NCBI RefSeq assembly: GCF_013141825.1
Contig: NZ_RZNH01000020.1
Location: 33-64,032 of the forward strand
DNA length: 64,000 bases
DNA from: Marinifilum caeruleilacunae
Lineage (GTDB): Bacteria > Bacteroidota > Bacteroidia > Bacteroidales > Marinifilaceae
Direction: 5' to 3'
This document shows positions 1 through 64,000 of the stretch, piece by piece; the stretch's first letter is position 1; each line of letters opens with the position of its first letter. The notes under the pieces are model-generated. The model was not told the DNA's origin, made no database searches, and worked only from the letters and a program-made list of their open reading frames with translations. The translations under genes and the position numbers were made by a program.

Positions 1-40
1 ATTACTACAATAATATTAGAATAAAGACTCATTTAAACGG

Positions 41-69
41 ATTGAGTCCGGTAAAATACCGAACTCAAT
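41..69 (-). terminator. Imperfect hairpin downstream of the dipeptidase gene
   Basis: A 29-base inverted repeat forms a 12-bp stem with one C/A mismatch and a three-base loop. It lies about 80 bases beyond the stop of the minus-strand dipeptidase gene. The following minus-strand bases are only moderately T-rich, so a terminator role is plausible but not certain. Confidence 0.35.
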
Positions 70-151
70 ATCATTAACTTATTTTATAACCGTCCAATAT
101 TTGGGGTTCACTTCAGATAAGTAAATGGCTTCCTTTTATCTTTTTAATGGC

Positions 152-1765
152 TTAGAATCCCAATCCGAATTTTCCCCAATATTCATTTTCAAGCTCTTTC
201 CAACGTAACATTGTTGCACCGGTAAAATCTTTTGTAAACTTATTCAAAAGCTCTGTTGCTTCTTCTTTCTTTCCTTCTTTCAGAAGTTTTTCGATTTTCG
301 CCTCGAAATACTCAGCATCATCAAAACCTTTGTCTTCAAAGTAAGCAACTTCTTCCATCATGCCTTTTCTGGTATTCTGCCACTGCAAGGTAGCCAACTT
401 ATTGGCTTTACGATATTGCCAGATGGCTGCATCTTCGCGATAACGTTTTTGTCCACAATAGTTAAAGCTCTCAGGTAATTCTGTTGTACCAGAATAGATA
501 GGTACACGTGGACTTTGGCCCGGGTTATCGAATGAGAACCAAGCTCTACCACCAATTTCATCAGGCAACCAACCTCTTAACTGAATAATGTGTGAATAAG
601 AACACCATGCAACAGCAACCGTTCTCTGATACTCAACACTACCCTCTTTCAGGTAATTGTTCAAGTTTCTGGAATCTCTGGTTGGCCAAGGGTGAGCATT
701 AGGAGCAATTACTGTATCGGCACCAATCTCTTCTTTCTTATCGTTGTATTTTTTCTTAATAACCTTTAAGTTTTGAGTCATATCATACTCAGTTCCTTCA
801 TATGTTTCACGATACAGCGCAATTACGTCACGTACAGAAACTTTTTTATCCGGTTTAACCGAGAAAGGAAGTTCGTCTGCCTCAAAATCTAAATTTAATG
901 ATGGTGCCAAAGCATTTAGAATGAAAAATTCACGAATCTTGAATGGTTTTTCAACCTTACCATATGCTTTCCAGAATTTAAATTCTTCTTTTCCATCCCA
1001 TCTTCCAAGCTCTTTAGCTACAGAAAAAACATTATCGGAATACATGAAATAATCCTTGTTCTTCTTATCGATTTTTCCAATTCTTGCAATATTTGCCGAT
1101 ACCCCAACATGATCATCCGGAATACGCTGAGCAGCCCAAACACCCCCGATATTATCAGGACCTTCACCGAAAATCTCCAACTGCCATACTTCATTTTTGT
1201 CGGCTATGGTGATACACTCACCCCAATCGCCATATCCATATTCCTTAATCAGTTCACCAATTAGTTTGATGGCATCGCGAGCAGTTGAACAACGCTGTAA
1301 AGCAATTCTTTCCAACTCTTCAATCAGGAACATTCCTTTTTCGTTTACAAGTTCTTTTGGACCAACAATAGTAGTTTCGCCAATTGCCAGCTGTTTTTCA
1401 TTTAAACATGGGTAAGCCGTATTTAAATAAGCAAAGGTCTCTTTTGCTTGTGGAATGCTTCCGACTACGTTCATTTTTCGTCTGTCCCAGGCGGTTTCTG
1501 TTTTCAAACTTCCTTTGTAAACATCCATGGTAGTATCGTTCTCAAACTTTTGCCCTTTCTCTACTTCCAACCATGTTCTGTATCTTCCGTCGCAGGTATG
1601 ACTTGTAATGACAGAACCGTCGGTTGAGGCTTTCTTACCTACCAAAATACTGGTACAACTTTCTCCAAAAAATGGATCGTTTACCTGATCTAATACTCCT
1701 TGCGCAACAATACTTGCCGGGTACATTGTTAGCAAGGCAAATACTGCTAATAATAACTTCTTCAT
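152..1765 (-). CDS. Secreted C69-family dipeptidase
   Basis: This 537-residue protein looks like a peptidase family C69 (U34) dipeptidase, an N-terminal nucleophile hydrolase that cuts dipeptides. A hydrophobic signal peptide of about 22 residues ends near AQG. The segment GESCTSILVGKKASTDGS (Cys37) matches the family, where an N-terminal-region cysteine becomes the nucleophile after processing. The conserved TRDSRNLNNYL and WCSYSHIIQLRGW blocks and the C-terminal helical tail also fit. The short segment between signal peptide and Cys37 would have to be removed for activity, as in other exported members. It is a single gene with no obvious operon partner, and the upstream gap shows no clear promoter match. 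Periplasmic or secreted peptide scavenging is the likely role. Confidence 0.9.
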   Translation of the reverse strand: MKKLLLAVFALLTMYPASIVAQGVLDQVNDPFFGESCTSILVGKKASTDGSVITSHTCDGRYRTWLEVEKGQKFENDTTMDVYKGSLKTETAWDRRKMNVVGSIPQAKETFAYLNTAYPCLNEKQLAIGETTIVGPKELVNEKGMFLIEELERIALQRCSTARDAIKLIGELIKEYGYGDWGECITIADKNEVWQLEIFGEGPDNIGGVWAAQRIPDDHVGVSANIARIGKIDKKNKDYFMYSDNVFSVAKELGRWDGKEEFKFWKAYGKVEKPFKIREFFILNALAPSLNLDFEADELPFSVKPDKKVSVRDVIALYRETYEGTEYDMTQNLKVIKKKYNDKKEEIGADTVIAPNAHPWPTRDSRNLNNYLKEGSVEYQRTVAVAWCSYSHIIQLRGWLPDEIGGRAWFSFDNPGQSPRVPIYSGTTELPESFNYCGQKRYREDAAIWQYRKANKLATLQWQNTRKGMMEEVAYFEDKGFDDAEYFEAKIEKLLKEGKKEEATELLNKFTKDFTGATMLRWKELENEYWGKFGLGF

Positions 1766-2012
1766 TGGTTTGTTGTTTTAATGTGTTCTTATACGACTTT
1801 ATACCCTATTATACATCTTCGTATAATCTCGATAGTTTGCTTACACTCAATCAAAAGAAAAGCTTCGAATGATTCATTTGGCAAGCCATCGATATCAGAT
1901 TTAAAATTGAGTCCTAAAATTAATTTATTCTGCGATATTATATAGAAAATGTGAACTATTTAAAAACAGTAAAGAAAGCAATCGCTCTTTCATCCATGTA
2001 AAAATCAGTTTG

Positions 2013-2020
2013 TACCTTTG
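2013..2020 (+). promoter_or_regulatory. Bacteroidota -7 element (TACCTTTG) for truA
   Basis: TACCTTTG matches the TAnnTTTG -7 consensus and ends 18 bases before the ATG at 2039, implying a very short 5' leader. It also supports the ATG at 2039 over the in-frame TTG at 2018, which lies inside this promoter element. Confidence 0.6.
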
Positions 2021-2038
2021 AACACAAATTCAAAATTG

Positions 2039-2893
2039 ATGTCGAAACACAGGTATTTTTTCCATATCGCCTATAAAGGCAGCGAATACAGAGGTTGGCA
2101 AAAGCAAGTTAATGCCAAAAGTGTACAGGAAACCATTGAGGAGGTCCTTAGTAAATTCCTGAAAGAGAAGGTTCATTGTATTGGCTGTGGGAGAACCGAT
2201 GCTGGTGTTCATGCCTCGCAATACTATTTTCACATTGATGTGAGCAGGGAAATTTCTCAAAATCTACTTTTTGCCTTCAATCGAATGTTGCCACCAGATA
2301 TTTCTATTTTCGACTTCAGAAAGGTAGAGGCAAAGAATCATGCCCAACACAGTGCAAATTTAAGAACCTACAATTACTTTATTCACATCAGTAAAAATCC
2401 TTATTTAGGTGATATCAGCTCCCTTTATTCGCTCGATCTGAATTGCGAAAAAATGCAAGATGCAGCAAATCTACTGGTAGGCGAGCAAGATTTTCGAGCA
2501 TTCTGTAAAACGCCCGACCGCCACAATCATACTATCTGTAAGATGGAGAAAGTTCAGCTTTATCAAACCATCGATCGTCAGTTTTTTCGCATCGAATTCA
2601 AAGCCAATCGTTTCTTAAAAGGAATGATTCGAATTATTGTCCATCAATTATTGGAAGTAGGACAAGGTAAATTGAGTGTAGAAGAGTTTAAAAATCAGCT
2701 CAATCGTATGATCACACCCAAGCCATTGGTTTTTGCTTACCCACAAGGCTTGTATCTTTCAGAAATTAAATATCCATTTATTTCGAATGAATGTGTAAGC
2801 AACCAGTGCTTACTGCTCGATTTAAAAGAGTGGATTGCTGTATCAACTAGTTCGCATATTTCTCCAACTTCAGATACAACTCTTCCGGGTTAA
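2039..2893 (+). CDS. truA: tRNA pseudouridine synthase A
   Basis: TruA isomerises uridines 38-40 in the tRNA anticodon arm to pseudouridine. The 284-residue protein contains the catalytic aspartate in CGRTDAGVHA (Asp54) and the early YKGSEYRGWQ motif. Downstream it has the RTYNYFI block and FKANRFLKGMIRIIVHQLLE, both typical of TruA. I chose the ATG at 2039 because the longer frame begins with TTG inside a promoter match and adds seven unconserved residues. The 3' end runs 47 bases into the convergent histidine kinase gene, so the two transcripts would be antisense over that stretch. The C-terminal extension after the conserved core is somewhat longer than in most TruA proteins. Confidence 0.95.
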   Translation: MSKHRYFFHIAYKGSEYRGWQKQVNAKSVQETIEEVLSKFLKEKVHCIGCGRTDAGVHASQYYFHIDVSREISQNLLFAFNRMLPPDISIFDFRKVEAKNHAQHSANLRTYNYFIHISKNPYLGDISSLYSLDLNCEKMQDAANLLVGEQDFRAFCKTPDRHNHTICKMEKVQLYQTIDRQFFRIEFKANRFLKGMIRIIVHQLLEVGQGKLSVEEFKNQLNRMITPKPLVFAYPQGLYLSEIKYPFISNECVSNQCLLLDLKEWIAVSTSSHISPTSDTTLPG

Positions 2894-4985
2894 TTGGCTT
2901 AGTCACAAAATCAGTCATGCCTGAACCAATTACCTTAGCTCGAATTTCGTTAAATGCCGAGGCTGTAACAGCAATAATAGGTATTCTTTTGTACTTCTCA
3001 TCTTTAAGTTTTCGAATATTCTGAGCAGCATCGTAACCATCCATTACAGGCATTTGCAAATCCATTAGAACCATATTGTAATCTTCTTCTTGCACTTTCT
3101 CTAATGCAATTTTCCCATTTTTTGCAATTTCATAAGTTACATCCCATTTTTTCAAAAATTGCTTGATGATCAGTACATTCATAGGATTGTCTTCGGCAAC
3201 CAATACATGCATGCCTTTAATTCTTTCACAATCAGTAAAGTGTTCATCGGTAAAGGTCACTTTTGGTTTTGATTGGATACTGATTTTTAGGTCAACATTT
3301 ACAAAGAAAGAAGTTCCTTTACCCGCTTCGCTTTCCACATTAATATTACCATTCATCAGCTCCACCAGTTTTCCTGTAATGGCAAGTCCTAAACCTGTTC
3401 CACCATACAAACGTGTGGTATTGGAATCTGCCTGTGAAAATGATTCAAAAATCTGATCTTTTTTATCCAATGGTATACCAATTCCGGTATCGCTAATTTC
3501 AAACTGAAGTTTCACTCTGTCATCTGAATTTCCTTTAAAATCAGCTTTCAATGTGACTCTTCCCTGATCGGTAAATTTGATAGCATTGCAACAAAGGTTG
3601 GTGATAACTTGTGATAGCCTGGTAGGATCACCTGTGAGGTGAGCCGGAATTTTTGGATCAACCTCAACAATAAAATCCAGATTCTTCTCTTTTGCTTTCA
3701 TGTAGAATCCCGCAGTTATATTGTTGATGAAGTTTCTAAAGTTAAAATCGATATTCTCTAACTCAATTTTACCGGCCTCAATCTTACTAAAGTCTAAAAT
3801 ATCATTTATCAAAGTAAGCAAGTTATCAGCCGAAAGCTTTAAAATATTTAAATTGCTCAACTGGTCTTCCCTTGGATTATTTTCTGACAACAAGTGAGTT
3901 ACCCCAATTACAGCATTCATTGGAGTACGAATTTCATGCGACATGGTAGAAAGAAACTGGGCTTTGGCTTTGGTAGCTTCTTCGGCTTTTTCCTTGGCCA
4001 TAATTAACTCCGATTCTACCCTCTTTCGTTCCGACAAGTCGTTTAGAGCAACAAAAAGGATATTCCCTTCGGCCAACTGAACTGGATTCAAACTCACCTC
4101 TACAGGGAATTCGCTTCCATCTTCCTTAATATGCATCCAGTCGAATTTATTGAAACCCTTATCGCGAGCTTCACGAATCACTTCCATTGCTTTGTCCGAT
4201 GATTTCATTCCATCGGGCTGAAATTCCGGTGAAAAATCACGTACAAACTTTCCGATAAAATTTTCACGTTTTTCTACGCCATACAAATCCAGACAAGCCT
4301 GGTTACAATCCAGGAATCTTGATTCTTTGATAATTAAATAAGCCACCGATGATTTCTCAAATATCAATCTAAATTTTTCGGCCGTTAAATTCTTTTCCTC
4401 TTCAAGGCTTTTGCGTTCCGAAATGTCTTTTATAAATCCTGATAATCCCGTGGCTTTACCGTCTTCACCAATTATTAATCGTTCTTCAATCTCGCACCAC
4501 TTGTAGCTTCCCGATTTGGTTACAAAACGCACTTCGAAATGATTGGTTTTTTCCTTGTGCTCAAGCAAATACCTTAATTTTAATTTGCACAATTCAATAT
4601 CGTCGGGGTGCACAAATTCAAAAACATTGGTACCAATACTCGACCACAAATCAAAGCCGGTAATCTTTGTCCATGCCGGATTCAGATACATCCATTCGCC
4701 TTCGATATTTGCCTGAAATATAATTTCATTAATATTATCTACTATTGATTCCAATCTGGAACTGGTAGATTCTATTTCACGACTTTTAGATTCGATTCTA
4801 CGTTCGAGCTCCCGATTTGCATTAAACAATTCCTGTGAGCTCTCTTCCAGAATATTTTCAATTTGCTTGATATCAGAATCAAAATCAACATATGCATCAT
4901 TGATCACCTCAAGAAAACCTTTCATTTTTTCCTGATCATCTTCTGATAAAAACTTACGTATTTGCCTTTTTAATAATCGATGCAT
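2847..4985 (-). CDS. PAS-PAS hybrid sensor histidine kinase with receiver domain
   Basis: This 712-residue protein lacks an obvious signal peptide or membrane helix, so it is probably cytoplasmic. In order it has an N-terminal coiled coil (about residues 40-90), a first PAS/PAC unit (about 85-195) and a second PAS (about 205-325). These are followed by a HisKA domain with the phospho-accepting histidine in [16 protein letters not shown], an HATPase domain with NLCCNAIKF and GGTGLGLAI, and a C-terminal receiver with the acidic pocket AEDN and the acceptor Asp in VLMDLQMP. The gene begins 4 bases after the FIST gene, so the two form an operon in which FIST is a likely signal-input partner. No output regulator is adjacent; phosphotransfer beyond the fused receiver is unresolved. 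Confidence 0.93.
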
Positions 4986-4989
4986 ACAC

Positions 4990-6126
4990 TTACTTTTCAG
5001 AAATTGTTGTGATTGTCATGGTCTGATTATGCAACATACATGGCGTATTTTTGCGGAATGGAGAAATTTCTCCATAAGAGTAAAATCCGGTAATACATAC
5101 ATCATTACCTATCACATCAGAAACAGCCTCTACTTCTTCTTCTATCAGTTGTTTTAGTACAAGTTTACGTCCAACGCAGCTAATTAATATGGCCAACTCA
5201 GCCTTGCCTTTAGGCAGTAATTCCGTAGTGGTTATGGCCGAATTTTCGGCTCCGTTAATCAATCGGTCAACATTAGCTTTCATTAACTTCACATAGGAAC
5301 CTTCCGGGATATTTCCTGCAAAAGTCATAGACTGATCTTCTTCATTCACTCCTAAAATGGTACGCACAACTGGTTCCTGTACTCCATTTTCTCTAAGGCT
5401 TAAAGGAAATAACAAGCCTGCCGCCGGTAATCCTTCCGCCCTTTCTCCTAAAAATTGTTTGTACAATTGCAATGCTGGTTTTCCATCTAACTCGTATAAA
5501 ATATTGGCTTTCGATTTTGTCACCAATCTTTCCAGTCCGAAGCTATCCCAACCTCCGTTTGATCCGTAACCAACAGAGATCCTGTCACCATAAAATCCCA
5601 AAGCAGCAATACAATTCTTTATGGCTTTACCATGTCGATCGAACACAACTGTTTCGTTAAAATCGGTTCCATCTCCTGCCAAACCACCTGTAATGGTTAC
5701 TCCTTCTGGTAACTCATCATCTAAACCTTGTACCAATTCAGCACCGTTAATATTTAAACCATCCGATAAAATCATAACATGTTTTAGTTGCTCTTTATCG
5801 AATTGTTCCAATAAACTTGATCCCAACTGATGATCATCAATTTGATTATCGATTGAAATGGATTCCATTTTTACTTCGGAACACTCCAATTCAACCGCGG
5901 TTAAAACAATACTGTCGTCTACCACTTCGACATCCGAAATTTCTCCTGACGATGAGCAGCCAAATAAGATTGCACCCGGAAAAGTATCAATTAGCATTTC
6001 TGATAGGCTATTCTCTACCAACATGTTTCTCGACCCAAAGAGAAAAATTAAATTCGGTTTTATCCGGATATTTTTTATGCGATCAAATTCCTCTTTCGAT
6101 TGTAATAACAGTTTGTCAATTTTCAT
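4990..6126 (-). CDS. FIST-domain signal transduction protein
   Basis: The 378-residue protein matches the FIST N plus FIST C architecture, a sensory module thought to bind small ligands such as amino acids. Diagnostic stretches are GAILFGCSSSGEISD near residue 50, ITGGLAGDG in the middle, and the C-terminal ISCVGRKLVL and GFYSYGEISPF blocks. There is no signal peptide, so it should act in the cytoplasm. It is the first gene of a two-gene operon with the PAS hybrid kinase and is separated from it by only four bases. FIST proteins are often encoded beside signal-transduction enzymes, so it probably feeds ligand information to that kinase (inference). Confidence 0.9.
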   Translation of the reverse strand: MKIDKLLLQSKEEFDRIKNIRIKPNLIFLFGSRNMLVENSLSEMLIDTFPGAILFGCSSSGEISDVEVVDDSIVLTAVELECSEVKMESISIDNQIDDHQLGSSLLEQFDKEQLKHVMILSDGLNINGAELVQGLDDELPEGVTITGGLAGDGTDFNETVVFDRHGKAIKNCIAALGFYGDRISVGYGSNGGWDSFGLERLVTKSKANILYELDGKPALQLYKQFLGERAEGLPAAGLLFPLSLRENGVQEPVVRTILGVNEEDQSMTFAGNIPEGSYVKLMKANVDRLINGAENSAITTTELLPKGKAELAILISCVGRKLVLKQLIEEEVEAVSDVIGNDVCITGFYSYGEISPFRKNTPCMLHNQTMTITTISEK

Positions 6127-6235
6127 ATGTCAGTATATAAGTAGTAGTCGTTTAAATCAATTTTTTATTTACTGATAGAATTTTATCAGCTATTCGTCAA
6201 CAGTTTAATACGATTCATAACATATACTGTTACAT

Positions 6236-6301
6236 AATTCGACGAGTTTTTTAGAATTTATGCCTATTTTTGAATACTATAAATATAAATTCGACGAGTT
6301 T
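6236..6301. repeat. Two copies of a 14-base direct repeat (AATTCGACGAGTTT)
   Basis: The same 14-mer occurs at 6236-6249 and 6288-6301, exactly 52 bases apart (about five helical turns), in the divergent region between the FIST operon and the penicillin-binding protein gene. One copy lies on each side of the candidate -7 element at 6265. This looks like an operator pair, but no regulator can be assigned. Confidence 0.55.
6265..6272 (+). promoter_or_regulatory. Candidate -7 element (TATTTTTG) for the class A PBP gene
   Basis: TATTTTTG fits TAnnTTTG and lies 87 bases before the ATG at 6360. No clear -33 partner was found, and AT-rich DNA makes chance matches likely. Confidence 0.35.
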
Positions 6302-6359
6302 CATATAATCTTTGAAGTAATTATTCGTTGATAATAGAATACCACCTTTTATATACAGT

Positions 6360-8762
6360 ATGGTAAAGTCAAGAAAAACAAGTAACAAAAAGACAACATC
6401 AAAGAAAAAAGTAGCGAAAAAACGGAAATCAAAAAAAAGAAGCTTCAAATCTTATATCATTCGCTTTGGTTTGCTGTCGATAGCACTTCTTGTTGTTGCG
6501 CTTGGATTATTATTCTCTAGCGTTTATTTAGGTTTCTGGGGCAAATTGCCCGATTATTATACACTCAGAAATATTAAAAATGCCGATGCTTCAGAAATTT
6601 ATTCAGAGGATGGTGCCATATTGGGTCGGGTTTATTCCGAGAACAGAACCAATGTTAACTTTAAAGATATTTCGCCCAATGTAATCAACTCGCTAATTGC
6701 AACCGAAGATGCCAGGTTTTACGAACACCAGGGTGTTGATCAGAGAAGCATGTTACGAGTTCTCGTAAAATCGTTGATTATGGGCGACAGAAGTTCTGGT
6801 GGTGGAAGCACATTAAGTCAGCAATTGGCTAAAAACTTATATCCGCGTAAGCGTTATGGTGCATTAACAATGCCGATTAATAAAATTCGCGAAGCCATTA
6901 CAGCCTCAAGACTGGAAAAAATCTACTCTAAAAAAGAGATTCTTCAATTGTATTTAAATACGGTATCTTTTGGGGAAAATGTGTTTGGAATTGAAAGTGC
7001 CTCGCGACAATTTTTCAGTAAACCGGCATCGGCATTAAAAACTCATGAATGTGCCGTTTTAATAGGAATGCTGAAAGCTCCAACCTACTATAACCCGCGT
7101 TTACATCCAGAAAGATCAAAGCAGAGGCGAAATGTGGTCTTGAACCAAATGGCCAAATATGAATACATTTCGGACAACAAAGCCAAGCAGTTAAAAAAAT
7201 TACCTTTAGGATTGCAATACAATAACCAGGCTTCAAGAGTTGGCCTGGCGCCTTACCTTAGAGAAAAAATCAGGATCGAAGCCAATCGTATTCTAAAAGA
7301 TTATCCAAAGGAAGATGGAAGCTATTACGACATTTATAAAGATGGTTTAAAAATTACTACAACACTTGACTCCAAGTTGCAGGCTTATGCAGAACAATCG
7401 GTTGGCGAACATCTGAAACAATTGCAAAATTTATTTTACAAGCACTGGGGAAATTCCAAACCCTGGGACAATAAAAAGGAGATCTTAAGTGATGCCAAAC
7501 GCAGGTCGGAACGATATAAAAAGTTGAAAAAGGCAGGCAAATCGGAACAGGATATCAACAAAATTTTCAATAAAAAGGTAGACATGAAAATTTTCACCTG
7601 GGCAGGTGAGAAAAATGTAAACATGTCGCCCAACGATTCGATCAAACACTACGTTCAGTTATTGAACACTGGCTTTTTAGCTATGGAGCCAAAATCAGGA
7701 AAAATAAAAGCCTGGGTCGGAGGAATCGATTTTAATCATTTCAAATACGATCATGTAACTGCTAAAAGACAAGTTGGTTCTGTGTTTAAACCTGTGGTAT
7801 TTTCGGCAGCTTTAGAAGAGGGTTTATCGCCTTTTGAGTTCTTCCCCAATGAGAGGAAAATTTACGAAGAATACGACAATTGGTCGCCTCGTAATGCCGA
7901 CAATATGTACGAAGGAAGCTATAGCATGGAAGGTGCCCTGGCCGAATCGGTGAATACCATTGCGGTGGATGTATTGTTGCAAACCGGAATTAGAGATGCC
8001 ATTGTTCTGGCAGAAGAAATGGGCGTTGAAAGTAATTTGCCTAAGGTTCCATCTTTGGCACTGGGAACGGCTAACATTTCATTGCTTGAAATGATGCAAG
8101 TATATGCCACTCTTGCCAACCGCGGAGTTCATGTTGATCCTTATTACCTGGTAAAAATTGAAGATAAGCGTGGTAATCTTATTGCGGATTTATCGAAAGA
8201 AAGAGAGGAAAACAGGTTTGTGATGTCGCCTCAAAATGCGGATATCATCAATCACATGTTACAGTCGGTGGTGAACCAGGGAACAGGAAAAACCTTAAGA
8301 AATATTTATGGACTGGAAGGTGATTTAGCTGGCAAAACAGGAACAACCAATTCTCATGCCGATGGCTGGTATATTGGCTACAATTCTCAATTGGTTGCCG
8401 GTGCCTGGGTTGGTGCAGACGATATGCGGGTTCATTTCCGTTCGCTCACATTAGGTCAAGGCGCGAGCATGGCTTTGCCGATTTACGGTAAATTTATGAA
8501 GAAAATCAGCAGAAATCGAAAATATACAAATTACAGCTATGCCAGCATTACCAAACCCGATCGTGAGATTCTTGCACAGTTGAATATTCCTCATTATGTA
8601 CCCAAAGATTCGGGCTTCTTACAAAAAATGTTTGGTGTTCAGGCCAGAGATCGAGATAAACTTATGGAACGTAAACTAAGACGTGAAAAAAGAAAATCTG
8701 AGAGAAAATCGATTTATCAGCGAATTAAAAACATTTTTAGAAAGAAGAAAGACAAGAATTAA
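6360..8762 (+). CDS. Class A penicillin-binding protein (PBP1A type)
   Basis: This 800-residue bifunctional enzyme polymerises and cross-links peptidoglycan at the inner membrane. It has a Lys/Arg-rich cytoplasmic tail (residues 1-30) and one transmembrane helix (about 31-58). The GT51 glycosyltransferase domain has catalytic Glu116 in ATEDARFYEHQGVD, plus SSGGGSTLSQQLAKNLYP and KKEILQLYLNTVSFG. The transpeptidase domain has Ser474 in GSVFKP (SxxK), SVN at 530-532 and KTGT at 659-662, so all three active-site motifs are present. The C-terminus ends in another very basic tail. Its stop codon overlaps that of the convergent CHAD gene by four bases. The upstream region holds a 14-base direct repeat pair. 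Confidence 0.95.
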   Translation: MVKSRKTSNKKTTSKKKVAKKRKSKKRSFKSYIIRFGLLSIALLVVALGLLFSSVYLGFWGKLPDYYTLRNIKNADASEIYSEDGAILGRVYSENRTNVNFKDISPNVINSLIATEDARFYEHQGVDQRSMLRVLVKSLIMGDRSSGGGSTLSQQLAKNLYPRKRYGALTMPINKIREAITASRLEKIYSKKEILQLYLNTVSFGENVFGIESASRQFFSKPASALKTHECAVLIGMLKAPTYYNPRLHPERSKQRRNVVLNQMAKYEYISDNKAKQLKKLPLGLQYNNQASRVGLAPYLREKIRIEANRILKDYPKEDGSYYDIYKDGLKITTTLDSKLQAYAEQSVGEHLKQLQNLFYKHWGNSKPWDNKKEILSDAKRRSERYKKLKKAGKSEQDINKIFNKKVDMKIFTWAGEKNVNMSPNDSIKHYVQLLNTGFLAMEPKSGKIKAWVGGIDFNHFKYDHVTAKRQVGSVFKPVVFSAALEEGLSPFEFFPNERKIYEEYDNWSPRNADNMYEGSYSMEGALAESVNTIAVDVLLQTGIRDAIVLAEEMGVESNLPKVPSLALGTANISLLEMMQVYATLANRGVHVDPYYLVKIEDKRGNLIADLSKEREENRFVMSPQNADIINHMLQSVVNQGTGKTLRNIYGLEGDLAGKTGTTNSHADGWYIGYNSQLVAGAWVGADDMRVHFRSLTLGQGASMALPIYGKFMKKISRNRKYTNYSYASITKPDREILAQLNIPHYVPKDSGFLQKMFGVQARDRDKLMERKLRREKRKSERKSIYQRIKNIFRKKKDKN

Positions 8763-9562
8763 CTCTTTAAGAAGTTGGTTAGCATTTGTTGTTTAAAACT
8801 CTTAACGAAAGCATTCTTTTCGCTTCTGTTTTTATTTTTGATTTCACGAACCAATGATTTAAATTCTGGATTTGGAGCAAACTTTTGAATTTTGGCTAGC
8901 TTCTTATCCAGAACATCCCTATCGTGCCAATCGCCCAAAATGGTTTCGGTGTCGTTTACAATTTTGTATTCTCTTTCCAAATCAGGAGAGGTTTCAACAG
9001 CAATTAACAATTGAAGCAATGATTTAATAATTTTAAAAAACTTGCGGATATCATGGTAGTGTTCCTCTCCTCGCGATGAGGCCCACAATTTGTAAATCAA
9101 ATCAAGCTCATCATGGATAATTTTATCTGCTTTATCCCTTAAGTCAGGCGGTGTAATTTCATCTAAAACCTGGTACAGTTTAGCAATTCTTTTTTGAAAT
9201 TTTTCAGGTTTGAATTTCTCCATGGCCAAAACAAATTCCTGGGAAACCTGATCTTTGGTTTCTTCAAGAATCTTAACAACCTTCTCTTGATTTTTAATAT
9301 CGTGTTGTTCCACCAGTTTTTTACACACCTGTATCGTTCTTAAACGACCAGAATATTTAAAAATGGGTCGAAGTTGTTTTAATAATTTACCTACGATATT
9401 GGCCCCCAAATTTAATGCGTCTACCAACAAAAGCAGACTACGCATATTTTTAATATCAACACGTAATTTGTGAACATTCTCTTCATCCAGATTTTTGGCC
9501 TCTGTTAAGTGCGTTAAAAATCCATCAAACCTTTTCTTGTAAAATGCGCTTAATTTATTCAT
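8759..9562 (-). CDS. CHAD domain protein
   Basis: The 267-residue all-helical protein matches the CHAD domain, a family that binds inorganic polyphosphate through conserved histidines and basic residues. Supporting features are the early VHKLRVDIKNMRSLLLL, the GRLRTIQVCKKL segment and the later HYHDIRKFFKI and WHDRDVLDKKL segments. There is no CYTH triphosphate-tunnel domain fused to it or beside it, so it is a stand-alone CHAD protein. It converges on the PBP gene with a shared TTAA holding both stop codons. Cytoplasmic polyphosphate binding is the likely property; the physiological role is unknown. Confidence 0.85.
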   Translation of the reverse strand: MNKLSAFYKKRFDGFLTHLTEAKNLDEENVHKLRVDIKNMRSLLLLVDALNLGANIVGKLLKQLRPIFKYSGRLRTIQVCKKLVEQHDIKNQEKVVKILEETKDQVSQEFVLAMEKFKPEKFQKRIAKLYQVLDEITPPDLRDKADKIIHDELDLIYKLWASSRGEEHYHDIRKFFKIIKSLLQLLIAVETSPDLEREYKIVNDTETILGDWHDRDVLDKKLAKIQKFAPNPEFKSLVREIKNKNRSEKNAFVKSFKQQMLTNFLKS

Positions 9563-9685
9563 ATCACTACTATAAATCCCCTAACAATCATATACAAGAT
9601 ACACAAAATCAAATTATTAGTAAAATGTAATTTAAGAAAAGACTTTTTGTTTAATTTAAAATAATATTATTAAAATGATACAAAT

Positions 9686-9711
9686 AAAAAGGCCACCCAT
9701 AATGAGTGGCC
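9686..9711 (-). terminator. Intrinsic terminator after the ribbon-helix-helix gene
   Basis: Read on the minus strand, GGCCAC pairs with GTGGCC and continues through one G-U pair to a 9-bp stem with a 3-base loop, followed by five T residues. It closes the SPFH/RHH operon. Confidence 0.85.
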
Positions 9712-9733
9712 TCAGCATAAACAATGTATGTAT

Positions 9734-9922
9734 TCACTTGGAGAGATCATCATCACTCTCCTTTTCTTCTTTTAATCTTCCAGCGTCCTTAAGTGCTTTA
9801 TTCAGAATCCATTCGATTTGACCGTTTGTACTTCGAAATTCATCAACAGCCCATTTTTCGAGCTTCTTAAACATCTCGGGACTTAAACGCAGAACAAATG
9901 ATTTCTTTTTTGTCATATTCAA
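9734..9922 (-). CDS. Arc-like ribbon-helix-helix DNA-binding protein
   Basis: This 62-residue protein begins with SFVLRLSPEMFKKLEKWA followed by RSTNGQIEWILNKAL. That is the beta strand plus two helices of an Arc/MetJ ribbon-helix-helix fold, and an acidic tail follows. Such proteins bind DNA as dimers. It starts 4 bases after the SPFH gene ends and shares its terminator, so it is the second gene of that operon. No toxin-like gene is adjacent, which argues against a toxin-antitoxin pair. Autoregulation of the operon or control of the SPFH partner is a reasonable guess. Confidence 0.85.
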   Translation of the reverse strand: MNMTKKKSFVLRLSPEMFKKLEKWAVDEFRSTNGQIEWILNKALKDAGRLKEEKESDDDLSK

Positions 9923-9926
9923 TCTA

Positions 9927-10781
9927 TTATTGATACAAACTTCCGGTATTTAATACTGGTGTTGCATCCTTATCTGAACAAAGTACTACCATTAAATTGC
10001 TTACCATGGTCGCTTTTTTATCTTCATCCAAATCTACAATATCTTTATCGGCAAGTTCTTCCAAAGCCATTTCAACCATGCTTACCGCACCCTCTACAAT
10101 TTTGTAACGTGCCGCAACTACTGCAGTAGCTTGTTGACGACGTAGCATGGCTCCAGCAATTTCAGAAGCATATGCAAGGTAATTAATTCTTGCTTCCATC
10201 ACTTCAATTCCAGCAATTGCCAATCGGTCGGTTAGTTCCTGCTCCAACAATTCGCAAACTTCGTTTCCACCAGATCTTAAAGTAATTTCGGCCTTTTCAT
10301 CTTCGAAATTATCGTAAGGATATGCGCCAGCCATGTGACGAATTGCCGCCTCCGATTGTATGGAAACAAAGTTCTCATAGTCGTTCACATCAAATGCTGC
10401 TTTATAGGTATCCTTCACTCTCCAAACCAAAACAACACCAATCATGATCGGGTTACCAATTTTATCGTTCACCTTAAGTGGGTCGCTGTCCAGGTTTCTT
10501 GCACGCAAAGATATCTTCTTTTTTACAAATAACGGATTTACCCAGAAAAAACCGTTGCTTAAAATGGTTCCCTTGTAAGCCCCAAAAAGAATTAATACCA
10601 TCGATTGATTTGGATTTACCACCGTAAAACCCGGCAGACAAATCACAAATGTAAAAATGAGGAGCACAAAAATTGGGTTTCTTAGAAAAATGATACCAAG
10701 TACTCCTGCCGATAAAAGCAGAAAACATACAAATACCATTGCAAAACCCGAGATTGCCGAAAAACTTTTTTCCTGTTTCAT
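9927..10781 (-). CDS. SPFH/band-7 membrane protein
   Basis: The 284-residue protein has two closely spaced hydrophobic segments near the N-terminus (about residues 10-52) and then an SPFH (stomatin/prohibitin/flotillin/HflK) domain starting around VNPNQSMVLILFGAYKGT. The segment GIEVMEARINYLAYASEIAGAM and the following QQATAVVAARYKIVEGA helix are characteristic. It should be anchored in the inner membrane and form oligomeric microdomains. It is the first gene of a two-gene operon with a ribbon-helix-helix protein (4-base gap). No NfeD or HflC/HflK partner is adjacent. Its substrate or client is unknown. Confidence 0.9.
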   Translation of the reverse strand: MKQEKSFSAISGFAMVFVCFLLLSAGVLGIIFLRNPIFVLLIFTFVICLPGFTVVNPNQSMVLILFGAYKGTILSNGFFWVNPLFVKKKISLRARNLDSDPLKVNDKIGNPIMIGVVLVWRVKDTYKAAFDVNDYENFVSIQSEAAIRHMAGAYPYDNFEDEKAEITLRSGGNEVCELLEQELTDRLAIAGIEVMEARINYLAYASEIAGAMLRRQQATAVVAARYKIVEGAVSMVEMALEELADKDIVDLDEDKKATMVSNLMVVLCSDKDATPVLNTGSLYQ

Positions 10782-10840
10782 ACTATAATTATTTTGATAT
10801 TATTTTGATATCAATTTACAATTAAATTTTAACACAGGCA

Positions 10841-10870
10841 AAAAAAAATCGGAACGATTATCGCTCCGAT
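10841..10870 (-). terminator. Intrinsic terminator after the 81-residue gene
   Basis: On the minus strand a 10-bp stem (ATCGGA... with one G-U pair) closes a 3-base loop and is followed by eight T residues. It ends the transcript of the small gene at 10876. Confidence 0.85.
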
Positions 10871-10875
10871 TGGAA

Positions 10876-11121
10876 TTAATTCAACATCAACTCCCGTATA
10901 TCCGGGATTCTAAGATCAACATTAAGGGTTGATCGATTAAAAGTTTGTATGCGCTCTACCAATTCACCTGATGCTTTAATTTTGAATTCATCTAATAATT
11001 GGTATAAATCCGATGATTCAAATAGGTTTAGATCCGAAATTGTATCAAGCAAGCTAAGCATCTCGTCAGGTGAAAATAAAACATCATGTTGTAATAAAGA
11101 GTAAATTTCATTCATAGGCAT
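10876..11121 (-). CDS. Small hypothetical protein next to ECF sigma factor
   Basis: I do not recognise this 81-residue protein. It is acidic and predicted mostly helical, with repeated leucine-rich stretches (EMLSLLDTISDLNLF, SDLYQLLDEF) and no signal peptide or membrane segment. An alternative in-frame ATG lies two codons downstream. It follows the sigma-factor gene in the same direction but is separated from it by a strong terminator, so it is probably transcribed on its own or by read-through. It has its own strong terminator, which supports a real gene. It is too short and soluble to be a classic membrane anti-sigma factor. Confidence 0.65.
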   Translation of the reverse strand: MPMNEIYSLLQHDVLFSPDEMLSLLDTISDLNLFESSDLYQLLDEFKIKASGELVERIQTFNRSTLNVDLRIPDIRELMLN

Positions 11122-11180
11122 TTTTTGCTGATTTATTTTACTCTAAAACGCCGCTGAATTTGTTTTAGTATCTCAAAAAC

Positions 11181-11206
11181 AAAAAAAGCCGGAAAATAAT
11201 TCCGGC
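11181..11206 (-). terminator. Intrinsic terminator after the ECF sigma gene
   Basis: GCCGGAA pairs with TTCCGGC around a 5-base loop; on the minus strand it is followed by seven T residues. It lies just beyond the sigma gene stop at 11228. Confidence 0.85.
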
Positions 11207-11227
11207 CTACTAAAATCAAATAAAAAA

Positions 11228-11821
11228 CTACTGAAAAGTTAAACTCATATTTCGCTCTTCGATAATCTTTCTCATGTTAATTAAAGCATATCGCATCCTG
11301 CCCAAAGCTGTGTTAATACTAACATCAGTCTGGTCAGCGATATCTTTAAAACTTAAACCTTTATAGTGTCTTAATATCACCACTTCCCGCTGGTCTGGAG
11401 GCAATTCCTCCACCAATTCCCTGATATCATCATGAATTTGATCCCGAATCAGATCATCTTCACAATTCCCTTCACAAAATTTATTGGAATTGAAGATGTC
11501 CAATTCATAATCATCTTTCGAGAAAGTATTATTTTGCTTTTCTCTCCTGAAATGATCAATGATCAGATTGTGTGCAATTCGTAACACCCAGGCTAAAAAT
11601 TTGCCATTGTCTTGATATTTGCCTAAACGCAAAGATCGGATCACTTTAATAAAAGTGTCCTGAAAGATGTCCTCGCTAAGCTGATGATTTTTTACGATAA
11701 GATAGATGTAGGTATAAATTCTATCCTTATGACGATTGATTAAAATATCAATACTATCATGATTACCATCAATATACTGCTTCACGAGATCATAATCGGT
11801 AGGATTTTGTCTCAACTTCAC
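11228..11821 (-). CDS. ECF-type RNA polymerase sigma factor
   Basis: The 197-residue protein is a sigma-70 family ECF factor. Region 2 is visible as the DIFQDTFIKVIRSL segment and the AWVLRIAHNLIIDHFRRE promoter-melting segment. Region 4 includes LPPDQREVVILRHYKGLSFK followed by the helix-turn-helix ADQTDVSINTALGRMRYAL. The start is a GTG at 11821; no upstream ATG is available before stops. No anti-sigma factor is adjacent, only an unrelated 81-residue gene after a terminator, so control may be transcriptional or through a distant partner. The spacer between regions 2 and 4 is acidic and longer than average. Confidence 0.93.
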   Translation of the reverse strand: MKLRQNPTDYDLVKQYIDGNHDSIDILINRHKDRIYTYIYLIVKNHQLSEDIFQDTFIKVIRSLRLGKYQDNGKFLAWVLRIAHNLIIDHFRREKQNNTFSKDDYELDIFNSNKFCEGNCEDDLIRDQIHDDIRELVEELPPDQREVVILRHYKGLSFKDIADQTDVSINTALGRMRYALINMRKIIEERNMSLTFQ

Positions 11822-11926
11822 AACTATTTATTTTTTAAACAGCGTAAATTTTTTCTATAAGCAGTATCTCCTTTTGTTTGGGTTTATTAATGGTAACTGT
11901 ATGCAATAAACTAATTTTTCCTGAGA

Positions 11927-11957
11927 TTTGAAAATCTTTAGAAGTTAAATAACTTTG
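11927..11957 (+). promoter_or_regulatory. Full consensus Bacteroidota promoter for uvrA
   Basis: TTTG at 11927-11930, 19 bases, then TAACTTTG at 11950-11957. Both boxes and the spacing fit the Bacteroidota primary-sigma consensus (TTTG, 19-21 bases, TAnnTTTG). It predicts a start site near 11964 and a leader of about 50 bases before the uvrA ATG. Confidence 0.75.
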
Positions 11958-12012
11958 GAAATTCATTTTCAAGATATAAATTCAACTCCAATTTGGAGCA
12001 GATATAATACAA

Positions 12013-14796
12013 ATGGCAGAGAAATTTTCAGAAGATTTTATTCATATAAAAGGTGCAAGAGTTCACAATTTAAAGAACATCGATTTAAAGATTCCTCGTA
12101 ATCAGTTTATTGTAATTACGGGACTTTCAGGATCGGGGAAATCTTCGCTTGCATTTGATACTTTATATGCCGAGGGACAAAGAAGATACGTGGAAAGTTT
12201 ATCGGCCTATGCACGCCAGTTTTTGGGCAGGATAGATAAACCTGAGGTTGATTTCATCAAAGGAATACCTCCGGCAATTGCCATTGAACAAAAGGTAAAC
12301 ACCCGAAACCCAAGATCTACTGTAGGAACATCTACCGAGATTTACGACTACCTAAAGCTTTTATTTGCAAGAATTGGGAAAACTTATTCGCCTGTTTCCA
12401 ATACAATGGTAAAGCGTCATAGCATTACCGATGTTGTTAATTTTATTTTACAGCAAAAGGAAGATCTGCCAGTAATGATTTTGGCAGAAATGCTAAATGG
12501 CGAAAGAAGCAAAAAAGAGCAATTGGAGGTATTATCGAAGCAAGGTTTTTCCAGAATAGAAATTGATGGGAAAATTCATAAAATTTTCGATGCCCTCGAA
12601 GCTCCCGAAATTATTCCTGCCGATAAAGCCATTCATATCGTAATCGACCGAATTCGTGTTTCTTCGGATGAAGATACTCAGAACAGGATGGCCGACTCCT
12701 TACAAACTGCATTTTACGAAGGAAAAGGTGAATGTTTGGTCATGTTTGATGGTAAAACACATCGTTTCTCAAATCGCTTCGAAGCCGACGGAATAGAGTT
12801 CGAAGACCCGAATGTCCATACTTTCAGTTTTAACAATCCGGTAGGAGCTTGTCCTAAATGTGAAGGTTTCGGAAAAGTGATTGGAATTGATGAAGATCTT
12901 GTAATTCCTAACAAAACCATGAGTATTTACGATGACGCAGTGGTTTGTTGGAAGGGTGAAAAAATGCAGGAGTGGAAAAACCAATTGATTTATGCAGCCG
13001 ATCAGTTCGATTTTCCGATTCATCGACCTTATTTTGAACTAAGCGATGAGCAAAAACTACTGTTGTGGACCGGAAATCGTCATTTTAAAGGCTTAAATGC
13101 ATTCTTTAAATACCTGGAATCAAAACAATACAAAATCCAATATCGCGTAATGCTATCGAGATACCGTGGTAAAACTACCTGTCCCGATTGTCGCGGAACC
13201 CGATTAAAGAAGGAAGCTGGTTACATTAAAATTGCAGGCAAAAACATTCAGGATTTGGTATTAATGCCAATTGTGGAACTCAACAATTTCTTCCAGGACC
13301 TGGAGCTTAGCAAAACCGAAGAGCAAATTGCAAAAAGACTCTTAGTTGATATTCGAAACAGACTACAATTTCTTTCTGATGTTGGCTTGGGATATCTTAC
13401 CTTAAACCGATTATCGAGTAGTTTATCTGGTGGTGAATCGCAACGAATTAACCTGGCAACCTCATTGGGAAGTAGCCTTGTAGGGTCATTGTATATTCTC
13501 GATGAACCAAGTATTGGCCTTCACTCGCGCGATACCGATTTACTAATTAAAGTATTGAAACAACTTCGAGATCTTGGCAACACGGTAATCGTGGTTGAAC
13601 ATGATGAAGATATAATTCTTGCTGCCGATCATGTGATCGATATTGGTCCACATGCGGGAAGACTTGGTGGTGAGGTAGTATTTCAAGGAGATCTGCTTGA
13701 ATTGAAAAAATCAAACGAAAGTTTAACTTCCCAATACATCTCGCAAGAGAGAAATATTCCTGTTCCTGATAAAAGGAAAAAATGGAACAATTTTATCGAA
13801 ATTGTTGGTGCCAGAGAAAATAACCTAAAGGGTTTAAATATCAAGTTTCCACTTAACGTGATGTCGGTAATTACAGGTGTGAGTGGTTCAGGAAAATCAT
13901 CACTGGTAAAAACCATACTATATCCAGCCTTAAAGAAACACTATGGTGGATATTCCGATAAAAGTGGTCATTTCGACCTTCTGAAAGGGGATTTGCAATT
14001 GGTAAAAAATATCGAGTTTGTCGATCAGAATCCGATTGGTAAATCGTCCCGTTCGAACCCGGTTACCTATCTTAAGGCTTATGATGAAATCAGGAAACTT
14101 TATGCCGATCAGAAAGCATCGCAATATGCAGGTTTTAAGGCATCGCATTTTTCATTTAATATCGATGGCGGAAGATGTGATGAATGCCAGGGAGAAGGGA
14201 TCATTAAGGTTGAAATGCAGTTTATGGCTGATATTTACCTGCAATGCGAAAGCTGTAAAGGCAGAAGGTTTAAAGACGATATTTTAGACATACGTTATAA
14301 GAATAAAAACATTCATGATGTACTGGAAATGACGGTAAATGAAGCCACCGAGTTTTTTAGTGAATCGAAAGGCAATATCGAAAAGAAAATTGCCCAACGT
14401 TTAAAACCATTGGTTGATGTTGGTTTGGGATATGTCAAGCTGGGACAATCGTCGAGTACATTAAGTGGTGGCGAAAGTCAAAGGGTAAAATTGGCTTCTT
14501 TCCTTGCTAAGGAAAAGGCTGAACCTTGTTTGTTTATTTTCGATGAACCAACAACGGGTCTTCATTTTCATGATATCCATAAATTAATGGATGCTTTCAA
14601 TGCCTTAATATCAAGAGGTCACACTTTAATTATTATTGAGCACAATATGGAAATTATTAAGAGTGCCGACTGGTTAATCGATCTTGGTCCTGAAGGAGGT
14701 AATAAAGGAGGTGAAATTGTTTTTGAAGGTACACCAGAGGGTGCTGCTAAATGCAAACAATCATACACAGGAAAATACCTGAAAGAAAAGTTATAA
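12013..14796 (+). CDS. uvrA: Excinuclease ABC subunit A
   Basis: UvrA is the damage-sensing ATPase of nucleotide excision repair and loads UvrB at lesions. The 927-residue protein carries two ABC ATPase halves. The first Walker A is GLSGSGKSSLAFDTLYAEG near residue 36, the second GVSGSGKSSLVKTILYPAL in the C-terminal half. Two ABC signatures (LSGGESQRINLA and LSGGESQRVKLA) are present. Zinc-binding cysteines appear as CPKCEGFG with CPDCRGTR, and CDECQGEG with CESCKGRR. It is a single gene with a consensus promoter and its own terminator. Length is normal for the family. Confidence 0.98.
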   Translation: MAEKFSEDFIHIKGARVHNLKNIDLKIPRNQFIVITGLSGSGKSSLAFDTLYAEGQRRYVESLSAYARQFLGRIDKPEVDFIKGIPPAIAIEQKVNTRNPRSTVGTSTEIYDYLKLLFARIGKTYSPVSNTMVKRHSITDVVNFILQQKEDLPVMILAEMLNGERSKKEQLEVLSKQGFSRIEIDGKIHKIFDALEAPEIIPADKAIHIVIDRIRVSSDEDTQNRMADSLQTAFYEGKGECLVMFDGKTHRFSNRFEADGIEFEDPNVHTFSFNNPVGACPKCEGFGKVIGIDEDLVIPNKTMSIYDDAVVCWKGEKMQEWKNQLIYAADQFDFPIHRPYFELSDEQKLLLWTGNRHFKGLNAFFKYLESKQYKIQYRVMLSRYRGKTTCPDCRGTRLKKEAGYIKIAGKNIQDLVLMPIVELNNFFQDLELSKTEEQIAKRLLVDIRNRLQFLSDVGLGYLTLNRLSSSLSGGESQRINLATSLGSSLVGSLYILDEPSIGLHSRDTDLLIKVLKQLRDLGNTVIVVEHDEDIILAADHVIDIGPHAGRLGGEVVFQGDLLELKKSNESLTSQYISQERNIPVPDKRKKWNNFIEIVGARENNLKGLNIKFPLNVMSVITGVSGSGKSSLVKTILYPALKKHYGGYSDKSGHFDLLKGDLQLVKNIEFVDQNPIGKSSRSNPVTYLKAYDEIRKLYADQKASQYAGFKASHFSFNIDGGRCDECQGEGIIKVEMQFMADIYLQCESCKGRRFKDDILDIRYKNKNIHDVLEMTVNEATEFFSESKGNIEKKIAQRLKPLVDVGLGYVKLGQSSSTLSGGESQRVKLASFLAKEKAEPCLFIFDEPTTGLHFHDIHKLMDAFNALISRGHTLIIIEHNMEIIKSADWLIDLGPEGGNKGGEIVFEGTPEGAAKCKQSYTGKYLKEKL

Positions 14797-14800
14797 TCAA

Positions 14801-14829
14801 AAAAAGGCTCCTTAAAAGGAGCCTTTTTT
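14801..14829 (+). terminator. Bidirectional terminator after uvrA
   Basis: A GGCTCC/GGAGCC stem extends with A-T pairs and is flanked by A5 on the left and T6-7 on the right. It can end both uvrA and the convergent gene at 14842. Confidence 0.9.
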
Positions 14830-14841
14830 ATATCGTGGCAT

Positions 14842-15273
14842 TTACATTTTTAATCCAAATAATATCACAACACAGCCATTCATACTTTTGTCGTAATCTT
14901 CACCGTCGTTAACAAATTTCATAGATATAATTAGTGTTTCCGATTTTTCCAACTCAAAATCATAAGTATTGGCAAATCCAGCCTCCTGATTATCGTAGAG
15001 CACTTCAAAATCCGAGTTAAGAAGCTTAAAATGAATGGGAGGAAGATAATCTTCCCGGCATACTACCATTCTATATTTTTGCCCACCGAAAAAGGCCTTG
15101 TGTAGTTCCACATCCTCATCGATGTTTAAAACAACTCCGTTGTAATTCCCATCATGCATATAACCTTCGAGCATAGGTTTACATTCATTCTTGGCAAATT
15201 CCTTGCATTGCGAAAAAACAGTATTCGAGCTGGAAAAAAAGAATAGAACAGTAATAAATAATAAGATTCTCAT
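14842..15273 (-). CDS. Secreted protein of unknown function
   Basis: I do not recognise this 143-residue protein. It has a clean signal peptide (hydrophobic residues about 3-21, ending near VFSQ) and a mature part predicted as mostly beta. Three cysteines (CKEFAKNECK near the mature start, VVCREDYLPP in the middle) could form disulfides. It starts 16 bases after the lipoprotein gene at 15290, so the two are probably one operon, ending at the bidirectional terminator shared with uvrA. Periplasmic or outer-membrane association is likely. Confidence 0.75.
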   Translation of the reverse strand: MRILLFITVLFFFSSSNTVFSQCKEFAKNECKPMLEGYMHDGNYNGVVLNIDEDVELHKAFFGGQKYRMVVCREDYLPPIHFKLLNSDFEVLYDNQEAGFANTYDFELEKSETLIISMKFVNDGEDYDKSMNGCVVILFGLKM

Positions 15274-15289
15274 GTATAGATTTTAGTTG

Positions 15290-16141
15290 TTAATCGACTA
15301 AGTAATCTCTTATATCGTTTACTTTCAAAATAAGTTGCTCAAAACCCACTAAATTTATTTTATCGTAGAAATCGAGATCTTTATTTTCTGATACAAGCGA
15401 TTTTTCAAATAATCGCTCTAAATGTAATAAATCTTTGTAAATAGGTTGTATCACTGGGTGAGATTGATTCTCGCTAAGTACAGCTTTAACACTTTCGAGT
15501 GACAATTGTTGATCTAATATTCGTTCGATTAAAATCTGGTGCCTTACATCGTTAACCTGTACACTTTGAGTGGCCAAATACAAACTTTCTACCCATCCTC
15601 CAATCATCATTAAGGAAGCAAGCATGTATCTATCCTGCTCCCTTAACTGTTCGTGCGATTCCATATAAATTTCGGAAATAACATCTACGATTAACTCTTT
15701 ATTGGTCAGGTTTTCTTCTAATAATTTGATCTTTTCAGGATCTACAGCCTTTAAAATCCCTAAAGATTCCGCCAGGTTTCGAGCAACGTTTAAATATTCA
15801 ATCGAGGTTTGATATTGTTCATTTAAGCCTGAATAACTTAAATCGGCACAATATACACCCAATGCAATGGCTCTTGAAGTGCTTGTGGAATAACCTGCCA
15901 GGTTTTCGGTAGAGTTTAAAAGATCTTCACGAAATACAACCCCTGTTTTTTTTATCAACAATGAAGTTTCGATTGGACTCGGTAAAACAAAAAAGATTCT
16001 CTTCATCTTATTGGTATTTTCAGCCATAAGCTGATATTCAAGATGATTAGATCTTACCTCTTTTTTTTTCTTATTGGAGGTATTCCAACTGCAAGAAGCA
16101 AAAAGAGCAACAAGTAGGATGCAAATGAAGTGCTTTCTCAT
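15290..16141 (-). CDS. Lipoprotein of unknown function
   Basis: From the ATG at 16141 this is a 283-residue protein; the frame can extend three codons to a TTG, but the ATG gives the natural signal sequence. A lipobox, LFASC with Cys17, predicts a lipoprotein. The mature part is predicted almost entirely helical and includes SRAIALGVYCADLSYSGLNE and MMIGGWVESLYLATQ. This resembles helical lipoproteins common in Bacteroidota whose function is not known. It is the first gene of a probable two-gene operon with the secreted protein at 14842. Confidence 0.78.
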   Translation of the reverse strand: MRKHFICILLVALFASCSWNTSNKKKKEVRSNHLEYQLMAENTNKMKRIFFVLPSPIETSLLIKKTGVVFREDLLNSTENLAGYSTSTSRAIALGVYCADLSYSGLNEQYQTSIEYLNVARNLAESLGILKAVDPEKIKLLEENLTNKELIVDVISEIYMESHEQLREQDRYMLASLMMIGGWVESLYLATQSVQVNDVRHQILIERILDQQLSLESVKAVLSENQSHPVIQPIYKDLLHLERLFEKSLVSENKDLDFYDKINLVGFEQLILKVNDIRDYLVD

Positions 16142-16339
16142 AAATAACAATAACGAGTTAATATTTATAGTCGTATTGAAAATACAATTTTTTATCTATT
16201 CCGTTAGGCGATTTAGGACATTAATTGGCTCCAAACTCCCTGTTCATACAAGAAATAAGTTTAATTATTATTAAAAAAGTATTTTTCATCAAAGACTAAA
16301 TAAGATCGAACTTAGCCTAAGTATAAGCGTAGTTTTTTT

Positions 16340-16347
16340 TAATTTTG
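16340..16347 (+). promoter_or_regulatory. Candidate -7 element (TAATTTTG)
   Basis: TAATTTTG fits TAnnTTTG and lies 21 bases before the ATG at 16369, a leader length typical here. No convincing -33 box. Confidence 0.45.
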
Positions 16348-16368
16348 CGATGAACAAAAGGAATTAAA

Positions 16369-16890
16369 ATGACCGATAAAGCAAAAAAAGCATTACACGA
16401 TAAGCTGGTATCAGGTTTACAATCTTCGGATCCTAAAACTGTTACCGACTCAATTAACCAGTTGAGAGAAGAAGGGCAGTTAGACGACATTGTTATTCTC
16501 TTTGACTTGCTTGTAAAAAGCGATGATGATTCACTAAAAGATACCATTCTTAAATTCCTGGCAGACATTAAGGATAAAAAAGCAGATGCTATTTTTATTG
16601 ATGCCATTTTGAATGAGAAATACAAAAGTATCAGAAAGGATTTAACAGGTATTTGCTGGCAATCGAGCATCGATTTTACAAATCACGTAAGTGTATTTAC
16701 CGATTTATTGGTGGAATCTGATTTTGAAACTGCCTTTGAAGCCTTTACCGTAATTGAGAATTTTACGGGAAAATTGGAAGAAAATAAAAAGATTGAAGAA
16801 CAAGATAAACTGAAAGATGCAATACCAAATGCAGCTGAAGAAGTGAAAGGAATGATTCATGAATGCATTCACATTCTGGATCAATTTTAA
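16369..16890 (+). CDS. HEAT-like helical repeat protein
   Basis: This 173-residue cytoplasmic protein is predicted entirely alpha-helical, with paired helices resembling HEAT repeats: DPKTVTDSINQLREEGQLDD, then the DDSLKDTILKFLADIKDKKA unit and later a similar pair. Such scaffolds mediate protein contacts. It has no catalytic motif, signal peptide or membrane segment. It stands alone between a divergent lipoprotein gene and a convergent flavoprotein gene, with its own promoter-like element and a strong terminator. Function unknown. Confidence 0.8.
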   Translation: MTDKAKKALHDKLVSGLQSSDPKTVTDSINQLREEGQLDDIVILFDLLVKSDDDSLKDTILKFLADIKDKKADAIFIDAILNEKYKSIRKDLTGICWQSSIDFTNHVSVFTDLLVESDFETAFEAFTVIENFTGKLEENKKIEEQDKLKDAIPNAAEEVKGMIHECIHILDQF

Positions 16891-16896
16891 AAAGAA

Positions 16897-16928
16897 AGGC
16901 TGAATCAATTGATTCAGCCTTTTTTATT
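16897..16928 (+). terminator. Intrinsic terminator, probably bidirectional
   Basis: A 24-base nearly perfect palindrome (AGGCTGAATC/GATTCAGCCT) is followed by T6 and then more T residues. It sits between convergent genes, with A-rich sequence on the other side. Confidence 0.9.
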
Positions 16929-16929
16929 T

Positions 16930-17934
16930 TTAGATCATTACATCTTTTTCATTATTCGAAAAGTACTTCATGAACTGAGCTCTTTCGTACATTGCCGAAT
17001 CAGGAATGTTACCATAATTCAGTTTTCCTCTGAACTCATCAACCGATTTGAATTCTTTTCTACTCATCCACTCCGAAATTTCTTCCAGAATTTTTGTTAC
17101 CTGATCGAAACCATGTTCGTAAACTGTAGAACAAATTTGAACAGTTTTAGCTCCTGCCAATAATTGCTTGATAGCCGCTTCGCCACTATGAATACCTGTC
17201 GATGCAGAAACATCCAGGCCTCTGATTTTATCAGTGATCATACCTACCCAACGTAAAGATCTGCGAATATCGCCAGCATTACTTAATACTTCTGCACTTG
17301 TAATATTCATTTCTTCGATATCAATATCAGGCTCATAGAATCGGTTGAATAAAACTACAGAATCGGCACCATCAGCATTTAATCTGTTTGCAACTGAGAA
17401 TAGGTTGGTAAAATACATCCCCAACTTCATCGAAATTGGAATATTTACTTCCTTTTTAACTGCATTAAAAATTTCATAATACAACTGCTCATACTCTGTT
17501 GAGCTCATATTTCTATCGTTAGGAACTACGAATGCATTCAGTTCAATTGCATCGGCACCAGCCTTTTCAATTTCCTTTGCAAAATGAGTCCAATCCGAAG
17601 ATGAAACACAGTTAATACTTGCAATAATAGGAATCGAAACTGCTTCTTTAGCTTCCTTAATTAATGTCAAATAATTTGAAACCGAGTTCCCCTTAATATA
17701 GTTTTGGATGTAGTCCTCAGCTTCAGGGTATCCAACATTTGTAGGATCTTTACTAATCAAATGGCGAGCTTCGTTAGTAATCTGTTCTTCGAATAAAGAT
17801 TTTAGAACAACAGCACCAGCTCCCTTTTCTTCGATAATCTTTATTTTTCTTACCGAATTGGTTAAACCAGAACTACTAACAATCACGGGATTCTTTAGAG
17901 GCAATCCCATATAAGTGGTTTCAAGATTTATCAT
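16930..17934 (-). CDS. Dihydroorotate dehydrogenase-like flavoprotein
   Basis: The 334-residue protein matches the FMN-binding TIM-barrel family of dihydroorotate dehydrogenases. It begins with NLETTYMGLPLKNPVIVSSSGLT, whose opening residues match the class-1 start. It also has IPIIASINCVSSSDWTHFA, AGADAIELNAFVVP, IPISMKLGMYF and a late phosphate-binding STGIHSGEAAIKQLLAGA segment. The usual active-site cysteine/serine loop of PyrD is not obvious, so a role in pyrimidine synthesis is uncertain. This is the family often annotated simply as dihydroorotate-dehydrogenase-like. No pyr genes are nearby. YggS lies upstream with a 96-base gap. Confidence 0.85.
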   Translation of the reverse strand: MINLETTYMGLPLKNPVIVSSSGLTNSVRKIKIIEEKGAGAVVLKSLFEEQITNEARHLISKDPTNVGYPEAEDYIQNYIKGNSVSNYLTLIKEAKEAVSIPIIASINCVSSSDWTHFAKEIEKAGADAIELNAFVVPNDRNMSSTEYEQLYYEIFNAVKKEVNIPISMKLGMYFTNLFSVANRLNADGADSVVLFNRFYEPDIDIEEMNITSAEVLSNAGDIRRSLRWVGMITDKIRGLDVSASTGIHSGEAAIKQLLAGAKTVQICSTVYEHGFDQVTKILEEISEWMSRKEFKSVDEFRGKLNYGNIPDSAMYERAQFMKYFSNNEKDVMI

Positions 17935-17971
17935 AGTATTTTGATTTTATTGTATTTCAAACGTTGACGAA

Positions 17972-17979
17972 CAAATATA
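17972..17979 (-). promoter_or_regulatory. Candidate -7 element (TATATTTG) for the DHOD-like gene
   Basis: On the minus strand TATATTTG fits TAnnTTTG and lies 37 bases before the ATG at 17934. A -33 box was not found. Confidence 0.45.
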
Positions 17980-18030
17980 ATCATTTAAAAATATAATTGC
18001 GATTCATCAACAAAGGACTTTCAGCAATTC

Positions 18031-18708
18031 TTATTTATTTGCATAGTTTCGGGCTCCAAAGATGGTACTACCCACACGAATCATTGAGCTTCCCTCTTCT
18101 ATGGCTAAATTGTAATCGCCTGACATTCCCATCGATATTTCGGCAAACCCATCCTCATCGGCATAGTATTCTTCTTTTAGCGTCGAATAAATGCTTTTAA
18201 GGTTCTTAAATTCCGATCGAATCTGAGTTTCGTCATCGGTATAAGTTGCCATTCCCATCACGCCAACTATGCGAATATTTTGCAGATTTTTATAGTCGTC
18301 AGAATTGAAAATTTCCCTGGCTTCATTAATATCCAAACCAAATTTTGTTTCCTCATCGGCGATATGGAACTGCATTAAACAATCGATTACTCGTTCATTT
18401 TTTGCGGCTTGCTTGTTTATTTCCTTCAGCAACTTAAAACTATCAACAGCATGAATCAAACTCACAAAAGGTGCAATGTATTTTACTTTATTGCTTTGCA
18501 AGTGACCAATCATGTGCCATTTTATATCCTTTGGCAATTCGTTGTATTTCCTTGTTAACTCCTGTGGTTTATTTTCACCAAAAATACGATACCCGCTATT
18601 ATATGCTTCCAAAATATCCTCATTAGGCTTGGTTTTGGACACAGCTACAAGTGTAACATTTTCGGGAATAGTATCTAAAATTTCTTGTATTCTCTGAGGT
18701 ATGCTCAT
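18031..18708 (-). CDS. YggS/PLPBP family pyridoxal-phosphate homeostasis protein
   Basis: This 225-residue protein belongs to the YggS/PROSC (PLPBP) family, which binds pyridoxal 5'-phosphate and buffers the B6 pool rather than catalysing a known reaction. The PLP lysine is Lys25 in VAVSKTKP. Other family marks are FGENKPQEL, WHMIGHLQSNKVK, the VGVMGMATYTDDE segment and the C-terminal GMSGDYNLAIEEGSSMIRVG with FGAR. The length is typical. It is a cytoplasmic single-domain barrel with no ProC or SepF neighbour. It is transcribed in the same direction as the two-component system upstream but separated from it. Confidence 0.95.
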   Translation of the reverse strand: MSIPQRIQEILDTIPENVTLVAVSKTKPNEDILEAYNSGYRIFGENKPQELTRKYNELPKDIKWHMIGHLQSNKVKYIAPFVSLIHAVDSFKLLKEINKQAAKNERVIDCLMQFHIADEETKFGLDINEAREIFNSDDYKNLQNIRIVGVMGMATYTDDETQIRSEFKNLKSIYSTLKEEYYADEDGFAEISMGMSGDYNLAIEEGSSMIRVGSTIFGARNYANK

Positions 18709-18737
18709 ACCAATCTTGTGTTTTGAATTGTAAAATC

Positions 18738-18745
18738 CAAAATTA
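18738..18745 (-). promoter_or_regulatory. Candidate -7 element (TAATTTTG) for yggS-like gene
   Basis: Minus-strand TAATTTTG matches TAnnTTTG and ends 30 bases before the ATG at 18708. No -33 box identified. Confidence 0.4.
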
Positions 18746-18781
18746 CAATTTTTCAGGTTTAAGTCTTAGCAAGATTTTAAA

Positions 18782-19480
18782 TTAATTGTCATCCGATAAG
18801 ATAAAACCTACCCCATGAACATTTTCGATTTTTACTTGTGGATCGGGCTTTAGGTGTTTTCTTAATTTGGTGATAAAAACGTCCAAACTTCTGCCCATAA
18901 AGTAATCATTTTCGCCCCACACTTTTACAAGGATATCTTCGCGGCGCACAACATTATTCTTCGATTGAAGTAACATGAAAAGCACTTCCCCCTCCTTCTG
19001 GGTAATTCTCGATTCCTGTCCGCTAATATTTAAGGTGAGATTTACATGATTGTATACAAAATTACCAAGTTTATATTGTAGTTCCGACACATCGGAAACC
19101 ACTGCTGTTCTTTTTAAAATGGCATTTATTCTTCGAACCAACTCATCTTCATCAAATGGTTTGGTAATATAATCATCTCCACCTAAGTCGAAACCTTTAA
19201 GCTTATCTTCCTTTAAGGATTTTGCGGTGAGAAAAATGATAGGAATATCCTTGTCCTTTTTTCGAATCTTTTTCCCTAATGAGAATCCATCCATTTTTGG
19301 AAGCATCACATCCAGTAGACAAATATTAAATTTTGATTTTGAGAATTCTTCAAATCCCGCTTCTCCATCGCGGGCAAGTGTCACATTGAAACCTTCCAGT
19401 TCAAGAAAATCATTTAATACCTGGCCTAAATTCGGATCATCTTCGACCAGCAATATATTTTTAGTAGTAAGTGTAGACAT
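18782..19480 (-). CDS. OmpR/PhoB-family response regulator
   Basis: The 232-residue protein has an N-terminal receiver (acidic residues in VEDD, phospho-acceptor Asp57 in ICLLDVMLP, and KPFDEDEL at the end of the domain). A C-terminal winged-helix DNA-binding domain follows (GRSLDVFITKLRKHL and a terminal VHGVGFIL hairpin). It starts 4 bases after the histidine kinase gene ends, giving a kinase-then-regulator operon. OmpR-family dimers bind direct repeats with about 11-bp period, and such a repeat is present in the divergent promoter region at 20824-20850. Likely targets are its own operon and the Cys-rich secreted protein. Confidence 0.95.
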   Translation of the reverse strand: MSTLTTKNILLVEDDPNLGQVLNDFLELEGFNVTLARDGEAGFEEFSKSKFNICLLDVMLPKMDGFSLGKKIRKKDKDIPIIFLTAKSLKEDKLKGFDLGGDDYITKPFDEDELVRRINAILKRTAVVSDVSELQYKLGNFVYNHVNLTLNISGQESRITQKEGEVLFMLLQSKNNVVRREDILVKVWGENDYFMGRSLDVFITKLRKHLKPDPQVKIENVHGVGFILSDDN

Positions 19481-19484
19481 AAAT

Positions 19485-20753
19485 TTATGATTGTGGAATT
19501 ATAACGGTAAAGGTACTACCATAATTTTTCTTGCTCCAAACATTTATTGATCCTTTATGTGCATCAATAATCATTCGTGAGTATGATAAACCTATCCCAA
19601 ATCCTTTCACATCATGGCGATCGCCCGTAGGAGCACGGTAATATCTCTCGAATACATGCTTTTGCTCTTCTTTATTCATGCCAATACCTTTATCGGATAC
19701 CAAAACATGTAAACTGCCATTTATATTTTTTGTTTCGATTGATAATTCTGGTTTTCCTGGAGAGTACTTAATGGCATTATCGAGTAAATTGAGAAATACA
19801 TTTTGGATCAATTCCCGATCACCTGTAATTAAATCGTTCGAGGCCTTATTATTTATTAATAGATCTCCTTCCCTTTCAGAAATACTTACCGATAAAGTTT
19901 CGATACATTCCGAAAGTAAATCGTGAACTTTAAACTGATTAGAATTCAGTTGCAACTCTCCTCTATCGATGCACGATAACTTTAGCAATTGATCGATTTG
20001 CTTTTTTAACCTGTTATTTTCAGAGGTGATTACATTGGCATAATGTTTCACCTGCTCACTCTGAGAATATACTTTTTCGCGACCCAACATTTTCCCCGCC
20101 AAAGCAATGGTAGCCATAGGAGTTTTAAATTCGTGGGCAATATTATTAATCAAATCTGTGGTGCGTCCCAGTATTTTCTTATCCTTAAATAAGGAAAGAA
20201 CTGTAATCCCAAAAAACACGAACAGGATCAGGATTAATATCATCGATAGAATAAACATACTGCCCATACTATCAAGAATGCTTTGTTCCCTTTTTTGAAA
20301 ATATACATTCAGCACAGCCTTGTCGTGACTTAAGGCCTTTCGTAAACTATAATAGAAACATTTACTTCTGGGTTGCTCGTCGGCCGAACTTAATACCTCA
20401 ATATTATACGGCGATTGAATTTGGTAATTTTTAAATTGTTGCTTAATAATGGAATCCAAACGCTCCACCTCGCTTTCCAATTGTGCACTGTCGTTGGCAT
20501 CGAATTTCGACTTGTTCATACAGGCACTCATGGTTTCGCAACTCTCCCTGTCTTTCATGAATTCATCCACCGATTCGTGCAATGCCATACCAACCCTATG
20601 ATTAAATTGTTCTTCATTTAAATCACGGGCCCGGTTAATCCATCTTATCTGTATTAAAAGAAGAGTAATAAGAACTACAATCGATACTCCAAGCAAGATT
20701 TGGATTCGATAATGATTAATTCTGTTAATTAATGTTTGAACTTTTTTTCTCAT
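19485..20753 (-). CDS. Membrane sensor histidine kinase with Cys-bearing periplasmic domain
   Basis: The 422-residue kinase has one membrane helix near residues 18-38, a periplasmic sensor region of about 130 residues, and a second helix near 164-188. A HisKA domain (His207 in NNIAHEFKTPMATIA) and an HATPase domain (NVFLNLLDNAIKYSPG, GFGIGLSYSRMI) follow. The sensor region carries three cysteines (Cys72, Cys78 and Cys132), unusual for an exported loop and possibly redox- or metal-responsive. It is transcribed with the OmpR-type regulator and is divergent from a Cys/Lys-rich exported protein. The signal is unknown; envelope thiol or metal stress is a hypothesis. Confidence 0.93.
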   Translation of the reverse strand: MRKKVQTLINRINHYRIQILLGVSIVVLITLLLIQIRWINRARDLNEEQFNHRVGMALHESVDEFMKDRESCETMSACMNKSKFDANDSAQLESEVERLDSIIKQQFKNYQIQSPYNIEVLSSADEQPRSKCFYYSLRKALSHDKAVLNVYFQKREQSILDSMGSMFILSMILILILFVFFGITVLSLFKDKKILGRTTDLINNIAHEFKTPMATIALAGKMLGREKVYSQSEQVKHYANVITSENNRLKKQIDQLLKLSCIDRGELQLNSNQFKVHDLLSECIETLSVSISEREGDLLINNKASNDLITGDRELIQNVFLNLLDNAIKYSPGKPELSIETKNINGSLHVLVSDKGIGMNKEEQKHVFERYYRAPTGDRHDVKGFGIGLSYSRMIIDAHKGSINVWSKKNYGSTFTVIIPQS

Positions 20754-20798
20754 TCAATTTCTTCTGTACTCCTTTAGTTTTCGGTCAATTAAACACCT

Positions 20799-20806
20799 CA
20801 AAGGTA
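20799..20806 (-). promoter_or_regulatory. -7 element (TACCTTTG) for the histidine kinase operon
   Basis: Minus-strand TACCTTTG matches TAnnTTTG and lies 46 bases before the kinase ATG. A TTTA at about the right distance upstream could serve as a weak -33 box. Confidence 0.55.
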
Positions 20807-20823
20807 ATTTATTTTTTAAAAAA

Positions 20824-20850
20824 TTAAACTTCTTTAACAATTCATTAACA
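20824..20850 (+). promoter_or_regulatory. TTAACA direct repeats, candidate OmpR-family binding site
   Basis: TTAAAC at 20824, TTAACA at 20834 and TTAACA at 20845 give spacings of 10 and 11 bases. This is the one-turn period bound by OmpR/PhoB-type regulators. The site lies between the divergent kinase operon and the Cys-rich protein gene, just upstream of the kinase -7 element. Confidence 0.5.
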
Positions 20851-20933
20851 GCAGATAAAAAGATCTTTTACGTTCTTTATCATACAATTCAATTAAAACA
20901 AAACGGATTAATTAACATTTTAAATTTAAAACG

Positions 20934-21302
20934 ATGAAGAAATTATTATTGAGCCTATTATTTGTTTTCGCAATTAGCGCGGTGAGTATTGCAAGTGTAC
21001 CAGTTAACATTACTGTAGATAACGATATCGTACTTACTCAGGATTTCGATCAGGATCAGGAACAAGATAAGAAGAAAGTTAAAAAAGAAGCTAAAGCTGA
21101 TAAAAAAGCATGTTGCTCTGATAAAAAAGCTTGTTCTGATAAAAAAGAATGTTCAAGCAAAAAAGAGTGCTGTAAAGGCAAAAAAGAAGCTAGCGCTAAA
21201 AAATGTGGTTCTGACTGCAAAAAAGGTTGTAGCAAAAAAGAAGCTAGCGCAAAAAAATGTGACGGTAAGTGCAAAAAAGAAGCAAGCGAGAAAAAATCAT
21301 AA
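20934..21302 (+). CDS. Secreted Cys/Lys-rich repeat protein
   Basis: This 122-residue protein has a signal peptide (residues 1 to about 20) and then a low-complexity mature part. That part holds 11 cysteines (60, 61, 67, 73, 79, 80, 91, 95, 99, 109, 113) spaced by lysine-rich runs. KKEASAKKC occurs twice (83-91 and 101-109), and KKACCSDKKACSDKKE shows shorter repeats. The composition suggests metal or thiol chemistry in the periplasm, but no named family can be assigned. It is divergent from an OmpR-type two-component system whose sensor also carries exported cysteines. It ends with a strong terminator. An open frame on the opposite strand is just the mirror of the repeats. Confidence 0.8.
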   Translation: MKKLLLSLLFVFAISAVSIASVPVNITVDNDIVLTQDFDQDQEQDKKKVKKEAKADKKACCSDKKACSDKKECSSKKECCKGKKEASAKKCGSDCKKGCSKKEASAKKCDGKCKKEASEKKS

Positions 21303-21322
21303 GTTTTTATCAATTTACTGCT

Positions 21323-21353
21323 AAACCCTTCGAAAAAACCGAAGGGTTTTTTT
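21323..21353 (+). terminator. Intrinsic terminator after the Cys-rich gene
   Basis: A 10-bp stem AAACCCTTCG/CGAAGGGTTT with a 7-base loop runs into T7. The longest frame of the next gene would start inside this T tract, which argues for the internal ATG at 21414. Confidence 0.92.
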
Positions 21354-21413
21354 ATGCAGTTTGGTACAATTTATGTTGCCTTCTTTTCGTTCAGATTAAA
21401 AATGCTATCCATA

Positions 21414-21989
21414 ATGAAAACAGCAATAATTGTACTCGTAAATGTTCTACTGACCTTTGCACTGCAAGCTCAAAATGTAGAACGCTATATGAAATATCAC
21501 GACAAGGGAAGAATGTTAATTCTGGAAGGAAAATACAATGATGCCATTCCACAGTTGGATACTGCAATTCGCATTATGCCATATTACCCAACAATATTTC
21601 AGGACAGAGGCTATGCCTACATGCAGCTAAAAAAATACGATAAAGCCATTCTCGATTTCGATCATGTACTGCAAAAGAAACCATATATGACCGAAGTTAG
21701 ACTTCAAAGAGGCATGGCTTATTACCATTTGAATCGATTAAATGAATCGGAACAAGATTTAATTGCAGTTGCCAATTCAAACCCTCAAAAAAGCAGGGAG
21801 GCTCTCATTTACCTGGATAATATCAGGAAAGAAAAAGAGTTGGCCTATATCGAAAACCAACAACAGCTTGAATATCTGCGCTTGCAGGTGGAAAATGAAA
21901 GGCTCCAGAGAGCCCGTCATCGGGAGGAAGTGATTTGGAATACCGTTGTTCCCCTGGCATTTTGGACCACTGTTTTTCTAACCTGGTAA
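21414..21989 (+). CDS. TPR-repeat protein with signal peptide
   Basis: From the ATG at 21414 this is a 191-residue protein. A signal peptide (MKTAIIVLVNVLLTFALQAQ) is followed by three tetratricopeptide-like units: GRMLILEGKYNDAIPQLDTA, DRGYAYMQLKKYDKAILDFD and RGMAYYHLNRLNESEQDL. A charged coiled coil follows, then a hydrophobic C-terminal stretch (PLAFWTTVFLTW). The longer frame starting at 21354 lies in the preceding terminator and would bury the signal peptide. TPRs mediate protein-protein contacts; the hydrophobic tail may anchor it. Its last 12 bases overlap the convergent antiporter gene. Confidence 0.85.
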   Translation: MKTAIIVLVNVLLTFALQAQNVERYMKYHDKGRMLILEGKYNDAIPQLDTAIRIMPYYPTIFQDRGYAYMQLKKYDKAILDFDHVLQKKPYMTEVRLQRGMAYYHLNRLNESEQDLIAVANSNPQKSREALIYLDNIRKEKELAYIENQQQLEYLRLQVENERLQRARHREEVIWNTVVPLAFWTTVFLTW

Positions 21990-23996
21990 ATCAGTATCAG
22001 GCTTGATCTGCCTTCTTCTGAATGAAATTGTTTTCCCGGCAAATCGTATTTTTTTGAAATCAGGTGTATCTGTATTTTCCAGTTTCAGCCTTAATTTATC
22101 TATACTATCAATCGATCCAACAACCGTTAATACATCACCCAGTCTTAACCTGGTAAAACCTGTAGAAATTAATGTATTCTGATTGCGTTTGGTAGCCAGA
22201 ATAATTAAATCTGTAGGCATTTGAATATCGCGAATGGCAACTCCATGCAATTCTGAGTTTTGCATTTCAATATCTACAGTGTCCTGATTTTCTTCCATAC
22301 CTAGAAGTAGCGATGTAGCAACTGGTGAACGCACCAGGTGGTCCATTAAACTTACCATTACAGTAGATGGTTCTACAATTAAAGCTCCCAACTCGTGGAA
22401 TTTCTTAATGAAACTTCTGTCGTGAACCCTAACAACAATATCTCTTGTTCCAAAGTGCTCGTAGGCAAGCTCACATACCATTAAATTTTCTTTGTCCTTA
22501 TTCAATAGAATCAATGCATCAACTTTATGGGCATTTGCCTTTTGAAGTTCTTCCAAATTGTATTCGGGAACATGAATTACATCTACCCCATGATATTCAA
22601 GTTTCGATTTCTCTAAATCTCGCGTAACCAGTTTTACTTTCCAGTCGTGATCGCTAAGCTGTCGTGCCAAAGCCAATGATTGTCCTTCAAGGCCAAAAAT
22701 GAAGGCTTTTTGCACTTTATTTTCATGCTGAAGCTCTCTTTGTTTATGGCTCTCTCCTACCAACAAAATAGACCATTTAAATAATGGTGGGCCAAAAATT
22801 TCATTGAGTACGATTACCGCAATCAAAATGGTGGCAAACTCATCGCCCCAGCCCGGGTATTTTGCCGAAACTACCGAAACGAGTCCCAATGCAACTCCTG
22901 CTTGTGTAACAAATGGCATCCACGATATTCTATTGTATCTTAATGGATCGCCACCTAGCGTACCACCAATAAAAGCACCAATAGCCATACTTCCCAATCG
23001 CACAACAAAGAAAAGCAATGCAATAGACCAAACATTTTGCAGGATATCAATTTTTACAGAAGCTCCTGTTAAGGTGTAGAAAAGCACATATATTGAGGGA
23101 ACTACAAGCTCGATAATTCGATTGAACTCTCTGCGATTTTTCCCAAAATTAACCACCACAAAACTGCCCAGAATACAGATTAATAAGGGCTCAATATACA
23201 AGTCAAATCCAAACCATTCGATACTTTTATGATGCACCAAACTGGCCAGTAAGTATACACTATATCCCGTAAGGACAATAACCACAGCTTTTATCTGTGT
23301 GTAAAGGCGAATTGCCAAAATTACATTTAACAAATACCCCAGAGCGAATCCAAGTAATACCGACAAACAAAGTTCTCCAAACAAAATAACCACCAACCAG
23401 ATATCGAAAGGGATCTTGGAGATTAATGCATCAGCAACAGCAAAACAGATGGTAAAGAGAATAATTACCAAAACATCTTTAATTACTGTTACGCCAATGG
23501 CCATTTGTGTAAAGGGACCTTTGGCTCTCATTTCATTAATTACTGCAATGGCCGAAACGGGAGACCTGGTAACAAACACGGTTCCAATTAACAGAGCAAT
23601 GGCTAATTGGTATTCGAATGACATTTCGGACAAAAACTGAATTCTCTCGGAAACCAGCAGAACAAAGGATACACTGATGCTAAAAGTAAAAACCAACTGA
23701 CCAAAAGTCATCCACTTAATGCTTTTCATCCTGCCTTTCAGCTCTTTGAGAAACAATTCAGCTCCAGCAGCAAAAGCAATAAAGGCCAATGATACTTCGT
23801 TCACAAAGCCAAGTTTTTCGATCGAACTTTTAGGCAAAAGGTTTAGCACATAAGGCCCCGATAAAATTCCAATAAACAACAAACCTGTAATGATTGGTAA
23901 TTTTATTTTCGGAAAGTAGAGTGAAATTCGATTTGCACCAACTGCAATAATTAAAAATCCCACCACTACCATTACTATTTCAAGGTATCCATTCAT
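21978..23996 (-). CDS. CPA2-family cation:proton antiporter with TrkA domain
   Basis: This 672-residue inner-membrane protein has 12-13 predicted membrane helices in the first 400 residues, resembling the Kef/CPA2 sodium(potassium):proton exchangers (ITGLLFIGILSGPYVLNLLP; LALVSVVSA-like late helices). A cytoplasmic TrkA-N Rossmann domain follows (KAFIFGLEGQSLALARQLSD, a GxxGxG variant with Glu/Gln), then a TrkA-C ligand domain near the C-terminus. It probably exports Na+ or K+ in exchange for protons under nucleotide control. It is a single gene; the promoter was not recognised. The missing third glycine in the GxxGxG loop makes NAD binding uncertain. Confidence 0.92.
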   Translation of the reverse strand: MNGYLEIVMVVVGFLIIAVGANRISLYFPKIKLPIITGLLFIGILSGPYVLNLLPKSSIEKLGFVNEVSLAFIAFAAGAELFLKELKGRMKSIKWMTFGQLVFTFSISVSFVLLVSERIQFLSEMSFEYQLAIALLIGTVFVTRSPVSAIAVINEMRAKGPFTQMAIGVTVIKDVLVIILFTICFAVADALISKIPFDIWLVVILFGELCLSVLLGFALGYLLNVILAIRLYTQIKAVVIVLTGYSVYLLASLVHHKSIEWFGFDLYIEPLLICILGSFVVVNFGKNRREFNRIIELVVPSIYVLFYTLTGASVKIDILQNVWSIALLFFVVRLGSMAIGAFIGGTLGGDPLRYNRISWMPFVTQAGVALGLVSVVSAKYPGWGDEFATILIAVIVLNEIFGPPLFKWSILLVGESHKQRELQHENKVQKAFIFGLEGQSLALARQLSDHDWKVKLVTRDLEKSKLEYHGVDVIHVPEYNLEELQKANAHKVDALILLNKDKENLMVCELAYEHFGTRDIVVRVHDRSFIKKFHELGALIVEPSTVMVSLMDHLVRSPVATSLLLGMEENQDTVDIEMQNSELHGVAIRDIQMPTDLIILATKRNQNTLISTGFTRLRLGDVLTVVGSIDSIDKLRLKLENTDTPDFKKIRFAGKTISFRRRQIKPDTDLPG

Positions 23997-24288
23997 TCAG
24001 TTTAATTTTAGTGTGTTGCAGAAACGACTGATTATAAAACATATCAAAGCAACATGTTTAAATAACATTATTTAAGATACAGAATTCTCTTATTAGTTCC
24101 AATTTGTCTGCTTGCTGTTAAATAAATGTAAACACTGCACACTAACGAACACCAACTGTACGACATGAAACAATAATTACTGATTTTCAATCGTTCACAA
24201 CTCACCCTACAACACTATTAATGTGACTATTACAACTCTTGGCATAATAACTGATTATAAACTCATGAACCTATTAACCAAAGACAAG

Positions 24289-25254
24289 ATGAATACCATA
24301 AAGAATATTGCAATTGGGGGAGCAATTTTTATGATGAGCATCGCGAATTCTCTCGCAGGCAATCAAATTGAATCTCCAAGAGACATCAAATCTATTTTTG
24401 ATGAAACCAAAGAGCTTTGCTCTAAAGACAATGGGCTTTTGTGGGGACATAGCCTTGATGTTCCAATTCTCTTTATCGATGAAGAAAATGGTGTAATTTA
24501 TTCCAATAAAAACAGTTCAAAACTAGAGCTTACCGAAGAGAACAACATGTATGTTGGTGCGCTTCCAGATTTTATTGAAGTAAAAAAAGGCCCACAAAAA
24601 ATCGACAAAAGAAACTGGGCCGTAATACCTCTTCCATTGCCTGAAAATAAAATTGAACAACAATGCCTGATTCTTCATGAAGCATTTCATTGTTTGCAAC
24701 CTCAAATCGATTTAAAGCCATTACCATACAATAACAATCATATGGAAGAAATGGAAGCACGTTTGTGGTTAAAACTAGAATGGAAAGCTCTTGAGTTTGC
24801 CTTACAAAGCGAAGGTGAAGATAGAAAGCAGGCCATTATTGATGCGATCTGCTTTCGAAAATATCGAAGAGCTTTATTCTCAGATTGCGATGGTTGTGAA
24901 AACCGATTTGAAATTCATGAAGGAATGGCAGAATACACTGCTAATAAAATCTGTAGAACACCAAATGAGTTCAAATCGTATCTTCAAACAAAATTAACTG
25001 CACTTTGGGAAAGCAAATCGTATGTAGACTGTTTTGCTTATTATACCGGACCTGTATATGCCTACCTTCTTGATGAAACGGAAGCAAACTGGAGAAACCA
25101 ACTGGGTTCGAAAGATGATATTTCCATTTTGGTTCAGACTGCATATAACATAGCGCTGCCATTTGATGTGTATATGGAAGCCGAAGAAAGATCCGTCTTG
25201 TACAGCGGTGCAAAAATTATGGGAGAAGAGCTCGATCGCGAAATTGCATTATAA
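24289..25254 (+). CDS. Secreted HExxH putative metallopeptidase
   Basis: I do not recognise a named family. From the ATG at 24289 the protein has 321 residues with a signal peptide ending near SLAG; upstream in-frame starts (ATG at 24265, GTG at 24223) would add a non-hydrophobic extension. A zinc-type motif LHEAFHCLQPQ (HExxH) is followed about 20 residues later by MEEMEARLWLKLEWKALE, whose glutamates could supply the third ligand as in gluzincins. A later HEGMAEYTANKI is also conserved-looking. The mature protein therefore resembles a periplasmic or secreted zinc peptidase. It stands alone between a divergent antiporter and a terminator. Confidence 0.72.
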   Translation: MNTIKNIAIGGAIFMMSIANSLAGNQIESPRDIKSIFDETKELCSKDNGLLWGHSLDVPILFIDEENGVIYSNKNSSKLELTEENNMYVGALPDFIEVKKGPQKIDKRNWAVIPLPLPENKIEQQCLILHEAFHCLQPQIDLKPLPYNNNHMEEMEARLWLKLEWKALEFALQSEGEDRKQAIIDAICFRKYRRALFSDCDGCENRFEIHEGMAEYTANKICRTPNEFKSYLQTKLTALWESKSYVDCFAYYTGPVYAYLLDETEANWRNQLGSKDDISILVQTAYNIALPFDVYMEAEERSVLYSGAKIMGEELDREIAL

Positions 25255-25285
25255 TTTTTTTATATATCTGATATCAAATCATTAC

Positions 25286-25312
25286 AAAAGGATGGCCCGA
25301 GGCTGTCCTTTT
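25286..25312 (+). terminator. Intrinsic terminator after the HExxH protein gene
   Basis: AAAAGGATGGCC pairs with GGCTGTCCTTTT (12 bp including two G-U pairs) around a CGA loop, followed by a T-rich stretch. Confidence 0.8.
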
Positions 25313-25365
25313 CTATTTACATTACAATTTTGTTTCCTTAACTTTATATATCAAAAAAGAAAAAT

Positions 25366-25635
25366 ATGAATATTTTATTGGAACAAGGCTGGAGCGAAAT
25401 TGATAGTAAACTGGTAAAAAACTATGTCTTATCAGGTTTTAAGCAAGCAGTTCATTTTATCAACCTGATTGCAGAAGATGCTGAAAAAGCTGATCATCAC
25501 CCCGACATTAAATTGTATAAGTACAAAAATGTCAGAGTGATTTTAACAACTCATTCAAAAAGAAGAATTACCGAGAAGGATATCTCCCTGGCCAAAAAAG
25601 TGGATCAAATTTTTGACTCCCTAAATCAGAATTAG
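25366..25635 (+). CDS. Pterin-4a-carbinolamine dehydratase
   Basis: This 89-residue protein matches the pterin-4a-carbinolamine dehydratase (PhhB/PCD/DCoH) family. It dehydrates 4a-hydroxytetrahydrobiopterin after aromatic amino acid hydroxylation, recycling the pterin. The diagnostic active-site segment KADHHPDIKLYKYKNVRV contains the paired histidines, and VILTTHSKRRITEKD carries the third histidine. The length is typical. It converges on pheA with stops sharing TTAG. No phenylalanine hydroxylase gene is in the window, so its role here may be pterin recycling for a distant enzyme. Confidence 0.9.
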   Translation: MNILLEQGWSEIDSKLVKNYVLSGFKQAVHFINLIAEDAEKADHHPDIKLYKYKNVRVILTTHSKRRITEKDISLAKKVDQIFDSLNQN

Positions 25636-26471
25636 CGGATTTCGATACCCTTGTTGTAAGTCCCTAAGATTTTCATCCCCCTGGCCTTTTCAGAAATTTT
25701 GTTCATGGCATTTTTAAATTGCAATGGCGTTTCGAACTCTAAATCCACATGGAAAAAGTATTGCCAATTGACACCTGGAATAGGGTGTGATTGAATTTTT
25801 GAAAGGTTAATTCGTTCTTCAGCAAAACATTCTAAAATATAAGACAGGCTGCCAGGCTCGTGGCTAGTACTAAAATAAAGCGATGCCTTAGTATATCCGC
25901 CATTCGGACCAACATCCTTTTTGCGCTTTAAAAGAAAAAACCTGGTTTGATTATTCTTAATGCTCTCTATCTCTTCAGCCAGTATTTCAAGCTCGTACAA
26001 ACTTGCTGGCAAATCGCCGGCAATGGCTCCAATTCCATGCAATTCTTTTTCACGAATGTTTCTGGCACTAATGGCGGTATCTTCAGTTTCGACCAGGCGT
26101 ATGTGTGGGTATTTGCGAAAAAATGCTCTACATTGGTTTATTGCCATTGGATGTGAATGCACCTCTTTCAAATCTTCGATTTTCTGCCCTGGCAAGGACA
26201 TTAAATTTTGTTTTACTCTAAGGAAAATTTCACCTTCTACCACGAGTCCTGAATCTTGAAGAAGTCCATAATTTTGAAGTATACTTCCAGCAATGGAATT
26301 TTCTATGGCCATGATGCCCGCATCGCAAACACTTTCATCATTCACAAGGTCGACCAGTTTTGCAAAGTTTTCTGCCGGAATAATTTCAACATCTTCTCCG
26401 TAATAGGCATTGGCAGCAATATGATGAAAGCAGCCTTCCACTCCCTGAATTACAATTCTTCTTTTATCCAT
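25632..26471 (-). CDS. pheA: Prephenate dehydratase
   Basis: This monofunctional prephenate dehydratase (279 residues) converts prephenate to phenylpyruvate, the committed step to phenylalanine. The dehydratase domain occupies about residues 1-185, with the catalytic NNQTRFFLLKR segment (Thr-Arg-Phe motif). A C-terminal ACT domain (about 195-275) begins GSLSYILECFAEERINLS. In the ACT domain the usual ESRP Phe-binding motif reads QSHP, so feedback sensitivity may differ. No chorismate mutase domain is fused. It is transcribed alone. Upstream are two short Phe-rich leader frames, each followed by a terminator, so expression is almost certainly set by tRNA-Phe charging through attenuation. Confidence 0.95.
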   Translation of the reverse strand: MDKRRIVIQGVEGCFHHIAANAYYGEDVEIIPAENFAKLVDLVNDESVCDAGIMAIENSIAGSILQNYGLLQDSGLVVEGEIFLRVKQNLMSLPGQKIEDLKEVHSHPMAINQCRAFFRKYPHIRLVETEDTAISARNIREKELHGIGAIAGDLPASLYELEILAEEIESIKNNQTRFFLLKRKKDVGPNGGYTKASLYFSTSHEPGSLSYILECFAEERINLSKIQSHPIPGVNWQYFFHVDLEFETPLQFKNAMNKISEKARGMKILGTYNKGIEIR

Positions 26472-26500
26472 TTTATTTTGGTTTTTGTTAGATTTTTATC

Positions 26501-26528
26501 AAAAAAAAAGTCCTGATTAATCAGGACT
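26501..26528 (-). terminator. Proximal pheA attenuator (terminator hairpin)
   Basis: The 20-base palindrome AGTCCTGATTAATCAGGACT is followed on the minus strand by nine T residues, 30 bases before the pheA ATG. An alternative 9-bp helix pairs 26560-26568 (CAGGATTCT) with 26522-26530 (AGAGTCCTG) and would break the terminator. It is the decision hairpin of the second leader. Confidence 0.9.
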
Positions 26529-26549
26529 CTCATTTACTTTATGCTGTAT

Positions 26550-26630
26550 TTAAACCATAAGAATCCTGTCCTTCTCGTCTCCAAAAAAGAAAAAGCTAAA
26601 AAAGAAGCTAAAGAAAAATATGGTTCTCAT
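26550..26630 (-). CDS. Phe-rich leader peptide, proximal to pheA
   Basis: A 26-codon frame begins ATG at 26630 and ends TAA at 26550. Residues 5-7, 9-11 and 13-16 are phenylalanine (10 in all), separated by serines at 8 and 12. The rest reads GDEKDRILMV. It sits between the two terminators upstream of pheA. The leader sequence AACCATA just before the first Phe codons (26619-26625) can pair with TATGGTT at the end of the frame (26553-26559). That helix encloses the antiterminator strand in its loop, so a ribosome stalled at Phe codons would free it. This is the expected design of a phenylalanine attenuator and is too short for normal gene calling. Confidence 0.88.
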   Translation of the reverse strand: MRTIFFFSFFFSFFFFGDEKDRILMV

Positions 26631-26638
26631 TTTATCGT

Positions 26639-26665
26639 AAAAAAAAAGAGCCTTAAAAAAGGCTC
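26639..26665 (-). terminator. Distal pheA attenuator (terminator hairpin)
   Basis: GAGCCTT pairs with AAGGCTC around TTTT and is followed on the minus strand by nine T residues. It lies between the two leader frames. A competing helix AAGAAGG (26691-26697) with CCTTTTT (26656-26662) would disrupt it. Confidence 0.88.
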
Positions 26666-26695
26666 AGTTAATATTTTAGATTACACAAAACCTTC

Positions 26696-26749
26696 TTAGC
26701 ATGATCTGCTAAAAAAGAAAAAAAACTGATTTGTGTAATTTCTGTTCAT
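26696..26749 (-). CDS. Phe-rich leader peptide, distal from pheA
   Basis: A 17-codon frame from ATG at 26749 (or one codon earlier at 26752) to TAA at 26696 reads MNRNYTNQ, five consecutive phenylalanines, then SRSC. ATTACACAAA, just before the Phe codons (26730-26739), is perfectly complementary over 10 bases to TTTGTGTAAT after the stop (26680-26689). The antiterminator strand lies in the loop of that helix, the same arrangement as in the proximal leader. Promoter, leader peptide, helix and terminator therefore form a complete attenuator upstream of a second one. Confidence 0.82.
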   Translation of the reverse strand: MNRNYTNQFFFFFSRSC

Positions 26750-26774
26750 CATCTATAATTTGCTTTGTTTGAGT

Positions 26775-26782
26775 CAAAGGTA
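26775..26782 (-). promoter_or_regulatory. -7 element (TACCTTTG) for the pheA leader transcript
   Basis: Minus-strand TACCTTTG matches TAnnTTTG about 25 bases before the first leader ATG. It predicts a start site near 26768 and a 5' leader of roughly 300 bases before pheA. A -33 box is not clear. Confidence 0.6.
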
Positions 26783-26931
26783 AAAAAATATTTTAAAATC
26801 CGACTTTCCCGCAATATTAATATTGAGTTAAGAACATCAATTTTCATTTAACAATTCTTAGTTTTAAATCAGTTTCTCACACTTTTTTAATATCTTTTAT
26901 GCTCATTCACCATACTTTAAGAGGAAACCAC

Positions 26932-29286
26932 ATGAGAAGAAACATCCTATTACTTTACTTATTGTTATGCTGCAGCATGATTTCTGCTCAAAATGGCAAG
27001 GAATATTCCATTGCAATTTTGGGAGACAAATACATCCACGATACCGATTCTATCCTGAATCGTCTGCAATCGGAGATAAAATCAGTAGTTGCACAGGAAG
27101 CAAAAGTTGTATTCAAAGAACAGTATTTTCTGTTGAACGAACTCAACAAAGAAAAAGCAAAACAGAATTACGAAAAGGCAATTCAAGCCAATGATGTAGA
27201 TTTAATTCTATCCTTTGGCTCTATCAATAATTTTGTAATCGCCCAATCAAATAACTTCCCAAAACCAGTGGTATTATTTGGTGTAATCAACGATGATTTC
27301 ATCGAGTTTCCCGAAGGTCAGAAAAGTTCAAAAATTGAGAATCTAACCTATATTCTTACCCCACAATCTTATCAGAAGGATTTAAGTGAATTTCGGGAAA
27401 TGTATCCCTACAAGAAGGTTGGAATTATTGTAGATCAATATTTAAGCGAAATTTATCCTGTCGAAGAAACTTTAGGCAAAATTCTCAAAGATAGTAATGC
27501 TGATTTCAAACTTATCTCACTCTCTTCTGTTGATGATTTGAGTTCAGAGCTTGATGATGTAGATGCGGTATACCTTTCTGGTGGACAATTTTATTCTGAA
27601 GAAGATCAGCAAAGAATGATCAACATGATCAATGACCGAAAATTACCATCCTATACATCCATGGATCAGAGATTTTCCGATTTTGGTATACTATTCAATT
27701 CTCAACCCGTGAATGAGCTCGATCAGTTTTTCAGAAGAATTGCCCTTACCATTGAAGCGGCTGTGATGGGAAAGAAATTATCCGAACTTCCTATTTATTT
27801 GGATTTTGAGTCGAAACTTTTACTCAATATCGAAACATCGTTTAAAATTGAGTTTCCATTAAAATACAGCTTTCTGATTCGTACCAATATCGTAGGTAGT
27901 GCTCAGAATATTCCTTTCCAAAAAAAATATTACCTCGACGATGTGGTTTATCAATTATTGGAGAGTAACCTCAGTTTAAAGGCAAGTAAATACGATGTTG
28001 ATTTGGCAAAAAAAGATGTTAAACTTGCAAACAGTGAATATTTGCCTAACCTATCTTCTTCTCTTACGGGTTCTCATATCGATCCGGATCTTGCCAAAGC
28101 TTCCAATGGATCAAATCCAGAATTTTCGACCAGTGGAAATATTAGCTTGGAACAGGTTTTATTTTCGGAACAGGCAAGTGCCAATATCAAAATTCAGAAA
28201 GAACTGGAACAGGCTAGCCAGGAAAACTACAATGCAACAGAAAAGGATGCCATTTTGGATGCTGGTATCACCTTTTACAATGCGCTTATCGCGAAAGCAA
28301 ATTTTCTGATAAATGATGAAAACCTAAGGGTTACCCGAAAGAATTTTGAAATCGCAAAACAAAACTATTCCGTAGGACAAACCGGAAAATCTGATGTTCT
28401 AAGATGGCGAAGTGAACTTGCCCTGGCCACCCAAAACATTGTAAATGCCTATACCAACTATGTGCAAACCATACATGCACTAAACCAGGTTTTAAATAAT
28501 CCTATCGATTTTAAAATTGATATTGCCCACGCTCTTGTTGATGAAGAAGCTGTAGATCAATTTGATTACAAAGGCTTGATTCAACTGATTGACGATCCGA
28601 TTCTAAGAAGCAAATTGCTAAACTTCCTGGAGCAGGTTGCAATTGAAAATGCTCATGAGTTAAAATCACTTCAGTTTAATATTTCGGCAAGTGAGCGTTC
28701 GGCCAAACTGTACCAACGCAGTAAGTTTTTGCCAACAGTGGCATTACAAGGAGCTTATAATCATACGTTCACACGCGACGGAGAAGGCAGTTCATATCCT
28801 ACAGGTTTTACTGCTCCTCCTGATGGATATTACAATGTAGGCGTTCAGCTGAGCCTGCCTCTTTTCAATAAAAATCAGCGTAATATCAATCGCCAAAAAT
28901 CCCTAATTCAACAGGATCAGTTAAAACTACAGAAAGAAAATACCGAAAGTATAATTCGCCAGAATGTTAATGATATCGTTTATTCCATTTTGAACCTGTA
29001 CACCAATATAGAATTGTCGAACCTGACAACCAAAACAGCAAAGGAAAGTTTGGACTTAATGCAAATCTCTTACCTAAATGGTGCCGTGAGTATTACCAGC
29101 TTAATTGATGCTCAGCAAGCTTATTTTCAGGCTCAACAGCAACAGGCAAGTGCTGGTTATAACTTTTACCTAAGCCTGTTACAAATGGAAAGAATTTTAT
29201 CCTATTATTTCTTCCTGAACCCTGATGAAGAGAATCAAAACTTTATTCAGAACCTTCAGAATTATCTTATATCAAACAATCAGTAA
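26932..29286 (+). CDS. TolC-family outer-membrane efflux protein fused to a substrate-binding-like domain
   Basis: From the ATG at 26932, which has a purine-rich AGAGGAAA upstream and starts a good signal peptide, the protein has 784 residues. About residues 20-325 resemble the ABC-transporter substrate-binding (TrpX/PF04392-like) fold: EYSIAILGDKYIHDTDSI, DLILSFGSINNFVIAQS, KKVGIIVDQYLSEIYPVEE and DAVYLSGGQFYSEEDQQRM. The remaining part, from YYLDDVVYQLLESNLSLKAS, is an ordinary TolC/outer-membrane factor with two repeats of long helices. A normal TolC protein is 420-490 residues, so the extra domain is a true N-terminal fusion. It is the first gene of an operon with an MFP adaptor and an RND pump. 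The binding domain may deliver or sense substrate at the periplasmic entrance. Confidence 0.85.
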   Translation: MRRNILLLYLLLCCSMISAQNGKEYSIAILGDKYIHDTDSILNRLQSEIKSVVAQEAKVVFKEQYFLLNELNKEKAKQNYEKAIQANDVDLILSFGSINNFVIAQSNNFPKPVVLFGVINDDFIEFPEGQKSSKIENLTYILTPQSYQKDLSEFREMYPYKKVGIIVDQYLSEIYPVEETLGKILKDSNADFKLISLSSVDDLSSELDDVDAVYLSGGQFYSEEDQQRMINMINDRKLPSYTSMDQRFSDFGILFNSQPVNELDQFFRRIALTIEAAVMGKKLSELPIYLDFESKLLLNIETSFKIEFPLKYSFLIRTNIVGSAQNIPFQKKYYLDDVVYQLLESNLSLKASKYDVDLAKKDVKLANSEYLPNLSSSLTGSHIDPDLAKASNGSNPEFSTSGNISLEQVLFSEQASANIKIQKELEQASQENYNATEKDAILDAGITFYNALIAKANFLINDENLRVTRKNFEIAKQNYSVGQTGKSDVLRWRSELALATQNIVNAYTNYVQTIHALNQVLNNPIDFKIDIAHALVDEEAVDQFDYKGLIQLIDDPILRSKLLNFLEQVAIENAHELKSLQFNISASERSAKLYQRSKFLPTVALQGAYNHTFTRDGEGSSYPTGFTAPPDGYYNVGVQLSLPLFNKNQRNINRQKSLIQQDQLKLQKENTESIIRQNVNDIVYSILNLYTNIELSNLTTKTAKESLDLMQISYLNGAVSITSLIDAQQAYFQAQQQQASAGYNFYLSLLQMERILSYYFFLNPDEENQNFIQNLQNYLISNNQ

Positions 29287-29303
29287 AGAAAAACCATATC
29301 ATT

Positions 29304-30389
29304 ATGAAATCATTATACACATTTCCAATTGCACTATTATTCGTTCTGTTTAGCGCATGCTCTGGTGGCGAAAAGGATCAAAAAACAGAGCGATTCCGAC
29401 CCGTAAAATACCAGGAAGTAAACTATTCCGGAATTGGCCAGGTTCGATCCTTTAATGGTACCGCCCGATCTGACAAGGAAATCAACCTTAGCTTTAGAAC
29501 AGCCGGAATTCTTACTGTTTTAAATATTGCCAATGGTCAAAGCGTAAACAAAGGCGATTTATTGGCCAGAATCGATAACTCGGAAGCCCAGCTATCTTTG
29601 GAACAGTCTATTTCAACCTTGAGTAGCTCAAAGGCCAATTTAAATACGGCCACATCAACACTGGAACGAACCAGAACCCTTTTCGAAAAAGGAAGTGCCT
29701 CGCTAAGTGATTATGAGAACGCAAAAGCATCTTATGCTTCGGCCGAAGCCAATTATGAATCGGCCAAACGAAGTGTTGAAATTCAGGAGAAGCAAGTGGG
29801 ATATGGTATTATTAATGCGCCGGCCAATGGAGTAATTGCATCCAAAAATGTTGAAAACAACGAGAATGTAAGTGCCGGACAAATTATTGCCGTTCTAAAT
29901 GCAGGAAGCTTTATGGAGGTAAGCCTGGGACTGCCCGAAAATGTAATCAACAGGGTGAATAAAGGGATGAATGTTACGGCTACTTTTCCAGCACTTCAAG
30001 GAAAAGAATATGAAGGAATTGTAAATGAAGTTTCTCCATCCATTAGTGAAGGTTCTGCTACCTATCCGGTACGAATCAAATTAACTGGTGAAACATCCGA
30101 AGTAAAATCGGGAATGGCTGCACACATTAAATTTAAATTTGGTAAAACCGATAAAGGCGATAGTCTTATTGTTCCGATATCAGCCGTAGGCGAAGATAGC
30201 AAAGGAAATTTTGTTTTTGTAATTGTAAAAGAGAACGAAAATGTTGGAGTGATTAAAAAGCAACATTTTACGGTTGGAGAACTTTCTCCCGTTGGATTTG
30301 AAGTAAAAAGTGGTTTAAAACCAGGTCAACTGGTAGCAACTGCTGGTTTACAAACCCTGCTCGACGGACAAAAAGTTAGCTTAAAATAG
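29304..30389 (+). CDS. RND efflux periplasmic adaptor lipoprotein
   Basis: The 361-residue membrane-fusion protein bridges the inner-membrane pump and the TolC channel. It starts with a lipoprotein signal (LFVLFSAC, Cys19). A biotinyl-lipoyl half-motif follows (LNIANGQSVNKGDLLARIDN), then a coiled-coil hairpin (about residues 90-150, rich in Ser/Ala). The second half-motif is GIINAPANGVIASKNVENNE, followed by beta-barrel and C-terminal GLKPGQLVATAGLQTLLDGQ segments. It begins 17 bases after the TolC-fusion gene and precedes the pump gene by 24 bases, so it is the middle gene of the operon. Confidence 0.94.
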   Translation: MKSLYTFPIALLFVLFSACSGGEKDQKTERFRPVKYQEVNYSGIGQVRSFNGTARSDKEINLSFRTAGILTVLNIANGQSVNKGDLLARIDNSEAQLSLEQSISTLSSSKANLNTATSTLERTRTLFEKGSASLSDYENAKASYASAEANYESAKRSVEIQEKQVGYGIINAPANGVIASKNVENNENVSAGQIIAVLNAGSFMEVSLGLPENVINRVNKGMNVTATFPALQGKEYEGIVNEVSPSISEGSATYPVRIKLTGETSEVKSGMAAHIKFKFGKTDKGDSLIVPISAVGEDSKGNFVFVIVKENENVGVIKKQHFTVGELSPVGFEVKSGLKPGQLVATAGLQTLLDGQKVSLK

Positions 30390-30413
30390 TATTCACCCCT
30401 TAACAATGCAATT

Positions 30414-33400
30414 ATGAACCTTACAAAATTTGCTATTGAAAAAAGCCGAATCACATTTACATTGCTAGCTGTGGTGGTGATACTAGGTTTGGCTCTATAC
30501 GAAACATTGCCCAGGGACAGTATGCCACCTTATACCGTAAGAGTTGCAACTGTGGTTTCATCTTTTCCTGGTGCCGGGCCAGAACGAGTAGAACTTTTGG
30601 TTACAGATAAAATTGAAAAGAAAGCCCAGGAAATTCCTGAGGTAAAAGAAATCAACAGTACATCAAGAACAGGATTATCGGTGGTTACTGTAACACTGAA
30701 AGATGAAGTTGCGCCGGAAGATCTTCAATCCATATGGGACAAGCTAAGAAGAAAATTAAATGACTTGCGTGACCTTCCACAAGGTGTTAATCCGAACCTT
30801 AACGACGATGATGTTGGTGTGGTTTATGGTATAATGGTTGGCCTGATAAGTGATGGTTACTCCTATGTTGAAATGAAGGAGTTTGCCGATGATTTAAGAG
30901 ATGCCTTAATTAAACTTGATGATGCTGCCAAAGTAGAACTTGGCGGCGTTCAGGACGAAAGGGTATTTATCGAGTTCGATGAATCCCAATTAAAAGAATA
31001 TGGATTAACATCCTCCATGCTTCAAAATATTATTGCTTCTACAAACATTTTGGATTCGGGAGGTGAAGTGAACCTGGAATCGGAAAGAATTATACTTGAG
31101 CCAACCGGGAACTATGAATCACTGGAAAGCATTGAAAACACCCTGATTCCTGTAGGAGATGGAAGCCAGGTGGTACAATTAAGAGATATTACCAGCATCA
31201 GGAAAGCTTATGTGGAACCTGCCAGCACCATTGTGCATGTGAATGGGCAACCTGCCATCTCTTTATCGATTTCACTAATGGATGGAGCCAATATCATTAA
31301 ACTTGGCCAAGATGTAGATAAGGTATTAGCAGATTGGAACGAACGCTTGCCTATTGGCCTCGACGTTCAAAGATTGACTTCCTTAGATCACTATGTAGAT
31401 AAAAGTATTGATAACTTTATCGGCAACCTGGTTCAATCTATCGTAATTGTATTGGTTGTAATGCTGATATTTCTGGGTTTGAGAACCGGTTTGATTATTT
31501 CCAGTCTGATACCAATTGTTACCATTATGACTTTAATGCTAATGGGTTTAATCAATATGGGTTTAAACCAGGTAACTTTAGCAGCTTTAATCATGGCGCT
31601 TGGAATGATGGTTGATAATGCCATCGTGGTTTCTGAATCTATTATGGTAAAAATGGAAAAAGGCATGTCGGTGAAAGATGCTGCTGTTTCTTCCTGTTCG
31701 GAGTTAATTGTTCCACTTCTGATTTCGACATTGACCACATCGGTAGCATTTCTCTCTTTCTATTTGGCCGAATCGACCATGGGTGATATTGTTGGACCTA
31801 TTTTCGTAGTCATTACACTGGCGTTGATCTCATCATGGATTGTTTCGCTTACCATTATAACGATGCTTTGCTATTATTTCCTTAAGGTGAAACCTAAGGA
31901 CGAGTCGAAGCCTAACTTCATGGATCGAATTTTTGGTACCCTAAAAGTATATTACAAATCGATTATTCTCTCGGCTCTAAACCGAAAAGGAATGGTAATT
32001 GGTGGCATTGTACTCTTATTTATTTTATCCTTAAAGGGATTTAGTTTGGTACCTTTCATTTTCTTCCCCGATAGTGATCGAAACATGATTACCGTTGATA
32101 TCAACCTGCCATTGGGTACAAAGATTGAACAGACCGAGAAGGTGGTTAAAAGAATAGAAGGTTATATCACCAGTGATTTATTGGTGAACAATGATAGGGA
32201 TAAAGGCATAATCGACTGGTCCTCCTTTATCGGTCAGGGTCCGGAATCTTATGACCTGGGTTACTCTCAGGATGAAGCAAATTCGAGCTATGCCCACATT
32301 CTTGTTAATACCAGCTCCTTCGAAGAAAACGCCGAAGTAATTCGAAAACTGGATGAATTTAGCTACCAAAGTTTCCCAAATGCTGATGTAAAAGTATCTG
32401 CCTTAGGATCGGGAGGTAGTGGCACTCCTATCGAAATAAAGGTAAAAGGAAATAATCCTGATATTCTTGCCGAGCTATCTGAAAAAATAAAATCGAAACT
32501 TTCACAGGTTCAGGGAACCAAAAATGTAAAGGACGATTGGGGTCCAAAAACCAAAAAGTTTGTGATCAATATTGATCAGAACAATGCACAAATTGCAGGA
32601 ATTACAAACCAGGATATTGCCACATCTTTAAAAACCGTGTTGGATGGTTTCCAAACGGGTGAATATCGCGAAGAAGATAAAAACATTCCAATTTTATTGA
32701 GAGGTTTCTCCAGTCAGAATCAAAGCTATGAAACCATAGAAACCATGAATGTATTTTCGCAGAGCTCTGGAAAGAGTGTGCCGCTTTCGCAGGTAGCCAG
32801 CATTATTCCGCAATGGCAATATGCCAAAATTAAGCGACTGGATTTGGCCCGAAGCATTAATGTTTCCAGTGAAATAACCGAAGAGGGAAATGCATCTGCA
32901 ATTATGGACGAAGTATTGCCATGGCTGGAAGAAGATGTAAAAACCTGGCCTGCCGGTTACAACTATGAGCTGGGAGGTGAAAGTAAGAATACAGCTGAAA
33001 ATATGGGTGCTGTAATTGCTTATTTACCATTGTCGGCATTTTTAATCCTGCTTCTTTTGGTGATCCAATTCAATTCATTCCGTAAAACCACCATGGTGGT
33101 TAGTACCATTCCTTTGGGTGTAATTGGTGTGGTTATTGGTTTAATAGCCCTTCGCTCCTACTTTGGCTTTATGGCCTTTTTAGGTGTTATTTCTCTTGCC
33201 GGAATTGTAATTAACAATGCCATTGTATTAATCGACAGAATAGAAATTGAACTTACCGAACTCAAACGGACTCCACAAGATGCAGTGATAGCAGCTTGTT
33301 TGCAGCGTTTCAGACCAATTCTTTTAACTACCTTCACTACATCATTAGGATTAATTCCATTGTATCTTGGAGGTGGATTAATGTGGGAACCAATGGCTGC

Positions 33401-33527
33401 ATCAATCATGATAGGGCTCCTGTTTGGTACAGTAATTACATTAATATTTATCCCTGCTTTATATAGTGTGTTCTATAAAGTAAATTACAAGGATTATGAA
33501 TTTAACGAAGCTCTTTTAAGCGACTAA
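30414..33527 (+). CDS. RND-family efflux transporter permease
   Basis: This 1037-residue protein has the standard two-fold RND layout, with 12 membrane helices and two large periplasmic loops. The N-terminal block contains PRDSMPPYTVRVATVVSSFP and GAGPERVELLVTDKIE. In helix 4 the proton-relay region reads LGMMVDNAIVVSES, with Asp-Asn where AcrB has Asp-Asp, as in several subfamilies. The C-terminal half contains PLGVIGVVIGL and FMAFLGVISLAGIVINNAIV. It is an inner-membrane proton-driven exporter working with the upstream adaptor and TolC fusion. Substrate cannot be inferred; the family includes drug, bile-salt and lipid exporters. A terminator follows. Confidence 0.95.
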   Translation: MNLTKFAIEKSRITFTLLAVVVILGLALYETLPRDSMPPYTVRVATVVSSFPGAGPERVELLVTDKIEKKAQEIPEVKEINSTSRTGLSVVTVTLKDEVAPEDLQSIWDKLRRKLNDLRDLPQGVNPNLNDDDVGVVYGIMVGLISDGYSYVEMKEFADDLRDALIKLDDAAKVELGGVQDERVFIEFDESQLKEYGLTSSMLQNIIASTNILDSGGEVNLESERIILEPTGNYESLESIENTLIPVGDGSQVVQLRDITSIRKAYVEPASTIVHVNGQPAISLSISLMDGANIIKLGQDVDKVLADWNERLPIGLDVQRLTSLDHYVDKSIDNFIGNLVQSIVIVLVVMLIFLGLRTGLIISSLIPIVTIMTLMLMGLINMGLNQVTLAALIMALGMMVDNAIVVSESIMVKMEKGMSVKDAAVSSCSELIVPLLISTLTTSVAFLSFYLAESTMGDIVGPIFVVITLALISSWIVSLTIITMLCYYFLKVKPKDESKPNFMDRIFGTLKVYYKSIILSALNRKGMVIGGIVLLFILSLKGFSLVPFIFFPDSDRNMITVDINLPLGTKIEQTEKVVKRIEGYITSDLLVNNDRDKGIIDWSSFIGQGPESYDLGYSQDEANSSYAHILVNTSSFEENAEVIRKLDEFSYQSFPNADVKVSALGSGGSGTPIEIKVKGNNPDILAELSEKIKSKLSQVQGTKNVKDDWGPKTKKFVINIDQNNAQIAGITNQDIATSLKTVLDGFQTGEYREEDKNIPILLRGFSSQNQSYETIETMNVFSQSSGKSVPLSQVASIIPQWQYAKIKRLDLARSINVSSEITEEGNASAIMDEVLPWLEEDVKTWPAGYNYELGGESKNTAENMGAVIAYLPLSAFLILLLLVIQFNSFRKTTMVVSTIPLGVIGVVIGLIALRSYFGFMAFLGVISLAGIVINNAIVLIDRIEIELTELKRTPQDAVIAACLQRFRPILLTTFTTSLGLIPLYLGGGLMWEPMAASIMIGLLFGTVITLIFIPALYSVFYKVNYKDYEFNEALLSD

Positions 33528-33543
33528 ATAATTTACAAATTAG

Positions 33544-33573
33544 AAGCCTGTCACAAAACGACAGGCTTTTTCT
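33544..33573 (+). terminator. Intrinsic terminator of the RND operon
   Basis: AAGCCTGTC pairs with GACAGGCTT around a 7-base loop and is followed by TTTTCTTT. Confidence 0.9.
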
Positions 33574-33663
33574 TTATCCCATTTTTAACAAATCAATAAC
33601 AAGCCAGATTATTCTGTTTCAACGATTAATGGTATATTTAATACTCACAAGTCTTATTTGTAC

Positions 33664-34152
33664 ATGATGATGAAACAACGATTATTTTACTTGTTGATTG
33701 TTTTAATATCCATTAGCCTAAATGGCAATTCCCAGGATTTTAAAACCATGGATTACGAAGCTTTAAAGCCAAGTTTTCATCAACAAAACGATACCACATA
33801 TGTTATTAACTTCTGGGCCATGTGGTGTAAACCATGCGTGGAAGAACTTCCCGAATTTGAACACATCAGAAAATCTTACGAAAACAAAAAAGTAAAAATC
33901 CTACTGGTAAGTTTGGATTTTGGTTCGAATGTAAAGGAACGTCTCACAAAATTCCTCAAGAAAAAAAACATCAATGCCGAAGTGGTAATCCTCGATGACC
34001 CCGATTCAAACGCCTGGATCGGTAAAGTTGATCAAAGTTGGGATGGTGCATTACCGGCAACGGTTGTTTATAAAAAAGAAAATCGAAAATTCTTTGCCGG
34101 AAAAATTACCTACTCAGAACTGGCAGAGACCATTGATAATTTTAACAGATAA
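33664..34152 (+). CDS. TlpA-like thiol-disulfide oxidoreductase
   Basis: From one of three consecutive ATG codons (33664-33672) the protein has about 160 residues; the longer TTG start adds nothing conserved. A signal peptide ends near NGNSQ. The mature part is a thioredoxin fold with the redox motif FWAMWCKPCVEELPEFEH (CKPC) and the conserved cis-proline segment ALPATVVY. Such exported proteins reduce periplasmic disulfides, for example in cytochrome maturation. It is followed 29 bases later by another thioredoxin-fold gene, so the two may be co-transcribed. Confidence 0.9.
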   Translation: MMMKQRLFYLLIVLISISLNGNSQDFKTMDYEALKPSFHQQNDTTYVINFWAMWCKPCVEELPEFEHIRKSYENKKVKILLVSLDFGSNVKERLTKFLKKKNINAEVVILDDPDSNAWIGKVDQSWDGALPATVVYKKENRKFFAGKITYSELAETIDNFNR

Positions 34153-34181
34153 AATTTTAGTATTAACCAATTTTTATAAAA

Positions 34182-34781
34182 ATGAAAAAAGTATTATTAC
34201 TATGCTTCCTACTCATATCATCTGTAGCAATTATGGCTCAGGGATATAAAGTTGGAGATTCAGCTGAAGATTTCAAGCTGAAAAACATCGATGGCAAACA
34301 CATTTCTCTTTCAGATTACTCTGATGCCAAAGGATTTGTAGTAATCTTTACCTGTAACCACTGTCCATATGCAGTGGCTTATGAGGATCGAATTATTGAT
34401 TTCGATAAGAAGTATAAGAAAAAAGGCTTTCCTGTAATTGCAATTAATCCAAACGATCCTGCTGTTGTTCCAGGAGATTCGTTTGAAGGAATGCAAAAAA
34501 GAGCAAAGGAAAAAGGATTCACATTTCCTTATTTATTTGATGCAAAACAGGAAGTTTACAAGAACTTTGGTGCAACTAAAACTCCTCATGTTTACGTATT
34601 AAGTAAGGATAAAAGTAAATTAACTGTTGAGTATATTGGTACAATAGATAATAATTACAAAGATGCTTCTAAAGTGAGTACAAGGTATTTAGAAGATGCA
34701 GTTAATTCTCTGTTAATGAACAAAAAACCTGAAGTGACTTATACAAAGGCAATTGGATGTTCCATTAAGACAAAAGGATGA
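34182..34781 (+). CDS. Exported peroxiredoxin-like (AhpC/TSA) thioredoxin-fold protein
   Basis: The 199-residue protein has a signal peptide ending near AIMAQ. It has an AhpC/TSA-type thioredoxin fold: VGDSAEDFKLKNIDGKHISL, then VVIFTCNHCPYAVAYEDRI with the CNHC redox pair, and the cis-proline region GATKTPHVYVLS. This subgroup (thioredoxin-family, RedB/peroxiredoxin-like, often with TCNHCPYA) is common in Bacteroidota. It follows the TlpA-like gene in a likely operon and ends at a terminator. The exact substrate is unknown. Confidence 0.9.
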   Translation: MKKVLLLCFLLISSVAIMAQGYKVGDSAEDFKLKNIDGKHISLSDYSDAKGFVVIFTCNHCPYAVAYEDRIIDFDKKYKKKGFPVIAINPNDPAVVPGDSFEGMQKRAKEKGFTFPYLFDAKQEVYKNFGATKTPHVYVLSKDKSKLTVEYIGTIDNNYKDASKVSTRYLEDAVNSLLMNKKPEVTYTKAIGCSIKTKG

Positions 34782-34802
34782 GTATAGAGTATTCTTAATA
34801 AT

Positions 34803-34835
34803 AAAAAAAACACAGCCAATTAGCTGTGTTTTTTT
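34803..34835 (+). terminator. Bidirectional terminator
   Basis: ACACAGC pairs with GCTGTGT around a 6-base loop, flanked by A7-8 and T7. It separates the convergent peroxiredoxin-like and alcohol-dehydrogenase-like genes. Confidence 0.92.
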
Positions 34836-34852
34836 GTCTTTAAATCCGAAAC

Positions 34853-35800
34853 TTACTCCGTAATTTTCAACGACAATTTTCCAACTACTCTGCCCGATTC
34901 GCTATATTGATGCGCTTTTGCAATATCGTCTAACTCATAAGATTTATCGATATGGGTTTTTAATAAACCTGCATCCACAAAATCGGCCAATAGTTCAAGG
35001 TCTTTTTTGCTTTCCTGCACAAATATCTTTTTCATTTTCTTAGAGCTAACCATGTTATGAATAGAACCTAGTAAAAGAATATTAAATGAAGGCAAAGTTG
35101 TAACATAAACACCGCCACGTTGTAACAAGTGTTTTACTTTCGAATATTCAAGATTTCCAACAACATCGAAAAAAATGTCGTATTCTTCCTGTATTTCAAA
35201 CAGATTCTCGTTTTGATAATCGACTACCCTATCGGCTCCCAACTCTTTTGCAAATTCTAGATTTTTCGTGCTACACACTCCTGTTGCCTTACACTGAAAA
35301 GCTTTTGCCAACTGCAAGGCAAACGAACCAACTCCTCCGGAACATCCATTCACCAATACACTCATTCCCTTTTTAATGCCGCCCATATCACGCAAAGCTT
35401 GTAAGGCTGTTAAACCTGCCAAGGGTAAAGTTGCTGCTTCCTCAAAATTCATATTCTGCGGCTTAAGAGCAAGATGATCGGGTGTAGTGGCAACATATTC
35501 GGCATATGCACCATTTTTAATGATATCTACCTTACCATACACCTCATCGCCAACACGATAAAACTGCACTTTTTTACCTACTTCCAAAATTCTGCCTGCA
35601 ATATCGCCACCTAAAACACAAGGTAATTTTTTTCGCATGAACAGTTTCAGCATGCCTTTTCTAATCTTCCAATCAACAGGATTAACCGAAGATGCGTATA
35701 CCTCTACCAATACCTGGTTGTCTTTTATTTTGGGTCGATCCAGATTTGCAATTTCCAACACATCCGGAGAACCATATTTCCTCATTACAATAGCTTTCAT
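34853..35800 (-). CDS. NAD(P)-dependent quinone-reductase-like oxidoreductase (MDR)
   Basis: This 315-residue protein is a medium-chain dehydrogenase/reductase of the zinc-independent quinone oxidoreductase type. The N-terminal GroES-like part includes VLVEVYASSVNPVDWKIRKG and CVLGGDIAGRILEVGKKV. The nucleotide-binding loop is VLVNGCSGGVGSFALQLAKA. The zinc-ligand cysteines of alcohol dehydrogenases are not present, which fits quinone/enone reductases. It is cytoplasmic and a single gene. The substrate is unknown. Confidence 0.92.
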   Translation of the reverse strand: MKAIVMRKYGSPDVLEIANLDRPKIKDNQVLVEVYASSVNPVDWKIRKGMLKLFMRKKLPCVLGGDIAGRILEVGKKVQFYRVGDEVYGKVDIIKNGAYAEYVATTPDHLALKPQNMNFEEAATLPLAGLTALQALRDMGGIKKGMSVLVNGCSGGVGSFALQLAKAFQCKATGVCSTKNLEFAKELGADRVVDYQNENLFEIQEEYDIFFDVVGNLEYSKVKHLLQRGGVYVTTLPSFNILLLGSIHNMVSSKKMKKIFVQESKKDLELLADFVDAGLLKTHIDKSYELDDIAKAHQYSESGRVVGKLSLKITE

Positions 35801-35903
35801 CGTCGTTTTCTTTCAGTTAGGTTGAATCTTTTGTAAGTATAAAACTCACTATTCAAGTTACGACAAGTTTGGCTCAATTTCAAGGCGTTAGAAGAACGCA
35901 AGC

Positions 35904-36620
35904 TTATTGTGTATCTAGCAGAAGATATGTGATTTCAACATGGTCCGTAAGAACAATAGGATCTGGATTTGTGAATGATTGTGCCCCAGTGTATCCGGCC
36001 TTATCCATTCTCATTTCAGCCATATGCTGTTTAGGACCGTAAATGGTTTTTACCGTTCCGTAATTAATATTCTGAATGCTTCCCAATTGTACTTCTGCTG
36101 ATTCGGCCAGCACCTTAGCTTTTGTTTTAGCATCCTTTACGGCCAATGCAATCAACTTGGCTTCTGTCGATTTAATCAATTCAGGACTTAGGCCATAGTT
36201 GGCATTATAATTCAAATCAACATTCGCCGATTTTAGGACTTCAAGGCATGAATGAATGGTTTTAGGCTTCGCTTCCAACTTCAGCTTAAGGCTGTAAATA
36301 ACCCGATAGCCATCTGGTATTTGTCTGCCCGACTGGTAGGTTCTCTCTTCATTTACTCTCTGGCCTGAGTCGAAAATTTTCAAACTTTTAATTTTAGCAG
36401 ATTCCAATGACTTTTTCAAACCATCCACATCAGAAAAGTTTTTATTTAAACAAGCCTCATATTCACTGGCCTTTGTACTTATAGTAAGCGATATTTCAAC
36501 AATATCAGGCTGTTGAAAAATCTTACTTTCCCCTTTCACATGAAGTGTTGGCATTTCTGATTGGGCTGCAGCAGCAATCGCTATAAATAGCATAAATACA
36601 ATTGGAATTAACTTTTTCAT
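35904..36620 (-). CDS. SIMPL-domain (DUF541) secreted protein
   Basis: The 238-residue protein has a signal peptide ending in AAAQ and a SIMPL domain: the early LHVKGESKIFQQPDIVEISL, the helical SEYEACLNKNFSDVDGLKKS and the later KAKVLAESAEVQLGSIQNI. Family members are periplasmic or outer-membrane associated, and their molecular role is poorly known. It is monocistronic, preceded by a T-rich 200-base gap without a clear promoter match. Confidence 0.9.
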   Translation of the reverse strand: MKKLIPIVFMLFIAIAAAAQSEMPTLHVKGESKIFQQPDIVEISLTISTKASEYEACLNKNFSDVDGLKKSLESAKIKSLKIFDSGQRVNEERTYQSGRQIPDGYRVIYSLKLKLEAKPKTIHSCLEVLKSANVDLNYNANYGLSPELIKSTEAKLIALAVKDAKTKAKVLAESAEVQLGSIQNINYGTVKTIYGPKQHMAEMRMDKAGYTGAQSFTNPDPIVLTDHVEITYLLLDTQ

Positions 36621-36791
36621 CTCTTATTTTTTATTGATTTATTGCCTCATTATCGAAGTCAAATGAATTATTACATAAAAAGCCACATCAATTAAAGATG
36701 TTTTAGTCTTTTTTTCATTATCTTGCGCCTTCTTTAATTCAAAATCACGATTGAATTAAAATTGATAGAAAATATCACATAAATTATCAGC

Positions 36792-36818
36792 AAAAAAGGC
36801 TCTTCTTTGGAGAGCCTT
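36792..36818 (-). terminator. Terminator after the nitroreductase gene at 36825
   Basis: AAGGCTCT pairs with AGAGCCTT around a 7-base loop. It is flanked by A and T tracts and so works on both strands, but only the minus-strand nitroreductase gene ends here. Confidence 0.88.
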
Positions 36819-36824
36819 TTTTAT

Positions 36825-37397
36825 TTATCTCATTTTCTCCCAATCGCCATCAAACAACAATTGGGCCAGATTTTTTCTATCGCGTGTTGGCGATTCCATT
36901 TCCTTCATACTATCAGGTAGTTGATCAGGATCACCCAAGTACCCAACAGCAATCATGGTAACAGGCTCAAAATCCTCAGGAATATCGAACACCTCTCGCG
37001 CTTTTTCGGTTGAAAAACCAGCCATCTGATGCATATACAAATCCATACTCAAAGCCTGTAGTGACATGTTGCCAATTGCCAGGCCTAAATCGTGTCGGGC
37101 ATGATCGTTCGGATTTTGATTTCGCCCAAACTTTTTGGAAACAACGGTTAAAATAATCATTGGAGCGGTCTTCACCCACATCTGGTTAAACTCGCCCAAA
37201 CATGAAAACAGCTGATCGTATCGTTCCGGATAATCTTTTGTAGCGTATACAAAACGCCAAGGCTGCTCGTTGAAACATGATGCAGCATAAGAGGCTGCCT
37301 GAAATAGTTTTTCTATTTTTTCCTCATCAATGGACTGATTCGAAAATGCTCTCGGACTCCATCTTTTATCGATTAATTCGTGTATTTGTTGTGTCAT
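36825..37397 (-). CDS. Nitroreductase-family flavoprotein
   Basis: From the ATG at 37397 the protein has 190 residues; the longer frame begins with TTG and adds 14 residues without conservation. It matches the FMN-dependent nitroreductase family: RWSPRAFSNQSIDEEKIEKL, the FMN-binding AASYAASCFNEQPWRFVYA, and the later DLGLAIGNMSLQALSMDLYM and EPVTMIAVGYLGD segments. Members reduce nitroaromatics, quinones or enones with NAD(P)H. It is a single gene with its own terminator. Confidence 0.93.
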   Translation of the reverse strand: MTQQIHELIDKRWSPRAFSNQSIDEEKIEKLFQAASYAASCFNEQPWRFVYATKDYPERYDQLFSCLGEFNQMWVKTAPMIILTVVSKKFGRNQNPNDHARHDLGLAIGNMSLQALSMDLYMHQMAGFSTEKAREVFDIPEDFEPVTMIAVGYLGDPDQLPDSMKEMESPTRDRKNLAQLLFDGDWEKMR

Positions 37398-37545
37398 ATG
37401 AATTGATTTAATGAAATCTACTCGGTTTTTTATAAACAAATCACAATTGCCATTTGTTTCAATCTTAAAATCTATTTTTTGTTGCCCGATAATGAATATA
37501 GCTCTTTTTTAACAATTATTAAGGACTAGGTAGTATTTTATTCTA

Positions 37546-37553
37546 TATATTTG
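37546..37553 (+). promoter_or_regulatory. Candidate -7 element (TATATTTG) for the metallophosphoesterase gene
   Basis: TATATTTG matches TAnnTTTG and lies 41 bases before the ATG at 37595. A -33 box is not evident. Confidence 0.5.
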
Positions 37554-37594
37554 GAGCTGATTTAGAACAGATTGAAGGAATCTTTGAAACAAGA

Positions 37595-38863
37595 ATGAGA
37601 GCAAGCGTTTATTTGTTAATACCTCTACTATTATTTATGCTGCTGGTTGATATTTATACCTATCGTGGCATAAAACCTCTGATTGCAAGAATTAAGTATT
37701 CATTTGCACGACACACACTAACTGCTTTATTTTGGGGCATATCGGTTTTTATTTTTGCAGCATTTACCACATTCATGTTTGGTATTAAACATGTACAAAA
37801 ATCCGAGGCCTACATTTATTCAGGCTACCTGGTAGCAGGCTTTGCCTTGTTCTATTTTCCAAAGTTCATATTCATATTTTTCGTCTTAATAAAGGATATA
37901 CAAGGGGCGATAAGAAGAACCATTTCCTGGTTCAGAGAGAGAAAGAATAAAAGTGTACCACAGTTTAATTCGAAGAGAAAGATGGAGAGATCCGAGTTTT
38001 TGTACCAAATGGGATTGATATTGGCTGCCATTCCGTTTGCATCTATCCTTTATGGAGTAACCAAAGGGAAATTCAATTATCGGGTAATGCGCGAAAGAAT
38101 TAGTTTCAACAATCTTCCGAAAGCATTTAAAGGATTAAAAATTGTTCAGATATCTGACATGCACCTGGGAAGTTTTAACAAGAACTTCGAGAAGGTAGAA
38201 AAAGCCGTTGAGTTAATTAATGAACAAGAACCAGATTTGATTGTTTTTACCGGCGACCTTGTAAATAATTTTGCCGAAGAAACCGACGGATGGGCTCCTG
38301 TTCTGGGCAAGATGAAAGCTAAAATTGGCAAATATTCCATTTTGGGAAATCACGATTATGGCGATTACTCCTATTGGCGATCGGAAGAAGATAAGGCCAA
38401 AAACCTTGCTGCCATTAAGCATTTTCACAAGCAAATGGGTTTTCGCTTGTTGCTGAACGAAACAGAAACGATAAATATTAAAGGTGAAGAAATTGCCCTG
38501 GTTGGTGTCGAAAATTGGGGTAAACCTCCATTTCCGCAGCATGGCGATTTAAACAAAGCAACCGAGGGCAAAGAGCATTTGCCTTTTAAAATATTATTAA
38601 GTCACGACCCTTCGCATTGGGACGAAGAGGTAATTAAAAATTCGGATATCGACCTAACCTTCGCAGGACACACACATGGAATGCAGTTTGGAATTGAGCG
38701 TGCCGGAATCAAATGGAGTCCGGTACAGTACAAATACCCACGCTGGGGCGGATTATATCGCGAGGGAGATCAGTACCTCTATGTAAACCGAGGCTTTGGA
38801 TACATCGGTTTCCCGGGTAGAATAGGAATGCCACCGGAAATTACTGTGGTAGAATTGGCATAG
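37595..38863 (+). CDS. Membrane-anchored metallophosphoesterase
   Basis: The 422-residue protein has four hydrophobic segments in its first 180 residues (starting at residues 3, 45, 75 and about 145) followed by a calcineurin-like phosphoesterase domain. The metal-ligand motifs appear in order: IVQISDMHLGSF, IVFTGDLVNN, SILGNHDYGDY, LLSHDPSHWDE and FAGHTHGMQFG. This resembles YkuE/YaeI-type enzymes that act on lipid-linked substrates such as UDP-diacylglucosamine. The catalytic domain would sit at the membrane surface. It is monocistronic and ends at a strong terminator. Confidence 0.93.
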   Translation: MRASVYLLIPLLLFMLLVDIYTYRGIKPLIARIKYSFARHTLTALFWGISVFIFAAFTTFMFGIKHVQKSEAYIYSGYLVAGFALFYFPKFIFIFFVLIKDIQGAIRRTISWFRERKNKSVPQFNSKRKMERSEFLYQMGLILAAIPFASILYGVTKGKFNYRVMRERISFNNLPKAFKGLKIVQISDMHLGSFNKNFEKVEKAVELINEQEPDLIVFTGDLVNNFAEETDGWAPVLGKMKAKIGKYSILGNHDYGDYSYWRSEEDKAKNLAAIKHFHKQMGFRLLLNETETINIKGEEIALVGVENWGKPPFPQHGDLNKATEGKEHLPFKILLSHDPSHWDEEVIKNSDIDLTFAGHTHGMQFGIERAGIKWSPVQYKYPRWGGLYREGDQYLYVNRGFGYIGFPGRIGMPPEITVVELA

Positions 38864-38886
38864 GAAATAAATAAATTAGATAGAAT

Positions 38887-38915
38887 AAGGACACGTTTTT
38901 TCGTGTCCTTTTTTT
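38887..38915 (+). terminator. Intrinsic terminator
   Basis: AAGGACACG pairs with CGTGTCCTT around T6 and runs into T7. Confidence 0.93.
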
Positions 38916-39040
38916 GTACCATCCCTTTCTTTTAGAAACTACAACACTCTTATTTTTAATGATAATGAATTAGCTCTACCATTATTACAGTAAATATTTT
39001 ATAGTTAAATTTAACTGTATTAGTTCCTAATCCCTATCCA

Positions 39041-39691
39041 ATGAAAACAATCACATTTTTATTATTACTAATTTCAACATCATTAATTGGACAAGAATAT
39101 CAACCTAAGCTTATTGTATTGGATCCATATGAAAAAGTTATAGATGAAAAGTTCGAAAAGGAAATTAGAAAATATGAAATGAAACTAATTACCACTCCCG
39201 AGTACGATGAAAACATTCTTTCTTCAATAAAACAAAAAGCCAAGCAGGAAAATGAAGTTGTAATGGAATACAAAGACTATCTTTTTGCTAAAGAGATGAA
39301 TTATTTCTCTAGAGTTAGTATTGGATTTTCGGGCTTTATCACTTATAAACTTTACAATTACAATTCTAATTGCCTGGTATTCTCAGTTCATGAATCATCG
39401 AATGAAAGTATCGAAAACTATAAAAACATCACCAAAAAACACAAGGTAGATTGGCTGATCAATCCTATTTTGGTGAGAACATATATTGACGAAGGACAAA
39501 CGTACACCGATATCCGAATCCAGCTTTACAATCGAAAAAAGAATAAAATCCAATTGGATTGCACTTATACGGGTAATTCAAAAAATCCTGGTTTTGAATG
39601 GGCATGTGAAGATGGATCGATTAATTGTACAGTAAATAATGCCCAAGCCCAAGCTATTAATGAAATCATGAAATTTTTAATAAATAAATAA
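39041..39691 (+). CDS. Secreted protein of unknown function
   Basis: I do not recognise this 216-residue protein. A signal peptide of about 18 residues ends near LIGQ. The mature part looks alpha/beta and ends with WACEDGSINCTVNNAQAQAI, which has two cysteines that could pair. It includes a segment VDWLINPILVRTYIDEGQTY and an amphipathic C-terminal helix. It is followed 4 bases later by a small SEC-C-like gene, suggesting co-transcription. Lysine- and glutamate-rich composition is in line with neighbouring genes. Confidence 0.7.
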   Translation: MKTITFLLLLISTSLIGQEYQPKLIVLDPYEKVIDEKFEKEIRKYEMKLITTPEYDENILSSIKQKAKQENEVVMEYKDYLFAKEMNYFSRVSIGFSGFITYKLYNYNSNCLVFSVHESSNESIENYKNITKKHKVDWLINPILVRTYIDEGQTYTDIRIQLYNRKKNKIQLDCTYTGNSKNPGFEWACEDGSINCTVNNAQAQAINEIMKFLINK

Positions 39692-39695
39692 ATAA

Positions 39696-40019
39696 ATGTG
39701 GCTTACTGATAAGATCATTCATATCTTGAGTTCCATTATCCCAGAATACAAAATAGAGCATCAAATTTTGGGAAAGAAAGAATCATGCCATTGTAAGAGT
39801 GGTGATCTATATTGGCACTGTTGTCATGATCGCGATACCCAAAAAAATGTTAAAGCTGTAATTGTTATCAAGACAAATATCAGGACAAATAATTCCAAGC
39901 AAACAGTCAAATTATTCCCACTTCCCAGAAGAGGTATATTACATGTAAAAAAAGGTGATATTAACCCTCTTAACAAAAGAGGGAATTATCAGCAAATTGG
40001 AATAGATAATGATTATTGA
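39696..40019 (+). CDS. Small protein with SEC-C-like zinc motif
   Basis: This 107-residue frame contains ESCHCKSGDLYWHCCHDRD, which matches the SEC-C pattern CxC-x(8)-CC(H) that binds zinc in SecA C-termini and many small proteins. Outside the motif the sequence is not recognisable and the C-terminal half is basic. It starts 4 bases after the preceding secreted-protein gene. The second half could be poorly conserved or the real gene could be shorter, so confidence is moderate. Confidence 0.55.
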   Translation: MWLTDKIIHILSSIIPEYKIEHQILGKKESCHCKSGDLYWHCCHDRDTQKNVKAVIVIKTNIRTNNSKQTVKLFPLPRRGILHVKKGDINPLNKRGNYQQIGIDNDY

Positions 40020-40098
40020 TAATGTACCAGCAAATCAGATTTGTAATTGTAAACTTAATATGCAATAAACTCCATTTGTAACTTTTACCCCAAAATCT

Positions 40099-40602
40099 AT
40101 GAAACGTTTTTTTTACCTACTTCTACTTTTCTCTGTATTATTCAGTTCCTGCGATGAAGGTTGCGATAAAATTGACCTGACATTAGTCAACTGGAACGGA
40201 TGTGGAGACTTTATCGTTTTTGATACGATCACACTTCCAAATCATGAGTTTACCTATATCAATGTGACTGTTGACCGGGAAAAATTGAATTTAAGTGGCA
40301 ACTATAAGTCTTTCGAGATTCATCAAAACGAACACATCTTTTCGGATATTACGAAGTACAATAAGCAAAGTCATGATTTCTGTAAAGATTACCCGGTGGA
40401 CGGACTAGAAGTAGAAAACCTATGGTGGACCAAAGAAGGTACAGTTGAAATCAGGATTGTTCACGACAAAAATGAGTGTGAAGACAACTATGTCGTCACT
40501 TTAATTCTTAAAAATGTGACCTATATCGATTCTAATGGCCATGAAATAATCCTTAAAGAAAAAATAATTGAAAATGTTCTTGCAGGATATAAAGTTGGAT
40601 AA
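40099..40602 (+). CDS. Lipoprotein of unknown function
   Basis: The 167-residue protein begins with a lipoprotein signal, LFSVLFSSC, and a mature start with closely spaced cysteines (CDEGCDKIDLTLVNWNGCGD). I do not recognise a family. The mature part is predicted beta-rich with several Asp/Glu. A small intramembrane-protease-like gene follows 13 bases after its stop, so the two may be an operon. Confidence 0.75.
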   Translation: MKRFFYLLLLFSVLFSSCDEGCDKIDLTLVNWNGCGDFIVFDTITLPNHEFTYINVTVDREKLNLSGNYKSFEIHQNEHIFSDITKYNKQSHDFCKDYPVDGLEVENLWWTKEGTVEIRIVHDKNECEDNYVVTLILKNVTYIDSNGHEIILKEKIIENVLAGYKVG

Positions 40603-40615
40603 GCCCCTTTTACCA

Positions 40616-41257
40616 ATGCATCAAATCAACTTCAAAACCTTCGAACTGATAGCCATTATCCTCACCGTATTGGGAAAATTCCTGTTTATGGATTACCTAA
40701 ACTGGCGTTTCCCCTTTGTGTTGAGTGCAACGATATTGTGGTGCGCCTACATTTGGTACCGAAGCAAAACAAATAAAGGCATCTTAAAATACTGGGGCTT
40801 CCGAACCGATAATTTTACCAAGGTATTAAAAGTGGTTCTCCCCTTTGGTTTAACTGCAATTCTTGCATTCTTTGTGATTGGTGGAATTCAGGGAAGCATC
40901 AATCCTACCTGGCACATCATTCCAGTTTTGTTATTTTATCCTCTTTGGGGCAGCATACAACAATTCCTGTTGATTGGTTTGGTGGCTGGAAATCTGTACG
41001 ACAATCCCAACAGAAAGCTTAGTAAGCATGCAATTGTTTTATTTGCCGCTGTTTTGTTTGCCTTGGTTCATTATCCCGATTATTGGTTAATTGGTGGCAC
41101 TTTTATACTTGCCATCTTCTATGGCTATGTATACCTAAAAGAGAAAAATTTATACGTATTAGGAATTTTTCATGGCTGGTTGGGTGCACTGTTTTACTAT
41201 ACGGTCTTAGATCAAGATCCTTTCCTAGAAATCTTTGGAAAACTTTTGAATCTATAG
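40616..41257 (+). CDS. CPBP-like membrane protein lacking the EE motif
   Basis: From the ATG at 40616 this protein has 213 residues and six to eight membrane helices; an upstream ATG at 40574 would overlap the preceding gene. The layout resembles CPBP/CAAX intramembrane metalloproteases: a motif-2-like FALVHYPDY and a motif-3-like GIFHGWLGALFY both supply histidines. The motif-1 position, normally EExxxR, reads GSIQQFLLIG here, with two glutamines. Loss of the catalytic glutamates suggests a non-proteolytic member or a diverged mechanism. It is probably co-transcribed with the lipoprotein gene. Confidence 0.72.
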   Translation: MHQINFKTFELIAIILTVLGKFLFMDYLNWRFPFVLSATILWCAYIWYRSKTNKGILKYWGFRTDNFTKVLKVVLPFGLTAILAFFVIGGIQGSINPTWHIIPVLLFYPLWGSIQQFLLIGLVAGNLYDNPNRKLSKHAIVLFAAVLFALVHYPDYWLIGGTFILAIFYGYVYLKEKNLYVLGIFHGWLGALFYYTVLDQDPFLEIFGKLLNL

Positions 41258-41277
41258 ATGTTTAGTATTTGTAAGAA

Positions 41278-41982
41278 TTAAAGGTTTATTTTCTCTTTTA
41301 ATTCTTTTCGATACGACCTCCCTATTGGTAAAGCAATATCGCCAAGAGAAAGTGTATTGCCTGATATCGATTCTATTTTTCCTATTGGCACAATAAACTG
41401 TCGATGAATACGAATAAAACGATCGGAAGGAAGCAGTTCCATTAAATGAGACATGGTTTCACGACTAATGTATTTCGTATCATCACACCTGCAGATGGCG
41501 TAATCTCCAAAACTTTCGAAATACTTAATTTTATGCAAGGACAGACGCACAATCTTTTTATCTACTTTTAAATTAATTACCTCTTCGCTAGGCGAGCAAC
41601 TACCTTCAGTAAAGCCATTTTCCCGATAACGGTCGTGATAACGATTTACGGCCCTCGCCATTCTCTCGAGCGAGATGGGTTTCATTAAATAATCAACTAC
41701 ATCTAAATCAAAAGCCTCAACAGCATAATTTCGATAAGCAGTGGTAAAAATCAGTGCAGGTGGATTTTGTAATGATTTCAGGAATTGCAAACCATTTATC
41801 TGCGGCATTTCTATATCAGAAAATATCAGATCAACCTCGTTCCCTCTCAAAAAACTCATTGCTGGTGGTGCAGAATGAAAACATCCAACTACTTCAATTT
41901 CGGGGAAGTTTTCCAGGTGTCTTTCAATAATTCTGATGGCAATGGGCTCATCATCCAATAACAAACATTTTACCTTTTGCAT
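41278..41982 (-). CDS. LytTR-family response regulator
   Basis: The 234-residue regulator has a receiver domain with Asp56 in DLIFSDIEMP and a C-terminal LytTR DNA-binding domain (KIVRLSLHKIKYFESFGDY, RFIRIHRQFIVPIGKIESI). LytTR domains bind direct repeats of roughly 9-10 bases with a period near 21 bp. It starts 5 bases after the lytS-like kinase gene ends, so both are co-transcribed. Two matching repeat pairs lie in the divergent region beyond the kinase gene, pointing to autoregulation and to the small membrane-protein gene at 43386 as target. Confidence 0.95.
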   Translation of the reverse strand: MQKVKCLLLDDEPIAIRIIERHLENFPEIEVVGCFHSAPPAMSFLRGNEVDLIFSDIEMPQINGLQFLKSLQNPPALIFTTAYRNYAVEAFDLDVVDYLMKPISLERMARAVNRYHDRYRENGFTEGSCSPSEEVINLKVDKKIVRLSLHKIKYFESFGDYAICRCDDTKYISRETMSHLMELLPSDRFIRIHRQFIVPIGKIESISGNTLSLGDIALPIGRSYRKELKEKINL

Positions 41983-41987
41983 GTCTT

Positions 41988-43070
41988 TTAATTTAATATC
42001 ATCAGGCTCAATTCAACCTCGTAATCTTGTTCGCTTTCGCGGATTTCCAAGCCATATTGCTCAGGATAAATCAGATCCAGGCGCTTCCTCAAATTGTCAA
42101 TTCCAATTCCTCCATTTTTTTGACTCTTTCTTCCCAATCCAAGGGGATTTTTAATCTGAAATATCAGGCTGTTATCTACTTTCATACGAATTGATATTTT
42201 GCTTGCCTCATTCTCTTTACGGGCAGCATATTTAAAACAATTCTCAACCAATGGAAGAAAAAGCAATGGTGCAATCGAGAGATTCAATTGCCTGGCTTCA
42301 TGCATATCAATTTCTATGTCGAAGGAGTTAGCAAACCTTCCCTTCTGTATGGCCGCATAATTCTCTATTAATTCAATTTCCTGATTCAGATCTACAAAAT
42401 CGGAAGAACAACCATAAAGCGTATAATCTAAAATCTCGGAAAGCAGCATGATCATTTTTGGAGTTTCTTCCGATTTTTCAAGACTCAATCCGTAAATACT
42501 GTTCAAAGAATTGAACAAAAAATGAGGATTTACCTGTGCTTTTAATAAACTCAATTCTGCCTCTTTTAATCGAAGCTCTGTTTCCACTTTCATTTTATCC
42601 TGAAGCTCGCGCATTCTTTGTTCATTTAATATTCTCTGAAGTTGTCGGTAGGCTACTCCTACAATAATAATAAAGTACAAGCCAACCAGCAGAAAGCGAA
42701 TATCCATTGTTGCCGGGTCGATTCCTACAAGCGAATAATCCCAAACCAATATAAAAAGCCCGGCAATAATTAAAGTGGCAAGCCCAAGGCTAGCGCACAA
42801 AAGATAAAAAAGGAACAGCCAAAACCTGAAATATCTCTTTTTGAGTAGGTATTTGGGTATCAGGAAATCGTTTAAAAAACGGGTACAAACATAAGCTAGT
42901 GGCACAAAACACAAGCAGAACACAAAGGCCGAGTAGTAATCCTGACTCGAAAGTCCAAAAAATACAGTGACAAATAAAATTGCCATAGACCAGCTCGAGA
43001 TCGGTAGAATGATCTTCCTCCAGATTTTTGCTGCTTTTATTGTAAGTACCGTGTTTTGAGTCATAATCAT
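41988..43070 (-). CDS. LytS/YpdA-type sensor histidine kinase
   Basis: From the ATG at 43070 the protein has 360 residues; a longer frame from GTG at 43100 adds ten hydrophobic residues. Four membrane helices occupy roughly residues 15-140, followed by a coiled coil. The His_kinase domain then carries NPHFLFNSLNSIYGLS with the phospho-accepting histidine, and a C-terminal ATPase domain contains GIGIDNLRKRLDLIY. This is the kinase class that pairs with LytTR regulators. It is the first gene of a two-gene operon. The signal is unknown; homologues sense small metabolites or envelope state. Confidence 0.94.
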   Translation of the reverse strand: MIMTQNTVLTIKAAKIWRKIILPISSWSMAILFVTVFFGLSSQDYYSAFVFCLCFVPLAYVCTRFLNDFLIPKYLLKKRYFRFWLFLFYLLCASLGLATLIIAGLFILVWDYSLVGIDPATMDIRFLLVGLYFIIIVGVAYRQLQRILNEQRMRELQDKMKVETELRLKEAELSLLKAQVNPHFLFNSLNSIYGLSLEKSEETPKMIMLLSEILDYTLYGCSSDFVDLNQEIELIENYAAIQKGRFANSFDIEIDMHEARQLNLSIAPLLFLPLVENCFKYAARKENEASKISIRMKVDNSLIFQIKNPLGLGRKSQKNGGIGIDNLRKRLDLIYPEQYGLEIRESEQDYEVELSLMILN

Positions 43071-43118
43071 TACGAAAATAAATAAATTAAAAATAAGCAC
43101 ACCTCTTTCTTTTTGATA

Positions 43119-43150
43119 TACGATAAACAGTTCAAATAATGCGATAAATG
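43119..43150 (+). repeat. LytTR-type direct repeat, 21-bp period (lytS side)
   Basis: TACGATAAAC at 43119-43128 and TGCGATAAAT at 43140-43149 are near-identical 10-mers offset by exactly 21 bases. They lie about 50-80 bases upstream of the lytS-like start, between its promoter region and the partner pair at 43284. Confidence 0.72.
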
Positions 43151-43283
43151 ACCATATGTTTTTGCTTCACAAGACAAATCTTAATATCGTTTCTACTGAT
43201 ATAACAGGCATTTAGAAGCATAGCACAGAAACTTTCCAAAGAATGAGATCTTTGTAATGATCATTGAACTGAAATCCCCTGTC

Positions 43284-43314
43284 GTTTATCGCAAGTATAG
43301 ATCTACTTATCGCA
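43284..43314 (-). repeat. LytTR-type direct repeat, 21-bp period (ExbB-like gene side)
   Basis: On the minus strand TGCGATAAGT (43305-43314) and TGCGATAAAC (43284-43293) repeat with a 21-base offset. They form the mirror image of the pair at 43119-43150 and end 42 bases before the candidate -7 element of the 43386 gene, an activator-like position. Confidence 0.75.
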
Positions 43315-43355
43315 TTTAATTTGAAAAGAAAAGAACAGCTAATAAGTTTGATTTG

Positions 43356-43363
43356 TATTTTTG
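43356..43363 (+). promoter_or_regulatory. Candidate -7 element (TATTTTTG) for the 43386 gene
   Basis: TATTTTTG fits TAnnTTTG and lies 22 bases before the ATG. There is no good -33 box, which would suit a promoter needing an activator bound at the repeat pair upstream. Confidence 0.5.
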
Positions 43364-43385
43364 TTTAACCAAAACCTATTAAAAC

Positions 43386-43757
43386 ATGTTTGATTTTATT
43401 ATTGAAGGTGGTGTTATTGGAATGAGCACCGTTATGATATCGGGATTAGGAGCAATTGTGTGGTCAATTATTTCGGCTGCAAAATTTTCGAAAGCAGGTT
43501 GTATCACCAAAAGACACCTCGATGCCATTCTTTTTTTGGGAAGCTTAAGTTTTTTCTTAGGAGTACTATGGCAAGGTGTTGGACTATCCCAAGCCTTAAG
43601 CGTTATCCAGGAATATCCAGGAATTTCGCCTGCAGCCATTGCCGGAGGAATTAGGGTAAGTATGATTTCACCACTTACCGGGGCGGTTCTGTTTGCCATT
43701 TCCGGAATTTTCTGGATGAGCCTTCGTTATATGAATGCAAAAAAAGCTGAATCTTAA
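43386..43757 (+). CDS. Small ExbB/MotA-like membrane protein
   Basis: The 123-residue protein has three predicted membrane helices (about residues 8-30, 45-66 and 90-113). Between helices 2 and 3 it contains ISPAAIAGGIRVSMISPLTGAV, which resembles the conserved loop of MotA/TolQ/ExbB proton-channel proteins. It is shorter than these (about 200-240 residues) and has no ExbD partner next to it. Divergence from a LytS/LytTR system with a shared, mirrored set of 21-bp repeats suggests this gene is the regulated target. The transported ion or partner is unknown. Confidence 0.7.
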   Translation: MFDFIIEGGVIGMSTVMISGLGAIVWSIISAAKFSKAGCITKRHLDAILFLGSLSFFLGVLWQGVGLSQALSVIQEYPGISPAAIAGGIRVSMISPLTGAVLFAISGIFWMSLRYMNAKKAES

Positions 43758-43783
43758 AATGATATTTGTCTTGTAATACCTAT

Positions 43784-43821
43784 AAAGCCACAACCTCTGT
43801 TTAGAAATTGTGGCTTTTTTA
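43784..43821 (+). terminator. Intrinsic terminator
   Basis: AAAGCCACAA pairs with TTGTGGCTTT around a 14-base loop and runs into T6. Confidence 0.8.
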
Positions 43822-43837
43822 TTGTGATAAAATGACT

Positions 43838-46800
43838 TTAGTAAGCTGTAAGACTAAACGAAATCAGGAAGTCAGCAAAAACTCCTTTACTTTGATTTTC
43901 ATAACCAACACGAACCCCCAAATCAACAGGAGCTGAAAATCGCAAAACATGCAAATCAGTTCTTAATTCAAGTCCACCAGATATAAAGTCATCTTTAAAC
44001 TGGAACAGTCCTTCTTCGTTTTCTATCCTTCTGTCCTGATATCCATAATCGATAAAGGCATTCATTTTTAAACGCTTAAAATATGCCAATGGTCCAAGGT
44101 TCCAGTCCGGATAAAAAAGTGGCATGGCATAATCGGCACCAAGTGTTCCGATGTGTTTTCCGTACAAATCAAACATCCCTCTCGGACTTTTAATACTATT
44201 GGAAAATCTTGAGTTGTTTAGCGATCTGTACTGATACCCTCCATACAATTTAATTCCATGATGCTTTACAAAGCCCGGGAAATACAAGTGAGCTTCTGCC
44301 GACCAGGTATTGCCCAAATCTCTATCTCCCCAAGGAGTATTACGATAGTTCAGCTCAAAAATTTGCGCCCATTGGTACTGCACATCTCTGGGTGCTGTTC
44401 GGGCAATATTGTATCCAAAAAGCTGGTACTCCATAATTTCCTGCGTAAACGACTCATCGATAAAATTGTAATTGCCCAATCCTAATGAATTGTTTGGAGT
44501 TGTTGCCAGGGCACGCGTATTTAAATCGGCAAATTTTACAAGACTGTAGGTGAATTTTGGAACGAGTTTTCTGCTATACTGCCCACTCGAAAAATTAAAT
44601 GGCAAACTAATGCTGTTTTCCCACTCCCATTGTCTCCACTCTGTATTTACCTGTAGGGTATCAACCTGCTCAGGCTGCTCACGTTGTGCCAAAGTAAGAT
44701 AAGTACTGTTTCGGTCGCCAATAGAAAATTTCGAATCGACAATTGGAAACCATCCACGATAGGAAAGGTTGGCATACAATTGTCCGTTATCGAATCCCTC
44801 TTCACGCTTGTACCCAATCGTACTAAACAAAGTGCTTAATTTATTCTGGCTTGCAATGGATACACCTATATCGGCTTCAGCCTCCAATCCATCGATAAAC
44901 ACTGGTGCCCATGAATGGAAGTGAAAAAGGTTTGCAAGCTTCGAGTAGTTTTTAACTTCGAAACGATCCAGATTACTCGTATCAGCCTTCAATTTTCCCT
45001 CTTCTTGTTCAGAAAGTTTTTCCGCAATTGGATACTCATAATAGTCACCATTCCATTCTTTCCAATTCTCTTGATTGACAACAGTTTTTGCGATAAGATA
45101 ACCATCCGATGTATAATCAGAATAATACAGCTGCTGATCTTCTCCGACAAAAGCATCTCTTGCTCCAAATCGCGAAGAGCTAAGCTGATAAAGCTTATTT
45201 GAACCTAGTTGCAATGCAAACAGGTTATCAATACCAGCAAATGAGGCATTAAAATAAATGGTATTGCCATTAGGCACAGGGCGCGACATATCGGCAAAAC
45301 CCGAACTAAAAAGCACTTCCTTTTTTTGAGTGTTCAAATTCATTTTCACCAGGTGTTTTCCCTGCTGATTCAACAAAATTAAAACCACATGCTCATTATC
45401 TATAAAGCGAGGCGATTGATAATATTCATTTTTACCCGCCAAAATCCTTTGCCCAATTAATCCAGTTTCGGTGTCAATGGTCAATAAACTGTTATCGCCT
45501 TTATGATCGGAACCTACAGCTACAATCTTTTTCCCATCTCTGCTAAATGAGGGCGAGAAAAGAGAGATATTATGCTGATATGTCCTCCTCTCTTTTGAAT
45601 TGATATTGTAGCTTACAACAACACTCTTGTCAGCATGTTCCCATCGGATATCTTGTTTGTATTCGGCCCACAACAAATGATCTTTTCTTGCGTCGAAATC
45701 AGTATTCGATAAATAGCCTGGCGTAAACAACTTTTCTGTTTTTCCATCAGGAGAAAGCATTTCGAAATGCATCTCATCCGATAGACCTTGTTTTAAATAT
45801 ATCAGTTTACCTTCGCTTATTGAAGTAGGAATACGCTTGTTTGTATAATACTTTTCTCTCTCGCTTAACAGTTGTACTTCTGACAATTGCAATTCAGAAT
45901 CTTTTATTTTCCATTCAAGCAATAACTCCTTCATACTATCGAAATAGAGCATCAATTTGCCATCGCTATACTCATTGGTATACTGTAGCGATTTTAAATC
46001 GATACCTTCAATCTTAAACTTCGCAGATTCCAGTTTCTCCTGCATTTTCAAATAAACTTTCTCTCTTTTATTTGTCATACTTTCTTTAATACCATTTGAA
46101 AAAGAGACAATGCCAAGAGGTTTACGAGCAACATTTGTAAGTGTCTTCTCCCAAATCTGATCGCCATAATTAATTCTGGCTTTAGAAACCAAATAATATC
46201 CCAACTTATATCGGTCTGTGACATAATTTTTATAGGACCCATTTATGGCCTTATCGTATGAAAATTCACCTTTCTCCAGCAACTGAGCTCTTAGCTCCTG
46301 TTCAAATTGCGGCAACCTGCCCCTTCCCGAAAAACTCAAAGATGTTTCAAGACCAACTGCATCGCCTTCCAAAAACCACGGAGGAAGATATAAACCTACA
46401 ACAACAGCAGTTGCCTGCTGACCAAATATATAGTTTAATACTCGTGTAAAACCTTGTTCGATTTTATCCAATTGTACCACATGACGATATTCATGAGTAG
46501 CAAGGTGGTCCAGCCAAATCTGTGCATCATTATCTGCCGATGATGTTGTATACAACTCTATACGCTTTGGAGCCCAGGCCACAAGACCATTTGAAGTACT
46601 ACTATGAGTATGAAGTACAACTGAAAATCTTTTTGGCTTTCTTTGAAGACTTTCTCCACCTTTTTCCATTAAATCTTCGAATAGTGCTGCCACATAACGT
46701 GCCTTTTCTTCCGATTCTTGTGGGAAAATAATTTGAAAATCGTCGGTTTTGATTTGTTTCCATTTGATGGAAGCAGGATCTTGCCCGGTATTGAAATATT

Positions 46801-46861
46801 GCGAATATCCAATGAGAGATAACAGTGTTAACAATACTGATATGGTCAAACTTTTAATCAT
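43838..46861 (-). CDS. Outer-membrane protein with MA-type peptidase and beta-propeller
   Basis: This 1007-residue exported protein has a signal peptide ending near GYSQ. Residues about 25-300 look like a peptidase-MA (gluzincin) domain, with LATHEYRHVVQLDK (HExxH) and a downstream WFLEGDAVGLET that would supply the third zinc ligand. The active site therefore looks intact. About residues 310-640 show TolB-like beta-propeller repeats (RDGKKIVAVGSDHKGDNS). From about 700 the sequence becomes a beta-barrel rich in aromatic termini and ends FADFLISFSLTAY, fitting an outer-membrane barrel. It is monocistronic. The substrate is unknown; a surface or periplasmic protease or an insertase-like role is possible. 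Confidence 0.85.
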   Translation of the reverse strand: MIKSLTISVLLTLLSLIGYSQYFNTGQDPASIKWKQIKTDDFQIIFPQESEEKARYVAALFEDLMEKGGESLQRKPKRFSVVLHTHSSTSNGLVAWAPKRIELYTTSSADNDAQIWLDHLATHEYRHVVQLDKIEQGFTRVLNYIFGQQATAVVVGLYLPPWFLEGDAVGLETSLSFSGRGRLPQFEQELRAQLLEKGEFSYDKAINGSYKNYVTDRYKLGYYLVSKARINYGDQIWEKTLTNVARKPLGIVSFSNGIKESMTNKREKVYLKMQEKLESAKFKIEGIDLKSLQYTNEYSDGKLMLYFDSMKELLLEWKIKDSELQLSEVQLLSEREKYYTNKRIPTSISEGKLIYLKQGLSDEMHFEMLSPDGKTEKLFTPGYLSNTDFDARKDHLLWAEYKQDIRWEHADKSVVVSYNINSKERRTYQHNISLFSPSFSRDGKKIVAVGSDHKGDNSLLTIDTETGLIGQRILAGKNEYYQSPRFIDNEHVVLILLNQQGKHLVKMNLNTQKKEVLFSSGFADMSRPVPNGNTIYFNASFAGIDNLFALQLGSNKLYQLSSSRFGARDAFVGEDQQLYYSDYTSDGYLIAKTVVNQENWKEWNGDYYEYPIAEKLSEQEEGKLKADTSNLDRFEVKNYSKLANLFHFHSWAPVFIDGLEAEADIGVSIASQNKLSTLFSTIGYKREEGFDNGQLYANLSYRGWFPIVDSKFSIGDRNSTYLTLAQREQPEQVDTLQVNTEWRQWEWENSISLPFNFSSGQYSRKLVPKFTYSLVKFADLNTRALATTPNNSLGLGNYNFIDESFTQEIMEYQLFGYNIARTAPRDVQYQWAQIFELNYRNTPWGDRDLGNTWSAEAHLYFPGFVKHHGIKLYGGYQYRSLNNSRFSNSIKSPRGMFDLYGKHIGTLGADYAMPLFYPDWNLGPLAYFKRLKMNAFIDYGYQDRRIENEEGLFQFKDDFISGGLELRTDLHVLRFSAPVDLGVRVGYENQSKGVFADFLISFSLTAY

Positions 46862-47042
46862 AAATTCAGTTTTTTATTGAACGCCTTAAAATACCAAACT
46901 AATACACTGTAAACAAAATTAATTTACGGATGTTTTATACCTGTAATTTGATAAGTAATTTTCCATTTGCAAAAGTCAATTGCAATGCAGACCTTTGCCT
47001 CCTTAATAAAATTGATTAAATATATCTGAATAGATTTACACT

Positions 47043-47822
47043 ATGGGTAAAATTGTAATCAAAACACCGGAACAAATTGAAGGAATCAGAAAGAGTTCCC
47101 AATTGGCCGGTAACACTTTAAAATATATCAGTAATTACGTTGAAGAAGGCGTATCAACACTTAAGCTTGATCAATTAATCGAAGAGTACATTCGTGATCA
47201 TGGAGCCATTCCTGCTCCATTAAATTATCATGGGTTTCCCAAATCGTGCTGTATCTCATTAAACGATGTAATTTGTCACGGTATACCGGATGAAAAAACC
47301 ATCCTGAAGGAAGGCGATATTTTAAATATTGACGTAACTACCATTTTGGATGGCTATTACGGTGATACCAGCACCATGTTTACCATTGGTGATATTAGCG
47401 AAGAAGCTGCACGATTGGTAGAAGATACCGAACATGCTTTGTATTTGGGCATTGAACAGGTTCGACCGGGCAATTACTTTGGAAACATTGGCTTTATGAT
47501 TGGTCGTTTTGCGCAATCGAAACGATACAGCGTTGTGTATGAATTTTGCGGTCATGGAATTGGTTTAGAATTTCATGAAGAACCACAGGTAGAACATATT
47601 GCAGCAAGAAATTCAGGTCCAAAAATGAAAGAGGGCATGATTTTTACAATCGAGCCAATGATAAACCTTGGCAAGGCACGTGCTGTAGTTGACGAAAACG
47701 ATGGATGGACTGCCAGAACCATTGATCAAAAGCTTTCGGCTCAATTTGAGCATACCATTTTGGTAACAAAAGATGGGTACGACATCTTAACAGATGTTGG
47801 TGATTATGAAATCTTCAGATAG
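47043..47822 (+). CDS. map: Methionine aminopeptidase, type I
   Basis: This 259-residue cytoplasmic enzyme removes the initiator methionine from nascent proteins. Substrate-pocket and metal ligands are visible: NYHGFPKSCCISLNDVICHG, the two aspartates in NIDVTTILDGYYGDTSTMF (split by 10 residues), His in EFCGHGIGLEFHEEPQ, and the glutamates in FTIEPMINLG and AQFEHTILV. The length is typical for type I. It is followed by its own terminator and is not in the usual ribosomal-protein operon. Confidence 0.97.
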   Translation: MGKIVIKTPEQIEGIRKSSQLAGNTLKYISNYVEEGVSTLKLDQLIEEYIRDHGAIPAPLNYHGFPKSCCISLNDVICHGIPDEKTILKEGDILNIDVTTILDGYYGDTSTMFTIGDISEEAARLVEDTEHALYLGIEQVRPGNYFGNIGFMIGRFAQSKRYSVVYEFCGHGIGLEFHEEPQVEHIAARNSGPKMKEGMIFTIEPMINLGKARAVVDENDGWTARTIDQKLSAQFEHTILVTKDGYDILTDVGDYEIFR

Positions 47823-47850
47823 ATAAAATTTCCCACTTATTGGAATATAG

Positions 47851-47889
47851 ACCGTCTTAAATAAAATTTGGGACGGTTATTTTTTTTCA
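47851..47889 (+). terminator. Intrinsic terminator after map
   Basis: ACCGTC pairs with GACGGT around a long loop and is followed by TTATTTTTTTT. Confidence 0.75.
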
Positions 47890-47942
47890 CTTTCGCAATG
47901 AAAGAATTTGTATTAATTTAGCTCATCACTAAACTTTAAACT

Positions 47943-48638
47943 ATGAAGAAGGTTGCAGTTCTGTTGGCAGGCGGAAGCGGTAAAAGAATGGGAAGTGCTC
48001 TACCGAAACAATTCCTTACAATTGGAGATAAGCCAATTATTCAACACAGCATTGAAGCATTCGAAAAGCACGATAATATCGATGAAATTTGCATTGTAAT
48101 TCATGCCGATTATCATTCTGAAATAAACGAATTAATTTCCAAATACAACTACTCCAAAGTTCGCTATGTTTTAAGCGGTGGCAAAGAGAGAAGCGATTCG
48201 AGCCTGGCTGCAATCAATGCATATGAGCGTGAACAAAATGTTTACCTCATCTTCCACGATGCTGTTCGTCCATTTGTGTCATCTCGCATTATTAATGATG
48301 TAATTAGCGAATTGCAATCAGGCAAATCAGTCGCTGTTGCGATTCCAACTACCGATACCATCTTCTGTCTTACTCAGGATGAAACCATCGAATCGGTCCC
48401 GAATCGTAATTTATTAAGAAGGGCGCAAACTCCGCAGGCTTTTTCGTATAAGGTCATAAAAAGAGCGTACGACATAGCCATGGCCGATGAAAATTTTGTG
48501 GCAACAGATGATTGTGGCGTTGTGCTTAAATATCTACCAAAAGAAGCCATTCATATTGTTGAAGGTGATGAATCGAACATCAAAATTACTTTCGAACAAG
48601 ATTTGCTGCAAGGCGCACAAATTGCTGATAAAAAATAG
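47943..48638 (+). CDS. IspD-family cytidylyltransferase (MEP-pathway IspD or CDP-ribitol synthase)
   Basis: The 231-residue protein belongs to the IspD/TarI cytidylyltransferase family. The nucleotide-binding start is AVLLAGGSGKRMGSALPKQF, the catalytic region includes IFHDAVRPFVS, and the C-terminus contains FVATDDCGVVLKYLPKEAIH. IspD makes CDP-methylerythritol for isoprenoids; its close relatives TarI/Bcs1/CRPPA make CDP-ribitol. Two genes downstream is an SDR reductase, the domain fused to the IspD-like half in Haemophilus Bcs1, and a TagD-like gene lies between. Both functions are therefore open; whether a second ispD exists in the genome would decide. Confidence 0.85.
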   Translation: MKKVAVLLAGGSGKRMGSALPKQFLTIGDKPIIQHSIEAFEKHDNIDEICIVIHADYHSEINELISKYNYSKVRYVLSGGKERSDSSLAAINAYEREQNVYLIFHDAVRPFVSSRIINDVISELQSGKSVAVAIPTTDTIFCLTQDETIESVPNRNLLRRAQTPQAFSYKVIKRAYDIAMADENFVATDDCGVVLKYLPKEAIHIVEGDESNIKITFEQDLLQGAQIADKK

Positions 48639-48737
48639 ACCTTTCCCCACAATTTCAGGATTAAAGCCAGAGCCTGGTTTAATTTTTGGTAAAAAAAAGT
48701 ACCTTTACGCCTATTAATCAACAAACAGATAGCAGAG

Positions 48738-49211
48738 ATGGGCAAAAATCAGATAATCGTATATACATCAGGCACTTTTGACATGTTTCATAGCAATCAT
48801 TTAAAAATGATTAATTATGCCAAAGGACTAGGTGATGTTTTAATTGTAGGCGTAAGTACCGATGAGTTGGTAAGTTCGTATAAAGCTCCTCCTATTGTAC
48901 CATTCGAAGAGCGTCTGGCCATTGTCGAGGGACTTAAAAATCCTGATATTGTAATCCCGCAAAGATCTTTAGATCACAAGGAAATCGTCAAAAAATTGCA
49001 TATCGATATTTTTGTTGTTGGTGACGACTGGACAGGAAAGTATGACTATTTGGAAGAATATGGAGTAAAAGTATTCTATTTTCCATATGGAGCAGGAACC
49101 AGTTCAACTGCACTAAAAAAGAAAATCTACGATAGTTATGCCGAGATTAAAAAACGCATTGATAATCATGCAAATCCGGACATAGTTCCAAGTAACGGAC
49201 AAACGAAATAA
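48738..49211 (+). CDS. TagD-like glycerol-3-phosphate cytidylyltransferase
   Basis: The 157-residue protein matches the nucleotidyltransferase HIGH superfamily in the TagD branch, which forms CDP-glycerol from CTP and glycerol-3-phosphate. Matching segments are YTSGTFDMFHSNHLKMINYA (with HSNH at the HxxH site), IVGVSTDELVSSYK, VPFEERLAIVEGL, VVGDDWTGKYDYLEEYGV and the C-terminal GTSSTALKKKI. TagD itself has MGDDWEGKFDFL at that position. The gene lies 99 bases after the ispD-like gene and 26 bases before the SDR gene. CDP-glycerol would be the donor for the convergent CDP-glycerol transferase at 49989. Confidence 0.9.
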   Translation: MGKNQIIVYTSGTFDMFHSNHLKMINYAKGLGDVLIVGVSTDELVSSYKAPPIVPFEERLAIVEGLKNPDIVIPQRSLDHKEIVKKLHIDIFVVGDDWTGKYDYLEEYGVKVFYFPYGAGTSSTALKKKIYDSYAEIKKRIDNHANPDIVPSNGQTK

Positions 49212-49237
49212 TTAGATCACCTCATAATACACAGCAT

Positions 49238-49963
49238 ATGAAATACGCTTTTGTTAGCGGTTCTACCAAAGGAATCGGAAAAGCAATTGGTGTAAAACTT
49301 TTAAAGGAAGGATATTTCGTTTTATTCAATTACTCGAATTCAGAAGAAGCTTCAAATGCCTTAAGAAAAGAATTGAATGTCGACTTCCAAGGTCGTTTTG
49401 AAATTTTAAAGGCAGACTTGTCGGATGTACTGAAAATAAAAGAAGTAGGCAATCAAATTAGCGAGATTTTGCCACAAATAGACCTTTTGGTTTTTAATAC
49501 AGGCCTAACCGATAGATCCCTTTATGGAGAAATAGAGATTGAGAATTGGATGAAAGTTTTCAATGCCAATTTAAATGTTCCATTCTTTTTAATGCAGGAA
49601 CTAAAAGAGAAAATGACGAATGGTTCCAACATCGTTTTTATAGGTTCGATGCTAGGAAATATCCCACACTCGGTTTCTATTGCCTATGGTGTCAGCAAAA
49701 GTGCAATCCACTCCTTGGTGCAAAACATGGTTAAATTTCTGTCGAAAGATCAGATTCGAATCAATGCCATTGCTCCAGGCTTTGTAGATACAGATTGGCA
49801 AAAAGATAAGCCTGACTGGTTGAGAGATAAGATAAAAGGAAAAATTGCCCTGAACAGATTTGCAGAAGAAAATGAAGTTGCCGAACTCTGTTGGCACATC
49901 ACGAATAATCAATATCTAACCGGACAAATAATTCAAATGGATGGTGGATATTGCAGTGCATAA
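49238..49963 (+). CDS. Short-chain dehydrogenase/reductase
   Basis: The 241-residue protein is a classical SDR: the nucleotide loop SGSTKGIGKAIGVKLL, the catalytic IVFIGSMLGNIPHSVSIAYGVSKSA with Ser, Tyr and Lys, and the NAIAPGFVDTDW loop. The C-terminal TGQIIQMDGGYCSA is FabG-like. Fatty-acid synthesis is possible. But its position right after cytidylyltransferase genes recalls the reductase half of Bcs1, which makes ribitol-5-phosphate from ribulose-5-phosphate. It ends at a bidirectional terminator. Confidence 0.88.
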   Translation: MKYAFVSGSTKGIGKAIGVKLLKEGYFVLFNYSNSEEASNALRKELNVDFQGRFEILKADLSDVLKIKEVGNQISEILPQIDLLVFNTGLTDRSLYGEIEIENWMKVFNANLNVPFFLMQELKEKMTNGSNIVFIGSMLGNIPHSVSIAYGVSKSAIHSLVQNMVKFLSKDQIRINAIAPGFVDTDWQKDKPDWLRDKIKGKIALNRFAEENEVAELCWHITNNQYLTGQIIQMDGGYCSA

Positions 49964-49990
49964 AAAAAGAGGGCTAAACCCTCTTTTTTT
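49962..49990 (+). terminator. Bidirectional terminator between SDR and CDP-glycerol transferase genes
   Basis: AGAGGG pairs with CCCTCT around CTAAA, extended by A7/T7. The minus-strand gene's stop codon lies at its edge. Confidence 0.9.
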
Positions 49991-51164
49991 ATGCTCTTAT
50001 TTCATGTTGCTTCATCTTAGATGCATTTATCGAATGAAGATTTTCCAATAAATCCACCATTCGAACCGACACCTTTCCGTCTACAGGGCCAATAATTTCA
50101 TGAGTACATTCTGCTCTTCGATCCTTGTAGTTACAAGGATTTATTAATTCCTCTTCAACAGCTGCCTTTAGGTCTTTATAACGCCAGATGTTCTCGCCCA
50201 AATTTCGAAACTGATCCATAGCTGGTTCCATTCTTTTCTTGAACTTACGTTGTCCAAATAATCTATATGTAAGTCGTAATTTCAAGAAACGATTCAGAAT
50301 CACAGGTTTATCCAATGCTGCAAATTCAAATACCACCGAAGACTCATCAGAAATCAACAGGTCTGCCAATGCATAAAATGGTACAATATTGTAATCGTCG
50401 AATCCAGCCACATAAACATTATCATACTTAGCCCAATGCTCCAGCTTTCTTCTTTGGTTCTTATATTTTTTGCGAATATAAGAGAAGAAATGAGGTTTAA
50501 TAATCAGGTTATAGTCTTTAAATTGCTCAGGAAAGTTATCAGGCATTTTTTCCAAAGAGCTTGGATAAAAGGTAGGAGCATAAAGAATCGTCTTTTTGTT
50601 CTGGTCTAAACCGTAATGATTATACAGTTTCTTAATTTCACCAGGTTTGTATGCCAAAACATCATCCAGCTTTGAAAAACCAACATTCTCCCATATGGTT
50701 TTTGCATCGGGGTAGAGTTCATTCAATCTTCTTAAACGAAAATCTCCTTCAACAAATCGAATATCAAATTTATTTTTCTCTTCGGTAAAAGCACTTAATT
50801 TGGTTCCAATACCATGAACAATTAGAACTGATTTTTTGTACGAAATATCAACATTTGGGTGTTCATCTCCCCCACATATTAGATATTCAACATTTGCATT
50901 CTCTAATCCTTTTGTTCCAAGTTGAAAAGGCTGATTCTCAAGTTCGCATATCTTTACAATTTTACTGTTCTGATCAAAGATGTCTCTACTGGTAGTTCCC
51001 TTCAAAACAATTAAATATGATAAGCCTCGCCTTTGCAACTCTTTAGCCACAGGTAAAAATTGTGGCAAAAAGTAAATTTGCTCAGTATAAAACACTGCAA
51101 AATACTTTGTCACACTCATAAATACGTTAATTAGTTGTAAGTAAGCGATCTTTCTACAAAGCAT
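49989..51164 (-). CDS. CDP-glycerol glycerophosphotransferase (TagB/TagF-like)
   Basis: The 391-residue protein resembles the CDP-glycerol glycerophosphotransferase family that adds or polymerises glycerophosphate in teichoic-acid synthesis. Typical marks are KTILYAPTFYPSS, NLIIKPHFFSY, VYVAGFDDYNIVPFYALADL and LISDESSVVFEFAALDKPVI. Alternative starts are the ATG at 51119 (15 residues shorter) or 51164; a -7-like element upstream at 51198 suits either. It converges on the tagD-like/SDR genes, so donor synthesis and transfer genes are neighbours. In a Gram-negative cell the product would be a glycerophosphate-modified LPS or capsule. Confidence 0.88.
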   Translation of the reverse strand: MLCRKIAYLQLINVFMSVTKYFAVFYTEQIYFLPQFLPVAKELQRRGLSYLIVLKGTTSRDIFDQNSKIVKICELENQPFQLGTKGLENANVEYLICGGDEHPNVDISYKKSVLIVHGIGTKLSAFTEEKNKFDIRFVEGDFRLRRLNELYPDAKTIWENVGFSKLDDVLAYKPGEIKKLYNHYGLDQNKKTILYAPTFYPSSLEKMPDNFPEQFKDYNLIIKPHFFSYIRKKYKNQRRKLEHWAKYDNVYVAGFDDYNIVPFYALADLLISDESSVVFEFAALDKPVILNRFLKLRLTYRLFGQRKFKKRMEPAMDQFRNLGENIWRYKDLKAAVEEELINPCNYKDRRAECTHEIIGPVDGKVSVRMVDLLENLHSINASKMKQHEIRA

Positions 51165-51197
51165 TCAGTATTAAATTCATAAGTAGTCGGATCGGCC

Positions 51198-51205
51198 CAA
51201 AGATA
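51198..51205 (-). promoter_or_regulatory. Candidate -7 element (TATCTTTG) for the CDP-glycerol transferase gene
   Basis: Minus-strand TATCTTTG matches TAnnTTTG, 33 bases before the ATG at 51164. Confidence 0.4.
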
Positions 51206-51370
51206 AACAACTGATTGAATATATTACATTTTTGTTTCCTTTTTATTGCTCTATGGCCTTAATTCAATCGGATTTTAAATTAAGAAACTGTCTCGATAAG
51301 TTATTTATAGAAGGCTTGCGGAGTTTAATAATTAAATTTTGAGATTGGAATTATTAATTAATAAATCACT

Positions 51371-51378
51371 TATATTTG
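51371..51378 (+). promoter_or_regulatory. Candidate -7 element (TATATTTG) for the GT2 gene at 51431
   Basis: TATATTTG matches TAnnTTTG; a TTG lies 23 bases upstream, slightly long for a -33 box. It supports the ATG at 51431 over the TTG at 51404. Confidence 0.5.
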
Positions 51379-51430
51379 CAAGCTTTAACACGACAAACAT
51401 AAATTGTATTTAACAGAATTACATTCGCAT

Positions 51431-52231
51431 ATGAATAAAAATATTAGCGTATCACTTTTAATTACCACCTACAATAGCCCAAAATTTTTAGACCTGGTTT
51501 TTAGAAGCATTCTTAAGCAAACTGTTCAGCCTGATGAAATTGTAATTGGTGATGACGGATCGAAGGAAGACACAAAAGAGTTGATTGATTCATACCGAGA
51601 AAAGTTCAGCTGTAAATTGAAACATGTATGGCAGGAGGATGATGGCTTCCAAAGGTGCAGAATCTTAAATAAAGCAATAGCTGCGGTTAGTTCTGATTAT
51701 ATCCTTCAGCTCGATGGAGATGTAATGCTCCACCCTCAATTTATCGAAGATCACCTAAGTGTTGTTCAAGAAAAGCAATTTGTGTGTGGCAACAGGTGTT
51801 TTGTATTAAAATCTAAAACCGAAAAACTGGTGGCAGGTCCTTCTGATATTGGTTTAAACCTATTTAATATCAAAAAAAGAAAAAGATTTTTCAGAATTCC
51901 TGCCCTGTCACCTTTATACAGAAATAAACGAAACAATACCTCCAGAAAAGGGAATGTGGGATGTCATATGGCTTATTGGAAAAAGGATATGGTTGCAATA
52001 AATGGGTACAACGAAGATTTTGTAGGCTGGGGATATGAAGACATTGAAATGGTGGAAAGATTGATGAATTCAGGAGTTAAAAAAACAACATTATTGATGA
52101 TGGCTCTTCAATATCATTTATGGCATCCAAAAAGTTCACGTGCTTTTTCTGCCAAAAACAAAAGCATGTATTACGACTGTAAAAACAATAAACTAGCTCA
52201 TTGCCCAAAAGGAATTGACCAGTATTTATAA
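51431..52231 (+). CDS. Family 2 glycosyltransferase
   Basis: From the ATG at 51431 the protein has 266 residues. It is an inverting GT-A glycosyltransferase (GT2): SLLITTYNSPKFLDLVFRS, the nucleotide-sugar motif VIGDDGS and the metal-binding DxD in LQLDGDVMLHPQ. A C-terminal GWGYEDIEMVERL matches the galactosyltransferase-like GWGxEDxE motif. It likely adds a sugar to LPS or capsule on the cytoplasmic face. It is a single gene with its own promoter-like element and terminator, divergent from the CDP-glycerol transferase. Confidence 0.93.
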   Translation: MNKNISVSLLITTYNSPKFLDLVFRSILKQTVQPDEIVIGDDGSKEDTKELIDSYREKFSCKLKHVWQEDDGFQRCRILNKAIAAVSSDYILQLDGDVMLHPQFIEDHLSVVQEKQFVCGNRCFVLKSKTEKLVAGPSDIGLNLFNIKKRKRFFRIPALSPLYRNKRNNTSRKGNVGCHMAYWKKDMVAINGYNEDFVGWGYEDIEMVERLMNSGVKKTTLLMMALQYHLWHPKSSRAFSAKNKSMYYDCKNNKLAHCPKGIDQYL

Positions 52232-52244
52232 AGTAAATAGAATT

Positions 52245-52273
52245 AAAAAAGCGCTCCAAGGAAGCGCTTTTTT
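52245..52273 (+). terminator. Intrinsic terminator after the GT2 gene
   Basis: AAAAAAGCGCT pairs with AGCGCTTTTTT around CCAAGGA, giving a strong hairpin with a T tract. It is symmetric enough to work on both strands. Confidence 0.9.
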
Positions 52274-52313
52274 TATGTCTTTTGCTCAATAATGAGAACA
52301 TCTGTTGGGTGAA

Positions 52314-53222
52314 TTAAAACAAAGGCTCATCCCAAAAATTAGATGATCTTTTACCCTTTCCATAAACATGAAAATGCTGATTTTCGAATAATCGATGTCC
52401 GCTAATTCTCTCAAACCACATTAAAAATCGCTCTTTCGACTTGTAGTTTTTTATTTTGGGATTGATATCGACTTTCCAGTCGATTTGCTTCATGCGATCT
52501 GTCATTACCGAAGGGTGTATTCCATCATATTCCACCACACAATCATAATCCCTACTAAAATCGAATTCGCTTTCCTGTACCTTTCCTTTTCCCCAGAATC
52601 TCTTGTTCCAAAGCGAATTGTTTACCTTTTTCTTCATCAGTTTAGGCGATCGTACCCATCCATAATGATATACAAAAGCCTTTAATGGAACACCTATTGG
52701 TTTTTCTCCATCAACTTTTCGAAAGCCCTGTGCATCGTGCCACGAACGCACTTTTTTGTTGTTTCTAATGATTCTGGTATCCCTGCGATACCACTTTCGT
52801 CCGTAAGCCAGGTAATCGTAACTTCCCCAAAAATGCTTCCAATTGAATAAGAATCCATCTACTTCTAAATCATCTTTGTATTTTTCCATGGCTTCCCTGA
52901 TTTCCGAATAGTCATCTTCATGAAGTACCTCATCGGATTGAAGATAAAGACACCAGGTATAATCATCGCTAATGCGATCTAAAGCTTTATTGGTTTCATC
53001 GCCTAAAAAGTGACCATTTTTATTATTGGTAGGCCAAACCGAATAGATGTATTCAATTTTATCTGACTGAATGCTGCGAATTAATTCTTCAGTTTCATCA
53101 TCGCTATCCCCAAGGGCAACTACGAATTTATCTACCAATGGCAAAGCCGATTTTATCGATTCCAATACCGGATAATCATACTTAACTGCATTCTTAACAA
53201 TTGTAAATCCGCAAACTTTCAT
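52314..53222 (-). CDS. Glycosyltransferase, GT2-like
   Basis: The 302-residue protein has a GT-A start MKVCGFTIVKNAVKYDYPVL, with VVALGDSDDETEELI replacing the usual D-D-G-S loop. A CLYLQSDEVLHEDDYSEI segment is likely the metal-binding region. It resembles the glycosyltransferases of LPS biosynthesis often annotated as TPR/GT2 in Bacteroidota. It is the last gene of a four-gene operon (NUDIX, InaA-type kinase, GT9, this gene) with a 13-base gap to the GT9 gene, and so belongs to an envelope-polysaccharide set. Confidence 0.88.
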   Translation of the reverse strand: MKVCGFTIVKNAVKYDYPVLESIKSALPLVDKFVVALGDSDDETEELIRSIQSDKIEYIYSVWPTNNKNGHFLGDETNKALDRISDDYTWCLYLQSDEVLHEDDYSEIREAMEKYKDDLEVDGFLFNWKHFWGSYDYLAYGRKWYRRDTRIIRNNKKVRSWHDAQGFRKVDGEKPIGVPLKAFVYHYGWVRSPKLMKKKVNNSLWNKRFWGKGKVQESEFDFSRDYDCVVEYDGIHPSVMTDRMKQIDWKVDINPKIKNYKSKERFLMWFERISGHRLFENQHFHVYGKGKRSSNFWDEPLF

Positions 53223-53235
53223 AGGGGGTGTGATT

Positions 53236-54270
53236 TTAGGGTAAAACTTCTTCTTTCTGCTTATGCACTATCAACGATAATTCATGTATTATTTGAGTCG
53301 GTGATATCTGAGATATAAATTTATCAACTTCAATTAAACTGTTTTCATTCTTTAGAAATCTGCCAAAATCCACTTTGGGTTGAACCGTGCAAAACGGACT
53401 GGTTGAACGTCCTAATAAAACTATAAATGGGATATTACACGCTGCAGCGATGTGCATTCCGGAGGAATCAACAGTAATTAAAGCATCTGCTGCCTTGATA
53501 AGATTAATGTGAGTATCCACATCGGTTTTGCCAGAGTAATTTCTCACATATTTTTTATCTTCAACAGATAAATTAGATTCGTACTCATTGTTCCTTTCTG
53601 CATCTTTTGCATCTCCAACAAATACCAAATTGTATCGCCTGCTCTTTACCAATTGCTGAATTAATTCCCAGGACAGCTTTTGGGGATAGGCACGATTCAT
53701 CTGTGCATCATTTCCTAAGCTCAAGGCAATTACCGGTAAATTATTGTCAAAATCCCATTTTTTAACCTCTCCTCCATTCCAAACGCGAAGAGCCGGTAAC
53801 TTTTTGAATTTATTATTAAGATAATTATTTACAAGACCAGCAAATCTATTGATATAGTGAATATTGCGATCCAATACAAATGAGCTATCTAAAAGAATGC
53901 CTCGAAGATCATTTTTATAGCCCACTAAGTTTCGAATTCTGCAGAAGCGAAATATAATGGCATTGGCAAGGCTATTTTGAAAGAGAATTCCAAGCTCGTA
54001 TTTATTTTTTCTTATTTCTTTGATTAAACGAATGGCTTTAAAAATTCTATTTCCACCATTTTTTGTATCGTCAATAATTACTCTTTCCAGATTGGGTAAT
54101 TTCTTAAAAACATCCTTTATTGGAGCTTTACAAACCAGGGTCAGACTTGCATTTGGATAATTCTCTAACAACAAGCGTATTGCAGGGGTAGCCATAATCG
54201 AATCACCCAGAAAATTAGGAAGTCTGATAATAATTTTATTTGCGCTATGTAATGGTTTTTTATTGCCCAT
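53236..54270 (-). CDS. Family 9 glycosyltransferase (heptosyltransferase-like)
   Basis: This 344-residue protein matches GT9, which includes ADP-heptose:LPS heptosyltransferases. Marks include IIIRLPNFLGDSIMATPAIR at the N-terminus, ELGILFQNSLANAIIFRFC and, in the C-terminal nucleotide-binding half, DALITVDSSGMHIAAACNIP followed by IVLLGRST. It would extend the LPS core from the cytoplasm. Its first 11 bases overlap the kinase-like gene at 54260, indicating translational coupling within the operon. Confidence 0.92.
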   Translation of the reverse strand: MGNKKPLHSANKIIIRLPNFLGDSIMATPAIRLLLENYPNASLTLVCKAPIKDVFKKLPNLERVIIDDTKNGGNRIFKAIRLIKEIRKNKYELGILFQNSLANAIIFRFCRIRNLVGYKNDLRGILLDSSFVLDRNIHYINRFAGLVNNYLNNKFKKLPALRVWNGGEVKKWDFDNNLPVIALSLGNDAQMNRAYPQKLSWELIQQLVKSRRYNLVFVGDAKDAERNNEYESNLSVEDKKYVRNYSGKTDVDTHINLIKAADALITVDSSGMHIAAACNIPFIVLLGRSTSPFCTVQPKVDFGRFLKNENSLIEVDKFISQISPTQIIHELSLIVHKQKEEVLP

Positions 54271-55027
54271 TGCTTTTTTTCGAGTTTCGTAGTTTTGCTT
54301 TCAAAGCCAGTTTCTTGTTAATTTTGGCTTTGTGCTCCTTATCAAACTGGATTAATAGTCTTACGGCTTCCTCTTCATCTTTATCATTCAGTTTGGCATA
54401 TTCTCGCGCCACAACCTCTAACTCCTCTTCACTTGCCCATATTTGAGAAAAATTCTTAAGCCCTTTAAGATAAGGCATCTTCTCAAACTTCATTCTATTA
54501 ATGTCAACAACACTAAATCCATATCCATCTTCTTTTTTTGATATCAGGATATTACCTCTGGAATAGTCCAAATGGTGAATGCTGTTTTTGTGTAATTTCT
54601 GATATGTATATTCAGCAAAATATTTCAGTATATTGTCCTTATCCGGGAACTCAAATCCTATTAAATCACGAATGGTAAAGTCATATTCATGATGAATACT
54701 CACATAATAACTTCTATTAAACAATCCATTTTTAAGAGTTTCAACACAAGCTACAGGCTCTGGTGTATCAGCTCCCAGGCGGATCATTTTCATGGCATAC
54801 TCAAATGAATGCTTTGCCTTCGATCCCCTAATCCAGGCATAGGCAATTTTGTTAATCAAATGTGGAATTTTAAAAGACTTCACATTCAATTTTATCCCAT
54901 TGCAATGGAAAACCTTTATTTCGTTTCTTCCTTTGTAAATCGACTCACCTGTATTTTCAAAGTTTTCAGGCAAATTTTTCACAAAAGATTCCAGCGATTT
55001 ATATTTAGGGTTAAGTACTATTCTCAT
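54260..55027 (-). CDS. InaA/Kdo-kinase-like LPS kinase
   Basis: The 255-residue protein looks like the lipopolysaccharide kinase family (InaA, KdkA, WaaP), atypical protein-kinase-fold enzymes that phosphorylate LPS core sugars. The catalytic loop is SIHHLDYSRGNILIS, the HxDxxxxN pattern, and the metal-binding DFG position reads VVDINRMKFE. It overlaps GT9 by 11 bases and NUDIX by one base, so it is tightly coupled in the operon. Core heptose or Kdo phosphorylation is likely. Confidence 0.88.
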   Translation of the reverse strand: MRIVLNPKYKSLESFVKNLPENFENTGESIYKGRNEIKVFHCNGIKLNVKSFKIPHLINKIAYAWIRGSKAKHSFEYAMKMIRLGADTPEPVACVETLKNGLFNRSYYVSIHHEYDFTIRDLIGFEFPDKDNILKYFAEYTYQKLHKNSIHHLDYSRGNILISKKEDGYGFSVVDINRMKFEKMPYLKGLKNFSQIWASEEELEVVAREYAKLNDKDEEEAVRLLIQFDKEHKAKINKKLALKAKLRNSKKSNGQ

Positions 55028-55557
55028 TATTGCTTTGAATTTACAAAAGCTTTCACAATTTCTTTCATCGACACAGAACCAATCTCATTCAATGGAATTT
55101 CTTCTGGCTGATAAAATTCGAAAGCAGAAATATCATCTTTGGCTTGTATGCTCTCAAAAGAATCGATTTGGCAGATAAAAGCCAAATCTGTTGTGAAAAC
55201 CGATAAACCACCAAAGACATATTCATTTGGAAATGACATAAAATAATTCATCTCCCTGATCTTTAGATTTAATTCTTCCTTTATTTCTCTATGTATTGCG
55301 TTCTCCGCTGTTTCCATTACGTCTACAAAGCCCCCTGGCAAATCGAGCATACCAAACTGTGGCTCGATGGCTCTGCGGGTTAGCAACAACTCTCCTGCTT
55401 CATTTACAATTAAGGCAGCAACCGCTGCAGCTGAATTAATGTACAGGTGAAACGAACATATACCGCACAAAAAGGAGTTATCCCTATTAAAATTAAAATC
55501 GATACTCCCACATTTAGGACAATATCTTATTACTTTTTGCGGAAATGTTGGACTCAT
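55027..55557 (-). CDS. NUDIX hydrolase with N-terminal zinc ribbon
   Basis: This 176-residue protein has an N-terminal zinc ribbon (CPKCGSIDFNFNRDNSFLCG; paired CxxC, with a second CGIC) followed by a NUDIX domain. The box reads GGFVDVMETAENAIHREIKE then ELNLKI; the expected final glycine is asparagine. NudC-type proteins carry a similar ribbon. It may clean up nucleotides or act on nucleotide-sugar by-products. It is the first gene of the four-gene operon, with a TTG/TAGATTTG promoter-like pair 90-120 bases upstream. Confidence 0.9.
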   Translation of the reverse strand: MSPTFPQKVIRYCPKCGSIDFNFNRDNSFLCGICSFHLYINSAAAVAALIVNEAGELLLTRRAIEPQFGMLDLPGGFVDVMETAENAIHREIKEELNLKIREMNYFMSFPNEYVFGGLSVFTTDLAFICQIDSFESIQAKDDISAFEFYQPEEIPLNEIGSVSMKEIVKAFVNSKQ

Positions 55558-55649
55558 AATTAAGTTTGTTACTGTGGAACAGAATGTTAACTTGACTGCA
55601 CAACCTAAAATTCATCTATCCTAATAAATTCAGGCATACAAAGAAAAAG

Positions 55650-55680
55650 CAAATCTAACTTATTGTGATTTCTTTCCCAA
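55650..55680 (-). promoter_or_regulatory. Promoter for the NUDIX-kinase-glycosyltransferase operon
   Basis: On the minus strand TTG (55678-55680) is followed by 20 bases and TAGATTTG (55650-55657), matching the Bacteroidota spacing. It predicts a leader of about 85 bases. Confidence 0.5.
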
Positions 55681-56001
55681 TATTCAGTCCTTAATTTTAA
55701 CAGAAATCGATAAACATCGTGAATTATTCTTGCCAAAACAGTACTCAAATTTAGTGTTCGAGCTTATTTGGATTAATCCCAAATTACCTTTTAAATCGAT
55801 TGCAAGACTTTGATTATACCAAAATCTTATTACTTTTAGTGCCGAAGCAAATAACAATGGGTAGGGCTAAGCTTAACAATCAAATATCCTGACGAAAAAA
55901 AGCTTATATCTTATTCAAATCAAATGGTCGCTAATTTTACTTGAACAAGGTATCCAGGCCTCCCATTAATTTTGATTCTAACCCAAATACCATATATAAA
56001 G

Positions 56002-56028
56002 AGAGGCATTTCGAAATGAAATGCCTCT
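56002..56028 (-). terminator. Hairpin terminator after the gamma-glutamyltransferase gene
   Basis: An 11-bp stem (AGAGGCATTTC/GAAATGCCTCT) with a 5-base loop lies just after the minus-strand stop at 56036. The minus-strand side is only moderately T-rich; the plus side is better. Confidence 0.6.
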
Positions 56029-56035
56029 TTTGTTT

Positions 56036-57739
56036 TTAGTATCCACTTGCCTTGCTATCCTTGTGTCGAAGTGTATCGGCCGCTCCAATTCGTATTTCTC
56101 CTGGTTTTACGGAGATATTTGCCATCATACCAATCCTGGACTGATCGGCAATTTTATGACCCGCTTTTATCAGCTGATTTCTGACCGAATCAGTTAATAA
56201 ATCCTTTTCGGCATATATTTTATCGGGTAGCCATTGTGAATGAACTCTTGCTGCATTCACACACTCCTGTGGCGACATTTCAAATTCAATGGCATTTATC
56301 ACATTTTGAAATACCGAGGTAATAATTGTTGAGCCTCCCGGTGATCCGGTAAGCATAAAAAGCTTGCCATTTCTTTCAATAATTGTTGGGGTCATACTGC
56401 TCAACATCCTTTTTTCGGGTTGAATGGCATTGGCCGTTCCCCCTACCAAACCATATTGATTAGGAACTCCAGGTTTAATGCTGAAATCATCCATTTCGTT
56501 GTTCAGGAAAAATCCTCCTCCGGCTACAATTACCTTACTGCCATAATTCCCGTTTAAAGTCGTAGTGATTGCAATTGCATTTCCCCAACGATCTACCACC
56601 GAAAAATGAGTTGTTTCAAAGCTTTCAATAATTTCAACATTTCCGGCTTTTATATCCTGAGAATCCGATTTTTTTTCTAGACTGATATCCGAAAATCTTT
56701 CATCTAAATATTCATTGCTCAATAGTTTTTCGCATGGTACACAGCAATAATCGGGATCGCCAAGCCAGGTTGCTCTATCTGCATATACTCTTCTTTCCAG
56801 CTCTACCATTAAATGAATGTGTTCAAATGATCCAAACTCATATTGACTGAAATTAAATTTCTCTGCTCCCTTTAACAATTGAATCAAGGCTATTCCACCA
56901 CTCGAAGGAGGAGGCATTGAAATGATTTTACAGTCGCGATATTTTCCATTGATTGTAGGGCGCCATACAGACTCATATTGCAATAAGTCTTCTTTAGAAA
57001 TTAAACCCTTTCCTTTTTGCATTTCGTTTAGAATAAGCTGGGCGGTTTCTCCTTCATAAAAACCGCTTCTGCCTTCCTCTTTAATTCGTTCTAATACTTC
57101 AGCCAATTCGGTGTTAACAATCAACTCTCCTTCTTCAAAATCTGATTTGCGCACATAGCAACAGCCCTCTTTATTGGCGTTTACTTTGTAAATTCTCTCC
57201 CTGTAGGCATTCAGTTTCTCAGCTTCCAGTTTGCTTAAGCGAACACCTTCCCTGGCTAATTTTACTGATGGTTGAACAAGATCTTCCCAATTCAATTTGC
57301 CATATTTTTTGTGCAAGTTTACCATTCCATCAACACTTCCGGGAACTCCTACTGCCAAATGACCAGTTTCGCTCAAATCCTCAATAACATTTCCCTTACT
57401 ATCTAAATACATCTTCTCCGATGCTGTTTTTGGTGCTTTTTCTCTAAAGTCCAGACTCGTTGTTTCGCCACCGGCAGTTCGAATTACAGCAAAACCTCCT
57501 CCACCAATATTCCCGGCTCTAGGATATACCACCGCCAGGGCAAATTGCACAGCAACTGCTGCATCGAAAGCATTGCCTCCTTTTTGTAAAATTTCATTTC
57601 CAACTTCGGACGCTACAAAATGTGCTGTAACTACAACGCCATTCTTAAAAGCATTTTCCGACTTCGATTTGTTAGGTTGGGTACATGCTACAAAGAATAT
57701 CATAGCAAGAAGTACCGTAAGAGTTTTGTTTAGCTTCAT
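56036..57739 (-). CDS. ggt: Gamma-glutamyltransferase (lipoprotein type)
   Basis: This 567-residue enzyme cleaves gamma-glutamyl bonds, such as in glutathione. It starts with a lipoprotein signal (AMIFFVAC). The N-terminal block contains the region rich in Gly (GNIGGGGFAVI), with VDFREKAP-like context. The small subunit begins at the conserved nucleophile threonine in ESFETTHFSVVDRWGNAIAI. GSPGGSTIITSVFQNVIN is the oxyanion-region glycine motif. It should self-process into two subunits and sit at the outer or inner membrane as a lipoprotein. It is monocistronic. Confidence 0.95.
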   Translation of the reverse strand: MKLNKTLTVLLAMIFFVACTQPNKSKSENAFKNGVVVTAHFVASEVGNEILQKGGNAFDAAVAVQFALAVVYPRAGNIGGGGFAVIRTAGGETTSLDFREKAPKTASEKMYLDSKGNVIEDLSETGHLAVGVPGSVDGMVNLHKKYGKLNWEDLVQPSVKLAREGVRLSKLEAEKLNAYRERIYKVNANKEGCCYVRKSDFEEGELIVNTELAEVLERIKEEGRSGFYEGETAQLILNEMQKGKGLISKEDLLQYESVWRPTINGKYRDCKIISMPPPSSGGIALIQLLKGAEKFNFSQYEFGSFEHIHLMVELERRVYADRATWLGDPDYCCVPCEKLLSNEYLDERFSDISLEKKSDSQDIKAGNVEIIESFETTHFSVVDRWGNAIAITTTLNGNYGSKVIVAGGGFFLNNEMDDFSIKPGVPNQYGLVGGTANAIQPEKRMLSSMTPTIIERNGKLFMLTGSPGGSTIITSVFQNVINAIEFEMSPQECVNAARVHSQWLPDKIYAEKDLLTDSVRNQLIKAGHKIADQSRIGMMANISVKPGEIRIGAADTLRHKDSKASGY

Positions 57740-57790
57740 GGGTTTTAAGTTTGTGAAGCATAAAGATAGAAAAGATCAACTTATGTATAC

Positions 57791-57819
57791 AAAAAAAGCG
57801 GCTGCAATTGCAACCGCTT
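57791..57819 (-). terminator. Terminator after the TonB-dependent receptor gene
   Basis: On the minus strand AAGCGGTTGCAATTGCAGCCGCTT forms a hairpin followed by seven T residues. Confidence 0.9.
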
Positions 57820-57841
57820 TCTATATTTATCTGAAATGATT

Positions 57842-60800
57842 TTAGTTAAAAATATAACGCAAACCTATTTGTAACTGCCACTTCGATCTTACAGAAACAT
57901 CATCAATGTATGAATCCTGTAGGTTCTTATCGAACTGCATCCAAGGTGTACCGTTATTGTCAACTCCGTTAACTGTAATTGGACGAGTTGTAGTTGCAAA
58001 CTGACGAACTCCCCAATCAGAGCTAATCATATTTCCTAAGTTCAGAACGTCAATTGAGAATTGAAGTGTATTCTTCTTGCCTCCAACTTCAAAATTATAA
58101 TCCTGCATGAAACGGAAATCTAATTGTCCGTACCAAGGTAACATTGCACCGTTTCTTTGGGCATATTGTCCTCTGCGATCTTTCAGGTAATCATCCTGGC
58201 TAATGAAAGCATCTAATGCCGCCCATTGTTCAGCTGCATCAGCAGCTTCAATACCATTTCCACTACCATCCAGTGTACCAAAGTTGATATCTGCAGAGTT
58301 TCTCGGAACATAAATCAGGTCATTATTGCTAATTGCATCGCCGTTTACATCGCCTGTGTAGGTATAAGAATAACGATTTCCTTTACCTGCTTCGTAGAAC
58401 ATTGCAAACGAAGAAGCAAATTTACCATAGTTCACTCTATACATTGCAGAAGCAATAACTCTGTGCTTTAATCCGTAACGAGACCATGAGTAAGCAGGGT
58501 TGTTAGGATTGCCTACAACAGGATTTCTTTGGAAAGCATCTGCAGCAATTTCTGCAGGAATAGAGGTTAAATCTTTTGCGTTCAAATAGGTATAGGCCAC
58601 ATCTGCCGATAGTCCCCAATCCCATTTCTTGGCCAATTTACCTGTCATTGTAAATTGATATCCTTTACTTGTGTTATCCATTACAATGGCACCAGCATCA
58701 AGAAAGGCTTCAGAACCTGGATCTGCAGAATAAATATTTACTTCGTTAAAACCTGCGAATCGCTGGCGGTTGTCACCAGTACCCGTTAACTGACCTGTTG
58801 GAGGTAGCATGTTATAGTTTCTATGAACTACAGCATTTACATCTTTCGAATAAATTCCCTCAACAGTTGCCAACCAACCATCGCCAAATTTCATATCCAT
58901 AGCCACATTGTTTTTCCAAACTTGTGGGAATTTGAAATTATCAGCCGTAGCGTTTAACTGGAATTCATAACCTGCATCAATTCTCGCATTCGACGATTGG
59001 TTTCCTAACCATACAAATGGGATACGACCAGTAAAGATACCAGATCCACCTCGCAATTGCATGGTGTTATCGCCTTTTACATCCCAGTTGAAACCAAATC
59101 TTGGAGACCACATTACTTTTGAATCCGGCCAGGTTGCAGGATCCAGTCTTACAGAGTTTCCTTTTTCATCAACCCATCCGTCGAAGTCTCTACCTCTGTT
59201 GGTAGCTTCGTCTTGTGGAATATCATTATAGTATTTAGGAAGATCTACACGCAAACCAAGAGTCAATTTTAAATCGTCGTTTACCTGGAATTCATCCTGG
59301 GCGTAAAACGCGATTTGTGCCACATCAACATCCGACCATGCATATGCATTCTGGTTCGCATCTGTAACATCCTGATTCAGATCATTAGTAGGGTTTCCTA
59401 CGAAATAAGCAAAGTTATCATCCAGGAAGTTCTGAGCACTAAATGCTGTAACCCAAGGATAGTAGAATAAATTAAACGAGTTTTCGAACTTGAATCTTTC
59501 ATAGTTAAAACCAACCGTAATGGCATGACGATCTGAATAGTAAGTCAGGTTATCGGAAATTTGCCATACATCCTGGTTCAATCGGTTGTGAGTAGAGAAC
59601 ATTTCAGAACCAGCTGTTAATGCTACATTTCCACTTGCATCAAGAATATCAATTACTGGGAATGGTTCTGAATGAGGATTACGCTTATCGCGGAAAGCGG
59701 TAAAACCAACCATTAACTTGTTTGATATTTTACTTGAGAACATAGAGTGCAATTCTCCAACCACCGAATGAATTTTATTAAAAATTCGATAGGATGAGTT
59801 CTCGAAAGGCAGACGGAAACTTGTTGGTCCACGACCACCTACTGCCTCAGGGTGAGGAAGAATATCTTTCCAGGCATCCAACATGTTGTAACGAATTACC
59901 ATATTGTGTTTTCTGGATAAATTTGCATCCAGTTTAATCAGGAATTTATCGTTAGAAGTTTCATGATTGTATCCCTGGTAAGCTCCCGGATCGTAACCCC
60001 AACGGTTAATCAAGTGTTGCTGAACTGCAATTGCATCAGCTTCCGAAACGCTGGTTGTATTTGAGTTTCCAGTATTCGATCCGTTATCGGCAACAAAACC
60101 ATGAGCCAATTGATCTCTTCTTTCCTGCTCGTAATTCACGAAGAAGAACAATTTATTTTTAATGATTGGACCTCCAAGACTAATACCATATTGCTTGGTG
60201 CTAAAATCAAGATTTTCAACTTTCAGTCCACTTACTTTATCTCCAATCATATTTTCGTTACGGAAATAATAGTAGGTAGAACCTTTAAATTCGTTGGTAC
60301 CCGATTTTGTTACAGCATTTACACCAGCTCCGGTAAAACCACCCTCGCGAACGTCAAATGGAGCAAGAGATACCTGGATTTGATCGATTGCATCCAGCGA
60401 AACTGGCTGAGCGTCGGCCTGACCTCCAGGAGTTGCAACATCCAATCCAAAGGAGTTGTTGAAAATCGAACCATCCAGTGAGAAGTTGTTGTACAAGTTG
60501 TTTCTACCACCAAAGCTGTTTCCATCCGACTCAGGAGTTAACCTGGTCATGTCCGACTGACTTCTGGAGATGGTAGGTAAAGCAGCAATTCTTTCACGAT
60601 TCACATTGGTTTGTGCACCTGTTCTGTCCTGACTGATCACATCGTTTTTATCGTAAACAACAGTGATCTCATCAATTTGAACATTGTCTTCGTGAAGAAT
60701 TAAATTGATTTCCGCAGATTTATTCAACTGCAAGTAGATGTTCTCCTGCTTGGTTTCTTTATAACCAATAAAAGTAACTGTTACAGTGTAAGGCCCACCA

Positions 60801-61024
60801 ATTTTCATGTTTCGAATATCGAATCGGCCATCATCTTGCGTAATGGTACCATATTGTGTACCTGTTGGTGTATGTGTTGCCACAACAGTTGCCGCAAAAA
60901 CTGGTACATTCTGAGGGTCAACAATTTTTCCGCGCATAGACGAAGTTGTTACCCCCTGTGAAAAGGCATTGGGCAAATAGGCTGCCAATGCCATTACAAG
61001 AAATAAAAATTTTAATTTCTTCAT
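57842..61024 (-). CDS. Oar-like TonB-dependent receptor
   Basis: This 1060-residue outer-membrane protein has a signal peptide ending near AFSQ and then a carboxypeptidase-regulatory domain (SSMRGKIVDPQNVPVFAATV, about residues 30-110). A TonB plug follows (DMTRLTPESDGNSFGGRNNL, FDVREGGFTGAGVNAVTKSG), then a long beta-barrel with many alternating aromatic/acidic strands, ending LQIGLRYIFN. The combination resembles Oar/TonB-dependent receptors that import large substrates. No SusD partner is adjacent, arguing against a classic polysaccharide utilisation locus. A candidate -7 element lies at 61059. Confidence 0.95.
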   Translation of the reverse strand: MKKLKFLFLVMALAAYLPNAFSQGVTTSSMRGKIVDPQNVPVFAATVVATHTPTGTQYGTITQDDGRFDIRNMKIGGPYTVTVTFIGYKETKQENIYLQLNKSAEINLILHEDNVQIDEITVVYDKNDVISQDRTGAQTNVNRERIAALPTISRSQSDMTRLTPESDGNSFGGRNNLYNNFSLDGSIFNNSFGLDVATPGGQADAQPVSLDAIDQIQVSLAPFDVREGGFTGAGVNAVTKSGTNEFKGSTYYYFRNENMIGDKVSGLKVENLDFSTKQYGISLGGPIIKNKLFFFVNYEQERRDQLAHGFVADNGSNTGNSNTTSVSEADAIAVQQHLINRWGYDPGAYQGYNHETSNDKFLIKLDANLSRKHNMVIRYNMLDAWKDILPHPEAVGGRGPTSFRLPFENSSYRIFNKIHSVVGELHSMFSSKISNKLMVGFTAFRDKRNPHSEPFPVIDILDASGNVALTAGSEMFSTHNRLNQDVWQISDNLTYYSDRHAITVGFNYERFKFENSFNLFYYPWVTAFSAQNFLDDNFAYFVGNPTNDLNQDVTDANQNAYAWSDVDVAQIAFYAQDEFQVNDDLKLTLGLRVDLPKYYNDIPQDEATNRGRDFDGWVDEKGNSVRLDPATWPDSKVMWSPRFGFNWDVKGDNTMQLRGGSGIFTGRIPFVWLGNQSSNARIDAGYEFQLNATADNFKFPQVWKNNVAMDMKFGDGWLATVEGIYSKDVNAVVHRNYNMLPPTGQLTGTGDNRQRFAGFNEVNIYSADPGSEAFLDAGAIVMDNTSKGYQFTMTGKLAKKWDWGLSADVAYTYLNAKDLTSIPAEIAADAFQRNPVVGNPNNPAYSWSRYGLKHRVIASAMYRVNYGKFASSFAMFYEAGKGNRYSYTYTGDVNGDAISNNDLIYVPRNSADINFGTLDGSGNGIEAADAAEQWAALDAFISQDDYLKDRRGQYAQRNGAMLPWYGQLDFRFMQDYNFEVGGKKNTLQFSIDVLNLGNMISSDWGVRQFATTTRPITVNGVDNNGTPWMQFDKNLQDSYIDDVSVRSKWQLQIGLRYIFN

Positions 61025-61058
61025 TTGAACAAAGATTAGATTATAATTAGGTAGGCCT

Positions 61059-61066
61059 CAAAAATA
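61059..61066 (-). promoter_or_regulatory. Candidate -7 element (TATTTTTG) for the TonB receptor gene
   Basis: Minus-strand TATTTTTG matches TAnnTTTG, 34 bases before the ATG. A TTTG lies upstream but with only 15 bases between, short for a -33 partner. Confidence 0.4.
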
Positions 61067-61221
61067 GAAAAAATCGAAAAACAAACCTAAAGGTCTGTTA
61101 AGCAAATTTATTAACAATCAACACAATAGAGGCTTCTAGGATTATCTTATTGTTCAATTTGTAGATTTTTCAAAAACAAAAATGTTAAAATTTGTTAAAG
61201 AAATCAGCGCATTACAAGACA

Positions 61222-61246
61222 TGAACTTATCTTAAGTATAAGTTCA
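61222..61246. repeat. 9-base inverted repeat upstream of the TonB receptor gene
   Basis: TGAACTTAT and ATAAGTTCA are separated by seven bases in the gap between the CBM9-like and receptor genes. No T tract follows, so an operator is as likely as a structural element. Confidence 0.4.
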
Positions 61247-61312
61247 AAATTTACATACTGTTATATGTATTTTTTTTAATTCAAATCCAGAAAAATATTT
61301 GTAGCATTTCGA

Positions 61313-62341
61313 TTATTCCGACCAAATTTTGCTTTCCTGATTGATGTACCAGTTTTTTCCACTTTCACCTTTAATGGATATTAAAAATTGTCTGCTGGTG
61401 GTTTCTATGCTAATCTCATGATCCGAAGTAATCTTATCGAAGTACTTGCCATACTTTTTAAACATTTTTTTCTCTAGATAGTACAGCCTTATCAACTCCT
61501 TCTTTGTAGGATAATCCAAATCTTTTTTGGGAGACATCGATTTTTCCCCAACAGCCTGGTCCGAAAACTCTACATACCCCCAGGTTTCTGGCTGATGCAT
61601 AGCTATTACCCCTTGTGGCGACCACACCCAATTGTGCTCGGGATAGGCTTTGCCAGTATCTGGATTGATTTTTTTCTGATATTTTCCATCTACAATTTCA
61701 ATATCCCAGTTCACACGGGAAAAGTTCACTCTCCATTGCTCCCCCGATTTTGGCTTTCTTCCCTGGTAGGCACATTCTTTAAGCACCTGCCATGGAAATG
61801 CCATTTCGATGCACCATTTTTTATCCTTATCCGAAGGGTCGTTAAGCGTACCATAAACTTTTACAGCCGATTTCATCCCTTTAATATCCCAGGCATTAAT
61901 GGCTGGAGCACCATCTCTGTATGGCTTGGCAATCAACAAATCCCATATGGTATTTAAGGCATTTACCTCAAACTCATAATAGTTGTGGTTATCTCCTTGC
62001 GGATCAATAAAAACCTCAAAATCGTTATCGTAAAAAATCACGGTATCTCTTTGCTTTAGTTTGGCCCAAATATGAGGTTCCTCAAGTTCCGCTGCGATAT
62101 AAAAGTAGTCCTCATCCCACAGCATTTTTACCCTGGTTTTATAGGTAGGCTTGGGCTTGGCATCTCCTTCAATATCTACAAATTTATTTGACCACTTTGC
62201 TTTTCCCCACTCTTCCTGCGAAAGCAAACCATCAATTTTCATTTCGGTATTGGTTTTAAAACACATATAAGATTCGGGATAATCTTGTGCACAAACACCA
62301 AAGGCAACAAGTATCAAAAACATTGAGAAAAAGCGCTTCAT
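61313..62341 (-). CDS. CBM9-like carbohydrate-binding secreted protein
   Basis: From the ATG at 62341, which gives a clean signal peptide ending VCAQ, the protein has 342 residues; the longer frame adds 24 residues. It matches the carbohydrate-binding family 9-like group: KWSNKFVDIEGDAKPKPTYK, VKMLWDEDYFYIAAELEEP, DFEVFIDPQGDNHNYYEFEV and EMAFPWQVLKECA. It should be periplasmic or surface-exposed and bind sugars or glycans. It lies upstream of the TonB receptor but is separated from it by nearly 290 bases, so co-transcription is uncertain. Confidence 0.88.
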   Translation of the reverse strand: MKRFFSMFLILVAFGVCAQDYPESYMCFKTNTEMKIDGLLSQEEWGKAKWSNKFVDIEGDAKPKPTYKTRVKMLWDEDYFYIAAELEEPHIWAKLKQRDTVIFYDNDFEVFIDPQGDNHNYYEFEVNALNTIWDLLIAKPYRDGAPAINAWDIKGMKSAVKVYGTLNDPSDKDKKWCIEMAFPWQVLKECAYQGRKPKSGEQWRVNFSRVNWDIEIVDGKYQKKINPDTGKAYPEHNWVWSPQGVIAMHQPETWGYVEFSDQAVGEKSMSPKKDLDYPTKKELIRLYYLEKKMFKKYGKYFDKITSDHEISIETTSRQFLISIKGESGKNWYINQESKIWSE

Positions 62342-62480
62342 AAGTCTATTTTTTATCAGATTTAGGATAAAAATAATGAATATTTTCTCTTCTCTGTCAT
62401 GAGACATTGCCATAGAAAGATGTATTTAGAACATACGATTTCTGTACCCTTAAAACTAAACAGGTTTAGTTTATATTTTT

Positions 62481-62488
62481 TATTTTTG
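62481..62488 (+). promoter_or_regulatory. Candidate -7 element (TATTTTTG) for the nitroreductase gene
   Basis: TATTTTTG fits TAnnTTTG and ends 23 bases before the ATG at 62512; -33 box not found. Confidence 0.45.
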
Positions 62489-62511
62489 AAATGATTTAAA
62501 AGAAAATTACC

Positions 62512-63030
62512 ATGCTTGATATATTATACAAAAGAAGAAGTGTAAGAAGGTTTACATCTGAAGAAGTAGAAAAAGAAAAAATCGAAAGAATTTTACATGC
62601 AGGCCTACTGGCTCCATCGTCAAAAAGCAAATATCCATGTGAGTTTATTGTTTGCGATCAAGCTGAGCTTAATCAGAATTTGGCTGCAAGCAAACCCGGT
62701 GGTGCCAATTTCTTAAAATATGCACCTGTATCGATAGTAATTACCGGCGATGAGGAAAAAAGTGATGTGTGGATAGAAGATTGTTCCATTGCTGCCGCAT
62801 ACATGTTGCTTCAGGCAGAAAAGGAAAATCTGGGTGCCTGTTGGGTGCAAATCAGAGAACGAAAATACGACGAAGATCAGTTGGCGGAAGCTTACATCAG
62901 GGAAGTACTTCAAATTCCAGAAAACCAGAAGGTATTGGCCATTATTGGTTTGGGAAAGAAGGATGGTGAGAAAGAAGGCAGAGATGAATCATTCCTGATG
63001 AAAGAAAAAATTCACTGGAATAAATTCTAA
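62512..63030 (+). CDS. Nitroreductase-family flavoprotein
   Basis: The 172-residue protein is a small FMN-dependent nitroreductase. It starts MLDILYKRRSVRRFTSEEVE and has LLAPSSKSKYPCEFIVCDQA in the FMN pocket, DCSIAAAYMLLQAEKENLG, and a C-terminal VLAIIGLGKKDGEKEGR. It differs clearly from the second nitroreductase at 36825 (190 residues) and is not a duplicate. It is a single gene with a terminator. Confidence 0.93.
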   Translation: MLDILYKRRSVRRFTSEEVEKEKIERILHAGLLAPSSKSKYPCEFIVCDQAELNQNLAASKPGGANFLKYAPVSIVITGDEEKSDVWIEDCSIAAAYMLLQAEKENLGACWVQIRERKYDEDQLAEAYIREVLQIPENQKVLAIIGLGKKDGEKEGRDESFLMKEKIHWNKF

Positions 63031-63049
63031 AGGCAAATATTATAAAAGT

Positions 63050-63088
63050 AAAGCTTGTGGAAACCGTGTTTTTCACAAGCTTTTTTTT
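63050..63088 (+). terminator. Intrinsic terminator after the nitroreductase gene
   Basis: AAAGCTTGTG pairs with CACAAGCTTT around a 14-base loop and is followed by T8. Confidence 0.88.
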
Positions 63089-63292
63089 ATGAATTTATTG
63101 TTTGGATCTTTTCAATAAGGGTAGATAAAGGGTAAAGTGTGATACTTGATAGGAAAGTAAAATATGAAAAATAAAGAAGTTCATAGAAACACAATATCGC
63201 AGTTCAACACCTAAACCAATCAAATCATTTTTCTCATCTGTATGATTTTTCATTAAAATTATTTATTTTGAGTGTTCAAATTTTCTTGCAGC

Positions 63293-64000
63293 ATGATCCG
63301 AATAAAGCTCCTGATATTTACACTCTTTTCCCTTATCATTGCCATTTCTTGTTCAAGAAAGAAAAGCGATATTTTAACCTTTAAAGAGCGTCAGTGGCTG
63401 GAAGATAATCCGCATGTAACAATTGCCATTTCTTCAGTTTTCCCGCCTTTTCAATATCTCGATGATGAAGGAAAACCAGTTGGAATCTCCATTGATATCC
63501 TAAAACTATTAGAGGAAAAACTCAATCACAATTTCGACAAAATTGTATTCGACAATTGGAAAAACATTTTGCAGGCTGGCTACAACAAAGAAGTTGATAT
63601 CATACTGGAAATTCAGGAAACTCCCGAAAGGCGCAAATACTTTTTCTTTACTGAACCCTTTATATCGATCCCACATGTGATCTTTATGCGTGATGATGCA
63701 CCGGATCATGTTAAAATTGAGGACCTGGAAAATTTAAAGGTTGGCGTGGTTGACCATTACGCCATACAAGAGCACCTAAAAGTGATGTACCCAGAGCTAA
63801 GTTTGGTACCAGTAAAAGATGATTTAGAATGTCTTCAACAACTATCTGCAAAAAAAATTGATGCGGTAATTACCCAGCAAGGATATGGTGTACAAATTAT
63901 ACACAACAAATTAATTCCCAATGTAAAAATTGTTGGCGATGCTAAATACGACAACAAACTTGGCTTTGCCGTAAGAAATGATCAACCCATGCTGGCCAGA
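63293..64000 (+). CDS. Extracellular solute-binding (SBP3-like) protein, partial at window end
   Basis: The reading frame starts at ATG 63293 and stays open to the end of the window (236 residues). A lipoprotein-like signal (LIIAISC) is followed by a periplasmic substrate-binding domain of the family-3 type: NPHVTIAISSVFPPFQYLDD, GKPVGISIDILKLLEEKLN, a middle LENLKVGVVDHYAIQEHLK and KIDAVITQQGYGV. In Bacteroidota such domains often form the sensor part of a histidine kinase or diguanylate-cyclase-type protein (BvgS-like), so the missing part may carry a kinase. The full length cannot be judged here. Confidence 0.85.
   Translation, partial: MIRIKLLIFTLFSLIIAISCSRKKSDILTFKERQWLEDNPHVTIAISSVFPPFQYLDDEGKPVGISIDILKLLEEKLNHNFDKIVFDNWKNILQAGYNKEVDIILEIQETPERRKYFFFTEPFISIPHVIFMRDDAPDHVKIEDLENLKVGVVDHYAIQEHLKVMYPELSLVPVKDDLECLQQLSAKKIDAVITQQGYGVQIIHNKLIPNVKIVGDAKYDNKLGFAVRNDQPMLAR

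Follow-up and report, generated by a model that had tools for sequence, protein, structure and literature searches.

Two Phe-rich leader-peptide attenuators are predicted in series upstream of pheA in Marinifilum caeruleilacunae and relatives

The pheA gene of Marinifilum caeruleilacunae very probably lies behind two ribosome-mediated attenuators that are arranged in series on one transcript and that both sense charged tRNA-Phe. In the window, the 64,000-nucleotide stretch of DNA analysed here, two short Phe-rich ORF units follow one another ahead of pheA on the minus strand. Both present the same parts in the same order, namely a short ORF rich in Phe codons, then a segment complementary to the terminator that follows, and finally the intrinsic terminator itself (Table 1). 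The initial annotation had placed two Phe-rich frames and two intrinsic terminators between a promoter-like motif and pheA, an arrangement that the coordinates and the detector and shuffle counts reported below confirm. Its reading as tandem Phe attenuators is supported by the anatomy, conservation, covariation and spacing of the units and by the match between leader codons and operon content, all read from sequence.

Table 1. Parts of the two leader units and of the pheA locus in the window (positions of the whole stretch)
Feature	Sequence or description	Positions	Strand	Remark
Promoter-like motif	TACCTTTG (TAnnTTTG)	26775..26782	-	sole TAnnTTTG within 620 nt upstream of pheA
Leader ORF 1	MNRNYTNQFFFFFSRSC, five consecutive Phe codons	26696..26749 (ATG 26749, stop 26696)	-	counterpart in 17/17 clade sequences
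Unit 1 strand 1	TTACACAAA, immediately 5' of Phe codons	26730..26738	-	partner 26681-26689
Unit 1 strand 2	TTTGTGTAA	26681..26689	-	partner of strand 1
Unit 1 antiterminator strand	AAGAAGG, reaching into TTT	26691..26697	-	at and beyond leader 1 stop; pairs with T1 5' arm
Terminator T1	hairpin GAGCCTTTTTTAAGGCTC (26665-26648) and nine T	26639..26665	-	in 17/17 clade sequences
Leader ORF 2	MRTIFFFSFFFSFFFFGDEKDRILMV, ten Phe	26550..26630 (ATG 26630, stop 26550)	-	kept in clade; ATG lost in L009
Unit 2 strand 1	AACCATA, immediately 5' of Phe codons	26619..26625	-	partner 26553-26559
Unit 2 strand 2	TATGGTT, ends at leader 2 stop	26553..26559	-	partner of strand 1
Unit 2 antiterminator strand	CAGGATTCT, within leader 2 end	26560..26568	-	pairs with 26530-26522 (AGAGTCCTG)
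Terminator T2	hairpin GAGTCCTGATTAATCAGGACTT (26529-26508) and T run to 26501	26501..26529	-	covarying in clade
pheA	prephenate dehydratase, gene behind both units	25632..26471	-	Pfam PDT, E 6.7e-52; stands alone, next gene convergent

The gene that converges on pheA encodes a pterin-4a-carbinolamine dehydratase (25366-25635, plus strand; Pfam Pterin_4a, E 8.2e-23), and the ends of the two genes overlap. The TAnnTTTG sequence, which we take to be the Bacteroidota -7 type promoter motif, occurs in the 80 nt ahead of the first leader in 82 of 105 pheA regions, compared with 178 of 2100 shuffles. Across 17 aligned sequences of the clade it occurs upstream of leader 1 only, as a single copy in 15 sequences and as two copies in L135 and L140. 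A second promoter-like motif between the units was therefore rejected for the clade. The same result answers, as far as the motif goes, the concern raised in the initial annotation that transcripts might start downstream of both units. The U-tract of T1 is separated from the ATG of leader 2 by a gap of eight nucleotides, so that a promoter of its own for unit 2, if any, would have to lie inside unit 1.

For the pheA units, we infer stalling and termination as follows. When Phe-tRNA is plentiful, the ribosome would reach the leader stop and mask the antiterminator strand, allowing the terminator to form. When Phe-tRNA is scarce, the ribosome would stall in the Phe run over strand 1; with strand 1 covered, the antiterminator strand would bind the 5' arm of the terminator and polymerase would continue. 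Unit 2 would then repeat the Phe decision. Because the decision would be made twice, read-through would roughly equal the product of two probabilities, and repression may be tighter and the response steeper, if it is sharpened at all.

The pairings on which this scheme depends were evaluated in an alignment of the 17 clade sequences, of which 15 are distinct for unit 2; shuffle counts on it are not probabilities, because the sequences are related. For T2, 97.8% of cells are paired and covariation is 0.292 as against 0.227 after shuffling (0 of 500 shuffles as high); its measure of further pair types does not exceed shuffles (265 of 500). The column count of T1 on alignment A2 is unusable because hairpins of 18 and 20 nt were aligned two columns apart; T1 was read sequence by sequence instead. 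The antiterminator of unit 2 is paired in 97.0% of cells, as opposed to at most 54.1% when slid, and that of unit 1 with the 5' arm of T1 in 93.2%, as opposed to at most 78.0% (17 sequences). Covariation of the unit 2 antiterminator does not go beyond shuffles in the clade alignment (80 of 500 as high), because there is too little variation. Phe codons, terminators and antiterminators are thus kept in relatives, and the conservation check proposed in the initial annotation came out in its favour.

A helix pairing the bases just ahead of the Phe codons (strand 1) with strand 2 had been proposed for both leaders, and it is present in both units of the window. In unit 1, this pre-run helix is paired in 79.7% of clade cells, 20 of which are changed on both sides, and its covariation of 0.431 (0.295 shuffled) lies above all 500 shuffles; two of five measures do not exceed shuffles (double-change pairs, 186 of 500; further pair types, 157 of 500). 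In unit 2, the helix is paired in 58.1% of cells with a double change in one pair; it persists in the Marinifilum part of the clade, whereas most of the Labilibaculum part has lost it, and overall it fails in about half of the clade. The proposal is therefore supported for unit 1 and, for unit 2, in part of the clade only. The companion claim, that the helix and the antiterminator exclude each other topologically, needs amending for unit 1: exclusion there appears to be partly a direct overlap, since the predicted antiterminator duplex enters the helix strand by a few bases, as it does in classical attenuators with 1:2, 2:3 and 3:4 helices.

An alignment-free test of 192 distinct units from pheA loci (60 shuffles each) places these pairings in a broader context. 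Complementarity of the terminator 5' arm to the segment that follows the aromatic run reached p<=0.05 in 84% of the units, where 5% is expected, with a mean z of -3.15. The pre-run helix passed the same test in 28% and is weak as a general feature. Within the window, z values are -1.8 (antiterminator) and -1.4 (pre-run helix) for unit 1, which are modest alone, and -4.1 and -2.0 for unit 2.

The spacing of the parts suits a ribosome that, while stalled in the run, would leave the antiterminator strand accessible and, once at the stop, would cover it. Over the 192 units, the antiterminator strand begins a median of 10 nt (10-90%: 6-13) and the leader stop lies a median of 21 nt past the last aromatic codon. 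Given a ribosome footprint of the generally accepted size, the strand overlaps the footprint assumed at the stop in 169 units. In only 131 units does the strand start 9 nt or more beyond the last aromatic codon; a ribosome decoding the final codons of the run may therefore mask some of it. Leaders differ widely in length and flanks, but their distances to the antiterminator strand and to the terminator are conserved.

To define how widely such units occur, we applied a detector that requires an ORF with an ATG start, no more than 45 aa in length and with five aromatic residues in eight, and a terminator downstream of it. The sample comprised the 126 genomes of the order with a pheA match; five were not fetched (G047, G154, G178, G239, G279), and two with less than 200 nt upstream (G006, G121) were dropped, giving 119 pheA upstream regions. 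At least one unit was detected in 105 regions: 82 carry one and 23 carry two, and in the other 14 this detector found none. Of 2380 dinucleotide shuffles of these pheA regions, three contained one unit or more and none contained two. As a control, 67 further upstream regions, taken from the window and from L002-L009, gave a single hit, which was pheA of L007 scored from a second start. The strict threshold misses leaders with four aromatic residues in eight, such as leader 1 of L007, L008, L009 and their kin, and these were read sequence by sequence.

The pair is constant among close relatives. Both units are present in all 17 aligned clade sequences, with the ATG of leader 2 missing in one, and in all eight named Marinifilum and Labilibaculum loci (L002-L009; leader 2 of L009 lacks its ATG). 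Among 24 further Bacteroidota loci (L010-L035 minus the Lentisphaeria locus L029 and L030, which has no upstream sequence), 21 have one unit and three have none. A draw across the phylum gave a pheA match in 128 of 148 genomes; among the best 29 of these 128 matches besides the window, a sample biased to near kin because it consists of the best matches, 27 have a unit, two of them a pair. In Labilibaculum filiforme (L009, identical to L142), the ATG of leader 2 is lost, a GTG start is left, and T2 is weak (-5.1 kcal/mol), which may reflect decay of the second unit. Five loci of family f1, genus code g194 (L137-L141), carry roughly 90-210 nt of extra spacer between T1 and leader 2; the spacer contains apparent internal repeats and both flanking units are intact. 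On the protein tree, the pheA of two Lentisphaeria loci (L029 and L037, Victivallales) falls among those of Bacteroidota; at a relaxed threshold both loci have one aromatic leader unit, and at the strict threshold only L037 scores.

Tandem pairs recur well outside the clade. Within the order, the 23 tandem regions are spread over 14 family codes. A rapidly built tree of 79 pheA proteins, in which some branches are long and some placements unsure, requires at least six changes of the tandem label; three are forced by well-supported branches and one arises only because the detector scores L009 as single. It is unlikely that the pheA-proximal unit alone regulates, with unit 1 as a relic or a leaky passage left by an older duplication. 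Most pheA regions do have a single unit, and the first terminator is the weaker one both in the window (predicted energies of -9.5 kcal/mol for T1 and -11.9 for T2) and, slightly, over the 23 tandem regions (medians of -14.1 and -15.0 kcal/mol, p=0.045). Such a relic is at odds with the retention of unit 1 throughout the clade, where its pre-run helix covaries and where it persists even with the long spacer behind it, and with the occurrence of tandem pairs in 14 family codes and in three operons of this genome.

If both units act, they appear to read the same signal. Together the two pheA leaders of the window contain 15 Phe, one Tyr and no Trp codons. Over the 23 tandem regions, the Tyr+Trp fraction is alike in the two units (medians of 0.45 and 0.44, p=0.21), and TAnnTTTG is found no more than 80 nt ahead of leader 1 in 15 regions and between the starts of leader 1 and leader 2 in three. 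These codon and motif data suggest that, in most cases though not all, one promoter precedes two units that read one and the same signal. A tested tandem pair with two signals exists in the Salmonella mgtCBR leader, where ATP and proline are reported to act independently and additively in what the excerpted text calls a 'singular example' (PMC3641672). The likeness to that excerpt lies in two short ORFs in one leader, each within an attenuator. The pheA sequences would agree with this layout on a putative single transcript: they show two ORFs, two terminators and, in the clade, promoter-like motifs confined to the region upstream of leader 1. Real attenuation with different inputs, for instance general translation or another amino acid for leader 1 and Phe for leader 2, would fit a leader 1 that is short and, within the clade, contains only four or five codons for Phe; we consider it quite improbable, because both window leaders are Phe runs and the Tyr+Trp fractions of the two units match. 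Different amino-acid signals for the two units are rejected by codon content across the tandem regions. By codon content, the pheA pair thus differs from the mgtCBR leader, as excerpted, in using the same amino acid twice.

The strongest argument for serial Phe attenuators with codons as the sensor comes from genomes in which pheA and tyrA have been separated. Linkage was assigned in 121 fetched genomes: 96 are linked, 21 are unlinked and four have no tyrA match. The 93 linked genomes with a leader entered the comparison, and in their operons Tyr codons are mixed with Phe codons at the equivalent place of the leader. The fraction (Y+W)/(F+Y+W) has a median of 0.44 and a minimum of 0.17 in these leaders, compared with 0-0.20 in eight genomes in which pheA stands alone (p=2e-6); three of the 93 also fall below 0.20. 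A few chance ORFs are counted among the leaders, so that the contrast is diluted. The pheA-alone set was hand-picked after looking, and its members are not independent (five family codes); the criteria were absence of linkage to tyrA, presence of a leader, and non-aromatic or opposite-strand genes next to pheA. One member, G244, has no tyrA match and was grouped with G038 because the genus code and neighbours are identical. Four unlinked genomes with mixed leaders (G041, G140, G149, G169) were left out, as the gene after pheA looks, by sequence, like an aminotransferase or a DAHP synthase. Also left out were G270 and G278 (unlinked, mixed leader, downstream genes not read), seven unlinked genomes in which the detector found no pheA leader (G072, G108, G142, G163, G176, G256, G268), G006 (no upstream sequence) and G058, G260 and G282 (no tyrA match).

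The tyrA operons of these genomes complete the contrast. In seven of the eight pheA-alone genomes, the leaders of the tyrA operon have fractions of 0.44-0.68 (p=7e-4). In G018, a pheA leader reading MTRFFTHFFFFFTQQ can be set against a tyrA leader reading MNNTFGYYAFYYYFFYNN, and in G038 the corresponding pair is MITINNSFFFFFFRSDPEKGL and MAPVHTYYAWSFFFFYFQNKRGHAV. Leaders of a pheA outside the tyrA operon are thus almost pure Phe by their predicted peptides, and the tyrA operon has Phe/Tyr/Trp leaders of its own. This split with matching leader codons resembles a natural codon-swap experiment and argues that the leader codons are the sensor and follow operon content. In G038 and G244 (L250 and L251), where the pheA leader is Phe-only, the genes next downstream resemble ilvD and acetolactate synthase by the look of their sequences.

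The same data bear on the view that the aromatic-rich ORFs encode small functional peptides, acting at the membrane or in trans, with control of pheA secondary. The ORFs are hydrophobic, and a trans-acting leader peptide is described for another system in the excerpted source (PMC7298713). We nevertheless judge this very improbable, given that length and flanks vary while the spacing to antiterminator and terminator is kept, and that F/Y/W content tracks the downstream genes. Finally, that poly-T tracts of AT-rich intergenic DNA mimic Phe codons by chance or serve as slippage sites is hardly credible: Phe codons do form T runs, in a region rich in A and T, yet the scarcity of even single units in dinucleotide shuffles, on which we rejected a chance artefact, and the Tyr codons mixed with Phe codons in linked operons stand against it.

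Attenuator-like leaders also precede other amino acid operons of this genome. The aminotransferase-tyrA-DAHP synthase/chorismate mutase genes form a separate operon (G000:C14) with tandem Phe/Tyr/Trp leaders, MKTVSTYISNYFYFWFYFYPTR and MSNRAFTYRFYFYYFWFNTNRAGCLIP. All 19 clade genomes that were read have both leaders, although in six the detector did not pick up the first terminator. The ilvD operon, located outside the window (L265, G000:C29), has tandem Ile/Val/Leu leaders (MPLSNVIIINVIIRVLLGHGTRLRMF; MLSFNVVIIVIIISIVIIKMRIREDVHTQ) and two terminators. Of 34 genomes with a match, 30 family loci were read, and the candidate ilvD pair is kept in 23 of these plus one doubtful case. Single leaders with a terminator precede hisG (L262, G000:C43:71510-71974; MKFIALHHRHHHFTYQQVS, HH-HHH) and trpE (L263, G000:C14; MFGLNSKYWWWHNCNLSNTMSGSVLPMC, WWW), and neither locus has an Rfam family at the gathering score. 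Taken over these operons, leader-peptide attenuation, single or double, looks like a general mode in this genome, as far as sequence can indicate. Two genomes with different genus codes (G298 and G342; L273 and L278) share an identical pair of ilvD leader peptides, and 532 of 560 bases upstream of ilvD are equal by position, which may point to transfer of an ilv operon.

The proposed mechanism is of a known kind, described in textbooks. A comparative study of attenuation by Lopatovskaya and colleagues is said to exist and may mention Bacteroidetes pheA. The enterobacterial pheL-pheA system (Rfam RF01859, Phe_leader), for which an attenuator helix scheme is established, likewise places a Phe-codon leader and a terminator before pheA. 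Among Rfam families, Phe_leader matches unit 2 best and is one of the better matches of unit 1, in both cases at full length, with scores of 30.8 and 21.4 bits for the two units, below the gathering score of 55. For unit 1, the sRNA family AaHKsRNA20 scores higher (25.1 bits), also below its own cut-off. The units would work like Phe_leader but, with matches below the cut-off, are not filed as its members; the window differs in having two units in series and in belonging to another phylum, and we claim no homology. A T-box or riboswitch was rejected, as neither the window nor nine related loci gave an Rfam match at the gathering score. The Bacteroid-trp RNA (RF01692) is a trp leader attenuator; it has no match at the gathering score in the window or the trpE locus.

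Precedents exist within the phylum. The initial annotation knew of no described tandem pair for pheA in Bacteroidota, and none was found among the open-licence papers listed; the phylum does, however, offer a precedent for a structured pheA 5' element and for attenuation. The consulted section of a study of Flavobacteriaceae reports a structured element 5' of pheA without an Rfam hit, along with clues for leader-peptide attenuation before amino-acid operons (PMC9723704). Phylum and gene are shared with the present case, and that section gives no leader sequence, tandem arrangement or link between codons and operon. The Bacteroid-trp RNA is listed as a candidate RNA of Bacteroidetes in the tabulated part of another survey, which also has a 'pheA' motif, from Actinobacteria (PMC2864571). 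Leader-peptide-like sORFs in long 5' UTRs are noted for Bacteroides thetaiotaomicron in the excerpted text of PMC7366714, and an excerpt of a 2010 survey regards leader-peptide attenuation as proven only in Proteobacteria and Actinobacteria and then adds Firmicutes (PMC2965389). Among the matches listed in a search of open-licence PMC papers, neither a same-signal tandem pair nor codon re-partition was found, and both are apparently unreported.

A wider reading, which we hold to be evenly poised, is that the leader-peptide attenuators of Bacteroidota are stackable, re-codable modules: the pheA unit may have been doubled or reduced several times, the daughter leaders may have been re-tuned after the aromatic operon was split, and two units in series may act as a multiplicative filter of one signal. 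If this is true, the serial pair, in contrast to the two-signal tandem already known, would switch steeply and leak very little, and re-tuning after the split would leave Phe alone as the signal for pheA and Phe, Tyr and Trp for the tyrA/DAHP synthase operon. Leader-peptide attenuation appears to be common before the aromatic amino acid genes of Bacteroidota and often doubled, and the doubled form raises the question of why two sensors of the same amino acid stand in series and how they affect leak, gain and noise.
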